Shown: positions 1 through 44,375 of the stretch, piece by piece
How the letters are laid out: each line of letters opens with the position of its first letter
How positions within the stretch are numbered: the first letter of the stretch is position 1
Virus record (IMG/VR): IMGVR_UViG_3300037119_001293
Coordinates: 1 to 44,375 of that record
Origin: a virus
Reading direction: 5' to 3' (one strand)
DNA length: 44,375 nt
The notes under the pieces: model-generated
What the model was told of the DNA's origin: nothing
Databases searched by the model: none
What the model saw: only the letters and a program-made list of their open reading frames with translations
Program-made: the position numbers and the translations under genes

Positions 1-118
1 CCACGAAGGGCACCACCGCCGGCGCGATTGCGATGTAGACAACCGCCGCCAAAAGGAAGCCGGCAACCGCCTGACGCCACCAAGAGGCAGCGACGGCGCG
101 ACCGACTACCAAGGCCAC
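1..118 (-). CDS. Partial copy of the membrane-anchored protein gene (5' end only)
   Basis: This is the first 118 nt of the gene that is complete at 43847-44365, present here because of the terminal repeat. The start codon is GTG at 118, followed by a hydrophobic anchor. It is not an independent gene; in the circular form both are the same locus. It overlaps the 3' end of the gene at 106-393 by 13 nt. Confidence 0.6.
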   Translation of the reverse strand, partial: MALVVGRAVAASWWRQAVAGFLLAAVVYIAIAPAVVPFV

Positions 119-126
119 GCGCCTGG
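1..126. repeat. Left copy of 126-bp terminal direct repeat
   Basis: These 126 bases are identical to 44248-44373 at the other end; identity stops at position 127 (g here, t at 44374). The repeat either marks a circular or permuted genome whose assembly overlaps itself, or is a true short terminal repeat. Joining the ends at the repeat keeps the gene order continuous: the GTG start at 44365 corresponds to position 118, just overlapping the end of the gene at 106-393. Confidence 0.9.
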
Positions 127-393
127 GGGTAGAAGGTTTCTTAGGGTCGCCATTGCTATGAGGATCGCCGTAAACCATCCCAGCACCCGCAAAAAGGTTT
201 TCCAAGCAAGTCGCCATGTCCGCCGCTCTAAAATGAACTCTTCGATAACCTTGTTACGCCCACGCCAGTCGTCAATGCCCGGCCCAATGTCCCTTAATAT
301 TTCGTTAAGTTCCGCCGGGGTGTACGCATTTCTTAACACCTCTAGATGTGCGTCCTTCCGGCGGACGATTCTTGACTCTTCTGGAACGGGCAT
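106..393 (-). CDS. Small protein with one C-terminal membrane segment
   Basis: 95 aa. The first ~60 residues are charged and probably cytoplasmic (EESRIVRRKDAHLEVL; DDWRGRNKVIEEFILERR). A single hydrophobic segment lies at about residues 66-86 (FLRVLGWFTAILIAMATL), followed by a short tail. A strong ribosome site (AGGAGGGAG, about 403-411) precedes the ATG. It follows the tail-fibre genes and leads into the lysis region across the genome ends, so a role in the envelope or lysis (holin or regulator of lysis) is possible. I do not recognise the family. The hairpin switch at 431-475 lies just upstream in its leader. Confidence 0.75.
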   Translation of the reverse strand: MPVPEESRIVRRKDAHLEVLRNAYTPAELNEILRDIGPGIDDWRGRNKVIEEFILERRTWRLAWKTFLRVLGWFTAILIAMATLRNLLPPGAWPW

Positions 394-430
394 TTTACAT
401 GCTCCCTCCTATCGCGTGGCGATTGAGTGA

Positions 431-475
431 GGGCAGGCTATCCCGTTGATCGCGGGGAGCCTGCCCCGCGACGGG
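431..475 (-). promoter_or_regulatory. Two mutually exclusive hairpins between tail-fibre gene and membrane-protein gene
   Basis: Read leftward, stem A pairs 464-470 (CGCGGGG) with 451-457 (CCCCGCG) and is extended by 471-475 with 442-446. Stem B pairs 458-466 (GGGCAGGCT) with 431-439 (AGCCTGCCC), 9 perfect base pairs. A and B share bases and cannot form together. Neither is followed by a T run, so this is not a classical terminator. It could be a pause site, an mRNA-processing site or a switch in front of the gene at 106-393. Confidence 0.55.
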
Positions 476-503
476 GTGTGCTTAGGGTCTAAGATCGTGA
501 ACG

Positions 504-1532
504 TCAGGCGTGCTTGACCTCGATGGACGCTCCGCGCCGGCCTGATCCTGTGGTCCAAGTCCACGACACGGCATAAGCGCCGGTCGCCGCAGCCGCTTCC
601 CACGCTACGAGCTCAGTGTGGTCTTCCGCGTTAGTTGACCCGGTTGCGACGTTAATCAGCTCGGTGGCGCCCGCGGTGGTAATTGCACTCATGCCCGTGG
701 AGAAATTGACAATGCCGACGTGCATTACCAACGATCCCGCAGTGCCCGTCGTTACCGTTGGGGCAAGGGTTGTGCCCGCGCCGGCTGCTGCCTCCGTGGT
801 GGCTACCCCGGCTACGCTCGTGGCGTGACCGTTGAAAATCTGCCAGCCGGAACAGCGGATGGAACGCGGGGTGTCCGCGTTTACGCCGTCGTCAAAGCTG
901 ACTTGGATCGTCTGCGCCGTCGCGGTAACGATGTTGCCCTCGATGGCGTAGGCCGAGATGGATTGCCGCCCGTTGAACCCGTGCGCGGTGGTGATCTTGG
1001 TAAGGGCGGTTCCGGTCCCCGTTGCCCTTGACGCGGTGCCGATAGTGACGACTAGGGCAATCTCCCGCGTGGTCGAGCTGTTGTTGTTCGCGGTGACGTT
1101 GATGATGATCGGGTGCCCGGCGAGCGGCGTGAACGAGGCGCTTTCCCGTACGGTCGCAACGCTGGTGGTGTCAGAAATCGCTGCGAAAAGCGAAGTTGGC
1201 GCGAAGGCTGCAACCCGCACGCCATCGGCGGTTGCGGAAGCAGAGCCCCCCGCGTTTGTGGCCGTGACAACGCACGTTAGGGACGTTACCGCCCCCGCCG
1301 GGGTGTATGCGCTGGAGTCTGTCCCGGCGTTTACGCCGTCTTCCTTCCATTGATATGAGTAGCTGGACGCGCCGGCCCACGTTCCCGTGCTGCATGTCTG
1401 CTGCACGCCCGGCTCATGCACGCCAGTGATGGCCGGAAGGACCGAGTTAGTGGGGGCGCTTCCGCCGCCCGCACTGCGCGCCGGGTTGAGGCCGAGAGAT
1501 AAACCGACGCGCATGGGATTCAGGCCCCCCAT
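504..1532 (-). CDS. Tail fibre or receptor-binding protein with Ig-like domain and C-terminal beta domain
   Basis: 342 aa. Residues ~25-110 form an Ig-like domain (LPAITGVHEPGVQQTCS...YSYQWKEDG...LTCVVTATNAGG) closely related to two domains in the large protein at 3033-8315. Residues ~112-342 form a beta-rich domain, ending RRGASIEVKHA, that is paralogous to the last ~240 residues of the large protein. This is a probable virion surface protein that binds host or bridges fibres. The ATG at 1532 overlaps the stop of the preceding gene (1520-1522); a second in-frame ATG is at 1514. Family assignment rests on internal paralogy; the virion role is inferred from position. Confidence 0.75.
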   Translation of the reverse strand: MGGLNPMRVGLSLGLNPARSAGGGSAPTNSVLPAITGVHEPGVQQTCSTGTWAGASSYSYQWKEDGVNAGTDSSAYTPAGAVTSLTCVVTATNAGGSASATADGVRVAAFAPTSLFAAISDTTSVATVRESASFTPLAGHPIIINVTANNNSSTTREIALVVTIGTASRATGTGTALTKITTAHGFNGRQSISAYAIEGNIVTATAQTIQVSFDDGVNADTPRSIRCSGWQIFNGHATSVAGVATTEAAAGAGTTLAPTVTTGTAGSLVMHVGIVNFSTGMSAITTAGATELINVATGSTNAEDHTELVAWEAAAATGAYAVSWTWTTGSGRRGASIEVKHA

Positions 1533-2812
1533 ATCAGGGCGCTGCCGTAGTAGACAGCCGTGACAGTAGACGCGCCGACCTTCAGTGCGTCCGCATCGTC
1601 AATCGTGAATGACGAGACGTATTCGTATGGCCCCAGGTCAACCGTGCCGCCGACGACGCGCGTATTTCCCTCAGCATCGAAGCTCGGCAGGCCATAAGTA
1701 GCGGTGCCGGCGTTCCGCGCGGGAGATGTGGCCTGTAAGTGCAAGTCGGTTGGCGCGCCGACAAAGTCCGGGTTTTGCGCAAGGATGTTGCCGTTACCCG
1801 TGGTAGGCGTGACGCACCCGGGGCCGTCGATATTCAAGCTTGAGCTGCCGGTGCTGTTCGTGTTGTACGTTAGGTTATTGTACCAGATCGTACCGGTGCA
1901 AGCTTCCCCGTTACTGCCTACGGCATAGTTGCCGATCGCGGTATTGTAGGAACACTGACCCGCACCCGAGTTGTCGGCGACAGAAATATTATTGACGAAT
2001 GTATTATTCACGCCCGCCTGATTGCTCAGGTCGCCGCGCCATGTGCCCTGAGAGCCGTCTATGCCGTTTTTGTAGCAGGTATTATTTCGGATAACGATAT
2101 GATCGGACCAAGTAATACCAATGCCTTTGTTCCCGTTCCCGTAGGCAACGCAGTTTTCGACCAGTCCGCCATAGGGGTAGCTGATGCCGAGCCAATCCTC
2201 CGGGTTCGGCCCGTAGGACAGGGTGTGCTGCCAGTCGTCCATGAGGATGCCGTTGCCGTCGGTCGAGCCGCCGGTCGTCCAATTATCGTAGACGAGGCAG
2301 TTGCGAATGATGTTGCGCGGGCCGGCTGTGACCGTGTCCCCGGTGATGTTCCGGGACTGATACATGGTGATGCCTGAGAACCAGCCGCCGCGACCGTTGC
2401 CGTAGCAGACGCAATCCTCGACGGTGAAGAACTCGCCCCACGGCAGGGAGATGCCTGAATTAGGATTCTCATGCGAGATGCAGTTTCGAATCGTGATATG
2501 GTGCGAATTCTGAATCTCGATCCCGTGGTTGCCGGTGGTTTTGATGTCCAAGCCGTCGATGACGACGTTGTTGATACCGTTGCCGTTGATGGCGTTCCCG
2601 GACGAAGCACGGACAAGCACTAGCCCCGTGTTTTCGGCCTGTAGCGTCTGGCCGGTGTCCATCCAGAACCCTTCGTTATAGGTTCCGTTCCCCACAATGA
2701 CGGTGCCGGCCGGGGCGCTGTCTAGCCCCTTGGTGATCGTCAGGTACGGGTTGCCGGTTGACCCGGTTCCGGTCGAGTCATTGCCCGTCTTGCGGACGTA
2801 TACGGTAGCCAT
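1520..2812 (-). CDS. Right-handed beta-helix tailspike protein
   Basis: 430 aa. The N-terminus (VYVRKTGNDSTGTGSTGNPY) is the typical opening of parallel beta-helix proteins of the pectate-lyase/NosD type. Short periodic repeats follow at residues ~70-340 (NVVIDGLDI, HHITIRNCISHENPNSGI, VEDCVCYGN, NIIRNCLVYDN, LVENCVAYGNGNKGIGI, HIVIRNNTCYKNG). Such folds occur in phage tailspikes that bind or cut surface polysaccharide. The C-terminal ~35 residues (FTIDDADALKVGASTVTAVYYGSALIWGA) form a separate small domain. It is clearly paralogous to the protein at 41200-42204. Depolymerase activity is inferred, not shown. Confidence 0.8.
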   Translation of the reverse strand: MATVYVRKTGNDSTGTGSTGNPYLTITKGLDSAPAGTVIVGNGTYNEGFWMDTGQTLQAENTGLVLVRASSGNAINGNGINNVVIDGLDIKTTGNHGIEIQNSHHITIRNCISHENPNSGISLPWGEFFTVEDCVCYGNGRGGWFSGITMYQSRNITGDTVTAGPRNIIRNCLVYDNWTTGGSTDGNGILMDDWQHTLSYGPNPEDWLGISYPYGGLVENCVAYGNGNKGIGITWSDHIVIRNNTCYKNGIDGSQGTWRGDLSNQAGVNNTFVNNISVADNSGAGQCSYNTAIGNYAVGSNGEACTGTIWYNNLTYNTNSTGSSSLNIDGPGCVTPTTGNGNILAQNPDFVGAPTDLHLQATSPARNAGTATYGLPSFDAEGNTRVVGGTVDLGPYEYVSSFTIDDADALKVGASTVTAVYYGSALIWGA

Positions 2813-3036
2813 TACCCGACAATCACATAGAACGTGCTGGCGTCGGGAGCCCCGAGGGCCGCATAGTTCGCCGCGGAAATCTTGACCATATTCTCGATTG
2901 CCACCGCGCCGGTTCCGCCCTGAGTGGTGTTAGACAGCACATAGCTGTCAATCAGATTGGTGAACTGAGCCGCTGTCGGTACGTCGGAAGTCTCGAAGTA
3001 GGTCTTAAGGGTCGTCTTGCTTTGAGCAGTCATCAT
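2812..3036 (-). CDS. Small tail-fibre-associated protein
   Basis: 74 aa starting MMTAQSKTTLKTYFETSDVPTAAQFTNLIDSYV. The N-terminal TTLKTYFETGDxPTxxQFxxLIDS pattern is common at the start of phage fibre and baseplate-associated proteins; a related motif opens the protein at 8448-9650 (ITPTDMRTVFDGLMDSV). The ATG at 3036 or 3033 overlaps the TGA of the large fibre gene (3033-3035), with GAGG upstream. It probably acts with the adjacent tailspike, perhaps as a connector or chaperone; no catalytic motif is seen. Confidence 0.75.
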   Translation of the reverse strand: MMTAQSKTTLKTYFETSDVPTAAQFTNLIDSYVLSNTTQGGTGAVAIENMVKISAANYAALGAPDASTFYVIVG

Positions 3037-6000
3037 GCCACCTCGAATGTTGAGCCAATTACCATGTAACCGATGCCGGTTCCGCCCGTGTCCGGCTTCA
3101 CCTCGACGCCCACACCGAAACGGGGCGTCGATCCAGTCCAAGTAAGCGTGGCGCTGTACGCGCCTGCCGTGGTCGTAGTTTCCCAGGCCTCCACCGCCAC
3201 GAAGTCGGACGCATTCGTTGTCCCGGTCGCGGCGTTGCGGAGTTGCGTTGCCCCGGCCACCGCTACCGTTACGCTCGTGGCCGGTTGCGTTACCCCGGTC
3301 GAGTAGAAGACAATCGAGTTGTTTGTTCCGGTAGTGACGGCGGGGGCCAACGACTGCGCGGCGCCTGAGCCGAGCTCGCCAACATTCCCCAGCGCCGCGG
3401 TTGCGTGCGCGCCAGGAACGCGCCAGATGGACACGTCTACGGCCCGCTTGCTGTCAGCATTCACGCCGTCGTTAAAGCCAACCTTGACCGTAGAGAGCGT
3501 GGCAACAACGTCGCCGGCCTCGATAAAGAAGATCGCCCCCGTGTTCCGGGCGTTATTCCCGCCCACAGCTTCGGTCTGCGCTGTGGTGCTCGTGTGGTTG
3601 TGCGAGGGCGCCCCGATCGTCACCTTGAGCGCGAGCTGACGCGTGGTGCTGCTGTCGTTTAAGCCATGCACAACGATGATGAGCGGCTGCCCGGCGAGCG
3701 GGGTGAAGCTCGGAGTTTCCACCACCGTGCTTCCGGTGGTGCTGTCGGAATAGCTGGTCACAAACACCGGCTCGAATGCTGCGGGCGCGTTGATCGTCAC
3801 ACCCGCCGCCGTCGCAGGGCTGCCCGCTCCGCCCGCATTGCTGGCCGTCACCACGCAGGTAAGCGTACCCGCCGACACGGGCGTGTAAGCGCTAGCGTTG
3901 GTGCCCACGTTGCCACCGCCCAGCTTCCACTGATAGGCGTAGGCGGTCGGGGTGTTGCTCCAGGTGCCCGTCGTGACGGTATGCGAGGCTCCGGTAACGC
4001 CCGTGCCCGAGATGACCGGAAGCACCGAATTGACCGGAACCGCCACTGCCGTGATCGTCACGGCGCCCGAAGTCGCCGAGGTGGAGCCGACAGCGTTCGT
4101 CGCCGTGACAACGCAAGTCAGGGAACCCGCCGACACGGGCGTGTAAGCGTTCGCGTTGGTCCCGACGTTGCTGCCGTTCAGTTTCCACTGGTAGGCGTAG
4201 GAGGTTGGCGTGCCGCTCCAAGTGCCCGTGGACACCGTATGCGATGCCGCGGTCAGGCCAGTGCCGGTGATGGCCGGCAGGATGACATTGGCGGGCGCGG
4301 CAGGAGCGGAAGCGAAGAACTCAACCGACCCGCCAGAGCGGTTTCCGGTCGCGCCGCCCCAGGCGAACGATGCCACGCTGTTGCTGACGATCGCCTTTGT
4401 TTCCCAGCCGACGCACGAGGTAATCACGTTGGAGCCGCTGCCGGCTAGGCTGGTCGCCAGTTGGGTAACGCCCGTCACCGTCATGGCCGTATCGAGCGTG
4501 GTAGCCCCGAGGTGCAGCACGAGCGAATTTGCCGCCGTGGTGGTTAGCGTGTTCGTGAGGGTGGAGCCGCCAGACAGCGACCGGTTGACCACCGCGCCGG
4601 TGCCATCGGTGTTTGGCAGGTACCAGCCGTAGAGCGTGCAGGCCCGTTTGGACGAGGTCCACTCCACCCGCAGTGTGAGCGGGCCTGTTGACGAAGGGGC
4701 ATACGTGTAAATCGCGCTGTTGCTGCGGCTAAACCAGCCGCCAGCAAGATAGGTCAACACAGTCCCCTGACCCGCTCCGCGCCCAGGCGCGCCAATCGTC
4801 ACGGTGCGGACGAGCTCGGCTGTGGTGGTGGTGTGGTTGCTTGCTGCAAGCGCAAAAGCGAGCGTGCCGCCTGTGACCGGAGTAAACTCCGGGCTTTCGG
4901 TGGTGGTCGTGTTGTTCCCCGTCGCGACGACGGGCGTGAATAGTTCGACTGGCATTGTTGCCCCGCTATCTGAGACCGCAAAGGCCGCTGAGATTGCGGC
5001 ATTGGAGAGCGTGCCTCCGTCCTTCTGTGCATAGGCGACTTCCCATGTTCCCGTAGCGGCTGCGCCCGAGAAGTTCATGGTTCCCGCGGTAGCTGTGGCG
5101 TTGCCTGAGGCTGTCGCTGCCACGTCGTCGCCGTCCGTGCCGGCAACAATCTGTGTGGCGTTGGGGTTCGTGGCGCTTGAGGGATACCGAACCCAATAGA
5201 CGGTGCCCGCCTCACTGGCGACCGAGATGGTCCCCGCCCATCCGGTTGACCCCACGGCAACCGCGGTTGGCGAGGCGATGGTCAGCGCGGCTATGGAGAA
5301 CGCCCCGGAATCGACAACGGGCGTTGTGTCTGGGCCGGAACGTTGCACCATGTAGCAAAGCCAGTCGCCGACTGAGGCCGCGCCAAGAATTGTCTTCACA
5401 CCGGCCGTAGCTACGGAGAACGTCCCGGAACTGAATGCCGGGTTGGCGTCCCCGTCCGTGCCGGCGATGATCTCGTCCGCGTCCGGCGCGGTCGCCCCAA
5501 GTGGCACGAGCGCCCAATAGCCGGTTCCGCCCGCGATGTTTACGGTTACAGTCCCTTGGAACGTCGCGCCGCTGGTGCCCACAGCATCCGGCGACGTAAG
5601 GGTGAAAGGGGTTTCTGCGGGCGCTGTGCCGGGCTCATAGTCGAGGGTAAACGGCAAGTGTGCGTCATCAGTCGTGACCCGGTAGGGATACAGCGACCAG
5701 TCGGAATTGGAGCCGAGTGCCCCGGCCTTGCTGTCCGCGCCGGTCAGGATGGTGGCGCATCCCTCCATCATGTCGTCAAAGTCTTGGAAAAACAGCGGAC
5801 GGCCGCCGCCAAGGCCGGCAACCATCTCAAGCTGCGTCTTGGCCGTGTTGCCGCCGGTACCGAAGTTCTTTTCCGTTATGACCGACGCCGAGGAGAAAAA
5901 CCGGCAGGCATTCCATCCGGAATATGTATTCACGGCCCCGGCAAGGTTCGTGATGTTGAACTGAGAACCCTTCTGGAGGTTTCCCGAATTCCAATCCGCC

Positions 6001-8315
6001 GGTAGCCCTATGATTTTCTGGTTAAGGATCAACGTGTTGTGGCAGACTTGGCTGTTAGAGCCTAGTACCTGAGAGATACCGTTACCGCCGCCGGATAGAA
6101 TGATGATGTTCCCAAAAAGCTGCCCGACCGAAAGCGAGTTGGTGCCGTTCCCGTTGAACATCCCCTGACCGTCGCCGCGGGCGTTGCAGAGGATGCGGTT
6201 GTGATGCATACGGAAATTCGGCCAGAAGCCGCCGCTGTCGCCGAATATCTGAATATAGTCGGTGTGATCCCCGCCCAGATCATCGGCGCTGGACATGGAA
6301 GAATAGAAGTCATTCCGGCGGATTATCAGCTCAAAGTTCTGGCCGGTCTTGTTCCTTATCTTGATGAAGTCCTGGCTGAAGTGGTGAAACCGGTTCTGCT
6401 CTATGATTACCCGGTTAATTGCGGTGCAGTGGAGAACTGACCGCACGCCACCCACGTCGCAATTGCGGATCGTGAGGTTGCGCATCATATTCCCGGCAAG
6501 CGCCCCGGTGGCGTTCGCGCTGCCCAGCCACCTCGGCCCGCGAACCTGATAGGTGTAGGAGGCCGCGCCGGACAGGAAGCCGCCGGCAGCGGTAACGCCA
6601 GCTGGCGAAGCAAGGACAGTCGCCGTCGCCCCGTCCAGGCCGACTACTGACGCGCCTATCGGGATGGTGCCGTTGGTGTTCTCATTGGCCGCGGTGACGG
6701 TTCCGTTTCCTATCCCGTGGTCGGTGCCGGACGTGTCGGAAATCTGCATCTCATAGGTGCTGCCGCTGATAAGGCGGATGCCCAGGAGCACGCGGGGAAT
6801 GCCCCGCACCGTCACGATGTCCGGGGCGCCGTAGGCGTACTCGCGGAAGGTGCCCGTGACGCTGTTGACGCGCAGGAGCGAGCCCCAGGTGTCGACGCCG
6901 TAATCGTTGGCCCCGCCACCGCCGGCCGTGACGCCCGGCCAGCCGGATAGGGTCGTTGCGTTCCCAACGTTGACGATCCCGTCGAGGATAACGTCGGTCG
7001 TCGGCGCACGATCTAGCGTAAGAACCACCGTGCTGCCATCGACCGTCTCCGAGCGCCCGGCCGCAATCTCGGTCAATAGATTCGACAGAACGAACGTTCC
7101 GCCGGTCATCCACAGCGAACCGACGCCCTCGACGCGCGCCGCAGGAAGCCCCTCCGCCATCTCGCCGGTAACGGTTAGCGTGCCCGCGATAACGCGAGGC
7201 GTTCCGCTGACACCGCAGACCTTGGCGTTGAACTGCACCATAGTAACCGTCACACCGGCGCGAAGCTGAATGGTGAAGTCGCCGGTCCCGGCGGGCGTCA
7301 TAGAGACGTTGGTGAACTCGGTCGCTGTGGAGCATGACACCATGCGCGGCACGACAACTACATTGATGGTCACGCTCTCGCTGTCCACGGTCGCAGTGAT
7401 CTGCTCCGAAAGCATCCCGCCGGTGCCGGTATAGACGAGCTTGCCCGACGACAGCGCCCAGCGTGCTGCGGGTTGGCTGTCGATAGAGGTGATGTTGATG
7501 GCCGCGCCATCGGCATCCCGCGCCTGTGCGTCTCCTTCGCCGGTCGGGGTCAGGGCGCCGAAATAGATGGTCTGGTCCGCGGGGGCGGGGGCGTCCGCTT
7601 CCAGAACGGTCACGTCGAAGACAATCAGCGCCGGACCGCCGGCATTCGTTGCCGTCACCGTCACAGGGCCGAAACGGCTATCCACGGTGCCGAGCGTGAC
7701 AACTCCGGTCGCGCTGTCGATTGTCGCCTCGGTGCCAGCAACCGACCATGTTACCGAGACGAGCGACGGGTCGCCGAGAACCTGCACATAGGATGCAGCG
7801 TTGATGGTCTGATCCCCGTCGTCTTCGTCATAGATTTGCGCCGGGATGGCGGCGATGACAGTCGGGGCTGAGATCGTGACCGCGTTGACGCTGGAGTAAA
7901 ACGTCTCTGTCAACCCCCCTAGCGTGACCGTCACGCCAAGGCGAATGCTGCTCGTCGCCTGCCAGAGCGCGAGGGGGATTTGGTAGGTAATGAAGTCCTC
8001 GGCGAAAACGACCTCTTCGTCGGTCGCGTCGACGTAGGAGAGGAAATGCGTTGTCGTCGCTCCGGCGGTATAGGTGCCGACGTATGGAGTGATGGTTGCG
8101 TTGACTACGGTAGAGCCGATGATGGCTGCCGGGGTGAGTTGGTCGATCCCGTCAACGTCGCCCTCAATCTGCACGGAATCGTCAATCGTCCCGATGTAGT
8201 GCGGGCTCGGCGGCAGTTGATCCTCGACCACAGACAAGGCGACCGTCGCGCCCGGCGCGAGGCCGGATATTTCAATACCGGCTGAAACCGGGAACGCGAA
8301 GATCTTGTTTGCCAT
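3033..8315 (-). CDS. Giant modular tail fibre/tailspike (1760 aa)
   Basis: Modules in order: beta-rich N-terminus with Ig/cadherin-like segments (~1-330, including IPAQIYDEDDGDQTINAASYV); a beta-helix at ~600-770 (NLTIRNCDVGG, RVIIEQNRFHHF, ELIIRRNDFYSS); two related ~105-residue units starting near 905 and 1010 (TLTSPDAVGTSGATFQG / TIASPTAVAVGSTGWAG); a beta domain at ~1123-1335; two near-identical 86-residue Ig-like repeats (~1340-1510); and a C-terminal beta domain (~1513-1755). The beta domains at ~1123 and ~1513 resemble each other and the C-terminus of the 504-1532 product. It is the largest gene here and a probable main host-recognition structure. It lies between two other fibre genes, and codon style matches its neighbours. 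Confidence 0.85.
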   Translation of the reverse strand: MANKIFAFPVSAGIEISGLAPGATVALSVVEDQLPPSPHYIGTIDDSVQIEGDVDGIDQLTPAAIIGSTVVNATITPYVGTYTAGATTTHFLSYVDATDEEVVFAEDFITYQIPLALWQATSSIRLGVTVTLGGLTETFYSSVNAVTISAPTVIAAIPAQIYDEDDGDQTINAASYVQVLGDPSLVSVTWSVAGTEATIDSATGVVTLGTVDSRFGPVTVTATNAGGPALIVFDVTVLEADAPAPADQTIYFGALTPTGEGDAQARDADGAAINITSIDSQPAARWALSSGKLVYTGTGGMLSEQITATVDSESVTINVVVVPRMVSCSTATEFTNVSMTPAGTGDFTIQLRAGVTVTMVQFNAKVCGVSGTPRVIAGTLTVTGEMAEGLPAARVEGVGSLWMTGGTFVLSNLLTEIAAGRSETVDGSTVVLTLDRAPTTDVILDGIVNVGNATTLSGWPGVTAGGGGANDYGVDTWGSLLRVNSVTGTFREYAYGAPDIVTVRGIPRVLLGIRLISGSTYEMQISDTSGTDHGIGNGTVTAANENTNGTIPIGASVVGLDGATATVLASPAGVTAAGGFLSGAASYTYQVRGPRWLGSANATGALAGNMMRNLTIRNCDVGGVRSVLHCTAINRVIIEQNRFHHFSQDFIKIRNKTGQNFELIIRRNDFYSSMSSADDLGGDHTDYIQIFGDSGGFWPNFRMHHNRILCNARGDGQGMFNGNGTNSLSVGQLFGNIIILSGGGNGISQVLGSNSQVCHNTLILNQKIIGLPADWNSGNLQKGSQFNITNLAGAVNTYSGWNACRFFSSASVITEKNFGTGGNTAKTQLEMVAGLGGGRPLFFQDFDDMMEGCATILTGADSKAGALGSNSDWSLYPYRVTTDDAHLPFTLDYEPGTAPAETPFTLTSPDAVGTSGATFQGTVTVNIAGGTGYWALVPLGATAPDADEIIAGTDGDANPAFSSGTFSVATAGVKTILGAASVGDWLCYMVQRSGPDTTPVVDSGAFSIAALTIASPTAVAVGSTGWAGTISVASEAGTVYWVRYPSSATNPNATQIVAGTDGDDVAATASGNATATAGTMNFSGAAATGTWEVAYAQKDGGTLSNAAISAAFAVSDSGATMPVELFTPVVATGNNTTTTESPEFTPVTGGTLAFALAASNHTTTTAELVRTVTIGAPGRGAGQGTVLTYLAGGWFSRSNSAIYTYAPSSTGPLTLRVEWTSSKRACTLYGWYLPNTDGTGAVVNRSLSGGSTLTNTLTTTAANSLVLHLGATTLDTAMTVTGVTQLATSLAGSGSNVITSCVGWETKAIVSNSVASFAWGGATGNRSGGSVEFFASAPAAPANVILPAITGTGLTAASHTVSTGTWSGTPTSYAYQWKLNGSNVGTNANAYTPVSAGSLTCVVTATNAVGSTSATSGAVTITAVAVPVNSVLPVISGTGVTGASHTVTTGTWSNTPTAYAYQWKLGGGNVGTNASAYTPVSAGTLTCVVTASNAGGAGSPATAAGVTINAPAAFEPVFVTSYSDSTTGSTVVETPSFTPLAGQPLIIVVHGLNDSSTTRQLALKVTIGAPSHNHTSTTAQTEAVGGNNARNTGAIFFIEAGDVVATLSTVKVGFNDGVNADSKRAVDVSIWRVPGAHATAALGNVGELGSGAAQSLAPAVTTGTNNSIVFYSTGVTQPATSVTVAVAGATQLRNAATGTTNASDFVAVEAWETTTTAGAYSATLTWTGSTPRFGVGVEVKPDTGGTGIGYMVIGSTFEVA
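3780..4295 (-). repeat. Two tandem 258-bp repeats encoding Ig-like domains
   Basis: Two in-frame copies offset by 258 bp (86 codons); for example CCGCCGACACGGGCGTGTAA begins near 3869 and again near 4127. Each encodes LPxIxGTGxTxASHTVxTGTWS...YAYQWKL...TPVSAGxLTCVVTAxNA. A more diverged third copy lies in the gene at 504-1532. The high nucleotide identity suggests recent duplication or ongoing recombination. Confidence 0.8.
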
Positions 8316-8322
8316 TTATTGT

Positions 8323-8451
8323 CTATCTCCGAGTAACCGTTGTGCCGTCCGAAGTAACGACAGAATATCTATTCACGCTGAACGTGGTTTCGGTGACGGT
8401 GACGACCAGCACCGGACGAGCCGGGCTGATAAAAACCATCATCATCATCAT
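8323..8451 (-). CDS. Small beta-rich protein with five consecutive ATG codons at its start
   Basis: 42 aa if the first ATG (8451) is used: five Met, then VFISPARPVLVVTVTETTFS and VNRYSVVTSDGTTVTRR, stop TAG 8323-8325. The ATG run overlaps the TGA of the fibre gene at 8448-8450, the usual coupling in this genome, and the gene ends 8 nt before the start of the giant fibre. Any of the five ATGs (8439-8451) could be used. Function unknown; being between two fibre genes it may be a small fibre-linked structural or assembly protein. Confidence 0.6.
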   Translation of the reverse strand: MMMMMVFISPARPVLVVTVTETTFSVNRYSVVTSDGTTVTRR

Positions 8452-9650
8452 GGCCACCGGACGGAAATTATCCCCGATGCCCCAGTTGGGGCTGTGGTGG
8501 GCACGGCGGAGACTTCGGGATAAAGCATGTCGCCCGCTGCCAAGTCATCGTTTGACGTGTTGATCGCCGTGGTAGCGGCTGTGTAGCCGCTTGTGGCAAG
8601 CGAGAGGTCGGCTGAAAGCACCTCGACCGAGGTGCCGGAACGACGGCGATTGACCGTGAAAGTCGTCGCTCCGTCCGGGCTTGCTGTGTGGACGTTGACC
8701 CGAAAGGAGACGATGTTCGCCCCGGCGAGCTCGGGGCCAACCGGGATACCGAACTTCATCAGGCCGACCGTAACGGCTGTGTCGCTATCAGTGAAGGCGA
8801 AGGCGACCGGGAATGTCGCGCTGACGCGCGCCCAATGCGTTGCGAAAACGGTCGTTGACGCTCCATCCCCAAGCGCTTCGATTACGTCGCCCACCGCGAA
8901 TGTGACGCTGTTTATCGTGCCCGCCGTCGTACTGCGGTAGCGCCAGCCGGCGAGGGCGCCCGAGGGGAACGAGCCGCCAGACGCTGACCAGGATCGTGCC
9001 GCAAGCGCGTCCTGCACCGCCGCCATGGTGGCAATCTGCGTCGTGTCCGTCCCGAGGGTCGGGGTTGGCGCCAGGGGTGTGCCGGTCAACGTCGGGCTGG
9101 CTGCGGCAACCTTGGCGTCAAGCTGAGTCTGAACGGCGCTAGTGACGCCATCGACATAGTTGAGCTCGATCGCGGTAGCAGTGAGCGCGTTGAGCTTGAC
9201 GAGGTCGGCCGCCGTGGCCGCGCCCACCAGGAAGCCGTTCAGGTCTAGGGTGCCGCCTAATTGCGGGGTGATGTCCTCGACGACGTTGTCAAGCGACCCG
9301 GCGCCCCCGGATACGGGCGCCATGGCCACCCATCCCGTGCCCGTGATATAGGCCTGAATTTCGTTTGCCGAGGTGTTAAAAATCGTATCGCCGTTCGATG
9401 GCGAGAGGAGGTTGCGCTGCGTCGTCGTCAGGTTGATATGGCGAAGCCCGAGGTGATCGGTCCCGCTGAACGAAATCGGGCCGGTGAAGACCTGCGCCTG
9501 TCCGGCGTCGTTCTCGTCATACCAAGTCACGCTGTCCATCAGCCCATCGAAGACGGTCCGCATGTCGGTCGGCGTGATGGATTTAACGGTGTTGTCCTCT
9601 ACCAGAGCGGCCAGTAGGGAGTCGAACTCAGACCTGGAAATCTGTGCCAT
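8448..9650 (-). CDS. Tail fibre protein
   Basis: 400 aa. The N-terminus (ISRSEFDSLLAALVEDNTVKSITPTDMRTVFDGLMDSVTW) is typical of phage fibre or baseplate-linked proteins. The middle carries fibre-type repeats (NTSANEIQAYITGTGWVAMAPVSGG; LTATAIELNYVDGVTSAVQTQLDAK; TLTGTPLAPTPTLGTD), which is the short trimeric-fibre style. The C-terminal ~150 residues are beta-rich with no enzyme motif. It lies 3 nt downstream of the preceding fibre gene and is coupled to the small gene at 8323-8451. Likely part of the adsorption apparatus. Confidence 0.8.
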   Translation of the reverse strand: MAQISRSEFDSLLAALVEDNTVKSITPTDMRTVFDGLMDSVTWYDENDAGQAQVFTGPISFSGTDHLGLRHINLTTTQRNLLSPSNGDTIFNTSANEIQAYITGTGWVAMAPVSGGAGSLDNVVEDITPQLGGTLDLNGFLVGAATAADLVKLNALTATAIELNYVDGVTSAVQTQLDAKVAAASPTLTGTPLAPTPTLGTDTTQIATMAAVQDALAARSWSASGGSFPSGALAGWRYRSTTAGTINSVTFAVGDVIEALGDGASTTVFATHWARVSATFPVAFAFTDSDTAVTVGLMKFGIPVGPELAGANIVSFRVNVHTASPDGATTFTVNRRRSGTSVEVLSADLSLATSGYTAATTAINTSNDDLAAGDMLYPEVSAVPTTAPTGASGIISVRWP

Positions 9651-9653
9651 GGA

Positions 9654-10736
9654 TCAACCGCAATGGAGGGTGCAGGGAACGAGGTACGATCCGTCCGGGT
9701 ATGTCTCGGACTTGAGCGCCGCAGTGACCTTGGCGACCGTTGACGAGCGGAATGCGGTGTCGTTCTGCACCACTCCGCAGCCGTTCGGTCCGGCTTCGAT
9801 CAGGTCGCCGCGCTTGACCGTCTGATCGGCAGCGATGCGGATGACGTTCGCCCCGAGGGACGCCACGTGAAGATCCCGCGTGCCCTCGTCCCAATGCGAG
9901 AAGACACCATAGACGGACGGCGAGCACACGCTGGCGATGGCGACCTGTGGCAGCACGTCCTCGGTCGCATCGTCCCATTCGCAGAGCCGGTCGATAGTCT
10001 CTAGGATCGTCCCGCGGAGAACATTAGGGCGGGCGAGGCTGCGGAACTGCGACCAGTGCGACCCGCAGAATGATCCGTAGGTGACGACGCCAGCGGATAC
10101 CGTAACCAAACCGGCAAGCGTTGTCCCGCTATACAGCGCTAAAAGCGTGCCGTCATTGCCGCGCTTGACGAAAAGGGGCGTACTGTCCGCTCTGGAAATA
10201 TTGACCTGCCCATTCGACCGGGCGGAAAATCCGTATGTAGCTTCGGACGCGATGAGGCCGGCATCCTCGTCGGCGCTGAATACAAGCGCCCCGTTGGTGA
10301 TGCTCAGGAGGCCGGTTCCCGCGGCCGGGAAGTGGAAAATCTCTCGCCACGTTGACCATCCGTCGCCGGTAAGCTCGCGCCAATGCAGGTTCGGATTCGC
10401 GTTGACGGTTGAGCGGGCGGAAATCTGCCAGCCGCGATTGGTACTCGGTTGCGCGTGGAGAACCGCGCCGGCAGCGACTCCGTCCGGCGCATTCGTAGCG
10501 GCACTCGTATATGAGTAAATTCCGTTCTCAACGATGCTGTTGAGGTTGTCGTCAGGGGCGGCAACCCCAGTCGTCTGCCATGCGTTGCTAGCGAAATCGG
10601 CTGCGAGTTGCGCCATGACTTCGCGGATGGCGTTGTTTACGTCCGCGGTCGCCATGCCCTCGGCAATGGCAATCCCGCCCACGTCCGTGTTGTTGGCCGC
10701 GGTCGTTGACCAAGCGGACAGGGTGTTTTTGACCAT
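9654..10736 (-). CDS. Tail fibre protein with possible self-cleaving C-terminal domain
   Basis: 360 aa. The N-terminal segment (WSTTAANNTDVGGIAIAEGM...ADVNNAIREVMAQLA) is a motif common at the head of podovirus and siphovirus fibres. The last ~140 residues (GSFCGSHWSQF...GTILETIDRLCEW...YGVFSHWDE...ASLGANVIRI...GDLIEAGPNGCG...GSYLVPCTLHCG) look like the C-terminal intramolecular-chaperone, Peptidase_G2-like domains of phage fibres; this is a tentative match from memory. The ATG at 10736 has GGAGAAAATCAACG before it. The first fibre gene after the ejection-protein genes, so perhaps the fibre that attaches to the tail. Confidence 0.75.
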   Translation of the reverse strand: MVKNTLSAWSTTAANNTDVGGIAIAEGMATADVNNAIREVMAQLAADFASNAWQTTGVAAPDDNLNSIVENGIYSYTSAATNAPDGVAAGAVLHAQPSTNRGWQISARSTVNANPNLHWRELTGDGWSTWREIFHFPAAGTGLLSITNGALVFSADEDAGLIASEATYGFSARSNGQVNISRADSTPLFVKRGNDGTLLALYSGTTLAGLVTVSAGVVTYGSFCGSHWSQFRSLARPNVLRGTILETIDRLCEWDDATEDVLPQVAIASVCSPSVYGVFSHWDEGTRDLHVASLGANVIRIAADQTVKRGDLIEAGPNGCGVVQNDTAFRSSTVAKVTAALKSETYPDGSYLVPCTLHCG

Positions 10737-10738
10737 CG

Positions 10739-10767
10739 TTGATTTTCTCCGGGCAAACGGGCATTAT
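10739..10767 (+). promoter_or_regulatory. Candidate promoter for the antisense membrane-protein gene
   Basis: TTGATT (10739-10744), 17-nt spacer, CATTAT (10762-10767), reading rightward. The predicted start of transcription falls about 7 nt later, at or next to the ATG at 10774, so the mRNA would be leaderless. The site also overlaps the ribosome site of the fibre gene on the other strand. Confidence 0.5.
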
Positions 10768-10773
10768 GCGCGG

Positions 10774-10971
10774 ATGCAAATCATCCGCCGCGTGTTGGCC
10801 GTACTTTTCGTGCTGGGTAGCTTCGGGTTCCTCTTGATGGTGGGATACACCCTCAAGGTCATGATCCGAGACTTCGGGTTAGGCGCTGGGCTTCTGGGGC
10901 TCGCCTGTGTCGCTATCGGGGGGATAGCGCTCGGGTTCCTTCACGATACGCGCCCGCACCGAGAACCGTAG
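10774..10971 (+). CDS. Two-transmembrane small protein on the opposite strand of the tail operon
   Basis: 65 aa. Two hydrophobic segments, ~7-25 (VLAVLFVLGSFGFLLMVGY) and ~38-57 (GAGLLGLACVAIGGIALGF), flank a short basic loop, with a charged tail (HDTRPHREP). It sits in the gap between two leftward genes and overlaps the 3' end of the 10913-13006 gene by 59 nt. With its own promoter and opposite orientation it resembles a moron, a gene that can be expressed from the prophage, for example for superinfection exclusion or envelope change. This role is inference; I recognise no family. Confidence 0.6.
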   Translation: MQIIRRVLAVLFVLGSFGFLLMVGYTLKVMIRDFGLGAGLLGLACVAIGGIALGFLHDTRPHREP

Positions 10972-13006
10972 CCACCAACCGTCCCGCCGCCTGCGCCTGC
11001 TGCTCGGTCAACCGCTGGCCCGATTGGGCGACGTTTATCAGGTTGAGCGCACGCCGAGCTTCCGTGCCCTTGGTGCTCGTCAGCGTCTTGGCAATCTCAG
11101 TCCAGATGCCGGCCTTAGCCGCTTCCTGCGCCTCCGGGGTCGCCCCAGTGAACAGTTGCGCAAACCGCTTTCCGGCATTGATCGGCGAGCCCTCCATCAA
11201 CTTCCCGACGACGCCCCGCTCCGTGCTTGCGTCAACGGACGCCTGCACCGCCTGATTGACCGCCGTGTCGCTGTTGCGCGACATCGCCGCCTGAATTTCA
11301 AAGGCTGTCTTCATCTCGTCTATCTGGCCGAGCAGTTTGTCCGCTTCCGGCCCGCCCACGAGAAGTCTCAGATTGTCTCGCGAACGCCGCGAGGAAAGGT
11401 CACGGATAGCCTTCTGCGCCTCGCCGATGCCGTCCTCGCCCATGCCGGGCCGAGACATGATCGCGCGGGCGGAGGACATCTGATCGTCAATATACTGCCG
11501 CGCGCCGAGCTTGGCCGCGTTGCGCGCGTCCTTGTTCAGCCCGCCAAGAGAGCGCGAAAGCAGCTCGGGCGTGGTCGTCAGCGCCTTGTAGCCGGTCTCC
11601 ACCGCTTCGGTGCTCTGGATCGTGTCCATGCCGGTGCGCAGCGCGTCCCGATATGCCGGGTTTGCTGCCGCGTGGGCGTTGCGGATTTCCTTCGCCACCC
11701 GCGAGGCAAAGGCAGCATCGCTCGACACCTTGCCCGTGATGGGGTCGGTCCCGTCCTTGACGATCTTGTCGAAGCCGCGCTTTATCTCGTCAATCTGCAT
11801 GGCGTTCGGCATTTCCTTGAACGCCACCGCCCCGTCGTCGCCGACCGTCGCCATTATCTGCTTGGCGCCGTCTTCCCACTTCAGAACGTCGTTCGCCTTC
11901 GCGATGGCCGCATTCATGGTCTTGGCCGGCGCACGGGCCAGCACGCTTTCAATCCGCCGACCGGCCGGGCTCGAATAGTCGATGGGCGTGGAATAGGCTG
12001 CGTCATAGGCCGCGCCGCGCGCTTTCTTCGTGGCTTTCATGATGCCAGCCGCAAGGTCCGCACGTCCGGCCGGAACCCCGAGGGTGTCGTCCAGGGCGCC
12101 CTTCATCTGCCCCGCCGCGCCCGCTACGCGGTCATCCACGGCCTGACGCATGATCCGGGTAGCTTCCCCGCCCGATGCCATCGTGCCCTTGCCTAAGGCT
12201 TGCAGAGACGGCCCGCCCTCCATCAGCATGGCATCCGGCCCGCCGCGCGCGATAGCTGCCCCGGCCCTCGTCATGTCCTCGCCGGCAATCGCTGCCTTAA
12301 TCGCACGTGCAGCCTTCGGCGAAATCCCGAGCGTCTGGGAAATCGCTGAAACGTCACTGCCTTTGAGATATTGCAGTGCGGTCGAGGCCCCCGTCGCAAC
12401 CGCCGGGGCAAGCGCACCCACGCCAGCGCCAACTATTGCCCCCGGCAATGCAGCATCGCCCGCCGCCTCCAGCCGCTCGCCCGGAGCCGCCCCGCCCGCC
12501 GCGCTAGACGCCGCATCCGCGCCCCCGAACAGCCCGCCAATACCAAGCCCAGCGCCCATCTGGGCGCCGAGGCCGGGAATCTTGCCCACGAGGGACGGAA
12601 TCCCAGCGCCACCGGTCGCCAGCGCCCCCGCGCCAGCCCCGAGGAGCCGACCGACCGCATCCGGCCCCGGACGGGCCGCAGAGAAGTTCTTGCGCGCCTG
12701 ATCCAGTTGGAACCCAGCGCCGGGGCTTACCTTGCCCAACGCCTCGTCCGTCCATTCGCCGACGAACGGAAGCCCGCCCGTGAATGATGCCGCACGCGAA
12801 AGCGCCGGGTTGTCCTGCACATAGCTTTCAGCCATCGCACGGGTGCTTAGGTCGTTCATCTCCTGCGTGCCGGGCGTTAGCTCTGGCGCAGACCACTGCG
12901 GCTTTTCGCCCCGAGCCGCCGCGAACGTTTCCCAAGGCTTGCCCGTGGCAGCCGGCGCAGCCGTTTCAACGCGCGCCTTGGCGTACTTCTCCCAGGGGTT
13001 CCCCAC
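10913..13006 (-). CDS. Large Ala/Gly-rich internal virion (ejection) protein
   Basis: 697 aa. It begins with two related 17-residue units (NPWEKYAKARVETAAPA / GKPWETFAAARGEK) as in podovirus internal proteins, then long low-complexity Gly/Ala hydrophobic stretches (~115-215) that could insert in a membrane during DNA ejection, then a helical charged C-terminal half. No catalytic motif seen. The GTG start (13004-13006) follows directly on the amber stop of the lysozyme protein (13007-13009) in the same frame with no gap. Position between the internal lysozyme and fibre genes supports a role as an ejection or DNA-transfer protein. Confidence 0.7.
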   Translation of the reverse strand: MGNPWEKYAKARVETAAPAATGKPWETFAAARGEKPQWSAPELTPGTQEMNDLSTRAMAESYVQDNPALSRAASFTGGLPFVGEWTDEALGKVSPGAGFQLDQARKNFSAARPGPDAVGRLLGAGAGALATGGAGIPSLVGKIPGLGAQMGAGLGIGGLFGGADAASSAAGGAAPGERLEAAGDAALPGAIVGAGVGALAPAVATGASTALQYLKGSDVSAISQTLGISPKAARAIKAAIAGEDMTRAGAAIARGGPDAMLMEGGPSLQALGKGTMASGGEATRIMRQAVDDRVAGAAGQMKGALDDTLGVPAGRADLAAGIMKATKKARGAAYDAAYSTPIDYSSPAGRRIESVLARAPAKTMNAAIAKANDVLKWEDGAKQIMATVGDDGAVAFKEMPNAMQIDEIKRGFDKIVKDGTDPITGKVSSDAAFASRVAKEIRNAHAAANPAYRDALRTGMDTIQSTEAVETGYKALTTTPELLSRSLGGLNKDARNAAKLGARQYIDDQMSSARAIMSRPGMGEDGIGEAQKAIRDLSSRRSRDNLRLLVGGPEADKLLGQIDEMKTAFEIQAAMSRNSDTAVNQAVQASVDASTERGVVGKLMEGSPINAGKRFAQLFTGATPEAQEAAKAGIWTEIAKTLTSTKGTEARRALNLINVAQSGQRLTEQQAQAAGRLVATVLGAGAYREGTRALSPR

Positions 13007-14809
13007 CTACTTTACCCACGAAGCCGGGTCGGCCGGGTCGCCGCCAGCGAAGCGATGGCCCTCGACGGCGGCGCCGATCTTCGGTGCGTCGGGATAGCCA
13101 GCCGTCTCCTGCACAATCGCCTTGCGCTGGTCTTCGTTCAATTCCGGGCGTAGCGCCTTCAACGCCTTGGCAACGCTGTTGATCTGCTCGTCCGTCATGC
13201 CGCTGCGAAGGCCAGCCTCGGCGGCCTTGCGGGACTGCCGCTTTTGCTCGATGACCTGAGGCTTATCGCCGGCAACCGGGATGTAACGGTCGGTCAGCCA
13301 CTTATAATCCGGGGCGGTCAGGGCAGCGCCGCTTTCCTTGCGGAGAACCGGAGCGCCCCACTCGGCTACAGCCTGCATCGCCTGCTGATATTCCGGGGTT
13401 TGCGCGAACTCGCCGAACGGCACCATCCCGGCTATCTCATTGCCCACCGCGGAAATGCCCGAAAGGGCGCCCTCGTATTGGTCGAGGATCGGCCCGGCGT
13501 GGTCGATGGCCGTGAGATAATAGTTGTCCTTGCTCTGGCCCTCTGTGAGCGGCTTGAGTCGCTGTCCGCTGCCCATGCCCAGCGATGTCGTCGTGGTCCC
13601 GTCCGGGTTGGTGATGGTTTCAAACGAGAGATTGCCCCTAGACATCTCAGCGTCGAACTGCGCCTGCGAAATGCGCCCGGCGTCCAGGTCTGCCTTCAGT
13701 TTGCCGGCGCCGGACATCGGTTCCTGCGTACCGGTAAGAACCGGCGCTGGGCCTCCCTCGGCGTACAGGTCCACAAGGCCCACGCCAGGCACGTTCTGGA
13801 AGCGATCCTTCGGGGAAAGCGCCCCCGGCTGCTGCGCCGCTTCCTGCATCCCGAGCTGAGCCGCCTGCATGTCGGTCAGGCCTTGGCCTTGCCCCTGCGA
13901 CTGTATCTGCTGCACGCGCATTTCAAGCTGAGCCTTGACCGCCGCCGCCTGGGGCGAGTCGCCGTACTGCGCCAGATAGCCGAGCATCTGCCGCACCTGC
14001 GGGTCTGCCGCCGGGTCCGCAACCTGCGCCTCCCCGAACTGGCCCTGCCAGCCCTGCGCGAGCTCCATCGCGTTCTTTACGCGCGCCTCCCGGTGCTGCC
14101 CGGACGAACGCTCGTAATGCTGGTCAATTGCCGCGGCAGCCTCGGCCGGATTGCGGGACTGCGCGATCTTATCCCACGCACCCTTTTCGGTGGTCTTCCA
14201 CTCGTGCACTGTGAATGCGACCTGTGCCTTTGGGTCGCTCGGGTCCATCCCGTTTGCCGCCGAGAACTTCTTAAGGTTGTCGAGGCGCTCGCCGCGCCAC
14301 TGGCCCATGCCAAAGGCGCCCTCGCCCTTGTTGTAAGCGACCGGGTTAAAACCGCTCTCCTGCTTAAAGTTGCCGAGCGCGCCGTAGGCGATGTGGTCGG
14401 GAACCCCGTGCTTTTGGAACTCGGCAAACAAAATCTCTGGCTTGCCACCAGACGACGCGGAAGCCGGAACAGCGGGAGAGAACATGCCCTGCCCCTGCCG
14501 CCCCATACCGCCCACTACGCCCCCCGTGGGCGCGTTCTGTGCCCCCATGGCGGCGGGGATGCCTCCCGGCGCGGCGCCGGCCCCTAGCGCGCCATACGCA
14601 GCCTTAGCGGCAGCCTTGTCCGCCTCCTCCTGCCGCTGCCTCTTCAGATCCATCATGCCGGCGAGACCGATGGGGAGGCCAGCCATGGCCCCTTGTCCGC
14701 TGTTGAGCCCGGCCGCCATTGCCATGAGTAGCGGCGAGGCGGCCTGCAGCCCCTGCGAGATGCCCGCTCCGCCGCCCATCGCGCCGTACAGTCCGCGGAG
14801 CCCCGCCAT
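13007..14809 (-). CDS. Internal virion protein with tail-lysozyme domain
   Basis: 600 aa. A Gly/Ala/Met-rich N-terminus (~1-115) is followed at ~122-240 by a phage tail lysozyme-like domain: HGVPDHIAYGALGNFKQESGFNPVAYN, GAFGMGQWRGERLDNLKKF, FTVHEWKTTEKGAWDKI, DQHYERS. The Glu of KQESGF (~151) is the likely catalytic acid. The rest is helical and Gln-rich. Such proteins travel in the virion and cut peptidoglycan during DNA entry. It stops with TAG directly before the GTG start of the next ejection protein, in the same frame. The ATG at 14809 lies 2 nt after the preceding gene. Confidence 0.8.
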   Translation of the reverse strand: MAGLRGLYGAMGGGAGISQGLQAASPLLMAMAAGLNSGQGAMAGLPIGLAGMMDLKRQRQEEADKAAAKAAYGALGAGAAPGGIPAAMGAQNAPTGGVVGGMGRQGQGMFSPAVPASASSGGKPEILFAEFQKHGVPDHIAYGALGNFKQESGFNPVAYNKGEGAFGMGQWRGERLDNLKKFSAANGMDPSDPKAQVAFTVHEWKTTEKGAWDKIAQSRNPAEAAAAIDQHYERSSGQHREARVKNAMELAQGWQGQFGEAQVADPAADPQVRQMLGYLAQYGDSPQAAAVKAQLEMRVQQIQSQGQGQGLTDMQAAQLGMQEAAQQPGALSPKDRFQNVPGVGLVDLYAEGGPAPVLTGTQEPMSGAGKLKADLDAGRISQAQFDAEMSRGNLSFETITNPDGTTTTSLGMGSGQRLKPLTEGQSKDNYYLTAIDHAGPILDQYEGALSGISAVGNEIAGMVPFGEFAQTPEYQQAMQAVAEWGAPVLRKESGAALTAPDYKWLTDRYIPVAGDKPQVIEQKRQSRKAAEAGLRSGMTDEQINSVAKALKALRPELNEDQRKAIVQETAGYPDAPKIGAAVEGHRFAGGDPADPASWVK

Positions 14810-14811
14810 GG

Positions 14812-16386
14812 TTAGAGCGCCCCCATCAAGCCGGCGAGAACGCCGCCACCGATCGCCAACGGACCACCGAGCCCCATCCCGGCCAGCGCACCGTAAGTGC
14901 CGAGGCCGCCAAGGCCGGCGCCCGCAAGTCGCGCCGCCGTGCTCGGCTGGCCGCTAGGCCCGGTGGTCGATCCGGAACCGCCAAATCCGGCCATGTTCCC
15001 GACCAGCCCGGAATACCCCAAGAGGTTGTCGCGCTTCTGATTCTGGCCCTCATAGTATTTGGCCATATTCGCGTCGATGCCCTGCTGATGGTGCGCGTTG
15101 TAGTCCGCCCCCGCTCCCGCAAGCATCTGAGACGGCAGATAGGACGCCCGGAGATAGTCCGGCAACTGCCCGAATGCGCCTAGCCGCGTGCTAGCGTCCA
15201 GCCCCAGAGCTCCCAGCCGGGTCGATTGGTCCTGCCCAATGGCCTGCATCCGCCGCTGGGCGTCCTGGTTCATCGCGTTCAAGCGTGTGTCTGAATCTTG
15301 GCCCATCGCCTGTAGCCGCGTGGCGTCGTTCTGCCCGTATGCCTGCAAGCGGCGCTGGGCGTCCTGGTCCATCGCGTTCATACGCGTGCTTGCGTCCTGA
15401 CCGATCGCCTGCATCCGCGTCGCGTCGTTCTGGCCGTACGCTTGCATCCTGCGCTGGGCGTCCTGGTCCATCGCCTGCAAGCGGGTGGCGTTATCCATCC
15501 CGGCCGCCTGCATCCGCGTCGAGGCATCCTGCCCCATCGCTTGCAAACGCGTAGAGTTGTCCTGACCGATCGCACTAAGCCGGCGATCCTGCGCGCTCTG
15601 CCATGCCCCGTAGTCGATAGGCGCAACCGCCTCCGTTGCCGCTCGCCCCACGGTATCCATCGCCGCCGAGCTGTCGGTCATGCCATTGCCCGAGAACATA
15701 GACACCGCCGCGGGAACGGCACTGCCAAGCGCGTTTTGCTTCACCTTGTCAAGGTCGCGATAGATTTCGTTCCCGCTCGTCATCCCCGACAGACGGGCAT
15801 CCCCGCCGGCCATCCCCGCAAGCCGCGGATCGCTTCTTGCGAGCGCCTGCAATCGCGGGTCGCCGCTGCTCATCCCCGCAAGCCGCGGGTCTACGTTACC
15901 CATCGCCGCTAGTCCGGGGTTGCCGTTGCCCAATGCAGCAAGCCGTGGGTCGGCGCCGCTCATCGCAGCAAGCCGCGGGTCGGCTCCGGCCAACCCCGCC
16001 ACGCCAGGGTTGCCCCTACTCATCGCCGCCAGTAGCGGGTTACTGCCGCTCATCGCCGTCAGGGCAGGGTTGGCGTCCGACATTCCGCCTAGCTGGCTGT
16101 TGTGGCGGGCAAGCGCTTGCACCCTAGGGTCAACCCCCGTCATGCCCTGTAGCGCGCCCGTGGGCAGGCCGGCATTGGAGCCCATGCCCTTGATGGCCTC
16201 GTAAGCCATAGAGCTAGCCTGACCCCATGGGGCCACCCGCGGACCAGCGTAGGGATCAGCCGAAAAGCCCCCTTCGTCCAGCAGCTGTTTCCCGCTGTAA
16301 AGGGATTGCCTGATGCCGGGCATGGCCCACTTGGGCGGCTCCGTCTTCTGAATGGTGGTGGTATCGCCGCCGCCACTGCTGCCCAT
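14812..16386 (-). CDS. Ejection/tail protein built from 10- and 11-residue repeats
   Basis: 524 aa. N-terminal region ~1-80 (PPKWAMPGIRQSLYSGKQLLDEGG...) resembles the start of podovirus ejection or tail proteins. Residues ~85-204 hold twelve 10-residue units of the type ADPRLAAMSG; residues ~263-405 hold thirteen units of 11 residues of the type QDASTRMQAMG, expected to form a right-handed (hendecad) coiled coil. The C-terminus is Gly-rich and hydrophobic. It starts with ATGA overlap with the preceding gene. It is next to two other internal proteins, so it is probably a third component of the ejection complex. Confidence 0.7.
   Translation of the reverse strand: MGSSGGGDTTTIQKTEPPKWAMPGIRQSLYSGKQLLDEGGFSADPYAGPRVAPWGQASSMAYEAIKGMGSNAGLPTGALQGMTGVDPRVQALARHNSQLGGMSDANPALTAMSGSNPLLAAMSRGNPGVAGLAGADPRLAAMSGADPRLAALGNGNPGLAAMGNVDPRLAGMSSGDPRLQALARSDPRLAGMAGGDARLSGMTSGNEIYRDLDKVKQNALGSAVPAAVSMFSGNGMTDSSAAMDTVGRAATEAVAPIDYGAWQSAQDRRLSAIGQDNSTRLQAMGQDASTRMQAAGMDNATRLQAMDQDAQRRMQAYGQNDATRMQAIGQDASTRMNAMDQDAQRRLQAYGQNDATRLQAMGQDSDTRLNAMNQDAQRRMQAIGQDQSTRLGALGLDASTRLGAFGQLPDYLRASYLPSQMLAGAGADYNAHHQQGIDANMAKYYEGQNQKRDNLLGYSGLVGNMAGFGGSGSTTGPSGQPSTAARLAGAGLGGLGTYGALAGMGLGGPLAIGGGVLAGLMGAL
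15172..15600 (-). repeat. Thirteen 33-bp repeats coding for hendecad units
   Basis: The 11-residue unit QD(A/N/Q)(S/A)(T/R)R(M/L)QA(M/I/Y)(G/D) recurs 13 times without interruption, with Arg conserved at one position and small or hydrophobic residues alternating. An 11-residue period fits a right-handed coiled coil. Codons of neighbouring units are similar, so the array probably grew by unequal recombination. Confidence 0.85.
15775..16134 (-). repeat. Twelve 30-bp repeats coding for decapeptide units
   Basis: The unit (A/G/S)(D/N)P(R/G/A)LAAM(S/G)(G/N) is repeated 12 times in a row, for example ADPRLAAMSG followed by ADPRLAALGN. It is in the same gene as the 33-bp repeats but of different length and sequence. 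The second and third residues of each unit (D/N-P) are the most constant. Confidence 0.85.
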
Positions 16387-16763
16387 CAGACCGTCCTCTC
16401 GAATTCGCGATGTGTCTCGCGGTAGCCACGTTCGCGGGCGAACTTCGCCCAGCCCGGCCGGGCCAGAACCTTAATTCGGGATTTGCCGAGCTCCAGCGCC
16501 CATGCGCGGATTGTCTCGTCAACGTCTTCCTGCCAATCTTCCCGCCCAAACCCGGCGCAGAAGTCGATTGACACGCAATCCGGATGAACCTGCGTCAGCA
16601 CAACCGCCTGCCAGTCGCCGCAAATCCAGAGCTGCCGCATCCCGCCCTTAATCTCCAGCGCCAGCGCCTCCGCCGTCGTTGTGCCGCCAGAGCGGATCGC
16701 GAAATGCCCTAGAACCGGCCAAACCCGGCGCCAGTCCACATACGCCACCGGAACGCCGATCAA
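16386..16763 (-). CDS. Conserved head-tail region protein, GNAT-like
   Basis: 125 aa from a TTG start at 16763 that overlaps the preceding stop (TTGA); GTG 15 nt later is an alternative. The pattern IGVPVAYVDWRRVWPVL, TTAEALALEIKGGMRQLWICGD, and IKVLARPGWAKFARERGYRETHREFERTV resembles small podovirus proteins with an acyltransferase-like (GNAT) fold; the RPGW...GYR end is characteristic. No catalytic proof. It sits between the joining proteins and the ejection proteins, so it is likely a structural or assembly factor. Confidence 0.6.
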   Translation of the reverse strand: MIGVPVAYVDWRRVWPVLGHFAIRSGGTTTAEALALEIKGGMRQLWICGDWQAVVLTQVHPDCVSIDFCAGFGREDWQEDVDETIRAWALELGKSRIKVLARPGWAKFARERGYRETHREFERTV

Positions 16764-17179
16764 ATCACGTCCCCGATAATGTCCTGCCCCCATCCGCCCA
16801 CGTTGACGACATTCTGCACCGAGGCGAGCGCCTGGAGCGACATGCCGGGCTGGAGCAAGCTGCCGTAGGTCGAGGATGTCAGGAAATCGAGCCGAACCGT
16901 GGTATTCGCCGCGATAGAGTACGCCTTGCATACGGCGTTACTGTCCGCCGCCGTGCCACCTGACGGCACCAGATAAACCGTGATCGTCCGCGCGCTGCTG
17001 TCGATATTCGCGGCCCAGATGTGCCGGATCATGAAGTCCATGTCCGCCTTGGCCGTGTAGAGCGTCGAAACCGTCGTTTGCAGCGGGGTAAGCGCAATCG
17101 GTTGCGCCTGTCGCGTGACCGGGCCCGGCGCCGCTTCCGTCGTTACCCGGCGAGGGTCCATGCTCCTGTTTTCGGCCAT
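16760..17179 (-). CDS. Small beta-rich structural protein
   Basis: 139 aa, without cysteine clusters or catalytic motifs. After a Pro/Thr-rich start it contains strands such as FMIRHIWAANIDSSARTITVYLVPSGG and AYSIAANTTVRLDFLTSS, the fold style of small phage capsid-decoration or fibre-joining proteins. ATGA overlap with the tail-hub gene before it and TTGA overlap with the gene after it place it in the head-tail joining cluster. Function not known. Confidence 0.7.
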   Translation of the reverse strand: MAENRSMDPRRVTTEAAPGPVTRQAQPIALTPLQTTVSTLYTAKADMDFMIRHIWAANIDSSARTITVYLVPSGGTAADSNAVCKAYSIAANTTVRLDFLTSSTYGSLLQPGMSLQALASVQNVVNVGGWGQDIIGDVI

Positions 17180-18633
17180 CAGCGGCCTCCGCTCGGCCGG
17201 TGGTCAACCTGGACGCCTTGCACGTCCGTCCAAACCGCCCCCGCAGGCGCCTTGGCGAGCACGCGAGCCGTCATCCCGTCCGCGCGCATCGCCGCCCATC
17301 CGCCCTCCATGGGCGCCGTATAGTCCCCGTAATGCTCCACCCGGTCGTTACCGATAGCGACAGCCGCAACCTGCCAGTTTTGGCCGCCAGCCCCGAGAAC
17401 CTTGCCGCGCTTGGTCGTTACCCGCCGGGCCGGCACTGGCTGCCATTCCCCGGTTTCAAGCACAGATTCGAGTGTGTCGCCCGTGAACGTGAAGAATTCC
17501 GTTTGAGTCGCCCCGTCAACGAACCCCGCCAACGCACGATTGCGCCCCCGCCAACGGGGGTGGTCGAGGGACGCGGGAACATCCTCCAGAACTGGATACA
17601 ACGCACCAAGCTGCTCAAGCGTCAGACCGCCCGTGACGGCCTCGACCAGCCTGTCAACAACCACGCTTCCCGTAGACCAGCGGTTTTCCGACCACGAATA
17701 GCGCAGCAACCGGTTGTAGCGCGACGACCGCGACATAAACGCCCACACCACGCACTCGTTCTCAAAGTCAATCGACCCGTGCACTCCTGGCAGCGTGGCC
17801 ACGTCCGCATTGTCGAAAAACCAGCGATTAATCCGCGAGCCGCCGATCGGTTCAAAGCTGTTGCCGTCCGTCTGCCAGAACCCATCTTGCGACAAGTAAT
17901 ACGTGACAAAACCGACAGTAACGACACTGAAAGGAGCAATGCAGCCACGAGCCTGCTCGATCGGGGTTCGGCGCCAGACCTGAGGGGGCCCGATATATTC
18001 GAGCCGGTTGACGCCGCGCTCCTGAAAGACCAGCGGATAGCGCCCGCCGACAATGCGTTGCACCGCGCCGAAGTCTTTCGGCATGTCCGCATAGCCGGCC
18101 TGCGTGAGCCGAGCCACACCCCACGTTCCGCCGGGGGAGTTGAACGGCGACCACTGAATGCGCTGCGGCTGGTCTTCGATGTTGCCGAGCATCAGGAAGT
18201 CCCCAACCCGCTCGCAATAGCGGGCCTTCGGGGGACTCCCCGGCAGCCCCGACCAAATCACGTCCGTATTGATGTCGTCAAGATAGTAAGGGCTGTTCGC
18301 CGAGCTCGTGGCAACCACGATGTTGTTGAACTGGCAAAAGTCCCAATATTCCCCGGTGTTTACCGCCGATGAAACAGCCGTTACCGTAGTTACCCCGCCC
18401 ACCATCTTGAACAGTCGCACGTTGGTCCCGCCGAGCACCGTGGCCGCTGACGTGCCGAACCCCAGCCGCGCGCCCCTGATGGGGCCGAGCACCTCCTGCG
18501 ACTGCGTGAGGAGCCCATACTGCGGCCCATAGCCGCCCGGCCGCGGAATCACGTTGTCCGCGGTGACGCAGCCCGGATTCTTCAGGTCAGGGAAGTCGGG
18601 AAGGAACTCGCCGAAGGGGATGTCGTCAGCCAA
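17179..18633 (-). CDS. P22 gp10-like tail hub / DNA-stabilisation protein
   Basis: 484 aa. It starts MADDIPFGEFLPDFPDLKNPGCVTADNVIPRPGGYGPQYGL; the DLxNPG...NVIPRPGGYGP signature is typical of the phage stabilisation (gp10-like) family that forms the tail hub under the portal. Propeller-like beta repeats follow (YCERVGDFLMLGN, QRIVGGRYPLVFQERGVNRLEYIG, YLSQDGFWQTDG). It lies directly after the adaptor gene, as expected. Assignment is from motif and position; sequence comparison would settle it. Confidence 0.65.
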   Translation of the reverse strand: MADDIPFGEFLPDFPDLKNPGCVTADNVIPRPGGYGPQYGLLTQSQEVLGPIRGARLGFGTSAATVLGGTNVRLFKMVGGVTTVTAVSSAVNTGEYWDFCQFNNIVVATSSANSPYYLDDINTDVIWSGLPGSPPKARYCERVGDFLMLGNIEDQPQRIQWSPFNSPGGTWGVARLTQAGYADMPKDFGAVQRIVGGRYPLVFQERGVNRLEYIGPPQVWRRTPIEQARGCIAPFSVVTVGFVTYYLSQDGFWQTDGNSFEPIGGSRINRWFFDNADVATLPGVHGSIDFENECVVWAFMSRSSRYNRLLRYSWSENRWSTGSVVVDRLVEAVTGGLTLEQLGALYPVLEDVPASLDHPRWRGRNRALAGFVDGATQTEFFTFTGDTLESVLETGEWQPVPARRVTTKRGKVLGAGGQNWQVAAVAIGNDRVEHYGDYTAPMEGGWAAMRADGMTARVLAKAPAGAVWTDVQGVQVDHRPSGGR

Positions 18634-19312
18634 TTCGGGCCGCCAGCGGACCGCTGTAGCGCGTCACCCGATCCTGCTTAACGATCCGAGCCGCCTCGCC
18701 CTCGTAGGCTGCGGTATAGACCTGCGCCAATTCCACATCCTGCGCCCAGATCGCCGCGTGGCGCAGCGAGGAATAGAGGTACGCGCTTGGGAACGTGCTC
18801 ATCAGCAGGTTGGTGTCCGTGTCCGCAGTCGGCTCCGCTGGGGCGAGCACGGCGGTATAGACGATGCTCCGGTCTGCATCCGGCACGCAGTCGAGCCGCA
18901 TCTTGGGGCCGGTATCGGTGCCGACGATGGCGAATGCCTGGGGCGTGCCGCTCTCCAGGAACGCATCCGAGACATTCGCCCCGGACGCCTGATCGAGCTT
19001 CGTGTAGACGGTGGCGGAATAGGTAATTTCCGTCTCGAATCCGTCCGAGAACCCGTCCGAGAACGATCCATCCGACTCGATCGTGCCGTCGCCGCCGATG
19101 TAGGCGTGCCTCATCACTTTGAAGCCGGTCGGCAGCGTCACATAGATCGAGCCGCCCGTAACCGCCAGCGCCCCGGTGATCTCCATCTCCCGCACGCGGA
19201 ACCGCGAAACCACCTCGGCATGAGCGAGGGAATAGACGAACGCCGGCACGTCCGAGCGCGCAAGGGAGGACGCAACCGCCGCCTTGATGTCCGCGAACGT
19301 GCTCAGCGCCAT
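18626..19312 (-). CDS. SU10-type head-tail adaptor protein
   Basis: 228 aa from the ATG at 19312, with a G-rich site about 10 nt upstream; a GTG at 19321 in the same frame (adding MSE) is the alternative. N-terminus ALSTFADIKAAVASSLARSD...SLAHAEVVSRFRVREME matches the adaptor family found beside SU10-type capsid proteins; later LYSSLRHAAIWAQDVELAQVYTAAYEGEAARIVKQD is the helical end of the same family. It would link portal to the tail hub. It overlaps the gp10-like gene by 8 nt. Confidence 0.65.
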   Translation of the reverse strand: MALSTFADIKAAVASSLARSDVPAFVYSLAHAEVVSRFRVREMEITGALAVTGGSIYVTLPTGFKVMRHAYIGGDGTIESDGSFSDGFSDGFETEITYSATVYTKLDQASGANVSDAFLESGTPQAFAIVGTDTGPKMRLDCVPDADRSIVYTAVLAPAEPTADTDTNLLMSTFPSAYLYSSLRHAAIWAQDVELAQVYTAAYEGEAARIVKQDRVTRYSGPLAARIG

Positions 19313-19313
19313 T

Positions 19314-19619
19314 TCAGACACGCCCCCCGCCAGTGCGCAGCTTCGTCCATCCGCCGTCGTTCAACCGCCGCTCAAGGTCTTTCGGGTCGCACTTGAACAC
19401 ATCGAAACCCTCCCTGAGCCACTTCTCAACGATGATGGCCGGGATGGTGGCGACGTGCTGCAAGTCGCGCGACTTGGAATAACCGTCGTGGTGGTTGTGA
19501 TATTCCCGGTTGGCGTCGAGGATAGGCTGCACGTCCTCGACGCGCTCCTCGACCACGAGACCATCCTTCACCGTCGTCTTGGAGAGGATGGTCCCTTCGC
19601 GTTCAACGAACGTAGGCAT
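19314..19619 (-). CDS. Conserved phage protein of the head-tail cluster
   Basis: 101 aa, charged, no membrane segment. Segments VEDVQPILDANREYHNHHDGYS, RDLQHVATIPAIIVEKWLREG and FKCDPKDLERRLNDGGWTKLRTGGG recur, as far as I recall, in podovirus proteins beside the adaptor. It starts with a 1-nt TGATG-type overlap at 19619. Unknown function; perhaps an assembly or scaffold-like helper. Confidence 0.7.
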   Translation of the reverse strand: MPTFVEREGTILSKTTVKDGLVVEERVEDVQPILDANREYHNHHDGYSKSRDLQHVATIPAIIVEKWLREGFDVFKCDPKDLERRLNDGGWTKLRTGGGRV

Positions 19620-19924
19620 CAGTTGGTCATCTCCGCCACGTCAACCGTCCCCGTGCCAGTGCTGAGGAGCGCATGGACGAACTGCCCAGGCAAGCAGGGG
19701 ATGTAGTGACCCTGGCCGAACCCGACCGGGAAGCCGTTGGCCGCCGTGGCCGAGCCGCCGGTCAGCCCGAGGTTGATGTAGGCAACGCCCGCGGTGGCCT
19801 GATTGTGAACGTAGATCATGTAGACCTGCGTGCCGAGGGCGTTGGTCGCCTTGGCCGTGGTCGTGCTGGCGCTGATCTGCTGCGTTACGCCAGTGTGCTT
19901 GGCGCTGGTGGCGAAGCTCCTCAT
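19619..19924 (-). CDS. Small beta-rich virion protein
   Basis: 101 aa. MRSFATSAKHTGVTQQISASTTTAKATNALGTQVYMIYVHN...: Thr/Ala/Gly-rich strands with alternating hydrophobic residues and no cysteine cluster, the look of head-decoration or minor capsid proteins. ATGA-type overlap with the gene before and 1-nt contact with the next. No family recognised. Confidence 0.65.
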   Translation of the reverse strand: MRSFATSAKHTGVTQQISASTTTAKATNALGTQVYMIYVHNQATAGVAYINLGLTGGSATAANGFPVGFGQGHYIPCLPGQFVHALLSTGTGTVDVAEMTN

Positions 19925-20103
19925 TCGATGATCCTCACGTTCGGAAGGGAGGCTGCTTCGGCGGGGCTAACCTCCGCCTCATCGCCGGGGAAGAGCTGGC
20001 CGTAGCTGGTCCAGACGTTCTTTTCGACGCACACGACGCGAACCGCTGCCGGTGCAGTCGGGACGGCCACCTTGGGCGGCCGCCCCCTCTTCTTCGGCTC
20101 CAT
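19921..20103 (-). CDS. 60-aa protein with AT-hook-like motif
   Basis: MEPKKRGRPPKVAVPTAP opens with KKRGRPPK, the core of an AT-hook-type DNA-binding motif, followed by a Pro/Ala linker and a small beta-like region ending PAEAASLPNVRIIE. The ATG at 20103 overlaps the stop of the gene before (ATGA). Small proteins with this mixture occur in head-gene clusters; it may contact DNA inside the capsid, which is inference. Confidence 0.65.
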   Translation of the reverse strand: MEPKKRGRPPKVAVPTAPAAVRVVCVEKNVWTSYGQLFPGDEAEVSPAEAASLPNVRIIE

Positions 20104-20456
20104 CAGTCCGCGATGACGACGGTGATACGACCAACGCAGGTTGTGTCGCACGCACCGCTGGCGGCGAACTCGATCGCCTGACCTTTGGTCACGTAGTTGA
20201 GCGCGGTCGGATAGACGACATCAACGTCACCCGCAGCCGAACCCGACTGCGTCACGGTGATGGCGCCGCCGGTAACGGCGACGGTAGCGATCTTCGCGGT
20301 AATCACGCCGTCCGCCGTGGTGATGGCTGCGTCGATCACGCTATAGATTTCCTTGATGTAGCCGTCGCAAGGGGAGACGACCCACGCCGAGGACGCAGTC
20401 GAAATGTCGGCGATGCTGACATTCAGAATGCGGTAGTTATTCGGTAGCTGGCCCAT
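20103..20456 (-). CDS. Beta-rich head (decoration-type) protein
   Basis: 117 aa from ATG 20456, with ATAAGGAGAACGCA directly upstream, one of the best ribosome sites in the window, suggesting high expression. The protein (MGQLPNNYRILNVSIADIST..., VVSPCDGYIKEIYSVID, VITAKIATVAVTGGAITVTQSGSA) is made of short strands, like capsid decoration or head-fibre proteins. It sits two genes downstream of the major capsid gene. Confidence 0.7.
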   Translation of the reverse strand: MGQLPNNYRILNVSIADISTASSAWVVSPCDGYIKEIYSVIDAAITTADGVITAKIATVAVTGGAITVTQSGSAAGDVDVVYPTALNYVTKGQAIEFAASGACDTTCVGRITVVIAD

Positions 20457-20466
20457 TGCGTTCTCC

Positions 20467-21030
20467 TTATGGGACGGTTGCGGAGAACGGCGTAGCTTCG
20501 GAGCCGCCGGCATCCGAGATGTAATCCACGTGCCAGAGGCCCGCGGCTACGTCCTGGATCGTGATCCGGGCGCCAAGGATGCCGCCGGTCGTATTCGCCG
20601 TCACAAAGAGCGTGATGGTGTCTGCGGTAGCGCCTGCCGCGAATCCAACCACAGTGTCGCCGGAATCCTGGTACAGCGTAGCGTTGCCGCACATGGTGTC
20701 AGTGCCGGGAGTGGCATTGACCTTGATCGTGGTCGTGCCGGTGGTCGTTTCAAGGACAATCAGGCGGTAGACATTCCCCGTCCCGGTAGCTGCGGGAAGG
20801 GTAATGACCATGCCCGCAGCACGGGCAATGGTCGTGGTGCGGCCGGCATGAGTAGCCGCCGAAAGTGCCAGGGTGGAGGCCGTAACCGCCACGAGGCCGC
20901 TGGTCTGAAACTGGCGCATGACTGCGCCAGTAACCGTGCCGACGACGCCATTCGCACCCGCGGCGGGAAACAGAGTCGTTTCCGCGGGTGCCGTAATCGC
21001 CGGCTCGCCCAGAAGGGTATAGATGCTCAC
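20467..21030 (-). CDS. Beta-rich head decoration or fibre protein
   Basis: 187 aa, GTG start at 21030. Thr/Ala/Gly-rich strands throughout (LVAVTASTLALSAATHAGRTTTIARAAGMVITLPAATGTGNVYRLIVLE; TTTIKVNATPGTDTMCGNATLY; DTITLFVTANTTGGI). The segment AAGMVITLPAATGTG...LI is shared by many phage head and tail decoration proteins. First gene downstream of the major capsid gene, separated by 15 nt. Confidence 0.7.
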   Translation of the reverse strand: MSIYTLLGEPAITAPAETTLFPAAGANGVVGTVTGAVMRQFQTSGLVAVTASTLALSAATHAGRTTTIARAAGMVITLPAATGTGNVYRLIVLETTTGTTTIKVNATPGTDTMCGNATLYQDSGDTVVGFAAGATADTITLFVTANTTGGILGARITIQDVAAGLWHVDYISDAGGSEATPFSATVP

Positions 21031-21045
21031 TGGTGCACCTATGCC

Positions 21046-21993
21046 TTACGATGTCGTCAGGTCAGCGACGAGGCCCGAAGACTTCTCGTTGCAGGCTTCC
21101 AGCGTCCACTCCACGAGCAGCTGCTTACGATCGCTGTCGCCGGTCTTCGCCAACTGGATCGAGTGCAGCGGACGAAGATAGGCGATCTTCCACATCGACG
21201 GATCGAGCACCCAAGCGTCACGGGTGCGGGAGAACCGCGAGGGGACGACCTTCAGCACGCCGAAGTCGCTGCGGTAGATGTCAACCGCCGCGTTGATCGC
21301 CTTGTCGGAAGCGTCCTCGACAACCGTTCCGCGGCCGGTGAAGCCCGAGAACGCCTGCTTGTTGAAGGAACCGACAAAGATCGTGGTCGGCTCGCCGCCC
21401 TCGTTGAAGCACTGCGCGAGAACGTCCTTCAGCTGCGCCTCCGTGAAAGCCCGCTGCGTGCCGTCATTGCGCGCGTCGGTGCCGTCGATCGGAGACGGGT
21501 CGGTGCCGGTCGCCCCGGCGGAGGTGTTGGTCGAAACCCACGCGCCAAGACCGGCAGCGCGCCGGGCCAGAGTCGAGTTGCCAGTCACCTTGATCTGGTT
21601 CGCGGCGATGTTCGACTCCATGTCGCGCTTGAGCTCTTTGGTCTTCTTAATGACCTGATAGTCGAGCTCGTCAGAGCGCCCCGCCTTGCTGACAGCCTGG
21701 AGCGTGCCGGTAACGCGGGCCACCTTGTCGCTGATCTGGCAGCGGTTGGTAAGCCGAACGGTCGCGGTTGCCGCATCGGTCGTGGCATCGTCGCCTTCGA
21801 GGACCGCGTTATCGGCATCCACGGTGGCGAGCGTATCCGTCTGCCACTCGTGCAGGACGGCGGTCGCCTTGGTGCGACCCATCGCCTGCATGATCGGCGT
21901 GATTGACGGCGCGATGTTGTAGATCATGTCGGACAGGTCTTCACGCTGCCCGACAGCCGCGAACGCGGTGAAGGTATTGGTGGGAAGTGCCAT
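21046..21993 (-). CDS. Major capsid protein, SU10/DUF5309 type
   Basis: 315 aa. N-terminus ALPTNTFTAFAAVGQREDLSDMIYNIAPSITPIMQ followed by EWQTDTLATVDADNAVLEGDDAT and RLTNRCQISDKVARVTGTLQAV is the signature of the SU10-type (DUF5309) major head protein family. GRSDELDYQVIKKTKELKRDMESNIAANQ forms the spine-like helix, and FGVLKVVPSRFSRTRDAWVLDPSMWKIAYLRPL the C-terminal domain. Length fits the family. The ATG overlaps the TAA of the scaffold gene (TAATG), a coupling usual for scaffold-capsid pairs. Confidence 0.88.
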   Translation of the reverse strand: MALPTNTFTAFAAVGQREDLSDMIYNIAPSITPIMQAMGRTKATAVLHEWQTDTLATVDADNAVLEGDDATTDAATATVRLTNRCQISDKVARVTGTLQAVSKAGRSDELDYQVIKKTKELKRDMESNIAANQIKVTGNSTLARRAAGLGAWVSTNTSAGATGTDPSPIDGTDARNDGTQRAFTEAQLKDVLAQCFNEGGEPTTIFVGSFNKQAFSGFTGRGTVVEDASDKAINAAVDIYRSDFGVLKVVPSRFSRTRDAWVLDPSMWKIAYLRPLHSIQLAKTGDSDRKQLLVEWTLEACNEKSSGLVADLTTS

Positions 21994-22898
21994 TATCGGC
22001 TCCGTTTCATCTGTAGATAACGGACCGCGGCGTCATCGCCGCCGGTGCGTATCTTGTTGCGGGCCGCTTCCAGTTCTCGTGTGTCCAGACTGGCCTTCTG
22101 GGCCGGGCTGCCGGGCTTGACGACGGCTTTAGGGGCTGCCGCGACCTTCTTCTCCACGACGGATTGCTTGACCTGCATCGCGCGGTATTTGGCCGCGTCC
22201 CGCAGGACCAAGAGCGCCCGGTGATCCACCAGATTGCGCATTTCTTCCGCCGAAAAGCCGTAGGTCTTCACCGCCTCGCTCTCGATGCTGGTGAATTCCT
22301 TCATGAAGGCCTCAGGGTCGCGCCACTCGGGCACCTTGTCGCGGAGCTTCGCGATTTCGGCGGCTTCGATTTCCGCGCGCTGCTGGTTGACGAGTCTGGC
22401 AGTCTCATGCCGCGCCCGTTCCTTCTGCGCTTGGCTCGAATCCCAGGCTGCCCGCTGCTTGATGAACTCAAGGGGATCATCGACAGAGAGCTTAACCCAG
22501 TCTGGTTCCTGTGCGTCGTTGCCCGCAACCTTCTGGAGCTCGGAGAGCAGGTTTGCGGTAATGTCCTTCTGTCGCGTCTTCTCGGCCGCAATCTCCCGCC
22601 GCTCTTCTGCGAGCGCCTGGGTCTTTCGGCGATAGTCCGCGTCGCGCTGATACCCGTTCAGAAGCTCGTCCTGGGTGACCTCCACGTCCAACCCGTCGAT
22701 CTTGACGGTGAACTTGACAGGTTCCTCTTCGACCTCTTCCTCGGGTCCAGTCTCCTCGGCCTCCTCCGATTCCGCCTCTTCGGCTTCCTCGGGCTCGGCT
22801 TCCTCCGTTGCCCCCGCTTCCCTCGCTGCCGCAAGGGCGCGAACGGCATCGTCGTCCGACAACTCTCCCGTCTCCGGGTTGGAGTTCTCTTCGTCCAT
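21993..22898 (-). CDS. Scaffolding protein
   Basis: 301 aa. A very acidic N-terminal region (EEAEPEEAEEAESEEAEETGPEEE, ~30-60) is followed by FTVKIDGLDVEVTQDELLNGYQRDADYRRKTQALAEERREI, the motif typical of podovirus and siphovirus scaffolds, then a long charged helical region and a basic C-terminus (PAQKASLDTRELEAARNKI, MKRSR) that would bind capsid protein. It lies directly before the capsid gene with a TAATG overlap. The leader is the 200-nt structured region at 22899-23099, so its translation may be controlled. Confidence 0.82.
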   Translation of the reverse strand: MDEENSNPETGELSDDDAVRALAAAREAGATEEAEPEEAEEAESEEAEETGPEEEVEEEPVKFTVKIDGLDVEVTQDELLNGYQRDADYRRKTQALAEERREIAAEKTRQKDITANLLSELQKVAGNDAQEPDWVKLSVDDPLEFIKQRAAWDSSQAQKERARHETARLVNQQRAEIEAAEIAKLRDKVPEWRDPEAFMKEFTSIESEAVKTYGFSAEEMRNLVDHRALLVLRDAAKYRAMQVKQSVVEKKVAAAPKAVVKPGSPAQKASLDTRELEAARNKIRTGGDDAAVRYLQMKRSR

Positions 22899-23099
22899 TT
22901 CTGTTTTCCCTAGAAAACGCCCCGGAAGGGGGCTATGGTTCGTTTCTTCAAAGCCCCGCGCAAGAGAAGTAGGGGCCCCCGTTTACCCGCAACGGGGGCA
23001 GGACCAAAGCAACCTTGACTAAGTCGCCCGAATGCCCCTGGGCCATCAGCCCTGTAGTGACAGGAACGTCCGTGCCGTCGCGGTCTAAGTCGGCGCCTT
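22899..23099 (-). promoter_or_regulatory. 200-nt structured leader of the scaffold-capsid genes
   Basis: The largest non-coding gap of the late region. Read leftward it holds short hairpins CCTGT-CACT-ACAGG and GGGC-TGATG-GCCC (~23030-23060), a strong 9-bp hairpin (22991-22999 with 22975-22983), a GGGGCT segment (~22951-22956) able to pair with AGCCCC (~22929-22934), a terminator (22913-22933) and a 6-bp palindrome (22903-22918) next to the ribosome site. No clear promoter was found. The layout suggests attenuation or expression tuning of head genes. Confidence 0.5.
22913..22933 (-). terminator. Weak intrinsic terminator before the scaffold gene
   Basis: Leftward RNA: GCCCC (22933-22929), 5-nt loop, GGGGC (22923-22919), then GUUUUC (22918-22913). 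A 5-bp GC stem with four U residues is a modest terminator. Its left arm can instead pair with an upstream GGGGCT (~22951-22956), giving an antiterminator-like alternative. Confidence 0.5.
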
Positions 23100-23363
23100 T
23101 TACGCTTTAGCCCCTTTTTCCACTTCGGCGGCAGCCATCTGCCCGTCCGCCCTCCAGCCGGCCAGCCGCTCCTGCACCCGCTGAAAGCCCTTGTATTCCG
23201 CGTATAACTGCTCACGCCGCTCGCTGTCGGCGGGGTCGGTGCGGAACATTTCATCCTTGATTGTCATGGCAACGGCCAGCGCCGCCGTGGCGAACATCTC
23301 ATCAATCAACAGCCGCTCGGCGGCCTGCCCGCGACGGATGCGGTCATCGTAAGGAAGGCTCAT
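23100..23363 (-). CDS. Small helical protein downstream of portal
   Basis: 87 aa, starting MSLPYDDRIRRGQAAERLLIDEMFATAALAVAM at the ATG that overlaps the preceding stop (ATGA). Two helical stretches with a charged segment between (DPADSERREQLYAEYKGFQRVQERLAGWRADGQMAAAEVEKG). This pattern is common in small genes between portal and scaffold in related podoviruses; function unknown. It is the last gene before the 200-nt structured leader. Confidence 0.7.
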   Translation of the reverse strand: MSLPYDDRIRRGQAAERLLIDEMFATAALAVAMTIKDEMFRTDPADSERREQLYAEYKGFQRVQERLAGWRADGQMAAAEVEKGAKA

Positions 23364-23524
23364 TTCAGCCGCCCATAGTAGCGGAGTCGCCACTCAACCG
23401 CAGCGGCCGAAAGCGGCCCGCCAGCCTGCCACTCGGCCTCGGTTTCGCCATTGAAGCAAAGGCGCTGCTCCGCAACCGAAAGAGAGCGCCGGAAAAGCCG
23501 CTTGAGCATCGCTAGAATTCTCAT
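23360..23524 (-). CDS. 54-aa protein between portal and the next gene
   Basis: MRILAMLKRLFRRSLSVAEQ, then NGETEAEWQAGGPLSAAAVEWRLRYYGRLK; a basic amphipathic N-terminus and a Trp/Tyr-rich end. The ATG at 23524 overlaps the portal stop and its own TGA overlaps the ATG of the next gene; ATGA junctions on both sides are strong evidence that it is translated. No family recognised. Confidence 0.65.
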   Translation of the reverse strand: MRILAMLKRLFRRSLSVAEQRLCFNGETEAEWQAGGPLSAAAVEWRLRYYGRLK

Positions 23525-25683
23525 TTGCCCTTGTCCTTTCCGTTAGCCCGCGCCGTTTCGTCCTTCATCTCGTTATTCCGATGAGCAACGGCGGCATCGA
23601 TGGTGGCAACCTCGCGCTTGATCGCAATCTCCTGCTCGGCCTTCCAGTGCTCCAGTTGCATTTCCATGGACATTTTCTCGCGGGCGAGCGCCATTTCGCC
23701 CTCCATCTTCTCGCGCGCCATGGCCATTTCCATCTGCATCTTCTGCGCCTGGAGTTGCAGTTCGTCCTGCTTGTTCTGGCGGTCGAATTGCGCATCCTGC
23801 TCCCGCAATGCGGCATCGCCCTCCAGCTTCATCTTCTGCATCTCAAGCTGGCCTTGGACCTTGACCATCTCCGGGTCCGGCGGAGGCTCCTTCGGTTCCA
23901 CCGTGTCGGGATCGGTAAAGAACACTGACGCATTCTTGAACCCGGCCACGTCCACCATCTTCTCATACGTGTGGTGCAGGTTCTTCGGCGTCACGAGCGG
24001 CGAGCCGTGGAGTAAGTTCTGCTCCTGCTTATCCGCGATCAGCATCAGCTTCGTGAGCTGCTGTTCCGCGTTGCCGATCCCGAGCGCCACGTTGGCCGCA
24101 ACGTCCGCGCGCGATCGCCATTCCCGCGGATCGACATCGACCCACGTGCCTCGGAGGCGCACCGTGAGCGCCTTGGAGGCGTTCCGGCGAAGGTCCTCGT
24201 GGATACCACGGAACAGGTCCTTAACGCCCGTCTCGGCCGCGATGCGGGCGATAAGTGCAATCTTCTTTTGCGCCGCCGACATGAGCTGCGCCTGCCCGCG
24301 GGCGGTCTTGTTGATCGTGTTAGCGTCCAAGCCCTGAGAAAGCCGCGACACGCCCGTGCGGTTTTCCCGCACCGTGTCGATATACTCGATCACGGCCAGC
24401 GATTGCGCCGCAAACTGCGGAGGCGTGTGCTCGACGTACATGCCGGGCTGTGCTGGGCGAATGATCTGCCCCGGCCGCTGAACGAGCATATCCTCGATCG
24501 TATTCTCGCCGATCCCGTCCTCGGCAATCTCCCGCGTCGGGTTGTTGTTGCGGTAGAAGTTGTCCAGCGTGTTGCGCCGCAGCGAAGTTTGAATCCGCTG
24601 AATGTCTTTCACGAGCTCGGCGATAGAGCGCCCGTTGTGGCGATGAGGAACGATGATCGGCGTCCAGGACGAGAAGGGCGAATTCAGCACTTCCTCGTTG
24701 GCGTCCTCGCCGTCCTCCATTCGCAGAATCTCATGGCCAGAGCCGGCAGCCGTCACCTTGCGCAGCTCGGCGATGCCGTCCCCGTCGTGGTCAAGATAGA
24801 CGTAGCACTCGTAAACCATAATCTCGGTCATGGACGCATCGGCAGGCTCGCCGTCGCTGTCTTCCTCCGAACCCCGCTGATTGAAGCGGCTGATAAGCTC
24901 CTCGGAGAACTCCTCGTCCGAGCTCTCGCCGATCGCCTCGACCTGCTTGCGCTCGAACCCCATCTCGATCAGGGACGAGACAGTCTCGCGCTTCTTGTGA
25001 GCCACGAACGGGCACCCGACGAGGCTAATCGAGTTCCATCGCGGGTGGATAAGCAGCTCCTCGGGCGGAACCGGAACGATCTTGATCCGCTCTTCGCGCT
25101 CAGTAACGCGGGCCTCGATGTAAATGCCCTGCTCATCCATGCGCTGCGCCGTGATTTCGACCTCGGCACCAGACTGTTCCCACTGGCCCGCGATCTTCAT
25201 CAGCTCGTCAGGCGTCAGGCCCTCATAGCACTCTTTCGATGTCTTCTCGGACTTGTCCCACCAGCGCTTGCAATAGCCGTTCTTCTGGATCAGCCCGTCC
25301 TTGATGAACGAGTAGAGAACCAGAAACCCCTCGTTCTGCCGCATGAATACGTGGTTGACCACATCCGTTTCCTGCTCGGCCCGCTCCTCGTCATCTGGCC
25401 CTAGTGGCTCAAAGCTCACGACCTTGTCGCCCGCCGTGAAAATCTCCATCAGCTCCGGCATGATCCACTCGATCGTGTCGCTGATGTCGGTCGAGACGAC
25501 CCGACTATCCCCCTCCGCAATGTTCACATCTTCCGCGTACGGTTCCGCCATGTAGGCGTCGAAAAGCTCGGCCCGTTCCTTGCTGATCGCCGTTGACGAC
25601 TGCGCCTGCGTGATCTGCCGGGAGACGATCGCACGCAGCTCGTCCGTCGTGACCTTCTTCTTTTTAGCCATGAATGGCGTCAC
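23521..25683 (-). CDS. Portal protein
   Basis: 720 aa, GTG start at 25683 overlapping the terL stop (GTGA); the in-frame ATG at 25671 (MAKKKKVTTDEL) is an equally good choice. Region DTIEWIMPELMEIFTAGDKVVSFEPLGPDDEERAEQETDVVNHVFMRQNEGFLVLYSFIKDGL is typical of large podovirus portals, followed by wing and stem segments. The last ~130 residues (from ~600) are a long Gln/Met/Glu-rich coiled coil (QLEMQKMKLEGDAALREQ...), probably the barrel inside the capsid. Located directly after terL as usual. It forms the dodecameric DNA gate. Confidence 0.85.
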   Translation of the reverse strand: MTPFMAKKKKVTTDELRAIVSRQITQAQSSTAISKERAELFDAYMAEPYAEDVNIAEGDSRVVSTDISDTIEWIMPELMEIFTAGDKVVSFEPLGPDDEERAEQETDVVNHVFMRQNEGFLVLYSFIKDGLIQKNGYCKRWWDKSEKTSKECYEGLTPDELMKIAGQWEQSGAEVEITAQRMDEQGIYIEARVTEREERIKIVPVPPEELLIHPRWNSISLVGCPFVAHKKRETVSSLIEMGFERKQVEAIGESSDEEFSEELISRFNQRGSEEDSDGEPADASMTEIMVYECYVYLDHDGDGIAELRKVTAAGSGHEILRMEDGEDANEEVLNSPFSSWTPIIVPHRHNGRSIAELVKDIQRIQTSLRRNTLDNFYRNNNPTREIAEDGIGENTIEDMLVQRPGQIIRPAQPGMYVEHTPPQFAAQSLAVIEYIDTVRENRTGVSRLSQGLDANTINKTARGQAQLMSAAQKKIALIARIAAETGVKDLFRGIHEDLRRNASKALTVRLRGTWVDVDPREWRSRADVAANVALGIGNAEQQLTKLMLIADKQEQNLLHGSPLVTPKNLHHTYEKMVDVAGFKNASVFFTDPDTVEPKEPPPDPEMVKVQGQLEMQKMKLEGDAALREQDAQFDRQNKQDELQLQAQKMQMEMAMAREKMEGEMALAREKMSMEMQLEHWKAEQEIAIKREVATIDAAVAHRNNEMKDETARANGKDKGK

Positions 25684-26996
25684 GCGACATTGGCGAGCTT
25701 CCCGTACTTGATCGGCTGCGCCTTGGCGCGCGTCAGTGAATCGAATAGGTCCGTGAAGCCCCAGACCAGGGCATCAACCCGGTCAGGCGACCAACCTTGC
25801 GCCTTGCGGTCAAAGTCTGCTGTGAAGGTGCATTGCTGCTCTTCCAGTGCCCGCAGCCCGTCCACGTGGAAGACCTTGCCCCGTTCGTACAGCGCCGCGA
25901 TCGGCTCGGCCCGTGTGACCTTGCCCCGGCTTGCCCGCACCTCGGTAACGGGGATGTTGCGGTCCTGGGCGCGGATGACCGCAGCGACCATGTCGCCGCC
26001 GTTGTTCACCTCGGCCACGATCCTGTCCGCGTTGTGCATCCGGTACGCGGCAATCGCCTGCTTCGCCCAGTCCTCAGGGCGGTAGCGCCCGCTCACGTCC
26101 TCAAGCACGTAGCCGTTTCCGTCAGCCCCACGGGCACAGACCACGATGCCCGTTTCGTCCGATCCCGCGTTGTTGCTCGCCGCAGGGTCGATCGCCACCA
26201 CGATCCGCCGCATCTCGCAGGGCCACTCGCCCCTTTCGTTGCGCGTCACCCGCTTGAACATCTCGCGGCGCCAAAGGGCGTTGTCGTCGTCGCCGCTGTA
26301 CTCGCCCTCGAAGAACCGCTTGCGCTGGCGCTCGGGCAACGCTTTCAGGCTCTCGATGTAGTCCTCAGGCAGGTTCTCCGCGTTGTCGAGCGGGTTAACC
26401 TGATCCCACGTGTACCAGTCGCGATTGACCGGGCTCTCGTCCTCAGGGTTCACGCCGTCGCGCCACAGGCGGAATGTCCAATGAGCGCGGGTCGTCGGGT
26501 TCAAGTCCTGAAACGTCTTCAGTCGCAGGATCGAGCCATCTACCGTCTTGACCGATTGGGCCAAGCGCGTTTGCGCGACCAGATACGACTGATAGGGTAT
26601 CTGGCTTGCCTCGTTGAAGTAGAGGGTGGAGAATTCCTTGCCGAGCACCTTCTCGACCCGGTCCTTGTCATCGAGGCCCGCTAGCCAAATCTCACTCCCG
26701 TTGCCGAACTTGAAATAGCCGTCCTGGTCCTTCCACTCAGCGACCTTGCCGTCAGGCCATGCCGCGGCGAGTACCTTGGGCATCGTATCGAGGGCGATCG
26801 ACTGCTTAACGTCCACCCCATGAAGCCGGAATATGCCGTGCCGTGATCCTGGCGCCGCCAGAGCTCGCACCGCGAGGGCATAGCAGAACAGCGCCGTCTT
26901 GCCTGAGCGTGAGCCGCCATAGAGGAGGATATGCTTCGCCGGGCCGCCTATCCTGTCCCGGATGGCAGCCTGCTTGGTCGTCAGGGTGAAGGGCAT
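25680..26996 (-). CDS. terL: Terminase large subunit
   Basis: 438 aa from the ATG at 26996 (TGATG overlap with the gene before). ATPase: Walker A GGSRSGKT (27-34), Walker B LYFNEAS (125-131), followed by TFQDLNPTT (coupling motif). Nuclease: IVVAIDPAASN (Asp ~270), RIVAEVNNGGD, and SPDRVDALVWGFTDL (Asp ~409) give the RNase-H-like acidic set. It translocates DNA through the portal and cuts it. A longer reading from 27062 is possible but overlaps the preceding gene in another frame. Confidence 0.93.
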   Translation of the reverse strand: MPFTLTTKQAAIRDRIGGPAKHILLYGGSRSGKTALFCYALAVRALAAPGSRHGIFRLHGVDVKQSIALDTMPKVLAAAWPDGKVAEWKDQDGYFKFGNGSEIWLAGLDDKDRVEKVLGKEFSTLYFNEASQIPYQSYLVAQTRLAQSVKTVDGSILRLKTFQDLNPTTRAHWTFRLWRDGVNPEDESPVNRDWYTWDQVNPLDNAENLPEDYIESLKALPERQRKRFFEGEYSGDDDNALWRREMFKRVTRNERGEWPCEMRRIVVAIDPAASNNAGSDETGIVVCARGADGNGYVLEDVSGRYRPEDWAKQAIAAYRMHNADRIVAEVNNGGDMVAAVIRAQDRNIPVTEVRASRGKVTRAEPIAALYERGKVFHVDGLRALEEQQCTFTADFDRKAQGWSPDRVDALVWGFTDLFDSLTRAKAQPIKYGKLANVA

Positions 26997-27238
26997 CAGG
27001 GAGTGATGATTAGCTCTCTCAGAGCTATTCGCGCAGAGGAGTCGATCCGACGCGCCGTCCATAGCGCGTCGATCTTCGCAAGCAGGGCTGGCCCGTCGAT
27101 CTGGCGCGGCCTGCGCTCGGAAGGCTCCACAAAGGCGGACACTCCCAGATCGGGCGCGTACACATACTCCACGCCTACGCCTGTCGTCTTCTGACGGAGG
27201 CGGTATGCCTTCTGACGCTCGGCGCTTGTAACGCTCAT
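26996..27238 (-). CDS. Small basic protein between terS and terL
   Basis: 80 aa. N-terminal MSVTSAERQKAYRLRQKT is a short basic helix like those starting many phage DNA-binding microproteins; RRPRQIDGPALLAKIDALWTARRIDSSARIALRELI forms two further helices. GGAG upstream of the ATG. It lies in the packaging cluster directly beside the CGTTACG repeats, so it could assist DNA recognition; this is inference. Confidence 0.65.
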   Translation of the reverse strand: MSVTSAERQKAYRLRQKTTGVGVEYVYAPDLGVSAFVEPSERRPRQIDGPALLAKIDALWTARRIDSSARIALRELIITP

Positions 27239-27239
27239 C

Positions 27240-27287
27240 CGTTACGCTCCGTCATCTTCGTTACGGTCTGCGTTACGCTCCGTTACG
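27240..27287. repeat. Four CGTTACG repeats in the packaging cluster
   Basis: CGTTACG occurs at 27240-27246, 27259-27265, 27271-27277 and 27281-27287, two of them inside the longer unit CGTTACGCTCC; a reverse copy GTAACGC lies at about 27226. Clustered short repeats between terS and terL are the kind of site bound by small terminase or other packaging proteins. They also lie within the coding end of the gene at 27242-27415. Confidence 0.5.
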
Positions 27288-27415
27288 CAGGAACAGGGCT
27301 TGTGAGCGAATACACCGCAATCGCTCTCATGCTTTTCCTCAACCCGGCGCACGCCTCCGCTCACGTCTGTGAGGCGCCGCACGATGATCCCGTACCCCAA
27401 GGACTTACCGCTCAT
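27242..27415 (-). CDS. 57-aa protein between terS candidate and terL
   Basis: MSGKSLGYGIIVRRLTDVSG, then GVRRVEEKHESDCGVFAHKPCSCVTERNADRNEDDGA. The ATG at 27415 overlaps the terS-candidate stop (ATGA). Contains three Cys and two His (DCGVFAHKPCSC) that could bind a metal. The C-terminal part is coded by the CGTTACG repeat cluster. Function unknown. Confidence 0.55.
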   Translation of the reverse strand: MSGKSLGYGIIVRRLTDVSGGVRRVEEKHESDCGVFAHKPCSCVTERNADRNEDDGA

Positions 27416-27702
27416 GTGAAGCTCTTGTCGCTTGCTGCGATGATAACGTTAAGGTTTCCAGTGGCTTCGATAGCCTGTGCGGGCCTGCCATCGAGGCGAT
27501 CGCCGACCTCTTTCATAGCCATGACATCGCCATCATCTGCACGATTGACAAGGTTCTGCGCCAACCGGTTGAGATAGTTAGTCTTCTTTCCGGTCTTATC
27601 GGTCGTCTCGCGCATGACGGCGAGACGGATGGCATTGGCCCATATCTTATCGGACTTGGGGCCTCGTGCATCCGGCTCCGGAGTGGGGCGTCGAGCGGTC
27701 AC
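27412..27702 (-). CDS. terS: Probable terminase small subunit
   Basis: 96 aa, GTG start at 27702 behind GAGAGGAGT. NYLNRLAQNLVNRADDGDVMAMKEVGDRLDGRPAQAIEATGN closely follows the pattern of small-terminase-like phage proteins (LxxLAxxLVxxAxxGDxxAxKEIxDRLDGKPAQAIE). N-terminus is Pro/Arg-rich. Position two genes before terL supports DNA recognition for packaging. Identification is from motif memory; HTH geometry cannot be confirmed here. Confidence 0.6.
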   Translation of the reverse strand: MTARRPTPEPDARGPKSDKIWANAIRLAVMRETTDKTGKKTNYLNRLAQNLVNRADDGDVMAMKEVGDRLDGRPAQAIEATGNLNVIIAASDKSFT

Positions 27703-27726
27703 GGTGCGGACTCCTCTCGGTTGGTC

Positions 27727-28260
27727 CTAGGTCAGTCGATAGACCATGTCGTTGATGTTGTCGGGGTGGCCGTAGATGCCGGCAGTCCATTGCGACTTGA
27801 GCAGGCTTGACGCGGGGTCGATGTGAACTTCCTTACCCAGCCCCCTAGCGAAGCCGACTAGGCCCATCATGTCGGGGCGCTGATAGCCGTATTCCTCGCC
27901 GTCCGCCATATCGACGCCGAACAGGCCGATCCGCTTGGCCTGCCCCATTGTAACGGCAACGCAGAACATCCACGCAACCGAGCTCTGCGGCTTCATTGCG
28001 CGCAGGGAAGGGAACGAGTGCGTCTTGTGGAAGGGATACTCCCAGAACGTTGTTAGCAGCTCGTCCTCGGCGTACTCGCGCAGCTTGGCGATGTAGGCCT
28101 CCCCGCCGTACTTGCGGGCGATCGGCTCGCTGTGTGCCTCGAATATGCGGCGGGCCTGGGGGGCCTCAGGATCGTGCGCCATGCGCCAGACTTGATCCCA
28201 TTCGTCGGGGCGGTAGCTGGATTGCGTGTCGGCATGGAGGCCGAAGATTGCTATTCTCAT
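27727..28260 (-). CDS. Conserved phage protein, possibly MptE-like (DUF115) fold
   Basis: 177 aa. MRIAIFGLHADTQSSY..., then SSVAWMFCVAVTMGQAKRIGLFGVDMADGEEYGYQRPDMMGLVGFARGLGKEVHIDPASSLL. The order of hydrophobic strand, GVDM and EYGYQRP resembles phage proteins with a pterin-diphosphokinase MptE/DUF115-type nucleotide-binding fold; this is a tentative resemblance. ATGA overlap with the 28-codon reading frame before it. It lies between the NusG-like gene and terS. May modify a small molecule or surface component; unknown. Confidence 0.6.
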   Translation of the reverse strand: MRIAIFGLHADTQSSYRPDEWDQVWRMAHDPEAPQARRIFEAHSEPIARKYGGEAYIAKLREYAEDELLTTFWEYPFHKTHSFPSLRAMKPQSSVAWMFCVAVTMGQAKRIGLFGVDMADGEEYGYQRPDMMGLVGFARGLGKEVHIDPASSLLKSQWTAGIYGHPDNINDMVYRLT

Positions 28261-28343
28261 GCCGGAATACCGTAGGACTTGGCCGCCGCTAGGCTCGGCC
28301 CGACCGTGCGGCTGTTGTTGTTCTTCGCCGCCTCGACGCGCAT
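28257..28343 (-). CDS. 28-aa small reading frame upstream of the MptE-like gene
   Basis: MRVEAAKNNNSRTVGPSLAAAKSYGIPA. AAGGGAG lies 9 nt before the ATG and its TGA overlaps the next ATG, both favouring translation. However the ATG overlaps the -10 box of the promoter at 28342-28370, so it can be translated only from transcripts that start further upstream. It may be a coupling leader peptide. Uncertain. Confidence 0.35.
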   Translation of the reverse strand: MRVEAAKNNNSRTVGPSLAAAKSYGIPA

Positions 28344-28370
28344 CCTATGCGTCTCCCTTGTGCTAGTCAA
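28342..28370 (-). promoter_or_regulatory. Candidate leftward (late) promoter before packaging genes
   Basis: TTGACT (28370-28365), 17-nt spacer, TAGGAT (28347-28342) on the leftward strand; 5/6 and 4/6 matches to sigma-70 boxes with ideal spacing. It is placed between the NusG-like/small genes and the packaging-head genes, a suitable site for a middle or late promoter. Confidence 0.55.
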
Positions 28371-28570
28371 GCGCCACACCACAACATCTGACTGGCCCTA
28401 CCTTCTCGGCTGCTCATTACGGCGTCGTATTGCTTGTCCGACACCACCTCCCGCACGACCGGCTGCCATTCTCCGTTGATCTCAACCATCCCCGTCACAT
28501 CTAGGCCCGCGCCACGAAATGCCGCCATTGCCATTTCCCTCGACGTGAACCGTTCTCCATTGTGGCTCAT
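28367..28570 (-). CDS. Small protein, unknown
   Basis: 67 aa: MSHNGERFTSREMAMAAFRGAGLDVTGMVEINGEWQPVVREVVSDKQYDAVMSSREGRASQMLWCGA. Soluble, mixed alpha/beta, no motif recognised. ATGA overlap with the NusG-like gene at 28567-28570; its stop lies in the -35 box of the promoter at 28342-28370. Possibly co-expressed with the NusG-like factor. Confidence 0.65.
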   Translation of the reverse strand: MSHNGERFTSREMAMAAFRGAGLDVTGMVEINGEWQPVVREVVSDKQYDAVMSSREGRASQMLWCGA

Positions 28571-29160
28571 CCCAGCTTCTCCAATTTGTCCAAGTCCACC
28601 TCCGCTGAATGTTCGGCCCCGAACAGTTTGACGTGAAACACACCCTTCGGCCCGCGAATATCCACAATCTCCACTTCCCAGTTAACCAACTCTCCGACCT
28701 TGATGCGGACCAGATCACCCTTGCGGACGGTGCGGGCGATCCGCCTCCGCTCCTCTATCTCCTCATCCACCTCGCGCATCGCCTGAAGCTGGGTCAACGT
28801 GTCCTCGTGCAGCCGCCCGGCCTCGCCGTTGTGCATCCTGAGCACGTCCCGCACGTTGCGCCGGTCGTCGCCGAGAATGCGCCACCATGCCGGCTCGCCT
28901 GGGAATCTGGCGAAGACATAGCCAGGGAGGTAGCGGCGGACCCGGCTAATGTCACGGCCACGGTGACGCTGCTTCGTGATGGTGACAGGGTAAAACGCCT
29001 CAACGCCATGCTCGGCTAGCCATATCCGGGTTGGCGCCTCGCGTTGGGGATAGACGATGAGGCAGTGCCAGCGGCTTTCGCCTGGGGTAACGATGGAGGT
29101 CGCCAGCACGGGCGGGATGGTTTCGCTCCACTGGATCGCCTGCGCCGGCTGATGGGTCAT
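28567..29160 (-). CDS. NusG-like transcription antitermination factor
   Basis: 197 aa from ATG 29160 (ATGA overlap). NGN domain ~30-125: RWHCLIVYPQREAPTRIWLAEHGVEAFYPVTITKQRHRGRDISRVRRYLPGYVFARF, ILGDDRRNVRDVLRM. C-terminal KOW domain ~143-195: VRKGDLVRIKVGELVNWEVEIVDIRGPKGVFHVKLFGAEHSAEVDLDKLEKLG. This is the NusG/RfaH architecture. Family members bind RNA polymerase and change pausing or termination. As part of the early half of a ~36-kb leftward operon that contains terminator-like hairpins, it probably helps polymerase read the late genes. Phage-specific targets are not known. Confidence 0.8.
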   Translation of the reverse strand: MTHQPAQAIQWSETIPPVLATSIVTPGESRWHCLIVYPQREAPTRIWLAEHGVEAFYPVTITKQRHRGRDISRVRRYLPGYVFARFPGEPAWWRILGDDRRNVRDVLRMHNGEAGRLHEDTLTQLQAMREVDEEIEERRRIARTVRKGDLVRIKVGELVNWEVEIVDIRGPKGVFHVKLFGAEHSAEVDLDKLEKLG

Positions 29161-29507
29161 ATCGGACCCTCGTGCCATTCTGGATCGGTGTCCGGGTTTA
29201 TCTCCCTAGGCAGGTGTGGACATCCGGGGAAATGCATCTCCCCTTCTAGGGCGCCGCACAACTGGCACTCAGTTCCGGGGGCTTGGAACGCAGCCGCGCG
29301 GGCTGGCCTGGGGTCGCCCTCGCTTCGGGTGAGGATTTTGGCCCTCTCGGCAGCGGCGAGGTTGTTAAGCTCGTCCACAACGGCCGGTCCATCCATCCAC
29401 TCACCATGCAGGTTGGCAGCCCGCGCCAGCTTCTCGACGGTGCGCGCGGCGCACTCAAGCGCCTCGGCGCGGGTGCGAGCTATGAGGGTGGTTGGATCAA
29501 ATCTCAT
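29157..29507 (-). CDS. Small protein with C-terminal zinc-binding-like cluster
   Basis: 116 aa from ATG 29507 (ATGA overlap): MRFDPTTLIARTRAEALECAARTVEKLARAA..., a helical N-terminal half, then ECQLCGALEGEMHFPGCPHLPRE, a CxxC...CxH set able to bind zinc. The last gene before the NusG-like factor, also with ATGA overlap. Similar proteins occur in alphaproteobacterial phages, to my memory; function unknown. Confidence 0.65.
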   Translation of the reverse strand: MRFDPTTLIARTRAEALECAARTVEKLARAANLHGEWMDGPAVVDELNNLAAAERAKILTRSEGDPRPARAAAFQAPGTECQLCGALEGEMHFPGCPHLPREINPDTDPEWHEGPI

Positions 29508-29854
29508 GCCGGGTCTCCCTTCTTCGGAGCCACCGATGCGGACCAGTATTGCCCGTATGCGACGAGGCAGGCCATTCCGCCAGGAGTCATCTGAAGGATA
29601 GTCCATGTGCCGGTTTCTTCGTTGGCATACATCTCCATTACCGAGTTTAGCTGCTTGTTCCCGTCCGCTGCCAATCCGCGGCCCTGCAACACCTCCTCGT
29701 ATTTCGAGGCGACATTGGCGAGCACTTCAGCTCTGGGGGCGCATAACGGGGCTTCTTGGGCAAACGCTGGCGCGGCATGGCCGGCAATAAGCGCCATGAG
29801 CCAGAGCGCGAAGAACAAGGCGAAGCCGATGATGGTTGCGCGTGTAAGGTTCAT
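29504..29854 (-). CDS. Exported protein with signal peptide
   Basis: 116 aa. MNLTRATIIGFALFFALWLMALIAGHAAPAFAQEA: basic start, hydrophobic core ~8-26, AFAQ-type signal-peptidase I site near residue 33. The mature part holds two Cys (LCAPRAEVL..., GGMACLVAYGQYW) that could form a disulfide, and TWTILQMTPGGMACLVAYG, as seen in small secreted proteins of Rhizobiales. Predicted periplasmic. Role unknown; perhaps inhibits a periplasmic host activity. Confidence 0.7.
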   Translation of the reverse strand: MNLTRATIIGFALFFALWLMALIAGHAAPAFAQEAPLCAPRAEVLANVASKYEEVLQGRGLAADGNKQLNSVMEMYANEETGTWTILQMTPGGMACLVAYGQYWSASVAPKKGDPA

Positions 29855-30036
29855 GCGGTCCTCCTACATTGTAGGCAGAGGCATCGACCGCTAGCGTGCA
29901 TATGCTTGCGGCAGAGGCCGTTTACATTGTCCTTGTCGAGGGTCTTACCGCACACGCTGCACTCTCCTCCACGTACGGGACGCGGAAGGGATCGTATGAA
30001 GTGCTCCCCGCGCCAATCTTCGGCGACGTTGCTCAT
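29851..30036 (-). CDS. 61-aa zinc-finger-like protein
   Basis: MSNVAEDWRGEHFIRSLPRPVRGGECSVCGKTLDKDNVNGLCRKHMHASGRCLCLQCRRTA. Three CxxC/CxxxH-type groups (CSVCG, CRKHMH, CLCLQC) suggest a zinc-bound fold for nucleic-acid or protein binding. ATG at 30036 overlaps the preceding stop (ATGA). A longer start at 30108 would run into that gene and is less likely. Confidence 0.65.
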   Translation of the reverse strand: MSNVAEDWRGEHFIRSLPRPVRGGECSVCGKTLDKDNVNGLCRKHMHASGRCLCLQCRRTA

Positions 30037-30275
30037 GCGGCTTCCTCTGGGGGTGCGAACGGATCGCGCTGGAGTTGGTCCATGAGGAAGATCTTTTTCG
30101 AGGCCCACCTCCGAAGGTCGGCCGCATCGCGCTCTGGGTGCCCGCCAGTCTCGGTGTAAAACCTGTCCAAGACAGCTTCCTCGCTAAGCCGAGTTCGCTG
30201 TGAAAGGTAGCGGACCCCGGCGAACGCGAGCGCAACGAGCGTATGGTGCGCCATCGGAGGGCGAGGAAGGTTCAT
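30033..30275 (-). CDS. Small protein, unknown
   Basis: 80 aa: MNLPRPPMAHHTLVALAFAGVRYLSQRTRLSEEAVLDRFYTETGGHPERDAADLRRWASKKIFLMDQLQRDPFAPPEEAA. Helical, charged second half. ATGA overlaps on both sides. It follows the replication-type winged-helix gene, so a replication-linked role is possible; not recognised. Confidence 0.6.
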   Translation of the reverse strand: MNLPRPPMAHHTLVALAFAGVRYLSQRTRLSEEAVLDRFYTETGGHPERDAADLRRWASKKIFLMDQLQRDPFAPPEEAA

Positions 30276-30901
30276 GCCCGCCCCCTACCGGTGAACGGAA
30301 CCACAACCGTGAGACGGCCGGCATGTCTTGCGCGACGGGGCTTGTGCTTGCCGAACCGGTCGTGAGCGAGGTCGAGGTCAATATCCATGTTCTTCATCAG
30401 CGCGAGCATGTCAGACCGGACCTTGGCCGGTTTGTGCCCCGTCTCTCGGCAGATCATCGGGACGGTGATCCGAACGTCCGCGGGATACATGACGCAAAGG
30501 GCTTCGAAAGTGGACTTCACCTCGGAACGGCGGTGCACCATTTTTGCGCGATCCAGGTCCCTCCGAACCTCCGCGCTTAATCGATACGCATCCTCTTTCT
30601 TTCTTTCCCTTTCTTTCGTGTCGCGCTCTGGGACAGTTAGCTGTCCCGCTCTGGGACAGTTGATGGTGTAAACCGTCGTGCGGGCCGATCCGCCGCCTTC
30701 GCTGCTGTTGCGAAAGATGAGCCCCATCTGCTCCAATTCATCGAGCGCACGGCACACGGTCGATTTGCCGAGGCCGGTGTCCAGCGCGATCCGTTCGAGG
30801 CTGGGCCAGCACTCCCCTTTGTCCCCGGCGCGGTAAGATAAGACGTTCCAGACGCCTTTGAGAGTTCCGCGATCAAGTTTCACGTTGAGAGCATCAGACA
30901 T
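30272..30901 (-). CDS. Winged-helix (HTH_36-like) replication or regulatory protein
   Basis: 209 aa from ATG 30901, 7 nt after a GGGGAGG ribosome site (an ATG at 30907 is too close to it). N-terminal ~10-80: WNVLSYRAGDKGECWPSLERIALDTGLGKSTVCRALDELEQMGLIFR is a winged helix like phage replication initiators (HTH_36 type). After a charged linker the C-terminal half has VRITVPMICRETGHKPAKVRSDMLALMKNMDIDLDLAHDR, possibly a second winged helix. The only replication-type candidate in the window; there is no helicase, primase or polymerase, so replication would rely on host enzymes. Confidence 0.65.
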   Translation of the reverse strand: MSDALNVKLDRGTLKGVWNVLSYRAGDKGECWPSLERIALDTGLGKSTVCRALDELEQMGLIFRNSSEGGGSARTTVYTINCPRAGQLTVPERDTKERERKKEDAYRLSAEVRRDLDRAKMVHRRSEVKSTFEALCVMYPADVRITVPMICRETGHKPAKVRSDMLALMKNMDIDLDLAHDRFGKHKPRRARHAGRLTVVVPFTGRGRA

Positions 30902-30936
30902 TTTCATTCCTCCCCGCCTCCGCCCAGCGCTTCAGA

Positions 30937-31203
30937 TCAGAAATTTTCATTCGCACCAGCCTCCGCCCAGCGCCCCTGAAGCCACGCAAACGCCCGAGCG
31001 CGGAAGCTGTCGTCCGTCTCGTCCCACAGGGCCTCGAAAATGTACGCGCGCTGCCGGTCGGTGCTGTACCGGACGATGTTCGCGGCCTCGTCCTTCATCT
31101 CCGCGTGGTCCCATCCCATAATCATCCGCTGGGCGCACACGCTGACGTGCTCCCAATCGTCCTCTTGCTCGTCGCCTTCAATTACTTGCGCGTCGTCTGT
31201 CAT
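30937..31203 (-). CDS. Small acidic protein, unknown
   Basis: 88 aa: MTDDAQVIEGDEQEDDWEHVSVCAQRMIMGW..., then NIVRYSTDRQRAYIFEALWDETDDSFRARAFAWLQGRWAEAGANENF. Acidic N-terminus, helical C-terminus with Trp residues. About 35 nt from each neighbour, looser than elsewhere. Possibly a replication accessory or host-inhibitory protein (DNA-mimic acidity); inference only. Confidence 0.6.
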   Translation of the reverse strand: MTDDAQVIEGDEQEDDWEHVSVCAQRMIMGWDHAEMKDEAANIVRYSTDRQRAYIFEALWDETDDSFRARAFAWLQGRWAEAGANENF

Positions 31204-31238
31204 TACTTCACCCGTGCTCTGTTGTTAGTGTAGGGGAA

Positions 31239-31649
31239 TCATTCTGCCGCCACCGGAACGGCGAGCAAATCCGCCCGACCGATGGCGCGCAGGGCCTCGG
31301 AGCGGCGGTAGCGGTGCCGGTTGACGAGGTAACGGTATTCCTCGAATTGCTCGGCTGGCAGGGTGGCGCGAAGCACTCCAGCCGGCCGGGCGAAAATCAC
31401 ATCATGCCGCTGACTGAACGCAACCACCGCGGACAACGTCACCCCGAGCTCGGTCGCGGTTTCCTTCTTGGTCAATCCGCGCGCGGCGCAGCCCACGTAG
31501 TCGGCCGGTGGTCTTCCAGCCAGTCCGCGGACGAAGGTGTATCCGTACCGCTTGGCGGCAGTGCTGACGGACGCTCTGGACACCCCGAGCTCGCGCGCCG
31601 TCTGCGCCTGGGTTAGGCCGCGCGCGGCGCAGTCGGCGTATTTCCTCAC
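31239..31649 (-). CDS. Protein with two tandem helix-turn-helix motifs
   Basis: 136 aa from GTG 31649 (GTGA overlap with the VRR-NUC gene). Two related HTH units: YADCAARGLTQAQTARELGVSRASVSTAAKRYG (~4-36) and YVGCAARGLTKKETATELGVTLSAVVAFSQRHD (~51-83), followed by a basic helix LPAEQFEEYRYLVNRHRYRRSEALRAIGR. The units must come from internal duplication. DNA-binding is likely; it may regulate the leftward operon or help initiate replication. Confidence 0.7.
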   Translation of the reverse strand: MRKYADCAARGLTQAQTARELGVSRASVSTAAKRYGYTFVRGLAGRPPADYVGCAARGLTKKETATELGVTLSAVVAFSQRHDVIFARPAGVLRATLPAEQFEEYRYLVNRHRYRRSEALRAIGRADLLAVPVAAE

Positions 31650-32005
31650 TCCATGAACTCCCGTATCTGCGTTGCTGCGTCTTCCCAGCCCTTCGCCACG
31701 ATGACCGTGTGGCCGATGTCCCGAAGATGGCGGATTATTCCGCTCTGGCCATCGGAGAGCCGGCCGCCCTTGGCCCGCTTCATCTCGACAAAAAGCGACC
31801 ACTGGGGAATGTGGAGGTCAGGCATCCCGGCGACCAAACCCTCGCGCTTAAGTTTCACCGCCTGGGTGATTGACATGTGCGCGCCGTTCGGGATCGCGTA
31901 GATGAGCGTCTTGGGGTAGGTAAGCCGGAACCACTGAACGAAGGCGGCTTGCTCTTGACTCTCGGGAGCCGCACGGCGGAACTCGGCGAGGGAGATTGGC
32001 CTCAT
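31646..32005 (-). CDS. VRR-NUC domain nuclease
   Basis: 119 aa from ATG 32005 (ATGA overlap). ESQEQAAFVQWFRLTYPKTLIYAIPNG, GLVAGMPDLHIP, and LFVEMKRAKGGRLSDGQSGIIRHLRDIGHTVIVAKGWEDA form the single VRR-NUC domain (PD-(D/E)XK class), with the catalytic PD, E and K readable in MPDLHI...FVEMKRA. Stand-alone VRR-NUC proteins of this size are common in phages and cut branched DNA. Likely role in recombination or replication intermediates. Confidence 0.82.
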   Translation of the reverse strand: MRPISLAEFRRAAPESQEQAAFVQWFRLTYPKTLIYAIPNGAHMSITQAVKLKREGLVAGMPDLHIPQWSLFVEMKRAKGGRLSDGQSGIIRHLRDIGHTVIVAKGWEDAATQIREFME

Positions 32006-32223
32006 GTCCGCCTCACGCGATGAAGGGAAAGGGGGCGAGAGCCGAAGCCCTCGCCCCAAGTGCCGCCGGGATGGGGGATCGACCGGCGGCGGTCACGCTC
32101 GCAGCGCAGGAGGGACACGCGAGCGGATGGCGTTAACGAGTTAACCAGTTGATCTAGCGGGGCTTTCCACGCTGCGGAAATGCGTGCGATGTTGCGCGCA
32201 TGAGCGTCGAGCCCTTCAGTCAT
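32002..32223 (-). CDS. Small protein downstream of the Cro-like gene
   Basis: 73 aa: MTEGLDAHARNIARISAAWKAPLDQLVNSLTPSARVSLLRCERDRRRS..., then a Gly/Pro/Arg-rich tail that looks less protein-like. ATGA junctions with both neighbours argue for translation. Unknown function. Second gene of the leftward operon. Confidence 0.5.
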   Translation of the reverse strand: MTEGLDAHARNIARISAAWKAPLDQLVNSLTPSARVSLLRCERDRRRSIPHPGGTWGEGFGSRPLSLHRVRRT

Positions 32224-32402
32224 TGCGAAGCCGCTTCCACCGCCAGTTGGGCTAGGAGAACGGAGATAGGGCCTTTGATGGGGCCTTCTTTCCGCTCCAG
32301 GAGCGAAACCGTGGACTGATGGACGCGGAGATATTCCGCGAGCTTTTCCTGACTCCAGCCAAGCCGGGCGCGCAGGTCGCGGATGTCGGAGGATGTGTTC
32401 AT
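32220..32402 (-). CDS. Cro/CI-type helix-turn-helix regulator
   Basis: 60 aa: DIRDLRARLGWSQEKLAEYLRVHQSTVSLLERKEGPIKGPISVLLAQLAVEA, a complete XRE-family HTH with little else, the size of a Cro protein. It is the first gene of the long leftward operon and is read from a promoter with a perfect TTGACA box. The predicted transcript begins at or beside its ATG (32402), so it would be leaderless. It faces the HTH repressor candidate at 32476 across a shared operator region, as in a lysis-lysogeny switch. Confidence 0.75.
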   Translation of the reverse strand: MNTSSDIRDLRARLGWSQEKLAEYLRVHQSTVSLLERKEGPIKGPISVLLAQLAVEAASQ

Positions 32403-32408
32403 GCCGAC

Positions 32409-32437
32409 AATCTATGTAAAATCCATAGATATGTCAA
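32409..32437 (-). promoter_or_regulatory. Leftward early promoter (Cro-type operon)
   Basis: TTGACA (32437-32432), 17-nt spacer, TAGATT (32414-32409) on the leftward strand. The operator CTATG-N7-CATAG occupies the spacer and the first three bases of the -10 box. The expected start of transcription, ~32402, coincides with the start codon of the Cro-like gene. Confidence 0.75.
32412..32428. promoter_or_regulatory. Operator CTATG-N7-CATAG in the leftward promoter
   Basis: CTATGTAAAATCCATAG, with dyad symmetry extended by one base on each side (TCTATG...CATAGA). It overlaps the spacer and -10 box of the leftward promoter. The same motif recurs at 33416-33432 in the rightward promoter at the identical offset. 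Confidence 0.65.
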
Positions 32438-32442
32438 ATGGG

Positions 32443-32457
32443 AAATCCATTGGATTT
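32443..32457. promoter_or_regulatory. Second dyad upstream of the repressor gene
   Basis: AAATCCA-T-TGGATTT, a perfect 7+7 palindrome with one central base. It shares AAATCCAT with the operator at 32412-32428, 24 bp away. It lies upstream of the leftward -35 box and over the likely -35 region of the rightward repressor gene, fitting autoregulation. Confidence 0.55.
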
Positions 32458-32475
32458 TCGTGCCAAAACGCATTT

Positions 32476-32811
32476 ATGAATGAGAATGAAGCCCGCTCAG
32501 CCCGGTTGAAGGCCGCACGGATCGCCGCAAAGTTCCCGTCCGCTGCGGCTGCTGCGGATAAGTTCAGATGGCCATACCCGACATATGCCCAACACGAGAA
32601 CGGAGGCGGGCTCGGGCGCAGCGCGGCCCGCTACGCGAAGGCGTTCAAGGTCTCACAAGCGTGGCTGTTAACCGGGACCGGCCCCGGTCTCAATCCTCTG
32701 GCGGATGAGCTTCAGGCGATTTTTCAGGATCTTCCGGCGGAATATCAAGCCAAGCTTCTCGATGACGCTTACGTGTATCGGCGAGCCGCTGGTATTCCCG
32801 ACCCAGATTGA
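32476..32811 (+). CDS. Probable phage repressor (XRE-like HTH)
   Basis: 111 aa from the ATG at 32476; a longer frame runs from 32383 but would cover the operators and the divergent gene. MNENEARSARLKAARIAAKFPSAAAAADKFRWPYPTYAQHENGGGLGRSAARYAKAFKVSQAWLLTG is an HTH of the type common in alphaproteobacterial phage and prophage repressors, followed by LADELQAIFQDLPAEYQAKLLDDAYVYRRAAGI. There is no protease domain of the LexA/CI type, so induction is not by RecA self-cleavage of that kind. Divergent from the Cro-like gene. Confidence 0.72.
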   Translation: MNENEARSARLKAARIAAKFPSAAAAADKFRWPYPTYAQHENGGGLGRSAARYAKAFKVSQAWLLTGTGPGLNPLADELQAIFQDLPAEYQAKLLDDAYVYRRAAGIPDPD

Positions 32812-32872
32812 TGAGCTCAAAAAGCGCAGCCGCCGAAAGCCCGGCAATCGCCGGCCAGAATAATTCTCGCAT
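32690..32872 (-). CDS. Possible membrane protein antisense to the repressor gene
   Basis: 60 aa: MRELFWPAIAGLSAAALFELINLGREYQRLADTRKRHREAWLDIPPEDPEKSPEAHPPED. It has one hydrophobic helix, a basic stretch and an acidic tail, which looks protein-like, with GGGG upstream. But it overlaps the 3' 122 nt of the repressor gene on the other strand. Either both are used or this is chance. Low confidence. Confidence 0.3.
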   Translation of the reverse strand: MRELFWPAIAGLSAAALFELINLGREYQRLADTRKRHREAWLDIPPEDPEKSPEAHPPED

Positions 32873-32914
32873 CGAACAACCCCACCCCCTACTTTAAATT
32901 CGCCTTTAGGATGA

Positions 32915-32940
32915 ACGATTGATCGGGGGGGGGCAATCGT
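32915..32940. terminator. Hairpin with nine-G tract between convergent genes
   Basis: ACGATTG (32915-32921) pairs with CAATCGT (32934-32940); the loop contains nine consecutive G (32925-32933). It lies between the end of the rightward repressor gene and the end of the leftward winged-helix gene. No T run follows on either strand, so termination is uncertain; the homopolymer could be slippery in sequencing or replication. Confidence 0.35.
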
Positions 32941-33341
32941 CAGAGGGGCGGCAGCCGCCCATAGGCCGCCTTGAACGCGGCTGCGGCATCACACACGCGG
33001 AAAAGCAACCGAAGCAGCTCGGGAGCGCGCTCGCCGACTACCTTCAGCGTCACCGGCCCGGGTCGGTACCTCCCGCCGTCCTTCTCGACTAGCCCTGCCC
33101 TTACCAGTCGGGCGAGGCTGTCCCGCGTTGATGTCCGGGGCGCGCTGAGGCTGTTGATTACCTCCTGCTGCAATGTGCCTGGGAACACCCACACCTCTAG
33201 GTTAACCACCGTGTCAAATGGCCGGATAGGCTCGCCTGTGCTCTCGCGCATGGCCGCTGCTAGCTCGACCTGGAACCGGAGCACGTCCAGGTAGGCAACC
33301 ATCAACTGCCGCACCGCCGCGCTCTGGAGCATCGCATCCAT
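32940..33341 (-). CDS. Winged-helix transcriptional regulator
   Basis: 133 aa from ATG 33341. N-terminal helices (SAAVRQLMVAYLDVLRFQVELAAAMRES), then FDTVVNLEVWVFPGTLQQEVINSLSAPRTSTRDSLARLVRAGLVEKDGGRYRPGPVTLKV, a MarR-like winged helix with its wing, and a helical C-terminus. An upstream dyad at 33382-33398 resembles the operators of the two main promoters, so it is likely part of the immunity circuit. Encoded between the repressor and the rightward operon, pointing towards the repressor gene. Confidence 0.65.
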   Translation of the reverse strand: MDAMLQSAAVRQLMVAYLDVLRFQVELAAAMRESTGEPIRPFDTVVNLEVWVFPGTLQQEVINSLSAPRTSTRDSLARLVRAGLVEKDGGRYRPGPVTLKVVGERAPELLRLLFRVCDAAAAFKAAYGRLPPL

Positions 33342-33381
33342 GCGCCGACCGTAGCATGATTCGCGGGCTGGTGTCGCCAGC

Positions 33382-33398
33382 CTATGCATTTCCCATAA
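33382..33398. promoter_or_regulatory. Third operator-like site
   Basis: CTATGCATTTCCCATAA, matching CTATG-N7-CATAG in 9 of 10 fixed positions. No good -35 box stands at the matching offset on either strand, so it may control the winged-helix gene (leftward) or act as an auxiliary site for the rightward promoter 34 bp away. Confidence 0.45.
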
Positions 33399-33406
33399 AT
33401 TAGGGC

Positions 33407-33435
33407 TTGCGCTGTCTATGAGTTTCGCATAGATT
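33407..33435 (+). promoter_or_regulatory. Rightward operon promoter
   Basis: TTGCGC (33407-33412), 17-nt spacer, TAGATT (33430-33435). Spacer length, -10 sequence and position of the operator within it are the same as in the leftward promoter at 32409-32437. The first gene starts at 33483 with a good ribosome site, so the leader is ~40 nt. A further CATAG half-site lies at 33442-33446. Confidence 0.65.
33416..33432. promoter_or_regulatory. Operator CTATG-N7-CATAG in the rightward promoter
   Basis: CTATGAGTTTCGCATAG, a perfect 5+5 dyad with 7-nt centre, placed 3 nt after the -35 box and running into the -10 box. The copy at 32412-32428 has exactly the same placement in the leftward promoter. 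Confidence 0.65.
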
Positions 33436-33482
33436 ATCTCCCATAGGCCGCCACGCCGGGACGGCGAGATAGGGGGATCAAG

Positions 33483-33671
33483 ATGCCCGCAGAGATTGTC
33501 ACGCTCATCGTCACCCTCTGCGCGGGGACACTGTGTGAAGTCCATACCCTCGCCCTTCCCGGCGCCTCTCTCATGACCTGCATGGCCGCCGGCCAAGCCG
33601 AGATTGCCAAGAACTTCCCGCCCCGCGGCGACCAGAAGGTCACGCGCTGGCGCTGCCAGATGGAGAAATGA
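33483..33671 (+). CDS. Small conserved protein, first gene of rightward operon
   Basis: 62 aa: MPAEIVTLIVTLCAGTLCEVHTLALPGASLMTCMAAGQAEIAKNFPPRGDQKVTRWRCQMEK. Hydrophobic start and four Cys; the spacing CxxxxC...C...C and SLMxCMxxGQ pattern recalls a small protein often found in Rhizobiales phages and prophages. Possibly exported, with disulfides. GGGGGATCAAG precedes the ATG. First gene after the repressed promoter, so probably expressed early after infection. Confidence 0.7.
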   Translation: MPAEIVTLIVTLCAGTLCEVHTLALPGASLMTCMAAGQAEIAKNFPPRGDQKVTRWRCQMEK

Positions 33672-33672
33672 G

Positions 33673-33864
33673 ATGGTCTTCAAGCGCGACCGAGCCGCCA
33701 TGCACGAGGTTGTCGTCGGCGCCGACAACCTCTCCGATATCGCATGGGCCAAGGCTGAGGCGATCCGAGCCGCCGACAGTGCGCGGGGGCATCACTGCCG
33801 GTTCTGCGGCGAGTTCTCCACCACCGCGACGTGTGACGCCTGCGCAGATGAGGCTGGTTGGTGA
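33673..33864 (+). CDS. 63-aa zinc-ribbon protein (copy 1)
   Basis: MVFKRDRAAMHEVVVGADNLSDIAWAKAEAIRAADSARGHHCRFCGEFSTTATCDACADEAGW. The end has CRFCG...CDAC, a compact zinc ribbon, and stops with GW. The next gene ends with a clearly related ribbon. The ATG is 1 nt after the preceding stop; TGATG overlap with the next gene. A longer start at 33604 would run through the gene before and is unlikely. Confidence 0.65.
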   Translation: MVFKRDRAAMHEVVVGADNLSDIAWAKAEAIRAADSARGHHCRFCGEFSTTATCDACADEAGW

Positions 33865-34037
33865 TGACAGTTCATACGCCTGCGATGGCCTGGCTGAGGG
33901 CCCTGCACCGAGCGGTGATGGTATGGCTCATGCCGCGAGACACCGCCGAAAAAGCGCCGAGGAACCGATGCCGGGCCTGCGGCACTCGCTCGGCCGATAC
34001 GGTCTGCAACGCCTGCGCCCATGAGGATGGATGGTGA
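33864..34037 (+). CDS. 57-aa zinc-ribbon protein (copy 2)
   Basis: MTVHTPAMAWLRALHRAVMV, then WLMPRDTAEKAPRNRCRACGTRSADTVCNACAHEDGW. The last 25 residues match the end of the preceding gene (CRxCGxxSxxxxCxACAxExGW), so the two are tandem paralogs. TGATG overlaps on both sides. Likely nucleic-acid or host-protein binding; unknown. Confidence 0.62.
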   Translation: MTVHTPAMAWLRALHRAVMVWLMPRDTAEKAPRNRCRACGTRSADTVCNACAHEDGW

Positions 34038-34240
34038 TGAATAGCCCCGCCTTCTCCGACGCCTTCGCCCACCTCCAGAACTGCACCGCCCGCGCCATCG
34101 ACCTCATGGAGCGGCACGGCATATCCGCGCAAGTGGCCCGCGAGCTGCTGCGCGAGATTGCCGACGCCGAGAGCGACCTGCGCGAAGTCTTCACCATCGA
34201 CGGCCAGCGCGCGGCATTCCGCGCCAGCCTCGACACCTGA
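34037..34240 (+). CDS. Small helical protein, unknown
   Basis: 67 aa: MNSPAFSDAFAHLQNCTARAIDLMERHGISAQVARELLREIADAESDLREVFTIDGQRAAFRASLDT. Fully helical, amphipathic, soluble. ATG overlaps the previous stop (TGATG). Part of the early rightward gene set; could bind the neighbouring zinc-ribbon proteins. No family recognised. Confidence 0.62.
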   Translation: MNSPAFSDAFAHLQNCTARAIDLMERHGISAQVARELLREIADAESDLREVFTIDGQRAAFRASLDT

Positions 34241-34294
34241 GTTTTCTCCCGCCGAGCCGGAGCGGCGCAGTCTCCGGTGAAAGGATTTCATCCG

Positions 34295-34438
34295 ATGGTC
34301 ATCCCCTTCCGCCCCCGCCATCCCGAGCCGCCCCGCGAGCGCGCCGACCCGTACACCGCCCTCGTGTGGGGCGTTATCGCTGGCGGCGCCGTCGCTGTAT
34401 GGGCCTACGCGCTCGTGCAGATCGTGCTGCTGTTCTGA
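34295..34438 (+). CDS. 47-aa single-membrane-segment protein
   Basis: MVIPFRPRHPEPPRERADPY is a Pro/Arg-rich cytoplasmic head; TALVWGVIAGGAVAVWAYALVQIVLLF is one membrane helix reaching the C-terminus. GAAAGGA precedes the ATG by 9 nt. Unknown; small early membrane proteins of phages often alter host envelope functions. Confidence 0.6.
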   Translation: MVIPFRPRHPEPPRERADPYTALVWGVIAGGAVAVWAYALVQIVLLF

Positions 34439-34468
34439 ACACCCATCCGGTGCATTCCGCATCGGAGA

Positions 34469-34512
34469 GCCCCCGGCGCAGTCGTTGCCCCCTCACCGAT
34501 AGCGCCGGGGGC
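34469..34512 (+). promoter_or_regulatory. 11-bp perfect hairpin upstream of the annealing-protein gene
   Basis: GCCCCCGGCGC (34469-34479) pairs perfectly with GCGCCGGGGGC (34502-34512), loop 22 nt. No U run follows, so it is probably not a simple terminator; it may protect or process the mRNA, or limit read-through between the small early genes and the recombination genes. Confidence 0.5.
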
Positions 34513-34536
34513 GCCTGAAACGAAGGAAGATGAGCG

Positions 34537-35310
34537 ATGACCGCAGCAATTAAGGCATTCATCACAGCGCAGGCGGCAATGGAGCCGGCCAGAAAAGCGA
34601 CGAATAACCCGCACTTCAGCCGCAAGTACGCCGACCTCTCCACGGTGCAGGAGGCGGTTTTCCCGGCGCTCCACGCTAACGGCTTTGGGGTCCAGTACCT
34701 CAGCGGCTTCGATGAGCGCGGCGAGTACGTCGATACGGTATTCCTGCACGAGAGCGGCGAGCGGTTTTCAACCCGCGTCCGCCTCATCGTCGGCAGGAAC
34801 GATATGCAGGGATATGGCTCCGCGAAGACCTACGCCCGGCGCTATGGGCTGATGGACCTCGCCGGCATCGCCCCCGAGGATGACGACGGCAACGCCGCTG
34901 CGAAGGCCGCACCCAAGCGCCCGCCCATCGAGGCCCGGCGAGAGGCGTTCCGGGATAGCCTGGAGCCGCCGCACGATCCAGAGACTGGCGAGGTAGCCGA
35001 ACCGCAGAACCCCGCTCAGGCCGCGTCCCAGGGGCTCCGTGACGCATGGGTTGACGGCATTCGCGACAGCCTCCCCGAGTTCGCATCCCCGGTCGAGTTT
35101 CAGAACGCTGTCGCCGACGCCCTAATTGCAGCCTTCGCCGCGAAGAAGTCTGAGAGGGGCTGTGCCGCGCAGTGGCACAAGCGCGAGGACCTTATCATGG
35201 AAATGCGGGTCGCCTCGCCTCCGGCATACCACCGCGTCCTAGACGCGTTCAACAAGCGGATGGCCGAACTCCGTGAGCCGATTGTCATGGGTGAGGTTCG
35301 GGTATCGTGA
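34537..35310 (+). CDS. erf: ERF-family single-strand annealing protein
   Basis: 257 aa. AMEPARKATNNPHFSRKYADLSTVQEAVFPALHANGFGVQYL, TRVRLIVGR, and QGYGSAKTYARRYGLMDLAGIAPEDDDGNAA are the conserved blocks of the ERF recombinase family (P22 Erf type), residues ~12-125. The C-terminal half is a variable region with a helical segment (DAWVDGIRDSLPEFASPVEFQNAVADALIAAF). It promotes annealing of complementary single strands in phage recombination and genome circularisation. GAAGGAAGATGAGCG precedes the ATG, a boundary sequence seen again at 39.8 kb. Confidence 0.88.
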   Translation: MTAAIKAFITAQAAMEPARKATNNPHFSRKYADLSTVQEAVFPALHANGFGVQYLSGFDERGEYVDTVFLHESGERFSTRVRLIVGRNDMQGYGSAKTYARRYGLMDLAGIAPEDDDGNAAAKAAPKRPPIEARREAFRDSLEPPHDPETGEVAEPQNPAQAASQGLRDAWVDGIRDSLPEFASPVEFQNAVADALIAAFAAKKSERGCAAQWHKREDLIMEMRVASPPAYHRVLDAFNKRMAELREPIVMGEVRVS

Positions 35311-35651
35311 CGCAGGAGCAGGAGCGCGCCGAGGCCGCCGTGCGATTTCTCGCGGATACGGCGATGGAATACGGCGTTTCCCGCGCCGAGGTCGTCAAGG
35401 CCGAGGCGATGCTGCGCCACATCAAGGCGCTGGCGATGAAGTCCAGCGGCGAGAACTCTGCCGCAGCGCAGGAGCGGGAAGCCTACGCCAGCGGCACGTA
35501 CAAGCTGGCAATTGATGACCTGTTCGACGCCACGAAGATAGCCGAAGTGTTGAAGGCGAAGCGGGAAGCCGCCATCGCCCGGATTGATTACTGGAGATCG
35601 GTAAACTCCAATCAGCGGGCCGCCGAGCGCGGGTTCGGGTCTGCCCGATGA
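35307..35651 (+). CDS. Helical protein following the annealing protein
   Basis: 114 aa, GTG start overlapping the previous stop (GTGA): MTQEQERAEAAVRFLADTAMEYGVSRAEVVKAEAMLRHIKALAMKSS..., KLAIDDLFDATKIAEVLKAKREAAIARIDYWRSVNSNQRAAERG. Long amphipathic helices, no enzyme motif. Placement between annealing protein and nuclease suggests a recombination accessory function. Confidence 0.65.
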   Translation: MTQEQERAEAAVRFLADTAMEYGVSRAEVVKAEAMLRHIKALAMKSSGENSAAAQEREAYASGTYKLAIDDLFDATKIAEVLKAKREAAIARIDYWRSVNSNQRAAERGFGSAR

Positions 35652-35971
35652 AAGAACTTCGCCCCGTCCCCCACCCGCGGCGCATCAAGTCCAAGGCCCT
35701 GACCGACAGCGCACGGGGGAAATCATGCACCCTGCGGCTGCGTGACTGTGAGCCGAACGACGAAACGGTCTGTTTCTGCCATGTCCGCATCAATAGCGGC
35801 ACAGGAACCAAGCCGCCGGACTTCTTCGGCTTCTACGGATGTAGGGCTTGCCACCGCAAGCAAGAGATCGGGTTCGCGCCCCATTACGAAATTCTCCGGG
35901 CGGTGCTTGAGACGCAAACCATCATGGCCTCCGAGGGCCTTCTTACCGTGAAGGGATGGAGCCCCCGATGA
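35648..35971 (+). CDS. YbcO/DUF1364-like nuclease
   Basis: 107 aa. RIKSKALTDSARGKSCTLRLRDCEPNDETVCFCHVRI, then PPDFFGFYGCRACHRKQEIG, follows the DUF1364 (YbcO) pattern: S-KxLxDSARGxxCTLRxxxCxxxxETxxxxH...G.KxPDxFGxxxCxxCH. Family members are small metal-binding HNH-like endonucleases of lambdoid NinB/Rap regions. With ERF and VRR-NUC it completes a phage recombination set. Confidence 0.78.
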   Translation: MKELRPVPHPRRIKSKALTDSARGKSCTLRLRDCEPNDETVCFCHVRINSGTGTKPPDFFGFYGCRACHRKQEIGFAPHYEILRAVLETQTIMASEGLLTVKGWSPR

Positions 35972-36144
35972 TGAGCGAGCGTGAGGCATGGGGCATGGCT
36001 GCCGAGGCGTTGGACGTTTTCGCGGACGAAGAGGATCACTTAGCTATGACCTCCGTGCATGAAGATATTATCGCTGAACACCGCATCCGCGAACATGCGT
36101 ACAGGGACGCCGCCATCACGTTTCGGGTGTGGGCGTCCCGATGA
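35968..36144 (+). CDS. Small protein, unknown
   Basis: 58 aa starting MMSEREAWGMAAEALDVFADEEDHLAMTSVHEDIIAEHRIREHAYRDAAITFRVWASR. The ATG at 35968 (or 35971) overlaps the preceding stop. Acidic helical protein; the ending with AITFRxWA is seen in small phage proteins counted among early accessory genes. Unknown role. Confidence 0.6.
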   Translation: MMSEREAWGMAAEALDVFADEEDHLAMTSVHEDIIAEHRIREHAYRDAAITFRVWASR

Positions 36145-36296
36145 TCCGAACATCCACAGCCCGCCGCGGCTACTGCCTCCACGTCGCCTCCGCTCTCCTC
36201 GCCTGCCTTCTCGGCGGGGCGCTGGCCGGGATGATCGTGGCGGAGGTGGTCGCGCCACTTGTTCTGTCCGCGCTAGATATGGAGATCCCGCAATGA
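36141..36296 (+). CDS. 51-aa membrane protein
   Basis: MIRTSTARRGYCLHVASALL, then ACLLGGALAGMIVAEVVAPLVLSALDMEIPQ: basic head and one or two hydrophobic helices (~12-45). ATGA overlaps at both ends. Function unknown; one of several small membrane proteins in the rightward operon. Confidence 0.6.
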   Translation: MIRTSTARRGYCLHVASALLACLLGGALAGMIVAEVVAPLVLSALDMEIPQ

Positions 36297-36514
36297 CCGT
36301 CGTCCTGCCGATCAGCCGTGTGGCCGTTCTCGCGGCGCACAACATCCATTCGATCAGCGGCGATCCGATCGTGGCCTACGTCGCAGCCATGACGGCAGCG
36401 GCTATCACCGGCCATATGATCGACATGACGCGCGAGCAGATGCACGAGACCCTGGATCGGGTCTTCGACGTGGCGATGGCGAAGATGCTCGAAGCGACGG
36501 AGACGAAGCAGTGA
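36293..36514 (+). CDS. Small protein, unknown
   Basis: 73 aa: MTVVLPISRVAVLAAHNIHSISGDPIVAYVAAMTAAAITGHMIDMTREQMHETLDRVFDVAMAKMLEATETKQ. Hydrophobic N-terminal two thirds and charged helical end. ATGA overlap with the previous gene and GTGA with the next. Not recognised. Confidence 0.62.
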   Translation: MTVVLPISRVAVLAAHNIHSISGDPIVAYVAAMTAAAITGHMIDMTREQMHETLDRVFDVAMAKMLEATETKQ

Positions 36515-36849
36515 TCGACACCCCCGACGAGGCCCGCGAGGCGCTGGCGCGGCTGATCTTCCAGGCGTTCTTCGACGAAGCGCCCGGTGCGTTCTTCGCC
36601 GGTTCCGATTGGGAAGGAACATCGTCCCTAATCGTCTTTCGGCGACGATGCGCGATCAAGGCTGCCGAGGCCGCCATCAGCGCCGGCTGGACCCCGCCCG
36701 TTGACTGGTCCGATGCGGCGGTGCGTGTAGCTCTCGATGTGTGGTTTTCATCCCCCAGACCGATCGGCGCATCGGACGATGAGTATTGCCGGGACATGCG
36801 CGCCGCCCTCGCCGCCGCCCTGAGCGCACAGCAAGGGGAGAGGATATAA
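36511..36849 (+). CDS. Conserved accessory protein, unknown
   Basis: 112 aa, GTG start. MIDTPDEAREALARLIFQAFFDEAPGAFFAGSDWEGTSSLIVFRRRCAIKAAEAAISAGWTPPVDW; later DEYCRDMRAALAAALSAQQGERI. Typical phage small-gene product with an A/E-rich amphipathic helix near ISAGWTPP, which recurs in such proteins. TAATG overlap with the next gene; the 17-bp repeat at 36824-36840 codes its end. Confidence 0.6.
   Translation: MIDTPDEAREALARLIFQAFFDEAPGAFFAGSDWEGTSSLIVFRRRCAIKAAEAAISAGWTPPVDWSDAAVRVALDVWFSSPRPIGASDDEYCRDMRAALAAALSAQQGERI
36824..36840 (+). repeat. 17-bp gene-end repeat, copy 1
   Basis: GCGCACAGCAAGGGGAG at the 3' end of one small gene and again, exactly, at 37036-37052 at the end of the next gene. 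Each copy codes the C-terminal residues and contains the AGGGGAG ribosome site for the following gene. Confidence 0.65.
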
Positions 36850-37064
36850 TGGCCGCCGTCGATTATTGCCTGTGCTTCCGGTGCTGCAGGAAAGCGTTTT
36901 ACGATGCGGTCATTTCCGATGAACGCTACCTGGATGCTTTCGATCCGCCGGGGGTCAACCCCAACGCAGAGCGCATCGGAATCGCGGTGCTTTGCGTCAA
37001 GTGCAACAAGACGCATGAGGTTGTAATCCGAGAGCGCGCACAGCAAGGGGAGGGGAGCCGGTGA
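36849..37064 (+). CDS. 71-aa zinc-ribbon-like protein
   Basis: MAAVDYCLCFRCCRKAFYDAVISDERYLDAF..., then ERIGIAVLCVKCNKTHEVVIRERAQQGEGSR. CxCFRC and CVKC pairs frame an intermediate domain, suggesting one zinc site. TAATG start overlap with the gene before, GTGA with the next. Unknown. Confidence 0.62.
   Translation: MAAVDYCLCFRCCRKAFYDAVISDERYLDAFDPPGVNPNAERIGIAVLCVKCNKTHEVVIRERAQQGEGSR
37036..37052 (+). repeat. 17-bp gene-end repeat, copy 2
   Basis: Exact copy of 36824-36840 (GCGCACAGCAAGGGGAG), again placed just before a gene start (37061). See copy 1. Confidence 0.65.
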
Positions 37065-37489
37065 GTTTGACCATTCCCAAAGGCTATACGCCAGGGCCGT
37101 GGAAGGTTCGATTCCCCGACGAAGACGGCGATCTCTTCGAGATTATGACGCGCGGCGTTCATGGCAGAACCGTATGCGACACGGCGGAGGAAGCTGACGC
37201 CCATTTACTCGCCCTCGCACCCGAGATGGCCGAAGCCCTCGCCTCCGCTCTCGCCGCGCTCGATGAGGCGACGAAGGCGCTGGAGTACGCCGGGCGCACT
37301 CTAGCCGCGCTCGGATCGCCGGAAACCAGATTGACGCCGATCCGCGCTGTCCTCGCCCGTATCGACGCCATCCGGGAGGCCGAGACGAAAAGGCCGGCGG
37401 AATGCGTGTCGCCGCGTTGCAGCATCATCCTGGATCCCGGCGAGGCGTGCCCCGTTTGCGCGGGCGTCCGGGAGGCCGAGACGCCGTGA
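37061..37489 (+). CDS. TPGPW-motif phage protein
   Basis: 142 aa, GTG start. MSLTIPKGYTPGPWKVRFPDEDGDLFEI..., DTAEEADAHLLALAPEMAEALASALAALD: the YTPGPW start and AxLxALAPEMxEAL segment are shared by a widespread family of small phage proteins of unknown function. The C-terminus adds PRCSIILDPGEACPVC, a Cys set that could bind metal. GTGA overlaps at both ends. Confidence 0.7.
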   Translation: MSLTIPKGYTPGPWKVRFPDEDGDLFEIMTRGVHGRTVCDTAEEADAHLLALAPEMAEALASALAALDEATKALEYAGRTLAALGSPETRLTPIRAVLARIDAIREAETKRPAECVSPRCSIILDPGEACPVCAGVREAETP

Positions 37490-37596
37490 CCCGCTGGCGC
37501 CGCCGTCGCAACAGAGGACCCCGCATTGGCCGTGTCTTTCGCTTCCGCAGGCACACGCACCACGGATGGCGGACTGTCGTCGTGTGGATGAGGTAG
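37486..37596 (+). CDS. 36-aa Arg-rich peptide
   Basis: GTG start overlapping the preceding TGA: MTRWRRRRNRGPRIGRVFRF, then RRHTHHGWRTVVVWMR, with 13 Arg. It has the composition of an RNA- or DNA-binding basic peptide (as in N-type antiterminators or ribosome-binding microproteins), but also of chance in GC-rich DNA. The overlap speaks for translation. Confidence 0.45.
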   Translation: MTRWRRRRNRGPRIGRVFRFRRHTHHGWRTVVVWMR

Positions 37597-37607
37597 TGGT
37601 GGGGGTG

Positions 37608-37862
37608 ATGGACCGCTACGATAAGATCGCGCTAAAACAGATCGTGCAGAAACTGACTAAGGCACAGGCGCGCGAGCTGACTGCACTCGCCGAAACCGAA
37701 GACGGCAAAGCGTACTACGCCAACCAGTTCCGCCCCGCATGGCGCCTCTATGAACTTGATCTGATTGCCCGACTCAATCCGGTATGGGTCGCGGACTGGT
37801 TCGTCATAACCGCCCTGGGCCGCGAAGTTGCCGCCGTTATTCGGGATGGTGAAACGCCGTGA
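37608..37862 (+). CDS. Small protein, unknown
   Basis: 84 aa from ATG 37608, with GTGGGGGTG just before. MDRYDKIALKQIVQKLTKAQARELTALAETEDGKAYYANQFRPAWRLYELDLIARLNPVWVADWFVITALGREVAAVIRDGETP. Looks like a small winged-helix-type or accessory protein (the WFVITALGREVA end is like the last strand-helix of an HTH domain). GTGA overlap with the next gene. Confidence 0.62.
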   Translation: MDRYDKIALKQIVQKLTKAQARELTALAETEDGKAYYANQFRPAWRLYELDLIARLNPVWVADWFVITALGREVAAVIRDGETP

Positions 37863-38047
37863 CCGACCTAAGCCGCGCCGAGCAGATCGCCGAGAGCGTG
37901 CAGGTCGTGCGCGCCCTGCTCGGCGACCGCGATGCGGCAAAGGTTGAGGTTTCCGTGTCGCGTGGGGGAACCTACACTATCCGGGCGGAAACGGCCGAGG
38001 GGGATAAGGTCGCGCTTCCTGCATTGGTTTCGGGGCGGGGGAAATGA
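37859..38047 (+). CDS. Small protein, unknown
   Basis: 62 aa, GTG start: MTDLSRAEQIAESVQVVRALLGDRDAAKVEVSVSRGGTYTIRAETAEGDKVALPALVSGRGK. One helix and a beta hairpin-like part. ATGA overlap with the next gene. Unknown. Confidence 0.58.
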   Translation: MTDLSRAEQIAESVQVVRALLGDRDAAKVEVSVSRGGTYTIRAETAEGDKVALPALVSGRGK

Positions 38048-38241
38048 GCATGTGGCAGCCGATCGAGACTGCGCCATACGCGCGGCAACCGGACTACGTA
38101 CTCGTATGGGGGCCGAAAACCGGCATTCAAATCGGGCGCGTCTACCACTATCCCGAGGGGGATGTGTCTGCAACTGCGGTAGGATTTACGGGCGAATGGG
38201 GCATTACCCATTGGCAGCCGCTTCCCGAGCCGCCGAAATGA
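38044..38241 (+). CDS. DUF551-like small protein
   Basis: 65 aa: MSMWQPIETAPYARQPDYVLVWGPKTG..., ITHWQPLPEPPK. The WQPIETAP start and THWQPLPEPP end are the hallmark of DUF551-type phage proteins. A second member lies at 40262-40492. Directly precedes the integrase with ATGA overlap. Confidence 0.75.
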   Translation: MSMWQPIETAPYARQPDYVLVWGPKTGIQIGRVYHYPEGDVSATAVGFTGEWGITHWQPLPEPPK

Positions 38242-39200
38242 AACGCGGACCATACCGTACGAACCCGGAGCCCGGCAGCTTCGCCGACCTTGTCCAGCGG
38301 TTCCGGCAGTCGCCGCGATACCGCAACTGGTCCGCAAGCACCCGTAAGCACGCCGACCGGGTGATGGACGATTTCCGCGTAGGGAACGCCGAATGGGCGA
38401 TGCGCGGTCAGGTATCCATCCTGACGCTGGCTCAAATCATCATGATCCGCGACAGTTTCAGCGAGCATCCCAGCGCCGCGAACAACTGGACGAAGGTGAT
38501 GGCTGGCCTGCTCAGGTACGCCAAGCGGATCGGCTTCATCGAAAACAACCCATTATCGGACGGGCTGGAGACACTGCCCCCGCTCAAGCCGGGCGGGCAT
38601 CGAACATGGCGCGACGACGAGCTCGACGCCTACCGCGCGCACTGGCCGCTGGGAGCGACCGCCCGGCTGGTGTTCGAGCTTGCCGCGGGGACGGGCGCCT
38701 CTGGCGTCGATCTGGTGAAGCTCGGCTGGCCGGGCGTAGACGGCGACCGCATCCGCTACCGCCGGCAGAAGACCGAGCGGCGGAAAGGCACCGAGGAAAC
38801 GCCCGAGGTGAACATCCCCATCCTTCCCGAGCTCGCCGAGGCGCTGGCGCTGGTGCCGCGCGCCCGGCTGACGTTCCTGGAGACGGCGGAAGGGCTGCCC
38901 CGCTCGCAGGGGAGCCTCGTCCACAAATTCCGCGCATGGGTCGCGGAGGCGGGGCTGGGGGCGGCTGACCGCAACGGGCGGCACCTGAGCCTACACGGGC
39001 TGAGGAAGGCCCTGGGGAGGCGTCTGGCGGAGGCTGGGGTATCGCCGCACGGGATCATGTCCGTGCTTGGGCATGAAAGCATCGCCTCGGCCCAGGTGTA
39101 CACGAAGGCATATGACCGGGCGCGGGCGAGCGACGACGCGCTGGCGAAGCTCGCCGAGACGAAGCCGACGAATGTGACGAGGATCAGGAGAGCAGAATGA
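38238..39200 (+). CDS. int: Tyrosine-type site-specific integrase, first catalytic Arg replaced
   Basis: 320 aa from ATG 38238 (ATGA overlap). N-terminal SAM-like core-binding domain ~10-130 (FADLVQRFRQSPRYRNWSASTRKHADRVMDDF). Catalytic domain: Lys178 in RYRRQKTE, His253 and Arg256 in SLHGLRKALG, His279 in VLGHESIAS, and nucleophile Tyr288 in QVYTKAYD. Where family members have TG-x-R-x-x-(E/D)-L, this protein has TGASGVDL (Ser155), so Arg I appears missing. It would integrate phage DNA into the host; the Arg loss may impair or change this. No attP core could be identified. Confidence 0.87.
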   Translation: MKRGPYRTNPEPGSFADLVQRFRQSPRYRNWSASTRKHADRVMDDFRVGNAEWAMRGQVSILTLAQIIMIRDSFSEHPSAANNWTKVMAGLLRYAKRIGFIENNPLSDGLETLPPLKPGGHRTWRDDELDAYRAHWPLGATARLVFELAAGTGASGVDLVKLGWPGVDGDRIRYRRQKTERRKGTEETPEVNIPILPELAEALALVPRARLTFLETAEGLPRSQGSLVHKFRAWVAEAGLGAADRNGRHLSLHGLRKALGRRLAEAGVSPHGIMSVLGHESIASAQVYTKAYDRARASDDALAKLAETKPTNVTRIRRAE

Positions 39201-39610
39201 CGAACCTTCCAAGTGTCGCCGAGGCTCAAGCTCACATCCGCGCAGCAATGCACGGTATGGGGCAGGCTCGGCGGACTCTTACGGCGTGGGAATTTGAGCG
39301 ATGGGTAATATCAAACATCAACGAGCTTGGCGGCGCTGTCTTCGTCGGTTCGATAGGAACCTTGCTAACCAGTGCTGCGGTGCATTCTCGGCTCGGCGAA
39401 GACGTGCGGACGGAGACGCTGCCCACTATCGCGGAGATAGATTCCCTCGGCGACCTATTCGAAATCGTTCGGTCCGCCACTGAGCGCGCGTATTACATCG
39501 GCCACTCTGACGGTCAGATGGTGGGGAAACGAAACGCGTCCGAACCGGCAACATCGGGCGAGAACATTTCGACCCTTACACCCTACGGGGAATGGCTGTC
39601 AAGGCGTTGA
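39197..39610 (+). CDS. Conserved accessory protein, unknown
   Basis: 137 aa. MTNLPSVAEAQAHIRAAMHGMGQARRTLTAWEFERWVISNINELGGAVFVGSIGTLLTSAAVHSRLGE..., EIVRSATERAYYIGHSDGQMVGKRN. Mixed alpha/beta with a hydrophobic middle; no motif recognised. It starts 4 nt inside the integrase end (ATGA) and could be co-translated with it, for example as excision- or lysogeny-related protein, but this is speculation. Confidence 0.6.
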   Translation: MTNLPSVAEAQAHIRAAMHGMGQARRTLTAWEFERWVISNINELGGAVFVGSIGTLLTSAAVHSRLGEDVRTETLPTIAEIDSLGDLFEIVRSATERAYYIGHSDGQMVGKRNASEPATSGENISTLTPYGEWLSRR

Positions 39611-39611
39611 T

Positions 39612-39656
39612 ATGAAACGGATTACTGAGTTCTTCCTCGACTACGACCGGAGGTAA
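39612..39656 (+). CDS. 14-aa possible leader peptide
   Basis: MKRITEFFLDYDRR, TAA stop. It begins 1 nt after the preceding stop and its final codons (CGG AGG TAA) supply the GGAGG ribosome site of the next gene at 39664. Probably a coupling leader or chance; low confidence. Confidence 0.25.
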   Translation: MKRITEFFLDYDRR

Positions 39657-39663
39657 TGAATCA

Positions 39664-39855
39664 ATGACTTGTCAGTTTAAAAATGGAGACGGGCTGATTT
39701 CGCTGCTCGGCTGGACGCTGATGATCCACGACGATGGCTGGTTCATCGCGGACCGGCGGAGCATCATCCGCGCCGAGGGGCGCGCTCCCAATTCCGGCCA
39801 TCTGCGCCCGTGGTGGCGATCCGTCGCCCCGCGGGCACAGGAAGATGAGCGATGA
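39664..39855 (+). CDS. Small protein, unknown
   Basis: 63 aa: MTCQFKNGDGLISLLGWTLMIHDDGWFIADRRSIIRAEGRAPNSGHLRPWWRSVAPRAQEDER. Trp-rich. Good GGAGG site 10 nt upstream. Its end is coded by the boundary sequence CACAGGAAGATGAGCGATGA, which also starts the next gene. Unknown function. Confidence 0.55.
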   Translation: MTCQFKNGDGLISLLGWTLMIHDDGWFIADRRSIIRAEGRAPNSGHLRPWWRSVAPRAQEDER

Positions 39856-40157
39856 GGCTTGAGCCGAGCGAGCGCGTCCGTGAGGCGGCCGTGATCGTCC
39901 GAGACTACCTCGCATGGACGGTCGCGGAAGCCGCCAGGGCTGGCGACGCTGGCGCCCTCGAACTGGCGTCGAGCCTTTGCAGGGAGCCGGTCTACTCGTT
40001 CCTTGACCGCCTCGCCGACCCGCATCCACAGGAGATGAGCGATGAAGTGCGGGAGGTGCGGCGCGGAGAACGATCGCCCGATTCTCAAGGCACTAATTCC
40101 GCCGGTTCCGTCGCTTTCCCCGGAAAGGGGAAATGCGCCGATGACTGCGCCGAGTAA
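39852..40157 (+). CDS. Small helical accessory protein with run-on C-terminus
   Basis: 101 aa: MRLEPSERVREAAVIVRDYLAWTVAEAARAGDAGALELASSLCREPVYSFLDRLADPHPQ..., a compact helical domain in residues 1-62. After the boundary sequence at 40027-40045 the frame continues for ~38 residues of low quality (EMSDEVREVRRGERSP...) over the next gene. The natural end may have been near 40045 and lost by mutation, or the tail is translated as an overlap. Confidence 0.55.
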   Translation: MRLEPSERVREAAVIVRDYLAWTVAEAARAGDAGALELASSLCREPVYSFLDRLADPHPQEMSDEVREVRRGERSPDSQGTNSAGSVAFPGKGKCADDCAE

Positions 40158-40269
40158 CGCCTATGCCCGTTGGGCCTGCGTCAAATGCGGGCGATACCAT
40201 TTCCCAGACGGGACGCTCTACTCGAACCCCTACGCCCCGCAGTCACAGGAGATGAGCCCCAATGAGTGA
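40042..40269 (+). CDS. Zinc-ribbon-like small protein
   Basis: 75 aa: MKCGRCGAENDRPILKALIPPVPSLSPERGNAPM..., ARWACVKCGRYHFPDGTLYSNPYAP. Two Cys pairs (CGRCG, CVKCG) could form one zinc ribbon. The start has AGGAGATGAGCG before it. It overlaps the preceding frame by 116 nt. A later start at 40141 (MTAPSNAYARWACVKCG) is possible. Confidence 0.5.
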   Translation: MKCGRCGAENDRPILKALIPPVPSLSPERGNAPMTAPSNAYARWACVKCGRYHFPDGTLYSNPYAPQSQEMSPNE

Positions 40270-40492
40270 CTGGCAGCCAATCGCGGACGCGCCGAAGGAC
40301 GGAACGCTAGTCGACCTATGGGTTGGAGATGTGCGTCGGCCAGATTGCTTTTGGGAATCCGAGGATGATTGGGGTGAACCGCACTGGCGGCAACTCTACG
40401 CCGAGCAGACGGGATGCACCTTCCCGGTCGACGGCGAGCCGACGCACTGGATGGCGCGCCCCGCCGCAGCCACAGGAGATGAGCCCCGATGA
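40262..40492 (+). CDS. DUF551-like small protein (second copy)
   Basis: 76 aa: MSDWQPIADAPKDGTLVDLWVGDVRRPDCFW..., EPTHWMARPAAATGDEPR. The WQPIADAPKDGTxVDLW...THWMxxP pattern is the DUF551 type, related to the product of 38044-38241. ATG overlaps the end of the gene before, behind CACAGGAGATGAGCCC. Confidence 0.72.
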   Translation: MSDWQPIADAPKDGTLVDLWVGDVRRPDCFWESEDDWGEPHWRQLYAEQTGCTFPVDGEPTHWMARPAAATGDEPR

Positions 40493-40611
40493 GTGAGCCA
40501 ATCGGCGTTTACCGGACAACAGAGGGATGGGCAGCCTACAACCGTACCGGGCTGGCTTGGCGGGTTAGCGATGATGAGGCCCGCGCGATAGCCCCTACAT
40601 CCACCACATGA
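40489..40611 (+). CDS. 40-aa last gene of the rightward operon
   Basis: MSEPIGVYRTTEGWAAYNRTGLAWRVSDDEARAIAPTSTT; ATG 40489 overlaps the previous stop behind CACAGGAGATGAGCCCC. The end overlaps the leftward gene at 40595-40768 by 17 nt, tail to tail. No hairpin terminator is seen here, so the operons may read into each other as antisense. Unknown function. Confidence 0.5.
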   Translation: MSEPIGVYRTTEGWAAYNRTGLAWRVSDDEARAIAPTSTT

Positions 40612-40768
40612 CCCCACCGAAGACCGCCACACCCACGAGGCAGGCCCGGAAGAACCATGGTGACGGCTCCGGGTCGGGATCGCGCTGGTAGCTTTCCGGC
40701 AGATCGCTGGGCCAGTCGCGTTGATCCCGCCATTCGTCGGCAAGGTCTTCCGGGCGCGGCCTCATCAT
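40595..40768 (-). CDS. 57-aa membrane-anchored protein, end of leftward operon
   Basis: MMRPRPEDLADEWRDQRDWP, then SDLPESYQRDPDPEPSPWFFRACLVGVAVFGGVMWWM: acidic Pro-rich head and one C-terminal membrane helix. The ATG overlaps the stop of the preceding gene (TGATG). Last leftward gene of the circle; convergent with the rightward operon. Possibly linked to lysis or to the neighbouring coiled-coil proteins. Confidence 0.58.
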   Translation of the reverse strand: MMRPRPEDLADEWRDQRDWPSDLPESYQRDPDPEPSPWFFRACLVGVAVFGGVMWWM

Positions 40769-40977
40769 CACCGATACCCCGCCCGCCGCGTTTGCATGTC
40801 GTAATAATTCCAGACCAAGCTACGCAGTTCGCGCTCGGCCCACTCCGCCCCCTTCCGCATGTCGGCGCGGGCGCAGCGGAGCGGGCGGCCCTCTTCCTGA
40901 GCCGCCCGCAGTTCCTCCAGAACGAGAAGAGACACCCGCACCTGCGTCATAAGCCGGCGACGAGTGAGGTCGTCCAT
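40768..40977 (-). CDS. Small helical protein, unknown
   Basis: 69 aa: MDDLTRRRLMTQVRVSLLVLEELRAAQEEGRPLRCARADMRKGAEWAERELRSLVWNYYDMQTRRAGYR. Charged helices, soluble. TGATG overlap with the coiled-coil gene before and the membrane-protein gene after. Not recognised. Confidence 0.62.
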   Translation of the reverse strand: MDDLTRRRLMTQVRVSLLVLEELRAAQEEGRPLRCARADMRKGAEWAERELRSLVWNYYDMQTRRAGYR

Positions 40978-41186
40978 CAGTCGAGGTCTTTGATTGTGGC
41001 TTCCAGCTTTGCCGCCCGCGGCCCGAGCTCCGGGTCGATCGGCAGCATCTCGATCCCGGCGACCCGAGCCTCAAGAGCGGTTAGCGCAACCTTGGCCTCC
41101 GCCGTCGAAACCATGAGGCCGGCGGTAACGGTGCGAAGCCCATCAATCGCGGCTTCTAGCGCTTCGATCTGAGATTGAATGCTCAC
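40977..41186 (-). CDS. Coiled-coil small protein
   Basis: 69 aa, GTG start: MSIQSQIEALEAAIDGLRTVTAGLMVSTAEAKVALTALEARVAGIEMLPIDPELGPRAAKLEATIKDLD. Leu/Ile heptads through residues 4-45. The first residues (MSIQSQIEA) match the start of the neighbouring tailspike (MSVQSQIDA), pointing to shared ancestry of the 5' ends. May be a fibre-linked or lysis-timing protein; unknown. Confidence 0.62.
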   Translation of the reverse strand: MSIQSQIEALEAAIDGLRTVTAGLMVSTAEAKVALTALEARVAGIEMLPIDPELGPRAAKLEATIKDLD

Positions 41187-41199
41187 AAGATATGCCTCC

Positions 41200-42204
41200 T
41201 CAGGTTAGGGGCCGCCAGCCGGCGGCTGTCGCGACTGTCGGCACGTAGTTGGCGAGTTTAGGGTTGAGCCACTTCAGCCCCGCCGAGCTCGGCGCAGCAT
41301 TCCCGATGTCGAGGCGGATCGATGGCGTGCTTGCGGCGTCCCATCCGACATTGCCCGCCCACTTCGTCGTGTTGAACGCAGGAGCCCACGAAGGCGAGGT
41401 GTTGTTGTACGCCCGCTTATTCGCCAGCGAACCGGCGCCGCGCGAGCACACGGCAATGTTTCTGTCGAGCGTCACGTTCTTGCTGTGGGCGACAGAGATT
41501 TCCGATAGCCATGTTGCCGGGTTAAGCGGGTTCAGGCTATTGTTGACGCAAGTGCAGAGACGAACGGTCACATTGTCCGTCCAGACGACGTGAATGCCCT
41601 TCCCGTCGTTGTCGTAGCACAGGCAATTGTGGATCAGCGTCTTATGCGTGTAGCCGCCGGGCTCGCCGCCGCCTTGCGTGTTATTGAAATCGTCCAGAAC
41701 GATCCCGTTCCCGTCCTGCTGCATCGAACTGGCATTCCAAGTGTTCTGCCCGTAGCAGATGCAATTGCGGATGATGTTGCGGAAGCCGCCAATGAGAGTG
41801 CCCGCGGCGAGCACCTTATTCTGCCACGCGGAGATGCCGGAAAACCACCCGGTTTCCGCGTTCCCGTAGGTTGTGCAATCCTCGACCAAGAACCAGTCGC
41901 AACGATTGAACTGGATTCCGCTCTCGCCGCAATAGCGGGCCGTGCAGCGTCGAATGGTGACGTGGTGGACGCCATCGCACTCGATCCCGTCGCCCGGCGC
42001 ATTGACGATCTCTAGGCCTTCGATCGTGACGTTGTTGGCCTTGACGGTAATGGCGTTCCATCCGCCGCTCGGGGCGATGATTGCGCCCGGCAAGCCGACC
42101 AGCTTGAGCGGCTTGCCGATGTAGAGATTTTCACGATGCACGCCCGCCGCGACGGTGACGGTTGATCCCGCCGCCGCCGCGTCGATTTGGGATTGGACGC
42201 TCAC
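41200..42204 (-). CDS. Second right-handed beta-helix tailspike, paralog of 1520-2812
   Basis: 334 aa, GTG start. Beta-helix turns from ~50 to ~280: NVTIEGLEIVNAPGDGIECDG, HHVTIRRCTARYCGESGIQF, FLVEDCTTYGNAETGWFSGISAW, GGFRNIIRNCICYGQN, GNGIVLDDFNNT, LIHNCLCYDNDGKGIHVVWTDNVTVRL. These align in order with the tailspike at 1520-2812 (HHITIRNC, VEDCVCYGN, GGWFSGIT, PRNIIRNCLVYDN, GNGILMDDW, GNKGIGITWSD). The ends differ. It lies beyond the lysis genes, an unusual place for a tail component. Likely binds or cuts a surface glycan. Confidence 0.8.
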   Translation of the reverse strand: MSVQSQIDAAAAGSTVTVAAGVHRENLYIGKPLKLVGLPGAIIAPSGGWNAITVKANNVTIEGLEIVNAPGDGIECDGVHHVTIRRCTARYCGESGIQFNRCDWFLVEDCTTYGNAETGWFSGISAWQNKVLAAGTLIGGFRNIIRNCICYGQNTWNASSMQQDGNGIVLDDFNNTQGGGEPGGYTHKTLIHNCLCYDNDGKGIHVVWTDNVTVRLCTCVNNSLNPLNPATWLSEISVAHSKNVTLDRNIAVCSRGAGSLANKRAYNNTSPSWAPAFNTTKWAGNVGWDAASTPSIRLDIGNAAPSSAGLKWLNPKLANYVPTVATAAGWRPLT

Positions 42205-42266
42205 CGGGCGAAAGGCCCGCTGTAAAAACAGCGGACCATCGCGAGGTAATAGACGAAGAGGATCAC
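42201..42266 (-). CDS. 21-aa coupling peptide between lipoprotein and tailspike
   Basis: MILFVYYLAMVRCFYSGPFAR; GTG start overlapping the lipoprotein stop and TGA overlapping the GTG of the tailspike. It contains a small hairpin (CCGCTG...CAGCGG near 42215-42232). Either a true small hydrophobic peptide or a device that couples translation of its neighbours. Confidence 0.4.
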   Translation of the reverse strand: MILFVYYLAMVRCFYSGPFAR

Positions 42267-42505
42267 TCCTCCAACCCGGCCATGGCCGCGCGGATTGCAG
42301 TCTCGATCAGAGCCGTGCGGGACACGCCACAGGCCAGCTCGACAGCTGCGATCTTGTCGGCCATGGGGGTGTCCTTCTGTGCCTCAGTGACCGCCGCCAG
42401 GGCGATACACTGCTGCTGCTCGGCGGTAAGACCGGTCCAGGTAGTGAGGTCCGCGCAGCCGGAGAGAGCGAGCGCCGCAGCGCCCACGAGGATGAAGACT
42501 TTCAT
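42263..42505 (-). CDS. Lipoprotein, possible outer-membrane spanin
   Basis: 80 aa: MKVFILVGAAALALSGCADL has a lipobox (LSGC; Cys17), so the mature protein should be lipid-anchored. The rest, TTWTGLTAEQQQCIALAAVTEAQKDTPMADKIAAVELACGVSRTALIETAIRAAMAGLEE, is helical with two more Cys. In a lysis cassette such lipoproteins can be o-spanins, but it lacks the Pro-rich form of Rz1. Starts behind AAAGGTTGATCCC. Confidence 0.68.
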   Translation of the reverse strand: MKVFILVGAAALALSGCADLTTWTGLTAEQQQCIALAAVTEAQKDTPMADKIAAVELACGVSRTALIETAIRAAMAGLEE

Positions 42506-42527
42506 GGGATCAACCTTTGATTGGGGA

Positions 42528-42602
42528 TTAGAGAAGCCTCGTCACCATCCAGACGACGAGCACGACGAGCACGACGACGACGAGCGCCCGCTCAATGCTC
42601 AT
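42528..42602 (-). CDS. 24-aa single-helix membrane peptide of the lysis region
   Basis: MSIERALVVVVLVVLVVWMVTRLL: a short head, one Val/Leu membrane helix, and a basic residue near the end. The ATG overlaps the stop of the holin-like gene (ATGA). Size and position would suit a pinholin-type or holin-regulating peptide; no homology known to me. Confidence 0.5.
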   Translation of the reverse strand: MSIERALVVVVLVVLVVWMVTRLL

Positions 42603-43087
42603 GGCTTACTCGTGGGGATAATGCTGCCGCTGTCGCCAGTGGCCGACACGATTCCGGCAGCGGTTAGCTGCTCAGTAATCTTTTCGAGCACGCGACGCGC
42701 AATCTCTTCTTGCGTAAGGCCAGCCTCTCCGAAACTGTCTTTCGCTCCGTTGACCGCCCGCTGAACTAAATCAGCGACAGCCGGATTGCGCACATCAACC
42801 GTGAGATCCATCGCGCGGGCCCCGAGCTTGTTGATTGCGCCAGCCGCGGTGTTAGTCAGGCTGGTTTGGATAGCGTCCCGGATGTTCGCCTCATTCTGCA
42901 AGCCGAACTTCTTGACCATGATCGGCACAAGAACCGCAACCGCGATGCTGATCACGCCGCCCACGATGGTCAGGATGATCGGCAGAACGAACGAGACGAG
43001 CGGTCCAACCGCAACGGTGGTGTCTTGCGCAAACGCAGGCGCAGCGAGAAGAGCGAGGCCGAGGGCCCCGCCGAGGAGGGTCCGCAT
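42599..43087 (-). CDS. Holin-like membrane protein
   Basis: 162 aa. Signal-like start MRTLLGGALGLALLAAPAFAQ (cleavage possible near AFA-Q), then a long hydrophobic segment ~27-56 (VGPLVSFVLPIILTIVGGVISIAVAVLVPIMV), then a cytoplasmic helical region to the end (NLxxNEAN..., EEIARRVLEKITEQL). This order resembles phage holins with one or two membrane segments and a long soluble tail (LLH type). It follows the endolysin gene directly in the leftward operon. Confidence 0.62.
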   Translation of the reverse strand: MRTLLGGALGLALLAAPAFAQDTTVAVGPLVSFVLPIILTIVGGVISIAVAVLVPIMVKKFGLQNEANIRDAIQTSLTNTAAGAINKLGARAMDLTVDVRNPAVADLVQRAVNGAKDSFGEAGLTQEEIARRVLEKITEQLTAAGIVSATGDSGSIIPTSKP

Positions 43088-43150
43088 GATAAACTCCGAT
43101 GTTTGGGGAAGCCCTTGCGCCGGGCCGGCGAAACCGCTTCGCGCGGAATG

Positions 43151-43618
43151 TCAGGCGAGGAGGTTTCCGGCGATGCGGCGGGACCATCCCTTGCCGAATG
43201 CCGACCATGTATCGCGGTCGGTCATGAACTGGAGCCGATGGCCGTTGAAGCGGGCAGACACAACGTCTGGATCGTCCGCATTCACCGCTCCGAGCGTTAT
43301 CGGGCCAATCTTGCCGTCGTCGGTCGTGCCAACCGCGCGCTGGAGCCACTTGGCGGATTGTCCAACGCCGCTGTTTACCGCCCCGTCAAACACGTTGAAC
43401 GATACAGGCCAAGGGAGACTGTCGCCGCGAACCTTGTCCCAGAAATCGCGCTTATAGATCGCCTTGGCCCGCTCAAGGGTCATCCCCTTGATGTCCTCGC
43501 TCGGATATGTCCGCTTGGTGATCCCGAATTTGGTTTCCCCGCCAGGGTCTTTCGGATGGTTCACATAACCGCCCTCGTGGCCGATAACCTTCTCAAACGC
43601 CCGGTCAAAGTCGCTCAT
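43151..43618 (-). CDS. Endolysin, GH108 muramidase
   Basis: 155 aa. FDRAFEKVIGHEGGYVNHPKDPGGETKFGITKRTYP carries the glycosyl hydrolase 108 motif with catalytic Glu15 in HEGGY; the C-terminal half (WPVSFNVFDGAVNSGVGQSAKWLQRAVG...DGKIGPITLGAV) matches the PG_binding_3 domain that goes with it. It cuts the glycan strands of peptidoglycan during lysis. No signal peptide, so a holin is needed. Length is slightly short but complete. Confidence 0.88.
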   Translation of the reverse strand: MSDFDRAFEKVIGHEGGYVNHPKDPGGETKFGITKRTYPSEDIKGMTLERAKAIYKRDFWDKVRGDSLPWPVSFNVFDGAVNSGVGQSAKWLQRAVGTTDDGKIGPITLGAVNADDPDVVSARFNGHRLQFMTDRDTWSAFGKGWSRRIAGNLLA

Positions 43619-43622
43619 CGCG

Positions 43623-43850
43623 TCACCTGTGATCGTTGGGATTGTCGATTGTGCAGGCGGAATAGACGAGCCACGAGCTGCCCATGCGATAGAAGCGGTC
43701 CTTCGCCTCCGCGGCGATGAGGCAATCGGAAATCGTCCGATAGGCGACGTTCACCTCGTGCCTGATGCGCGGTTCTGGCGCCCTGCCGTCGTAGTAGTAG
43801 GCCGTCGCCGCCGGCAGGAAGGCTAGGAAGTAGGTGACGGCGAAGCTCAT
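43623..43850 (-). CDS. Small exported or membrane-bound protein of the lysis region
   Basis: 75 aa from ATG 43850 (ATGA overlap): MSFAVTYFLAFLPAATAYYYDGRAPEPRIRHEVNVAYRTISDCLIAAEAKDRFYRMGSSWLVYSACTIDNPNDHR. Hydrophobic start ~3-19 with a possible cleavage site near ATA; two Cys (DCLIAA, YSACTI) that may form a disulfide. Directly upstream of the endolysin. Unknown. Confidence 0.65.
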   Translation of the reverse strand: MSFAVTYFLAFLPAATAYYYDGRAPEPRIRHEVNVAYRTISDCLIAAEAKDRFYRMGSSWLVYSACTIDNPNDHR

Positions 43851-44365
43851 TTTCGCTTCTTCCTGGGGGGCCGAATGGTGAAGGTGTTTGACACCACTCG
43901 CTGGGTCAGGATGGCATCGAAGAACGAGCGTGCGCTTACTGTCGTGATGATCCGATAACTCCCCGGCGGGAGGTTGCATTCCCGGTTAGGTGGGATACCC
44001 AGCCACCAGTCAAGGGTAAGCGGGATCGGCAACACACGGCCCGGCCTGTAACTGAATTCAGGCGTTCCATAGGAGCCACAGGCGTTGTAGAGCTCGTATT
44101 CGCTGCCGCTTACGCGCTCAATCTCCACCTCGTACCGGCCCCGAAATGGGCGAATTATCTGCCGAGCCACCACCATTTCAGGACTCTTCCCAAAGGTAGC
44201 GTCCTCAACGTGGAGGTCATCCAGCGTGTAGTAATGCGACATAGGAACCACGAAGGGCACCACCGCCGGCGCGATTGCGATGTAGACAACCGCCGCCAAA
44301 AGGAAGCCGGCAACCGCCTGACGCCACCAAGAGGCAGCGACGGCGCGACCGACTACCAAGGCCAC
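43847..44365 (-). CDS. Membrane-anchored protein spanning the genome ends
   Basis: 172 aa, GTG start at 44365 inside the terminal repeat. One N-terminal membrane segment ~15-40 (RQAVAGFLLAAVVYIAIAPAVVPFVV), then a beta-rich periplasmic-type domain (YEVEIERVSGSEYELYNACGSYG, ECNLPPGSYRIITTVSA) and a basic end (PPRKKRK). In the circular genome it directly follows the gene at 106-393. Perhaps an envelope-active protein of late infection; family not recognised. Confidence 0.7.
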   Translation of the reverse strand: MALVVGRAVAASWWRQAVAGFLLAAVVYIAIAPAVVPFVVPMSHYYTLDDLHVEDATFGKSPEMVVARQIIRPFRGRYEVEIERVSGSEYELYNACGSYGTPEFSYRPGRVLPIPLTLDWWLGIPPNRECNLPPGSYRIITTVSARSFFDAILTQRVVSNTFTIRPPRKKRK

Positions 44366-44373
44366 GCGCCTGG
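44248..44373. repeat. Right copy of 126-bp terminal direct repeat
   Basis: Identical to positions 1-126. The last two bases of the window (44374-44375, tc) differ from positions 127-128 (gg), so the match ends just before the end. Circular genome length would be 44,247 bp. Confidence 0.9.
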
Positions 44374-44375
44374 TC

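Follow-up and report, generated by a model that had tools for sequence, protein, structure and literature searches.

The 44,375-base stretch of viral DNA that we analysed (an IMG/VR record, hereafter the window) very probably carries the lambda-type immunity region of a temperate phage whose structural genes are podophage-like, in which a CI-like repressor would control both gene arms from paired operators, O1 and O2, at two divergent promoters. This reading draws on the sequence and on analogy with known switches. Because like operator pairs stand before both gene blocks, one repressor most likely silences both of them in a lysogen. A first-pass annotation of this DNA had proposed such a single repressor, and the gene order, the tandem operators, the lambda-like register and the recurrence of the same design in four other loci argue for it.

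The dyad CTATG-N7-CATAG is present in exactly two copies in the whole 44,375-base record, the two O1 operators of Table 1, and the dyads, the promoters and their registers lie where the first-pass annotation had placed them. Along the leftward promoter the module reads TTGACA-TAT-CTATGGATTTTACATAG-ATT, and along the rightward promoter TTGCGC-TGT-CTATGAGTTTCGCATAG-ATT. Both O1 operators are 17 bp long, begin 3 nt past the -35-like hexamer and have the bases TAG in common with the -10 box, TAGATT; they point away from each other. From -35 through -10, the two promoters are identical at 21 of 29 nt. The N17 spacer length and the TAGATT box are the same in both, as had been claimed, but the accompanying statement that the seven central bases differ was only partly right, since the heptamers read in promoter direction (GATTTTA and AGTTTCG) share TTT and their four differences are all transitions. 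A simple promoter scan called the left promoter and not the right one; the right -35, TTGCGC, has 3 of the 6 bases of the -35 consensus. Under a first-order Markov model, the 140-nt right intergenic region would contain an exact dyad with a probability of about 3e-4. When pairs of equal dyads were searched in shuffled sequence (6-bp arms, same gap, 150-3500 bp between copies), about 2.7 were found per 2.2 Mb, which corresponds to about 0.05 per 44 kb.

Table 1. Features of the putative immunity region and of the two gene arms (positions in the window).
Feature	Position	Strand	Remarks
P0001, 60-aa Cro/CI-type HTH protein, gene 1 of the leftward arm (Cro position)	32220..32402	-	Pfam HTH_3, E=3.8e-9
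Promoter of the leftward (replication/late) arm	32409..32437	-	TTGACA-N17-TAGATT; 10/12 consensus matches
O1, cro arm: CTATGGATTTTACATAG	32412..32428	-	overlaps -10
O2, cro arm: CAATGGATTTCCCATTT	32436..32452	-	overlaps 5' edge of -35; matrix rank 5
Perfect 15-bp palindrome AAATCCATTGGATTT	32443..32457	.	overlaps cro-arm O2
P0002, 111-aa CI-like repressor between the operator clusters	32476..32811	+	phrog_4 transcriptional repressor, E=8.8e-9
P0004, 133-aa orphan ORF between the CI-like gene and the right operator cluster	32940..33342	-	weak winged-helix similarity, sub-threshold Pfam
O2, recombination arm: CTATGCATTTCCCATAA	33382..33398	+	matrix rank 3
Promoter of the rightward (ERF/integrase) arm	33407..33435	+	TTGCGC-N17-TAGATT; weak -35
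O1, recombination arm: CTATGAGTTTCGCATAG	33416..33432	+	overlaps -10
ORF 1 of the rightward arm, 62 aa, unknown	33483..33671	+	leader of about 40 nt
ERF single-strand annealing protein, rightward arm	34537..35310	+	Pfam ERF, E=9.7e-17
Tyrosine integrase, rightward arm	37932..39200	+	Pfam Phage_integrase, E=5.5e-13

A scoring matrix trained on the two O1 sites alone was scanned over 88,718 positions. After the O1 sites themselves, it placed the recombination-arm O2 at rank 3 and the cro-arm O2 at rank 5. As a matrix built on O1 only recovered both O2 sites, each arm carries a tandem O2-O1 pair. The near-match at 33382-33398 mentioned in the first-pass annotation is thus one of two O2 operators, its left-arm counterpart having been overlooked. 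The centres of O1 and O2 are 24 bp apart on the left and 34 bp apart on the right, a difference of about one helical turn, and all four operators are oriented alike relative to their own promoter. In promoter orientation they have the core ATGNRTTTYNCAT in common, which was found four times against 0.08 expected; this pattern was drawn after viewing the four sites, and therefore the ranks given by the O1-only matrix are the fairer test. No third operator in good register was found near the P0002 start. Other sequences of the region caught our attention. Rank 4 of the matrix scan went to GTATGGACTTCACACAG (33531-33547, minus strand), which lies 115 bp downstream from O1, within ORF 1 of the rightward arm, and this match is possibly an auxiliary site, or chance. 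The palindrome overlapping the cro-arm O2 is possibly an additional site facing the CI-like gene. Finally, the right promoter is flanked by GCCTATG (33380-33386) and CATAGGC (33442-33448), which are perfect inverted arms separated by 55 nt, with CCCATAGG as the outer half-site.

The genes are arranged as in a lambda-type region. P0001 and P0002 are divergent and flank the interval 32403-32475, and like operators (O1 and O2, 33382-33432) recur on the far side of the repressor gene, at the second arm's promoter, with an operator overlapping promoter elements in equal register on both arms. P0001 also matches PHROG transcriptional repressors and regulators. Its ATG lies 6 nt past the TAGATT -10 (32400-32414), so that, with transcription starting about 7 nt downstream of TAGATT, the P0001 mRNA is predicted to be leaderless. 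This has a precedent, since the cI and cro mRNAs of PY54 are both leaderless (PMC4488713). P0002 showed 35-45% identity to repressor N-termini in related prophages by tblastn. The open frames of its genomic relatives are mostly 211-433 aa long, against 111 aa, and P0002 thus looks like a repressor without its C-terminal domain. It ends after the HTH region with no match to the peptidase S24 domain that marks LexA-like autocleaving repressors, and a Pfam search of P0002 gave no match. Its single-sequence fold was of low confidence (pLDDT 55), too poor for interpretation. No clear promoter for P0002, which would be the analogue of PRM, was found. P0004 is a candidate accessory or antirepressor gene, and no relatives of it were detected. 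The rightward arm encodes, in order, the 62-aa ORF, ERF, a YbcO-like nuclease and the integrase, while in the leftward arm P0001 is followed by a VRR-NUC nuclease, a possible replication protein of the winged-helix type, a NusG-like protein, and then the terminase and structural genes. The record contains a portal as well as a terminase, and the portal is related to those of podophages. The NusG-like protein (28567-29178) is encoded upstream of the terminase, the expected place of a late-gene antiterminator.

Lambda was used as a control. In both PL and PR, O1 starts 4 nt past -35 and ends within -10; measured from the first -35 base, the offset of the 17-bp operator is 10 in lambda and 9 in the window, meaning that the registers agree within 1 nt. 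From the annotated coordinates, the centres of OL1 and OL2, and those of OR1 and OR2, are 24 bp apart, the same tandem spacing as on the left arm of the window. Both have divergent arms, a repressor gene between the operator clusters, cro first on one arm, and recombination and int genes on the other. Contrarily, lambda has three operators per arm whereas the O1 matrix found two per cluster in the window, three being a detail of lambda that is not required of all such switches, and the right-arm O2 of the window is one helical turn farther. The repressor of the window also differs by having no peptidase domain, the operator sequence is unrelated, an unrelated orphan ORF stands in place of rexA/rexB, and P0001 is predicted to be leaderless whereas lambda cro has a leader. 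The immB regions of the telomere phages PY54 and N15 likewise contain a CI/Cro switch, and the operators bound by N15 CB lie at the cro region and at a distant OL. Unlike the window, PY54 Cro binds the single site OR3, the prophages are linear plasmids, and the operators are unrelated.

We then looked at other phage and prophage loci for TTG-anchored dyads recurring in opposite orientation at equal offset. Diverging pairs were found in the window, in the Bradyrhizobium phage ppUSDA76Be-2 (L010), in a Pseudolabrys MAG prophage (L056), and in loci L141 and L003, and three rounds of shuffling yielded a single diverging pair. A paired-dyad match in L008 was set aside as likely chance, and no strict paired module was present in about 14 further loci with P0002 relatives. 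The operators of the window and of these four loci are all different (CTATG-N7-CATAG, CGCTAC-N5-GTAGCG, ACTCAC-N5-GTGAGT, GTGCA-N5-TGCAC and TCACCA-N3-TGGTGA). When the two arms of one phage were compared, 20-24 of 29 nt were identical, a value raised in part because shared dyads (10 letters) were what the search had selected for, against a mean of 10.4 and a maximum of 15 between phages. As the dyads were preselected, the argument rests on the flanking identity and on the divergent placement around the repressor gene.

The podophage ppUSDA76Be-2 (OP596614) is demonstrably produced: both particles and reads of it were observed in lysogenic Bradyrhizobium elkanii cultures (PMC10127595). Like the window, it has a homologue of the portal, an ERF and integrase arm opposite a replication and terminase arm, and a P0002 relative of similar length (116 aa). 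TTGACA-N17-TAGCGA/TAGCGT modules containing CGCTAC-N5-GTAGCG face both of its arms, a degenerate O2 lies about 25 bp from O1 on both arms by inspection, and the ATG of the lytic gene is 6 nt from -10. It differs from the window in operator sequence and half-site spacing, in the absence of P0004, and in that the first gene of its lytic arm encodes a 75-aa protein with no Pfam or PHROG match that is not P0001-like. The lytic gene starts 6-7 nt past -10 in ppUSDA76Be-2 and L141, possibly also in L056 and L035, and inspection of L141 placed O2 34 bp from O1 on both arms. The repressor/cro intergenic region of L035, a Falsochrobactrum prophage, has two perfect TCGTAC-N5-GTACGA sites 34 bp apart (L035:2295-2355), and no second operator cluster was found within the portion of this locus that was searched.

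The operator itself was also sought in other phages, as had been suggested. The pattern TTGN5-TCTATG-N7-CATAGATT gave six matches in viral contigs, about the number expected by chance, none of them in a recognisable immunity context, and they were not retained. Ten related genomes and records did not contain the operator pattern, and it occurred once among 82 genomes of one family. Except for a partial 33-residue match to P0001 in L003, no close relatives of P0001, P0002, P0004 or the terminase were found in viral contigs. Named phages did not match the region by DNA, nor P0001, P0002 and P0004 by protein; no close relative of this operator was found either.

At both promoters O1 fills the spacer and overlaps -10, with O2 upstream of -35 or at its edge. 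In the switch that we propose, the CI-like repressor, most likely P0002, would bind O2-O1 as adjacent dimers on one helix face, perhaps cooperatively, and would thereby keep RNA polymerase off both promoters during lysogeny; a loop may join the two clusters, which are about 1 kb apart. P0001, presumably translated from a leaderless message, would act as Cro, probably binding the same sites and damping both arms during lytic growth. By analogy, it is likely that the CI-like and Cro-like proteins use common operators here.

P0001 could instead be the sole binder of the dyads, exerting negative feedback on both arms, with P0002 keeping lysogeny via other sites such as the palindrome at 32443-32457. 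It is the only protein of the immunity region with a strong HTH match, and AAATCCATTGGATTT, beside O2, differs in sequence from the dyads. We consider this arrangement unlikely, since CI and Cro of lambda use common operators and since the repressor gene is likewise placed between two similar operator clusters in ppUSDA76Be-2 and the other loci. It is very improbable that the main binder of the dyads is neither P0001 nor P0002 but P0004 or a regulator encoded by the host. P0004 does adjoin the right cluster and has its weak winged-helix similarity, but it is without counterpart in related loci. Moreover, the operators are wholly different between related phages while the design persists, and such turnover with a constant design is what is expected if the binder is a variable phage protein.

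That the match between the O1 operators is due to chance or to passive duplication of a promoter, with no regulatory meaning, is hardly credible. The operators overlap promoter hexamers, and -10 and -35 force some similarity between them. However, O1 and O2 are present on both arms in equal orientation and helical phase, and paired modules recur with unrelated sequence in related loci, well over the shuffled expectation.

If control of both arms by a CI-like repressor is taken as the preferred reading, it gives a concrete immunity type to an uncultivated temperate phage. Related phages and prophages keep the register of the promoter but exchange the operator sequence of both arms together, so that repressor-operator coevolution and superinfection immunity become open to direct test. 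We also tentatively suggest, as a somewhat doubtful extension, a stripped-down lambda-like switch working without autocleavage, in which the CI-like repressor lacks a peptidase, the two operators of each arm stay in helical phase (24 and 34 bp) and the lytic repressor is made from a leaderless message that starts right at the promoter. Such a switch would have to be induced by other means than SOS cleavage, an antirepressor, possibly P0004, being one example; trans-acting antirepressors are reported to induce some prophages (PMC3121763). A beta-helix protein is encoded near each end of the record (1520-2812 and 41200-42204); the two have similar motifs and are possibly duplicated tail-spike or depolymerase modules.
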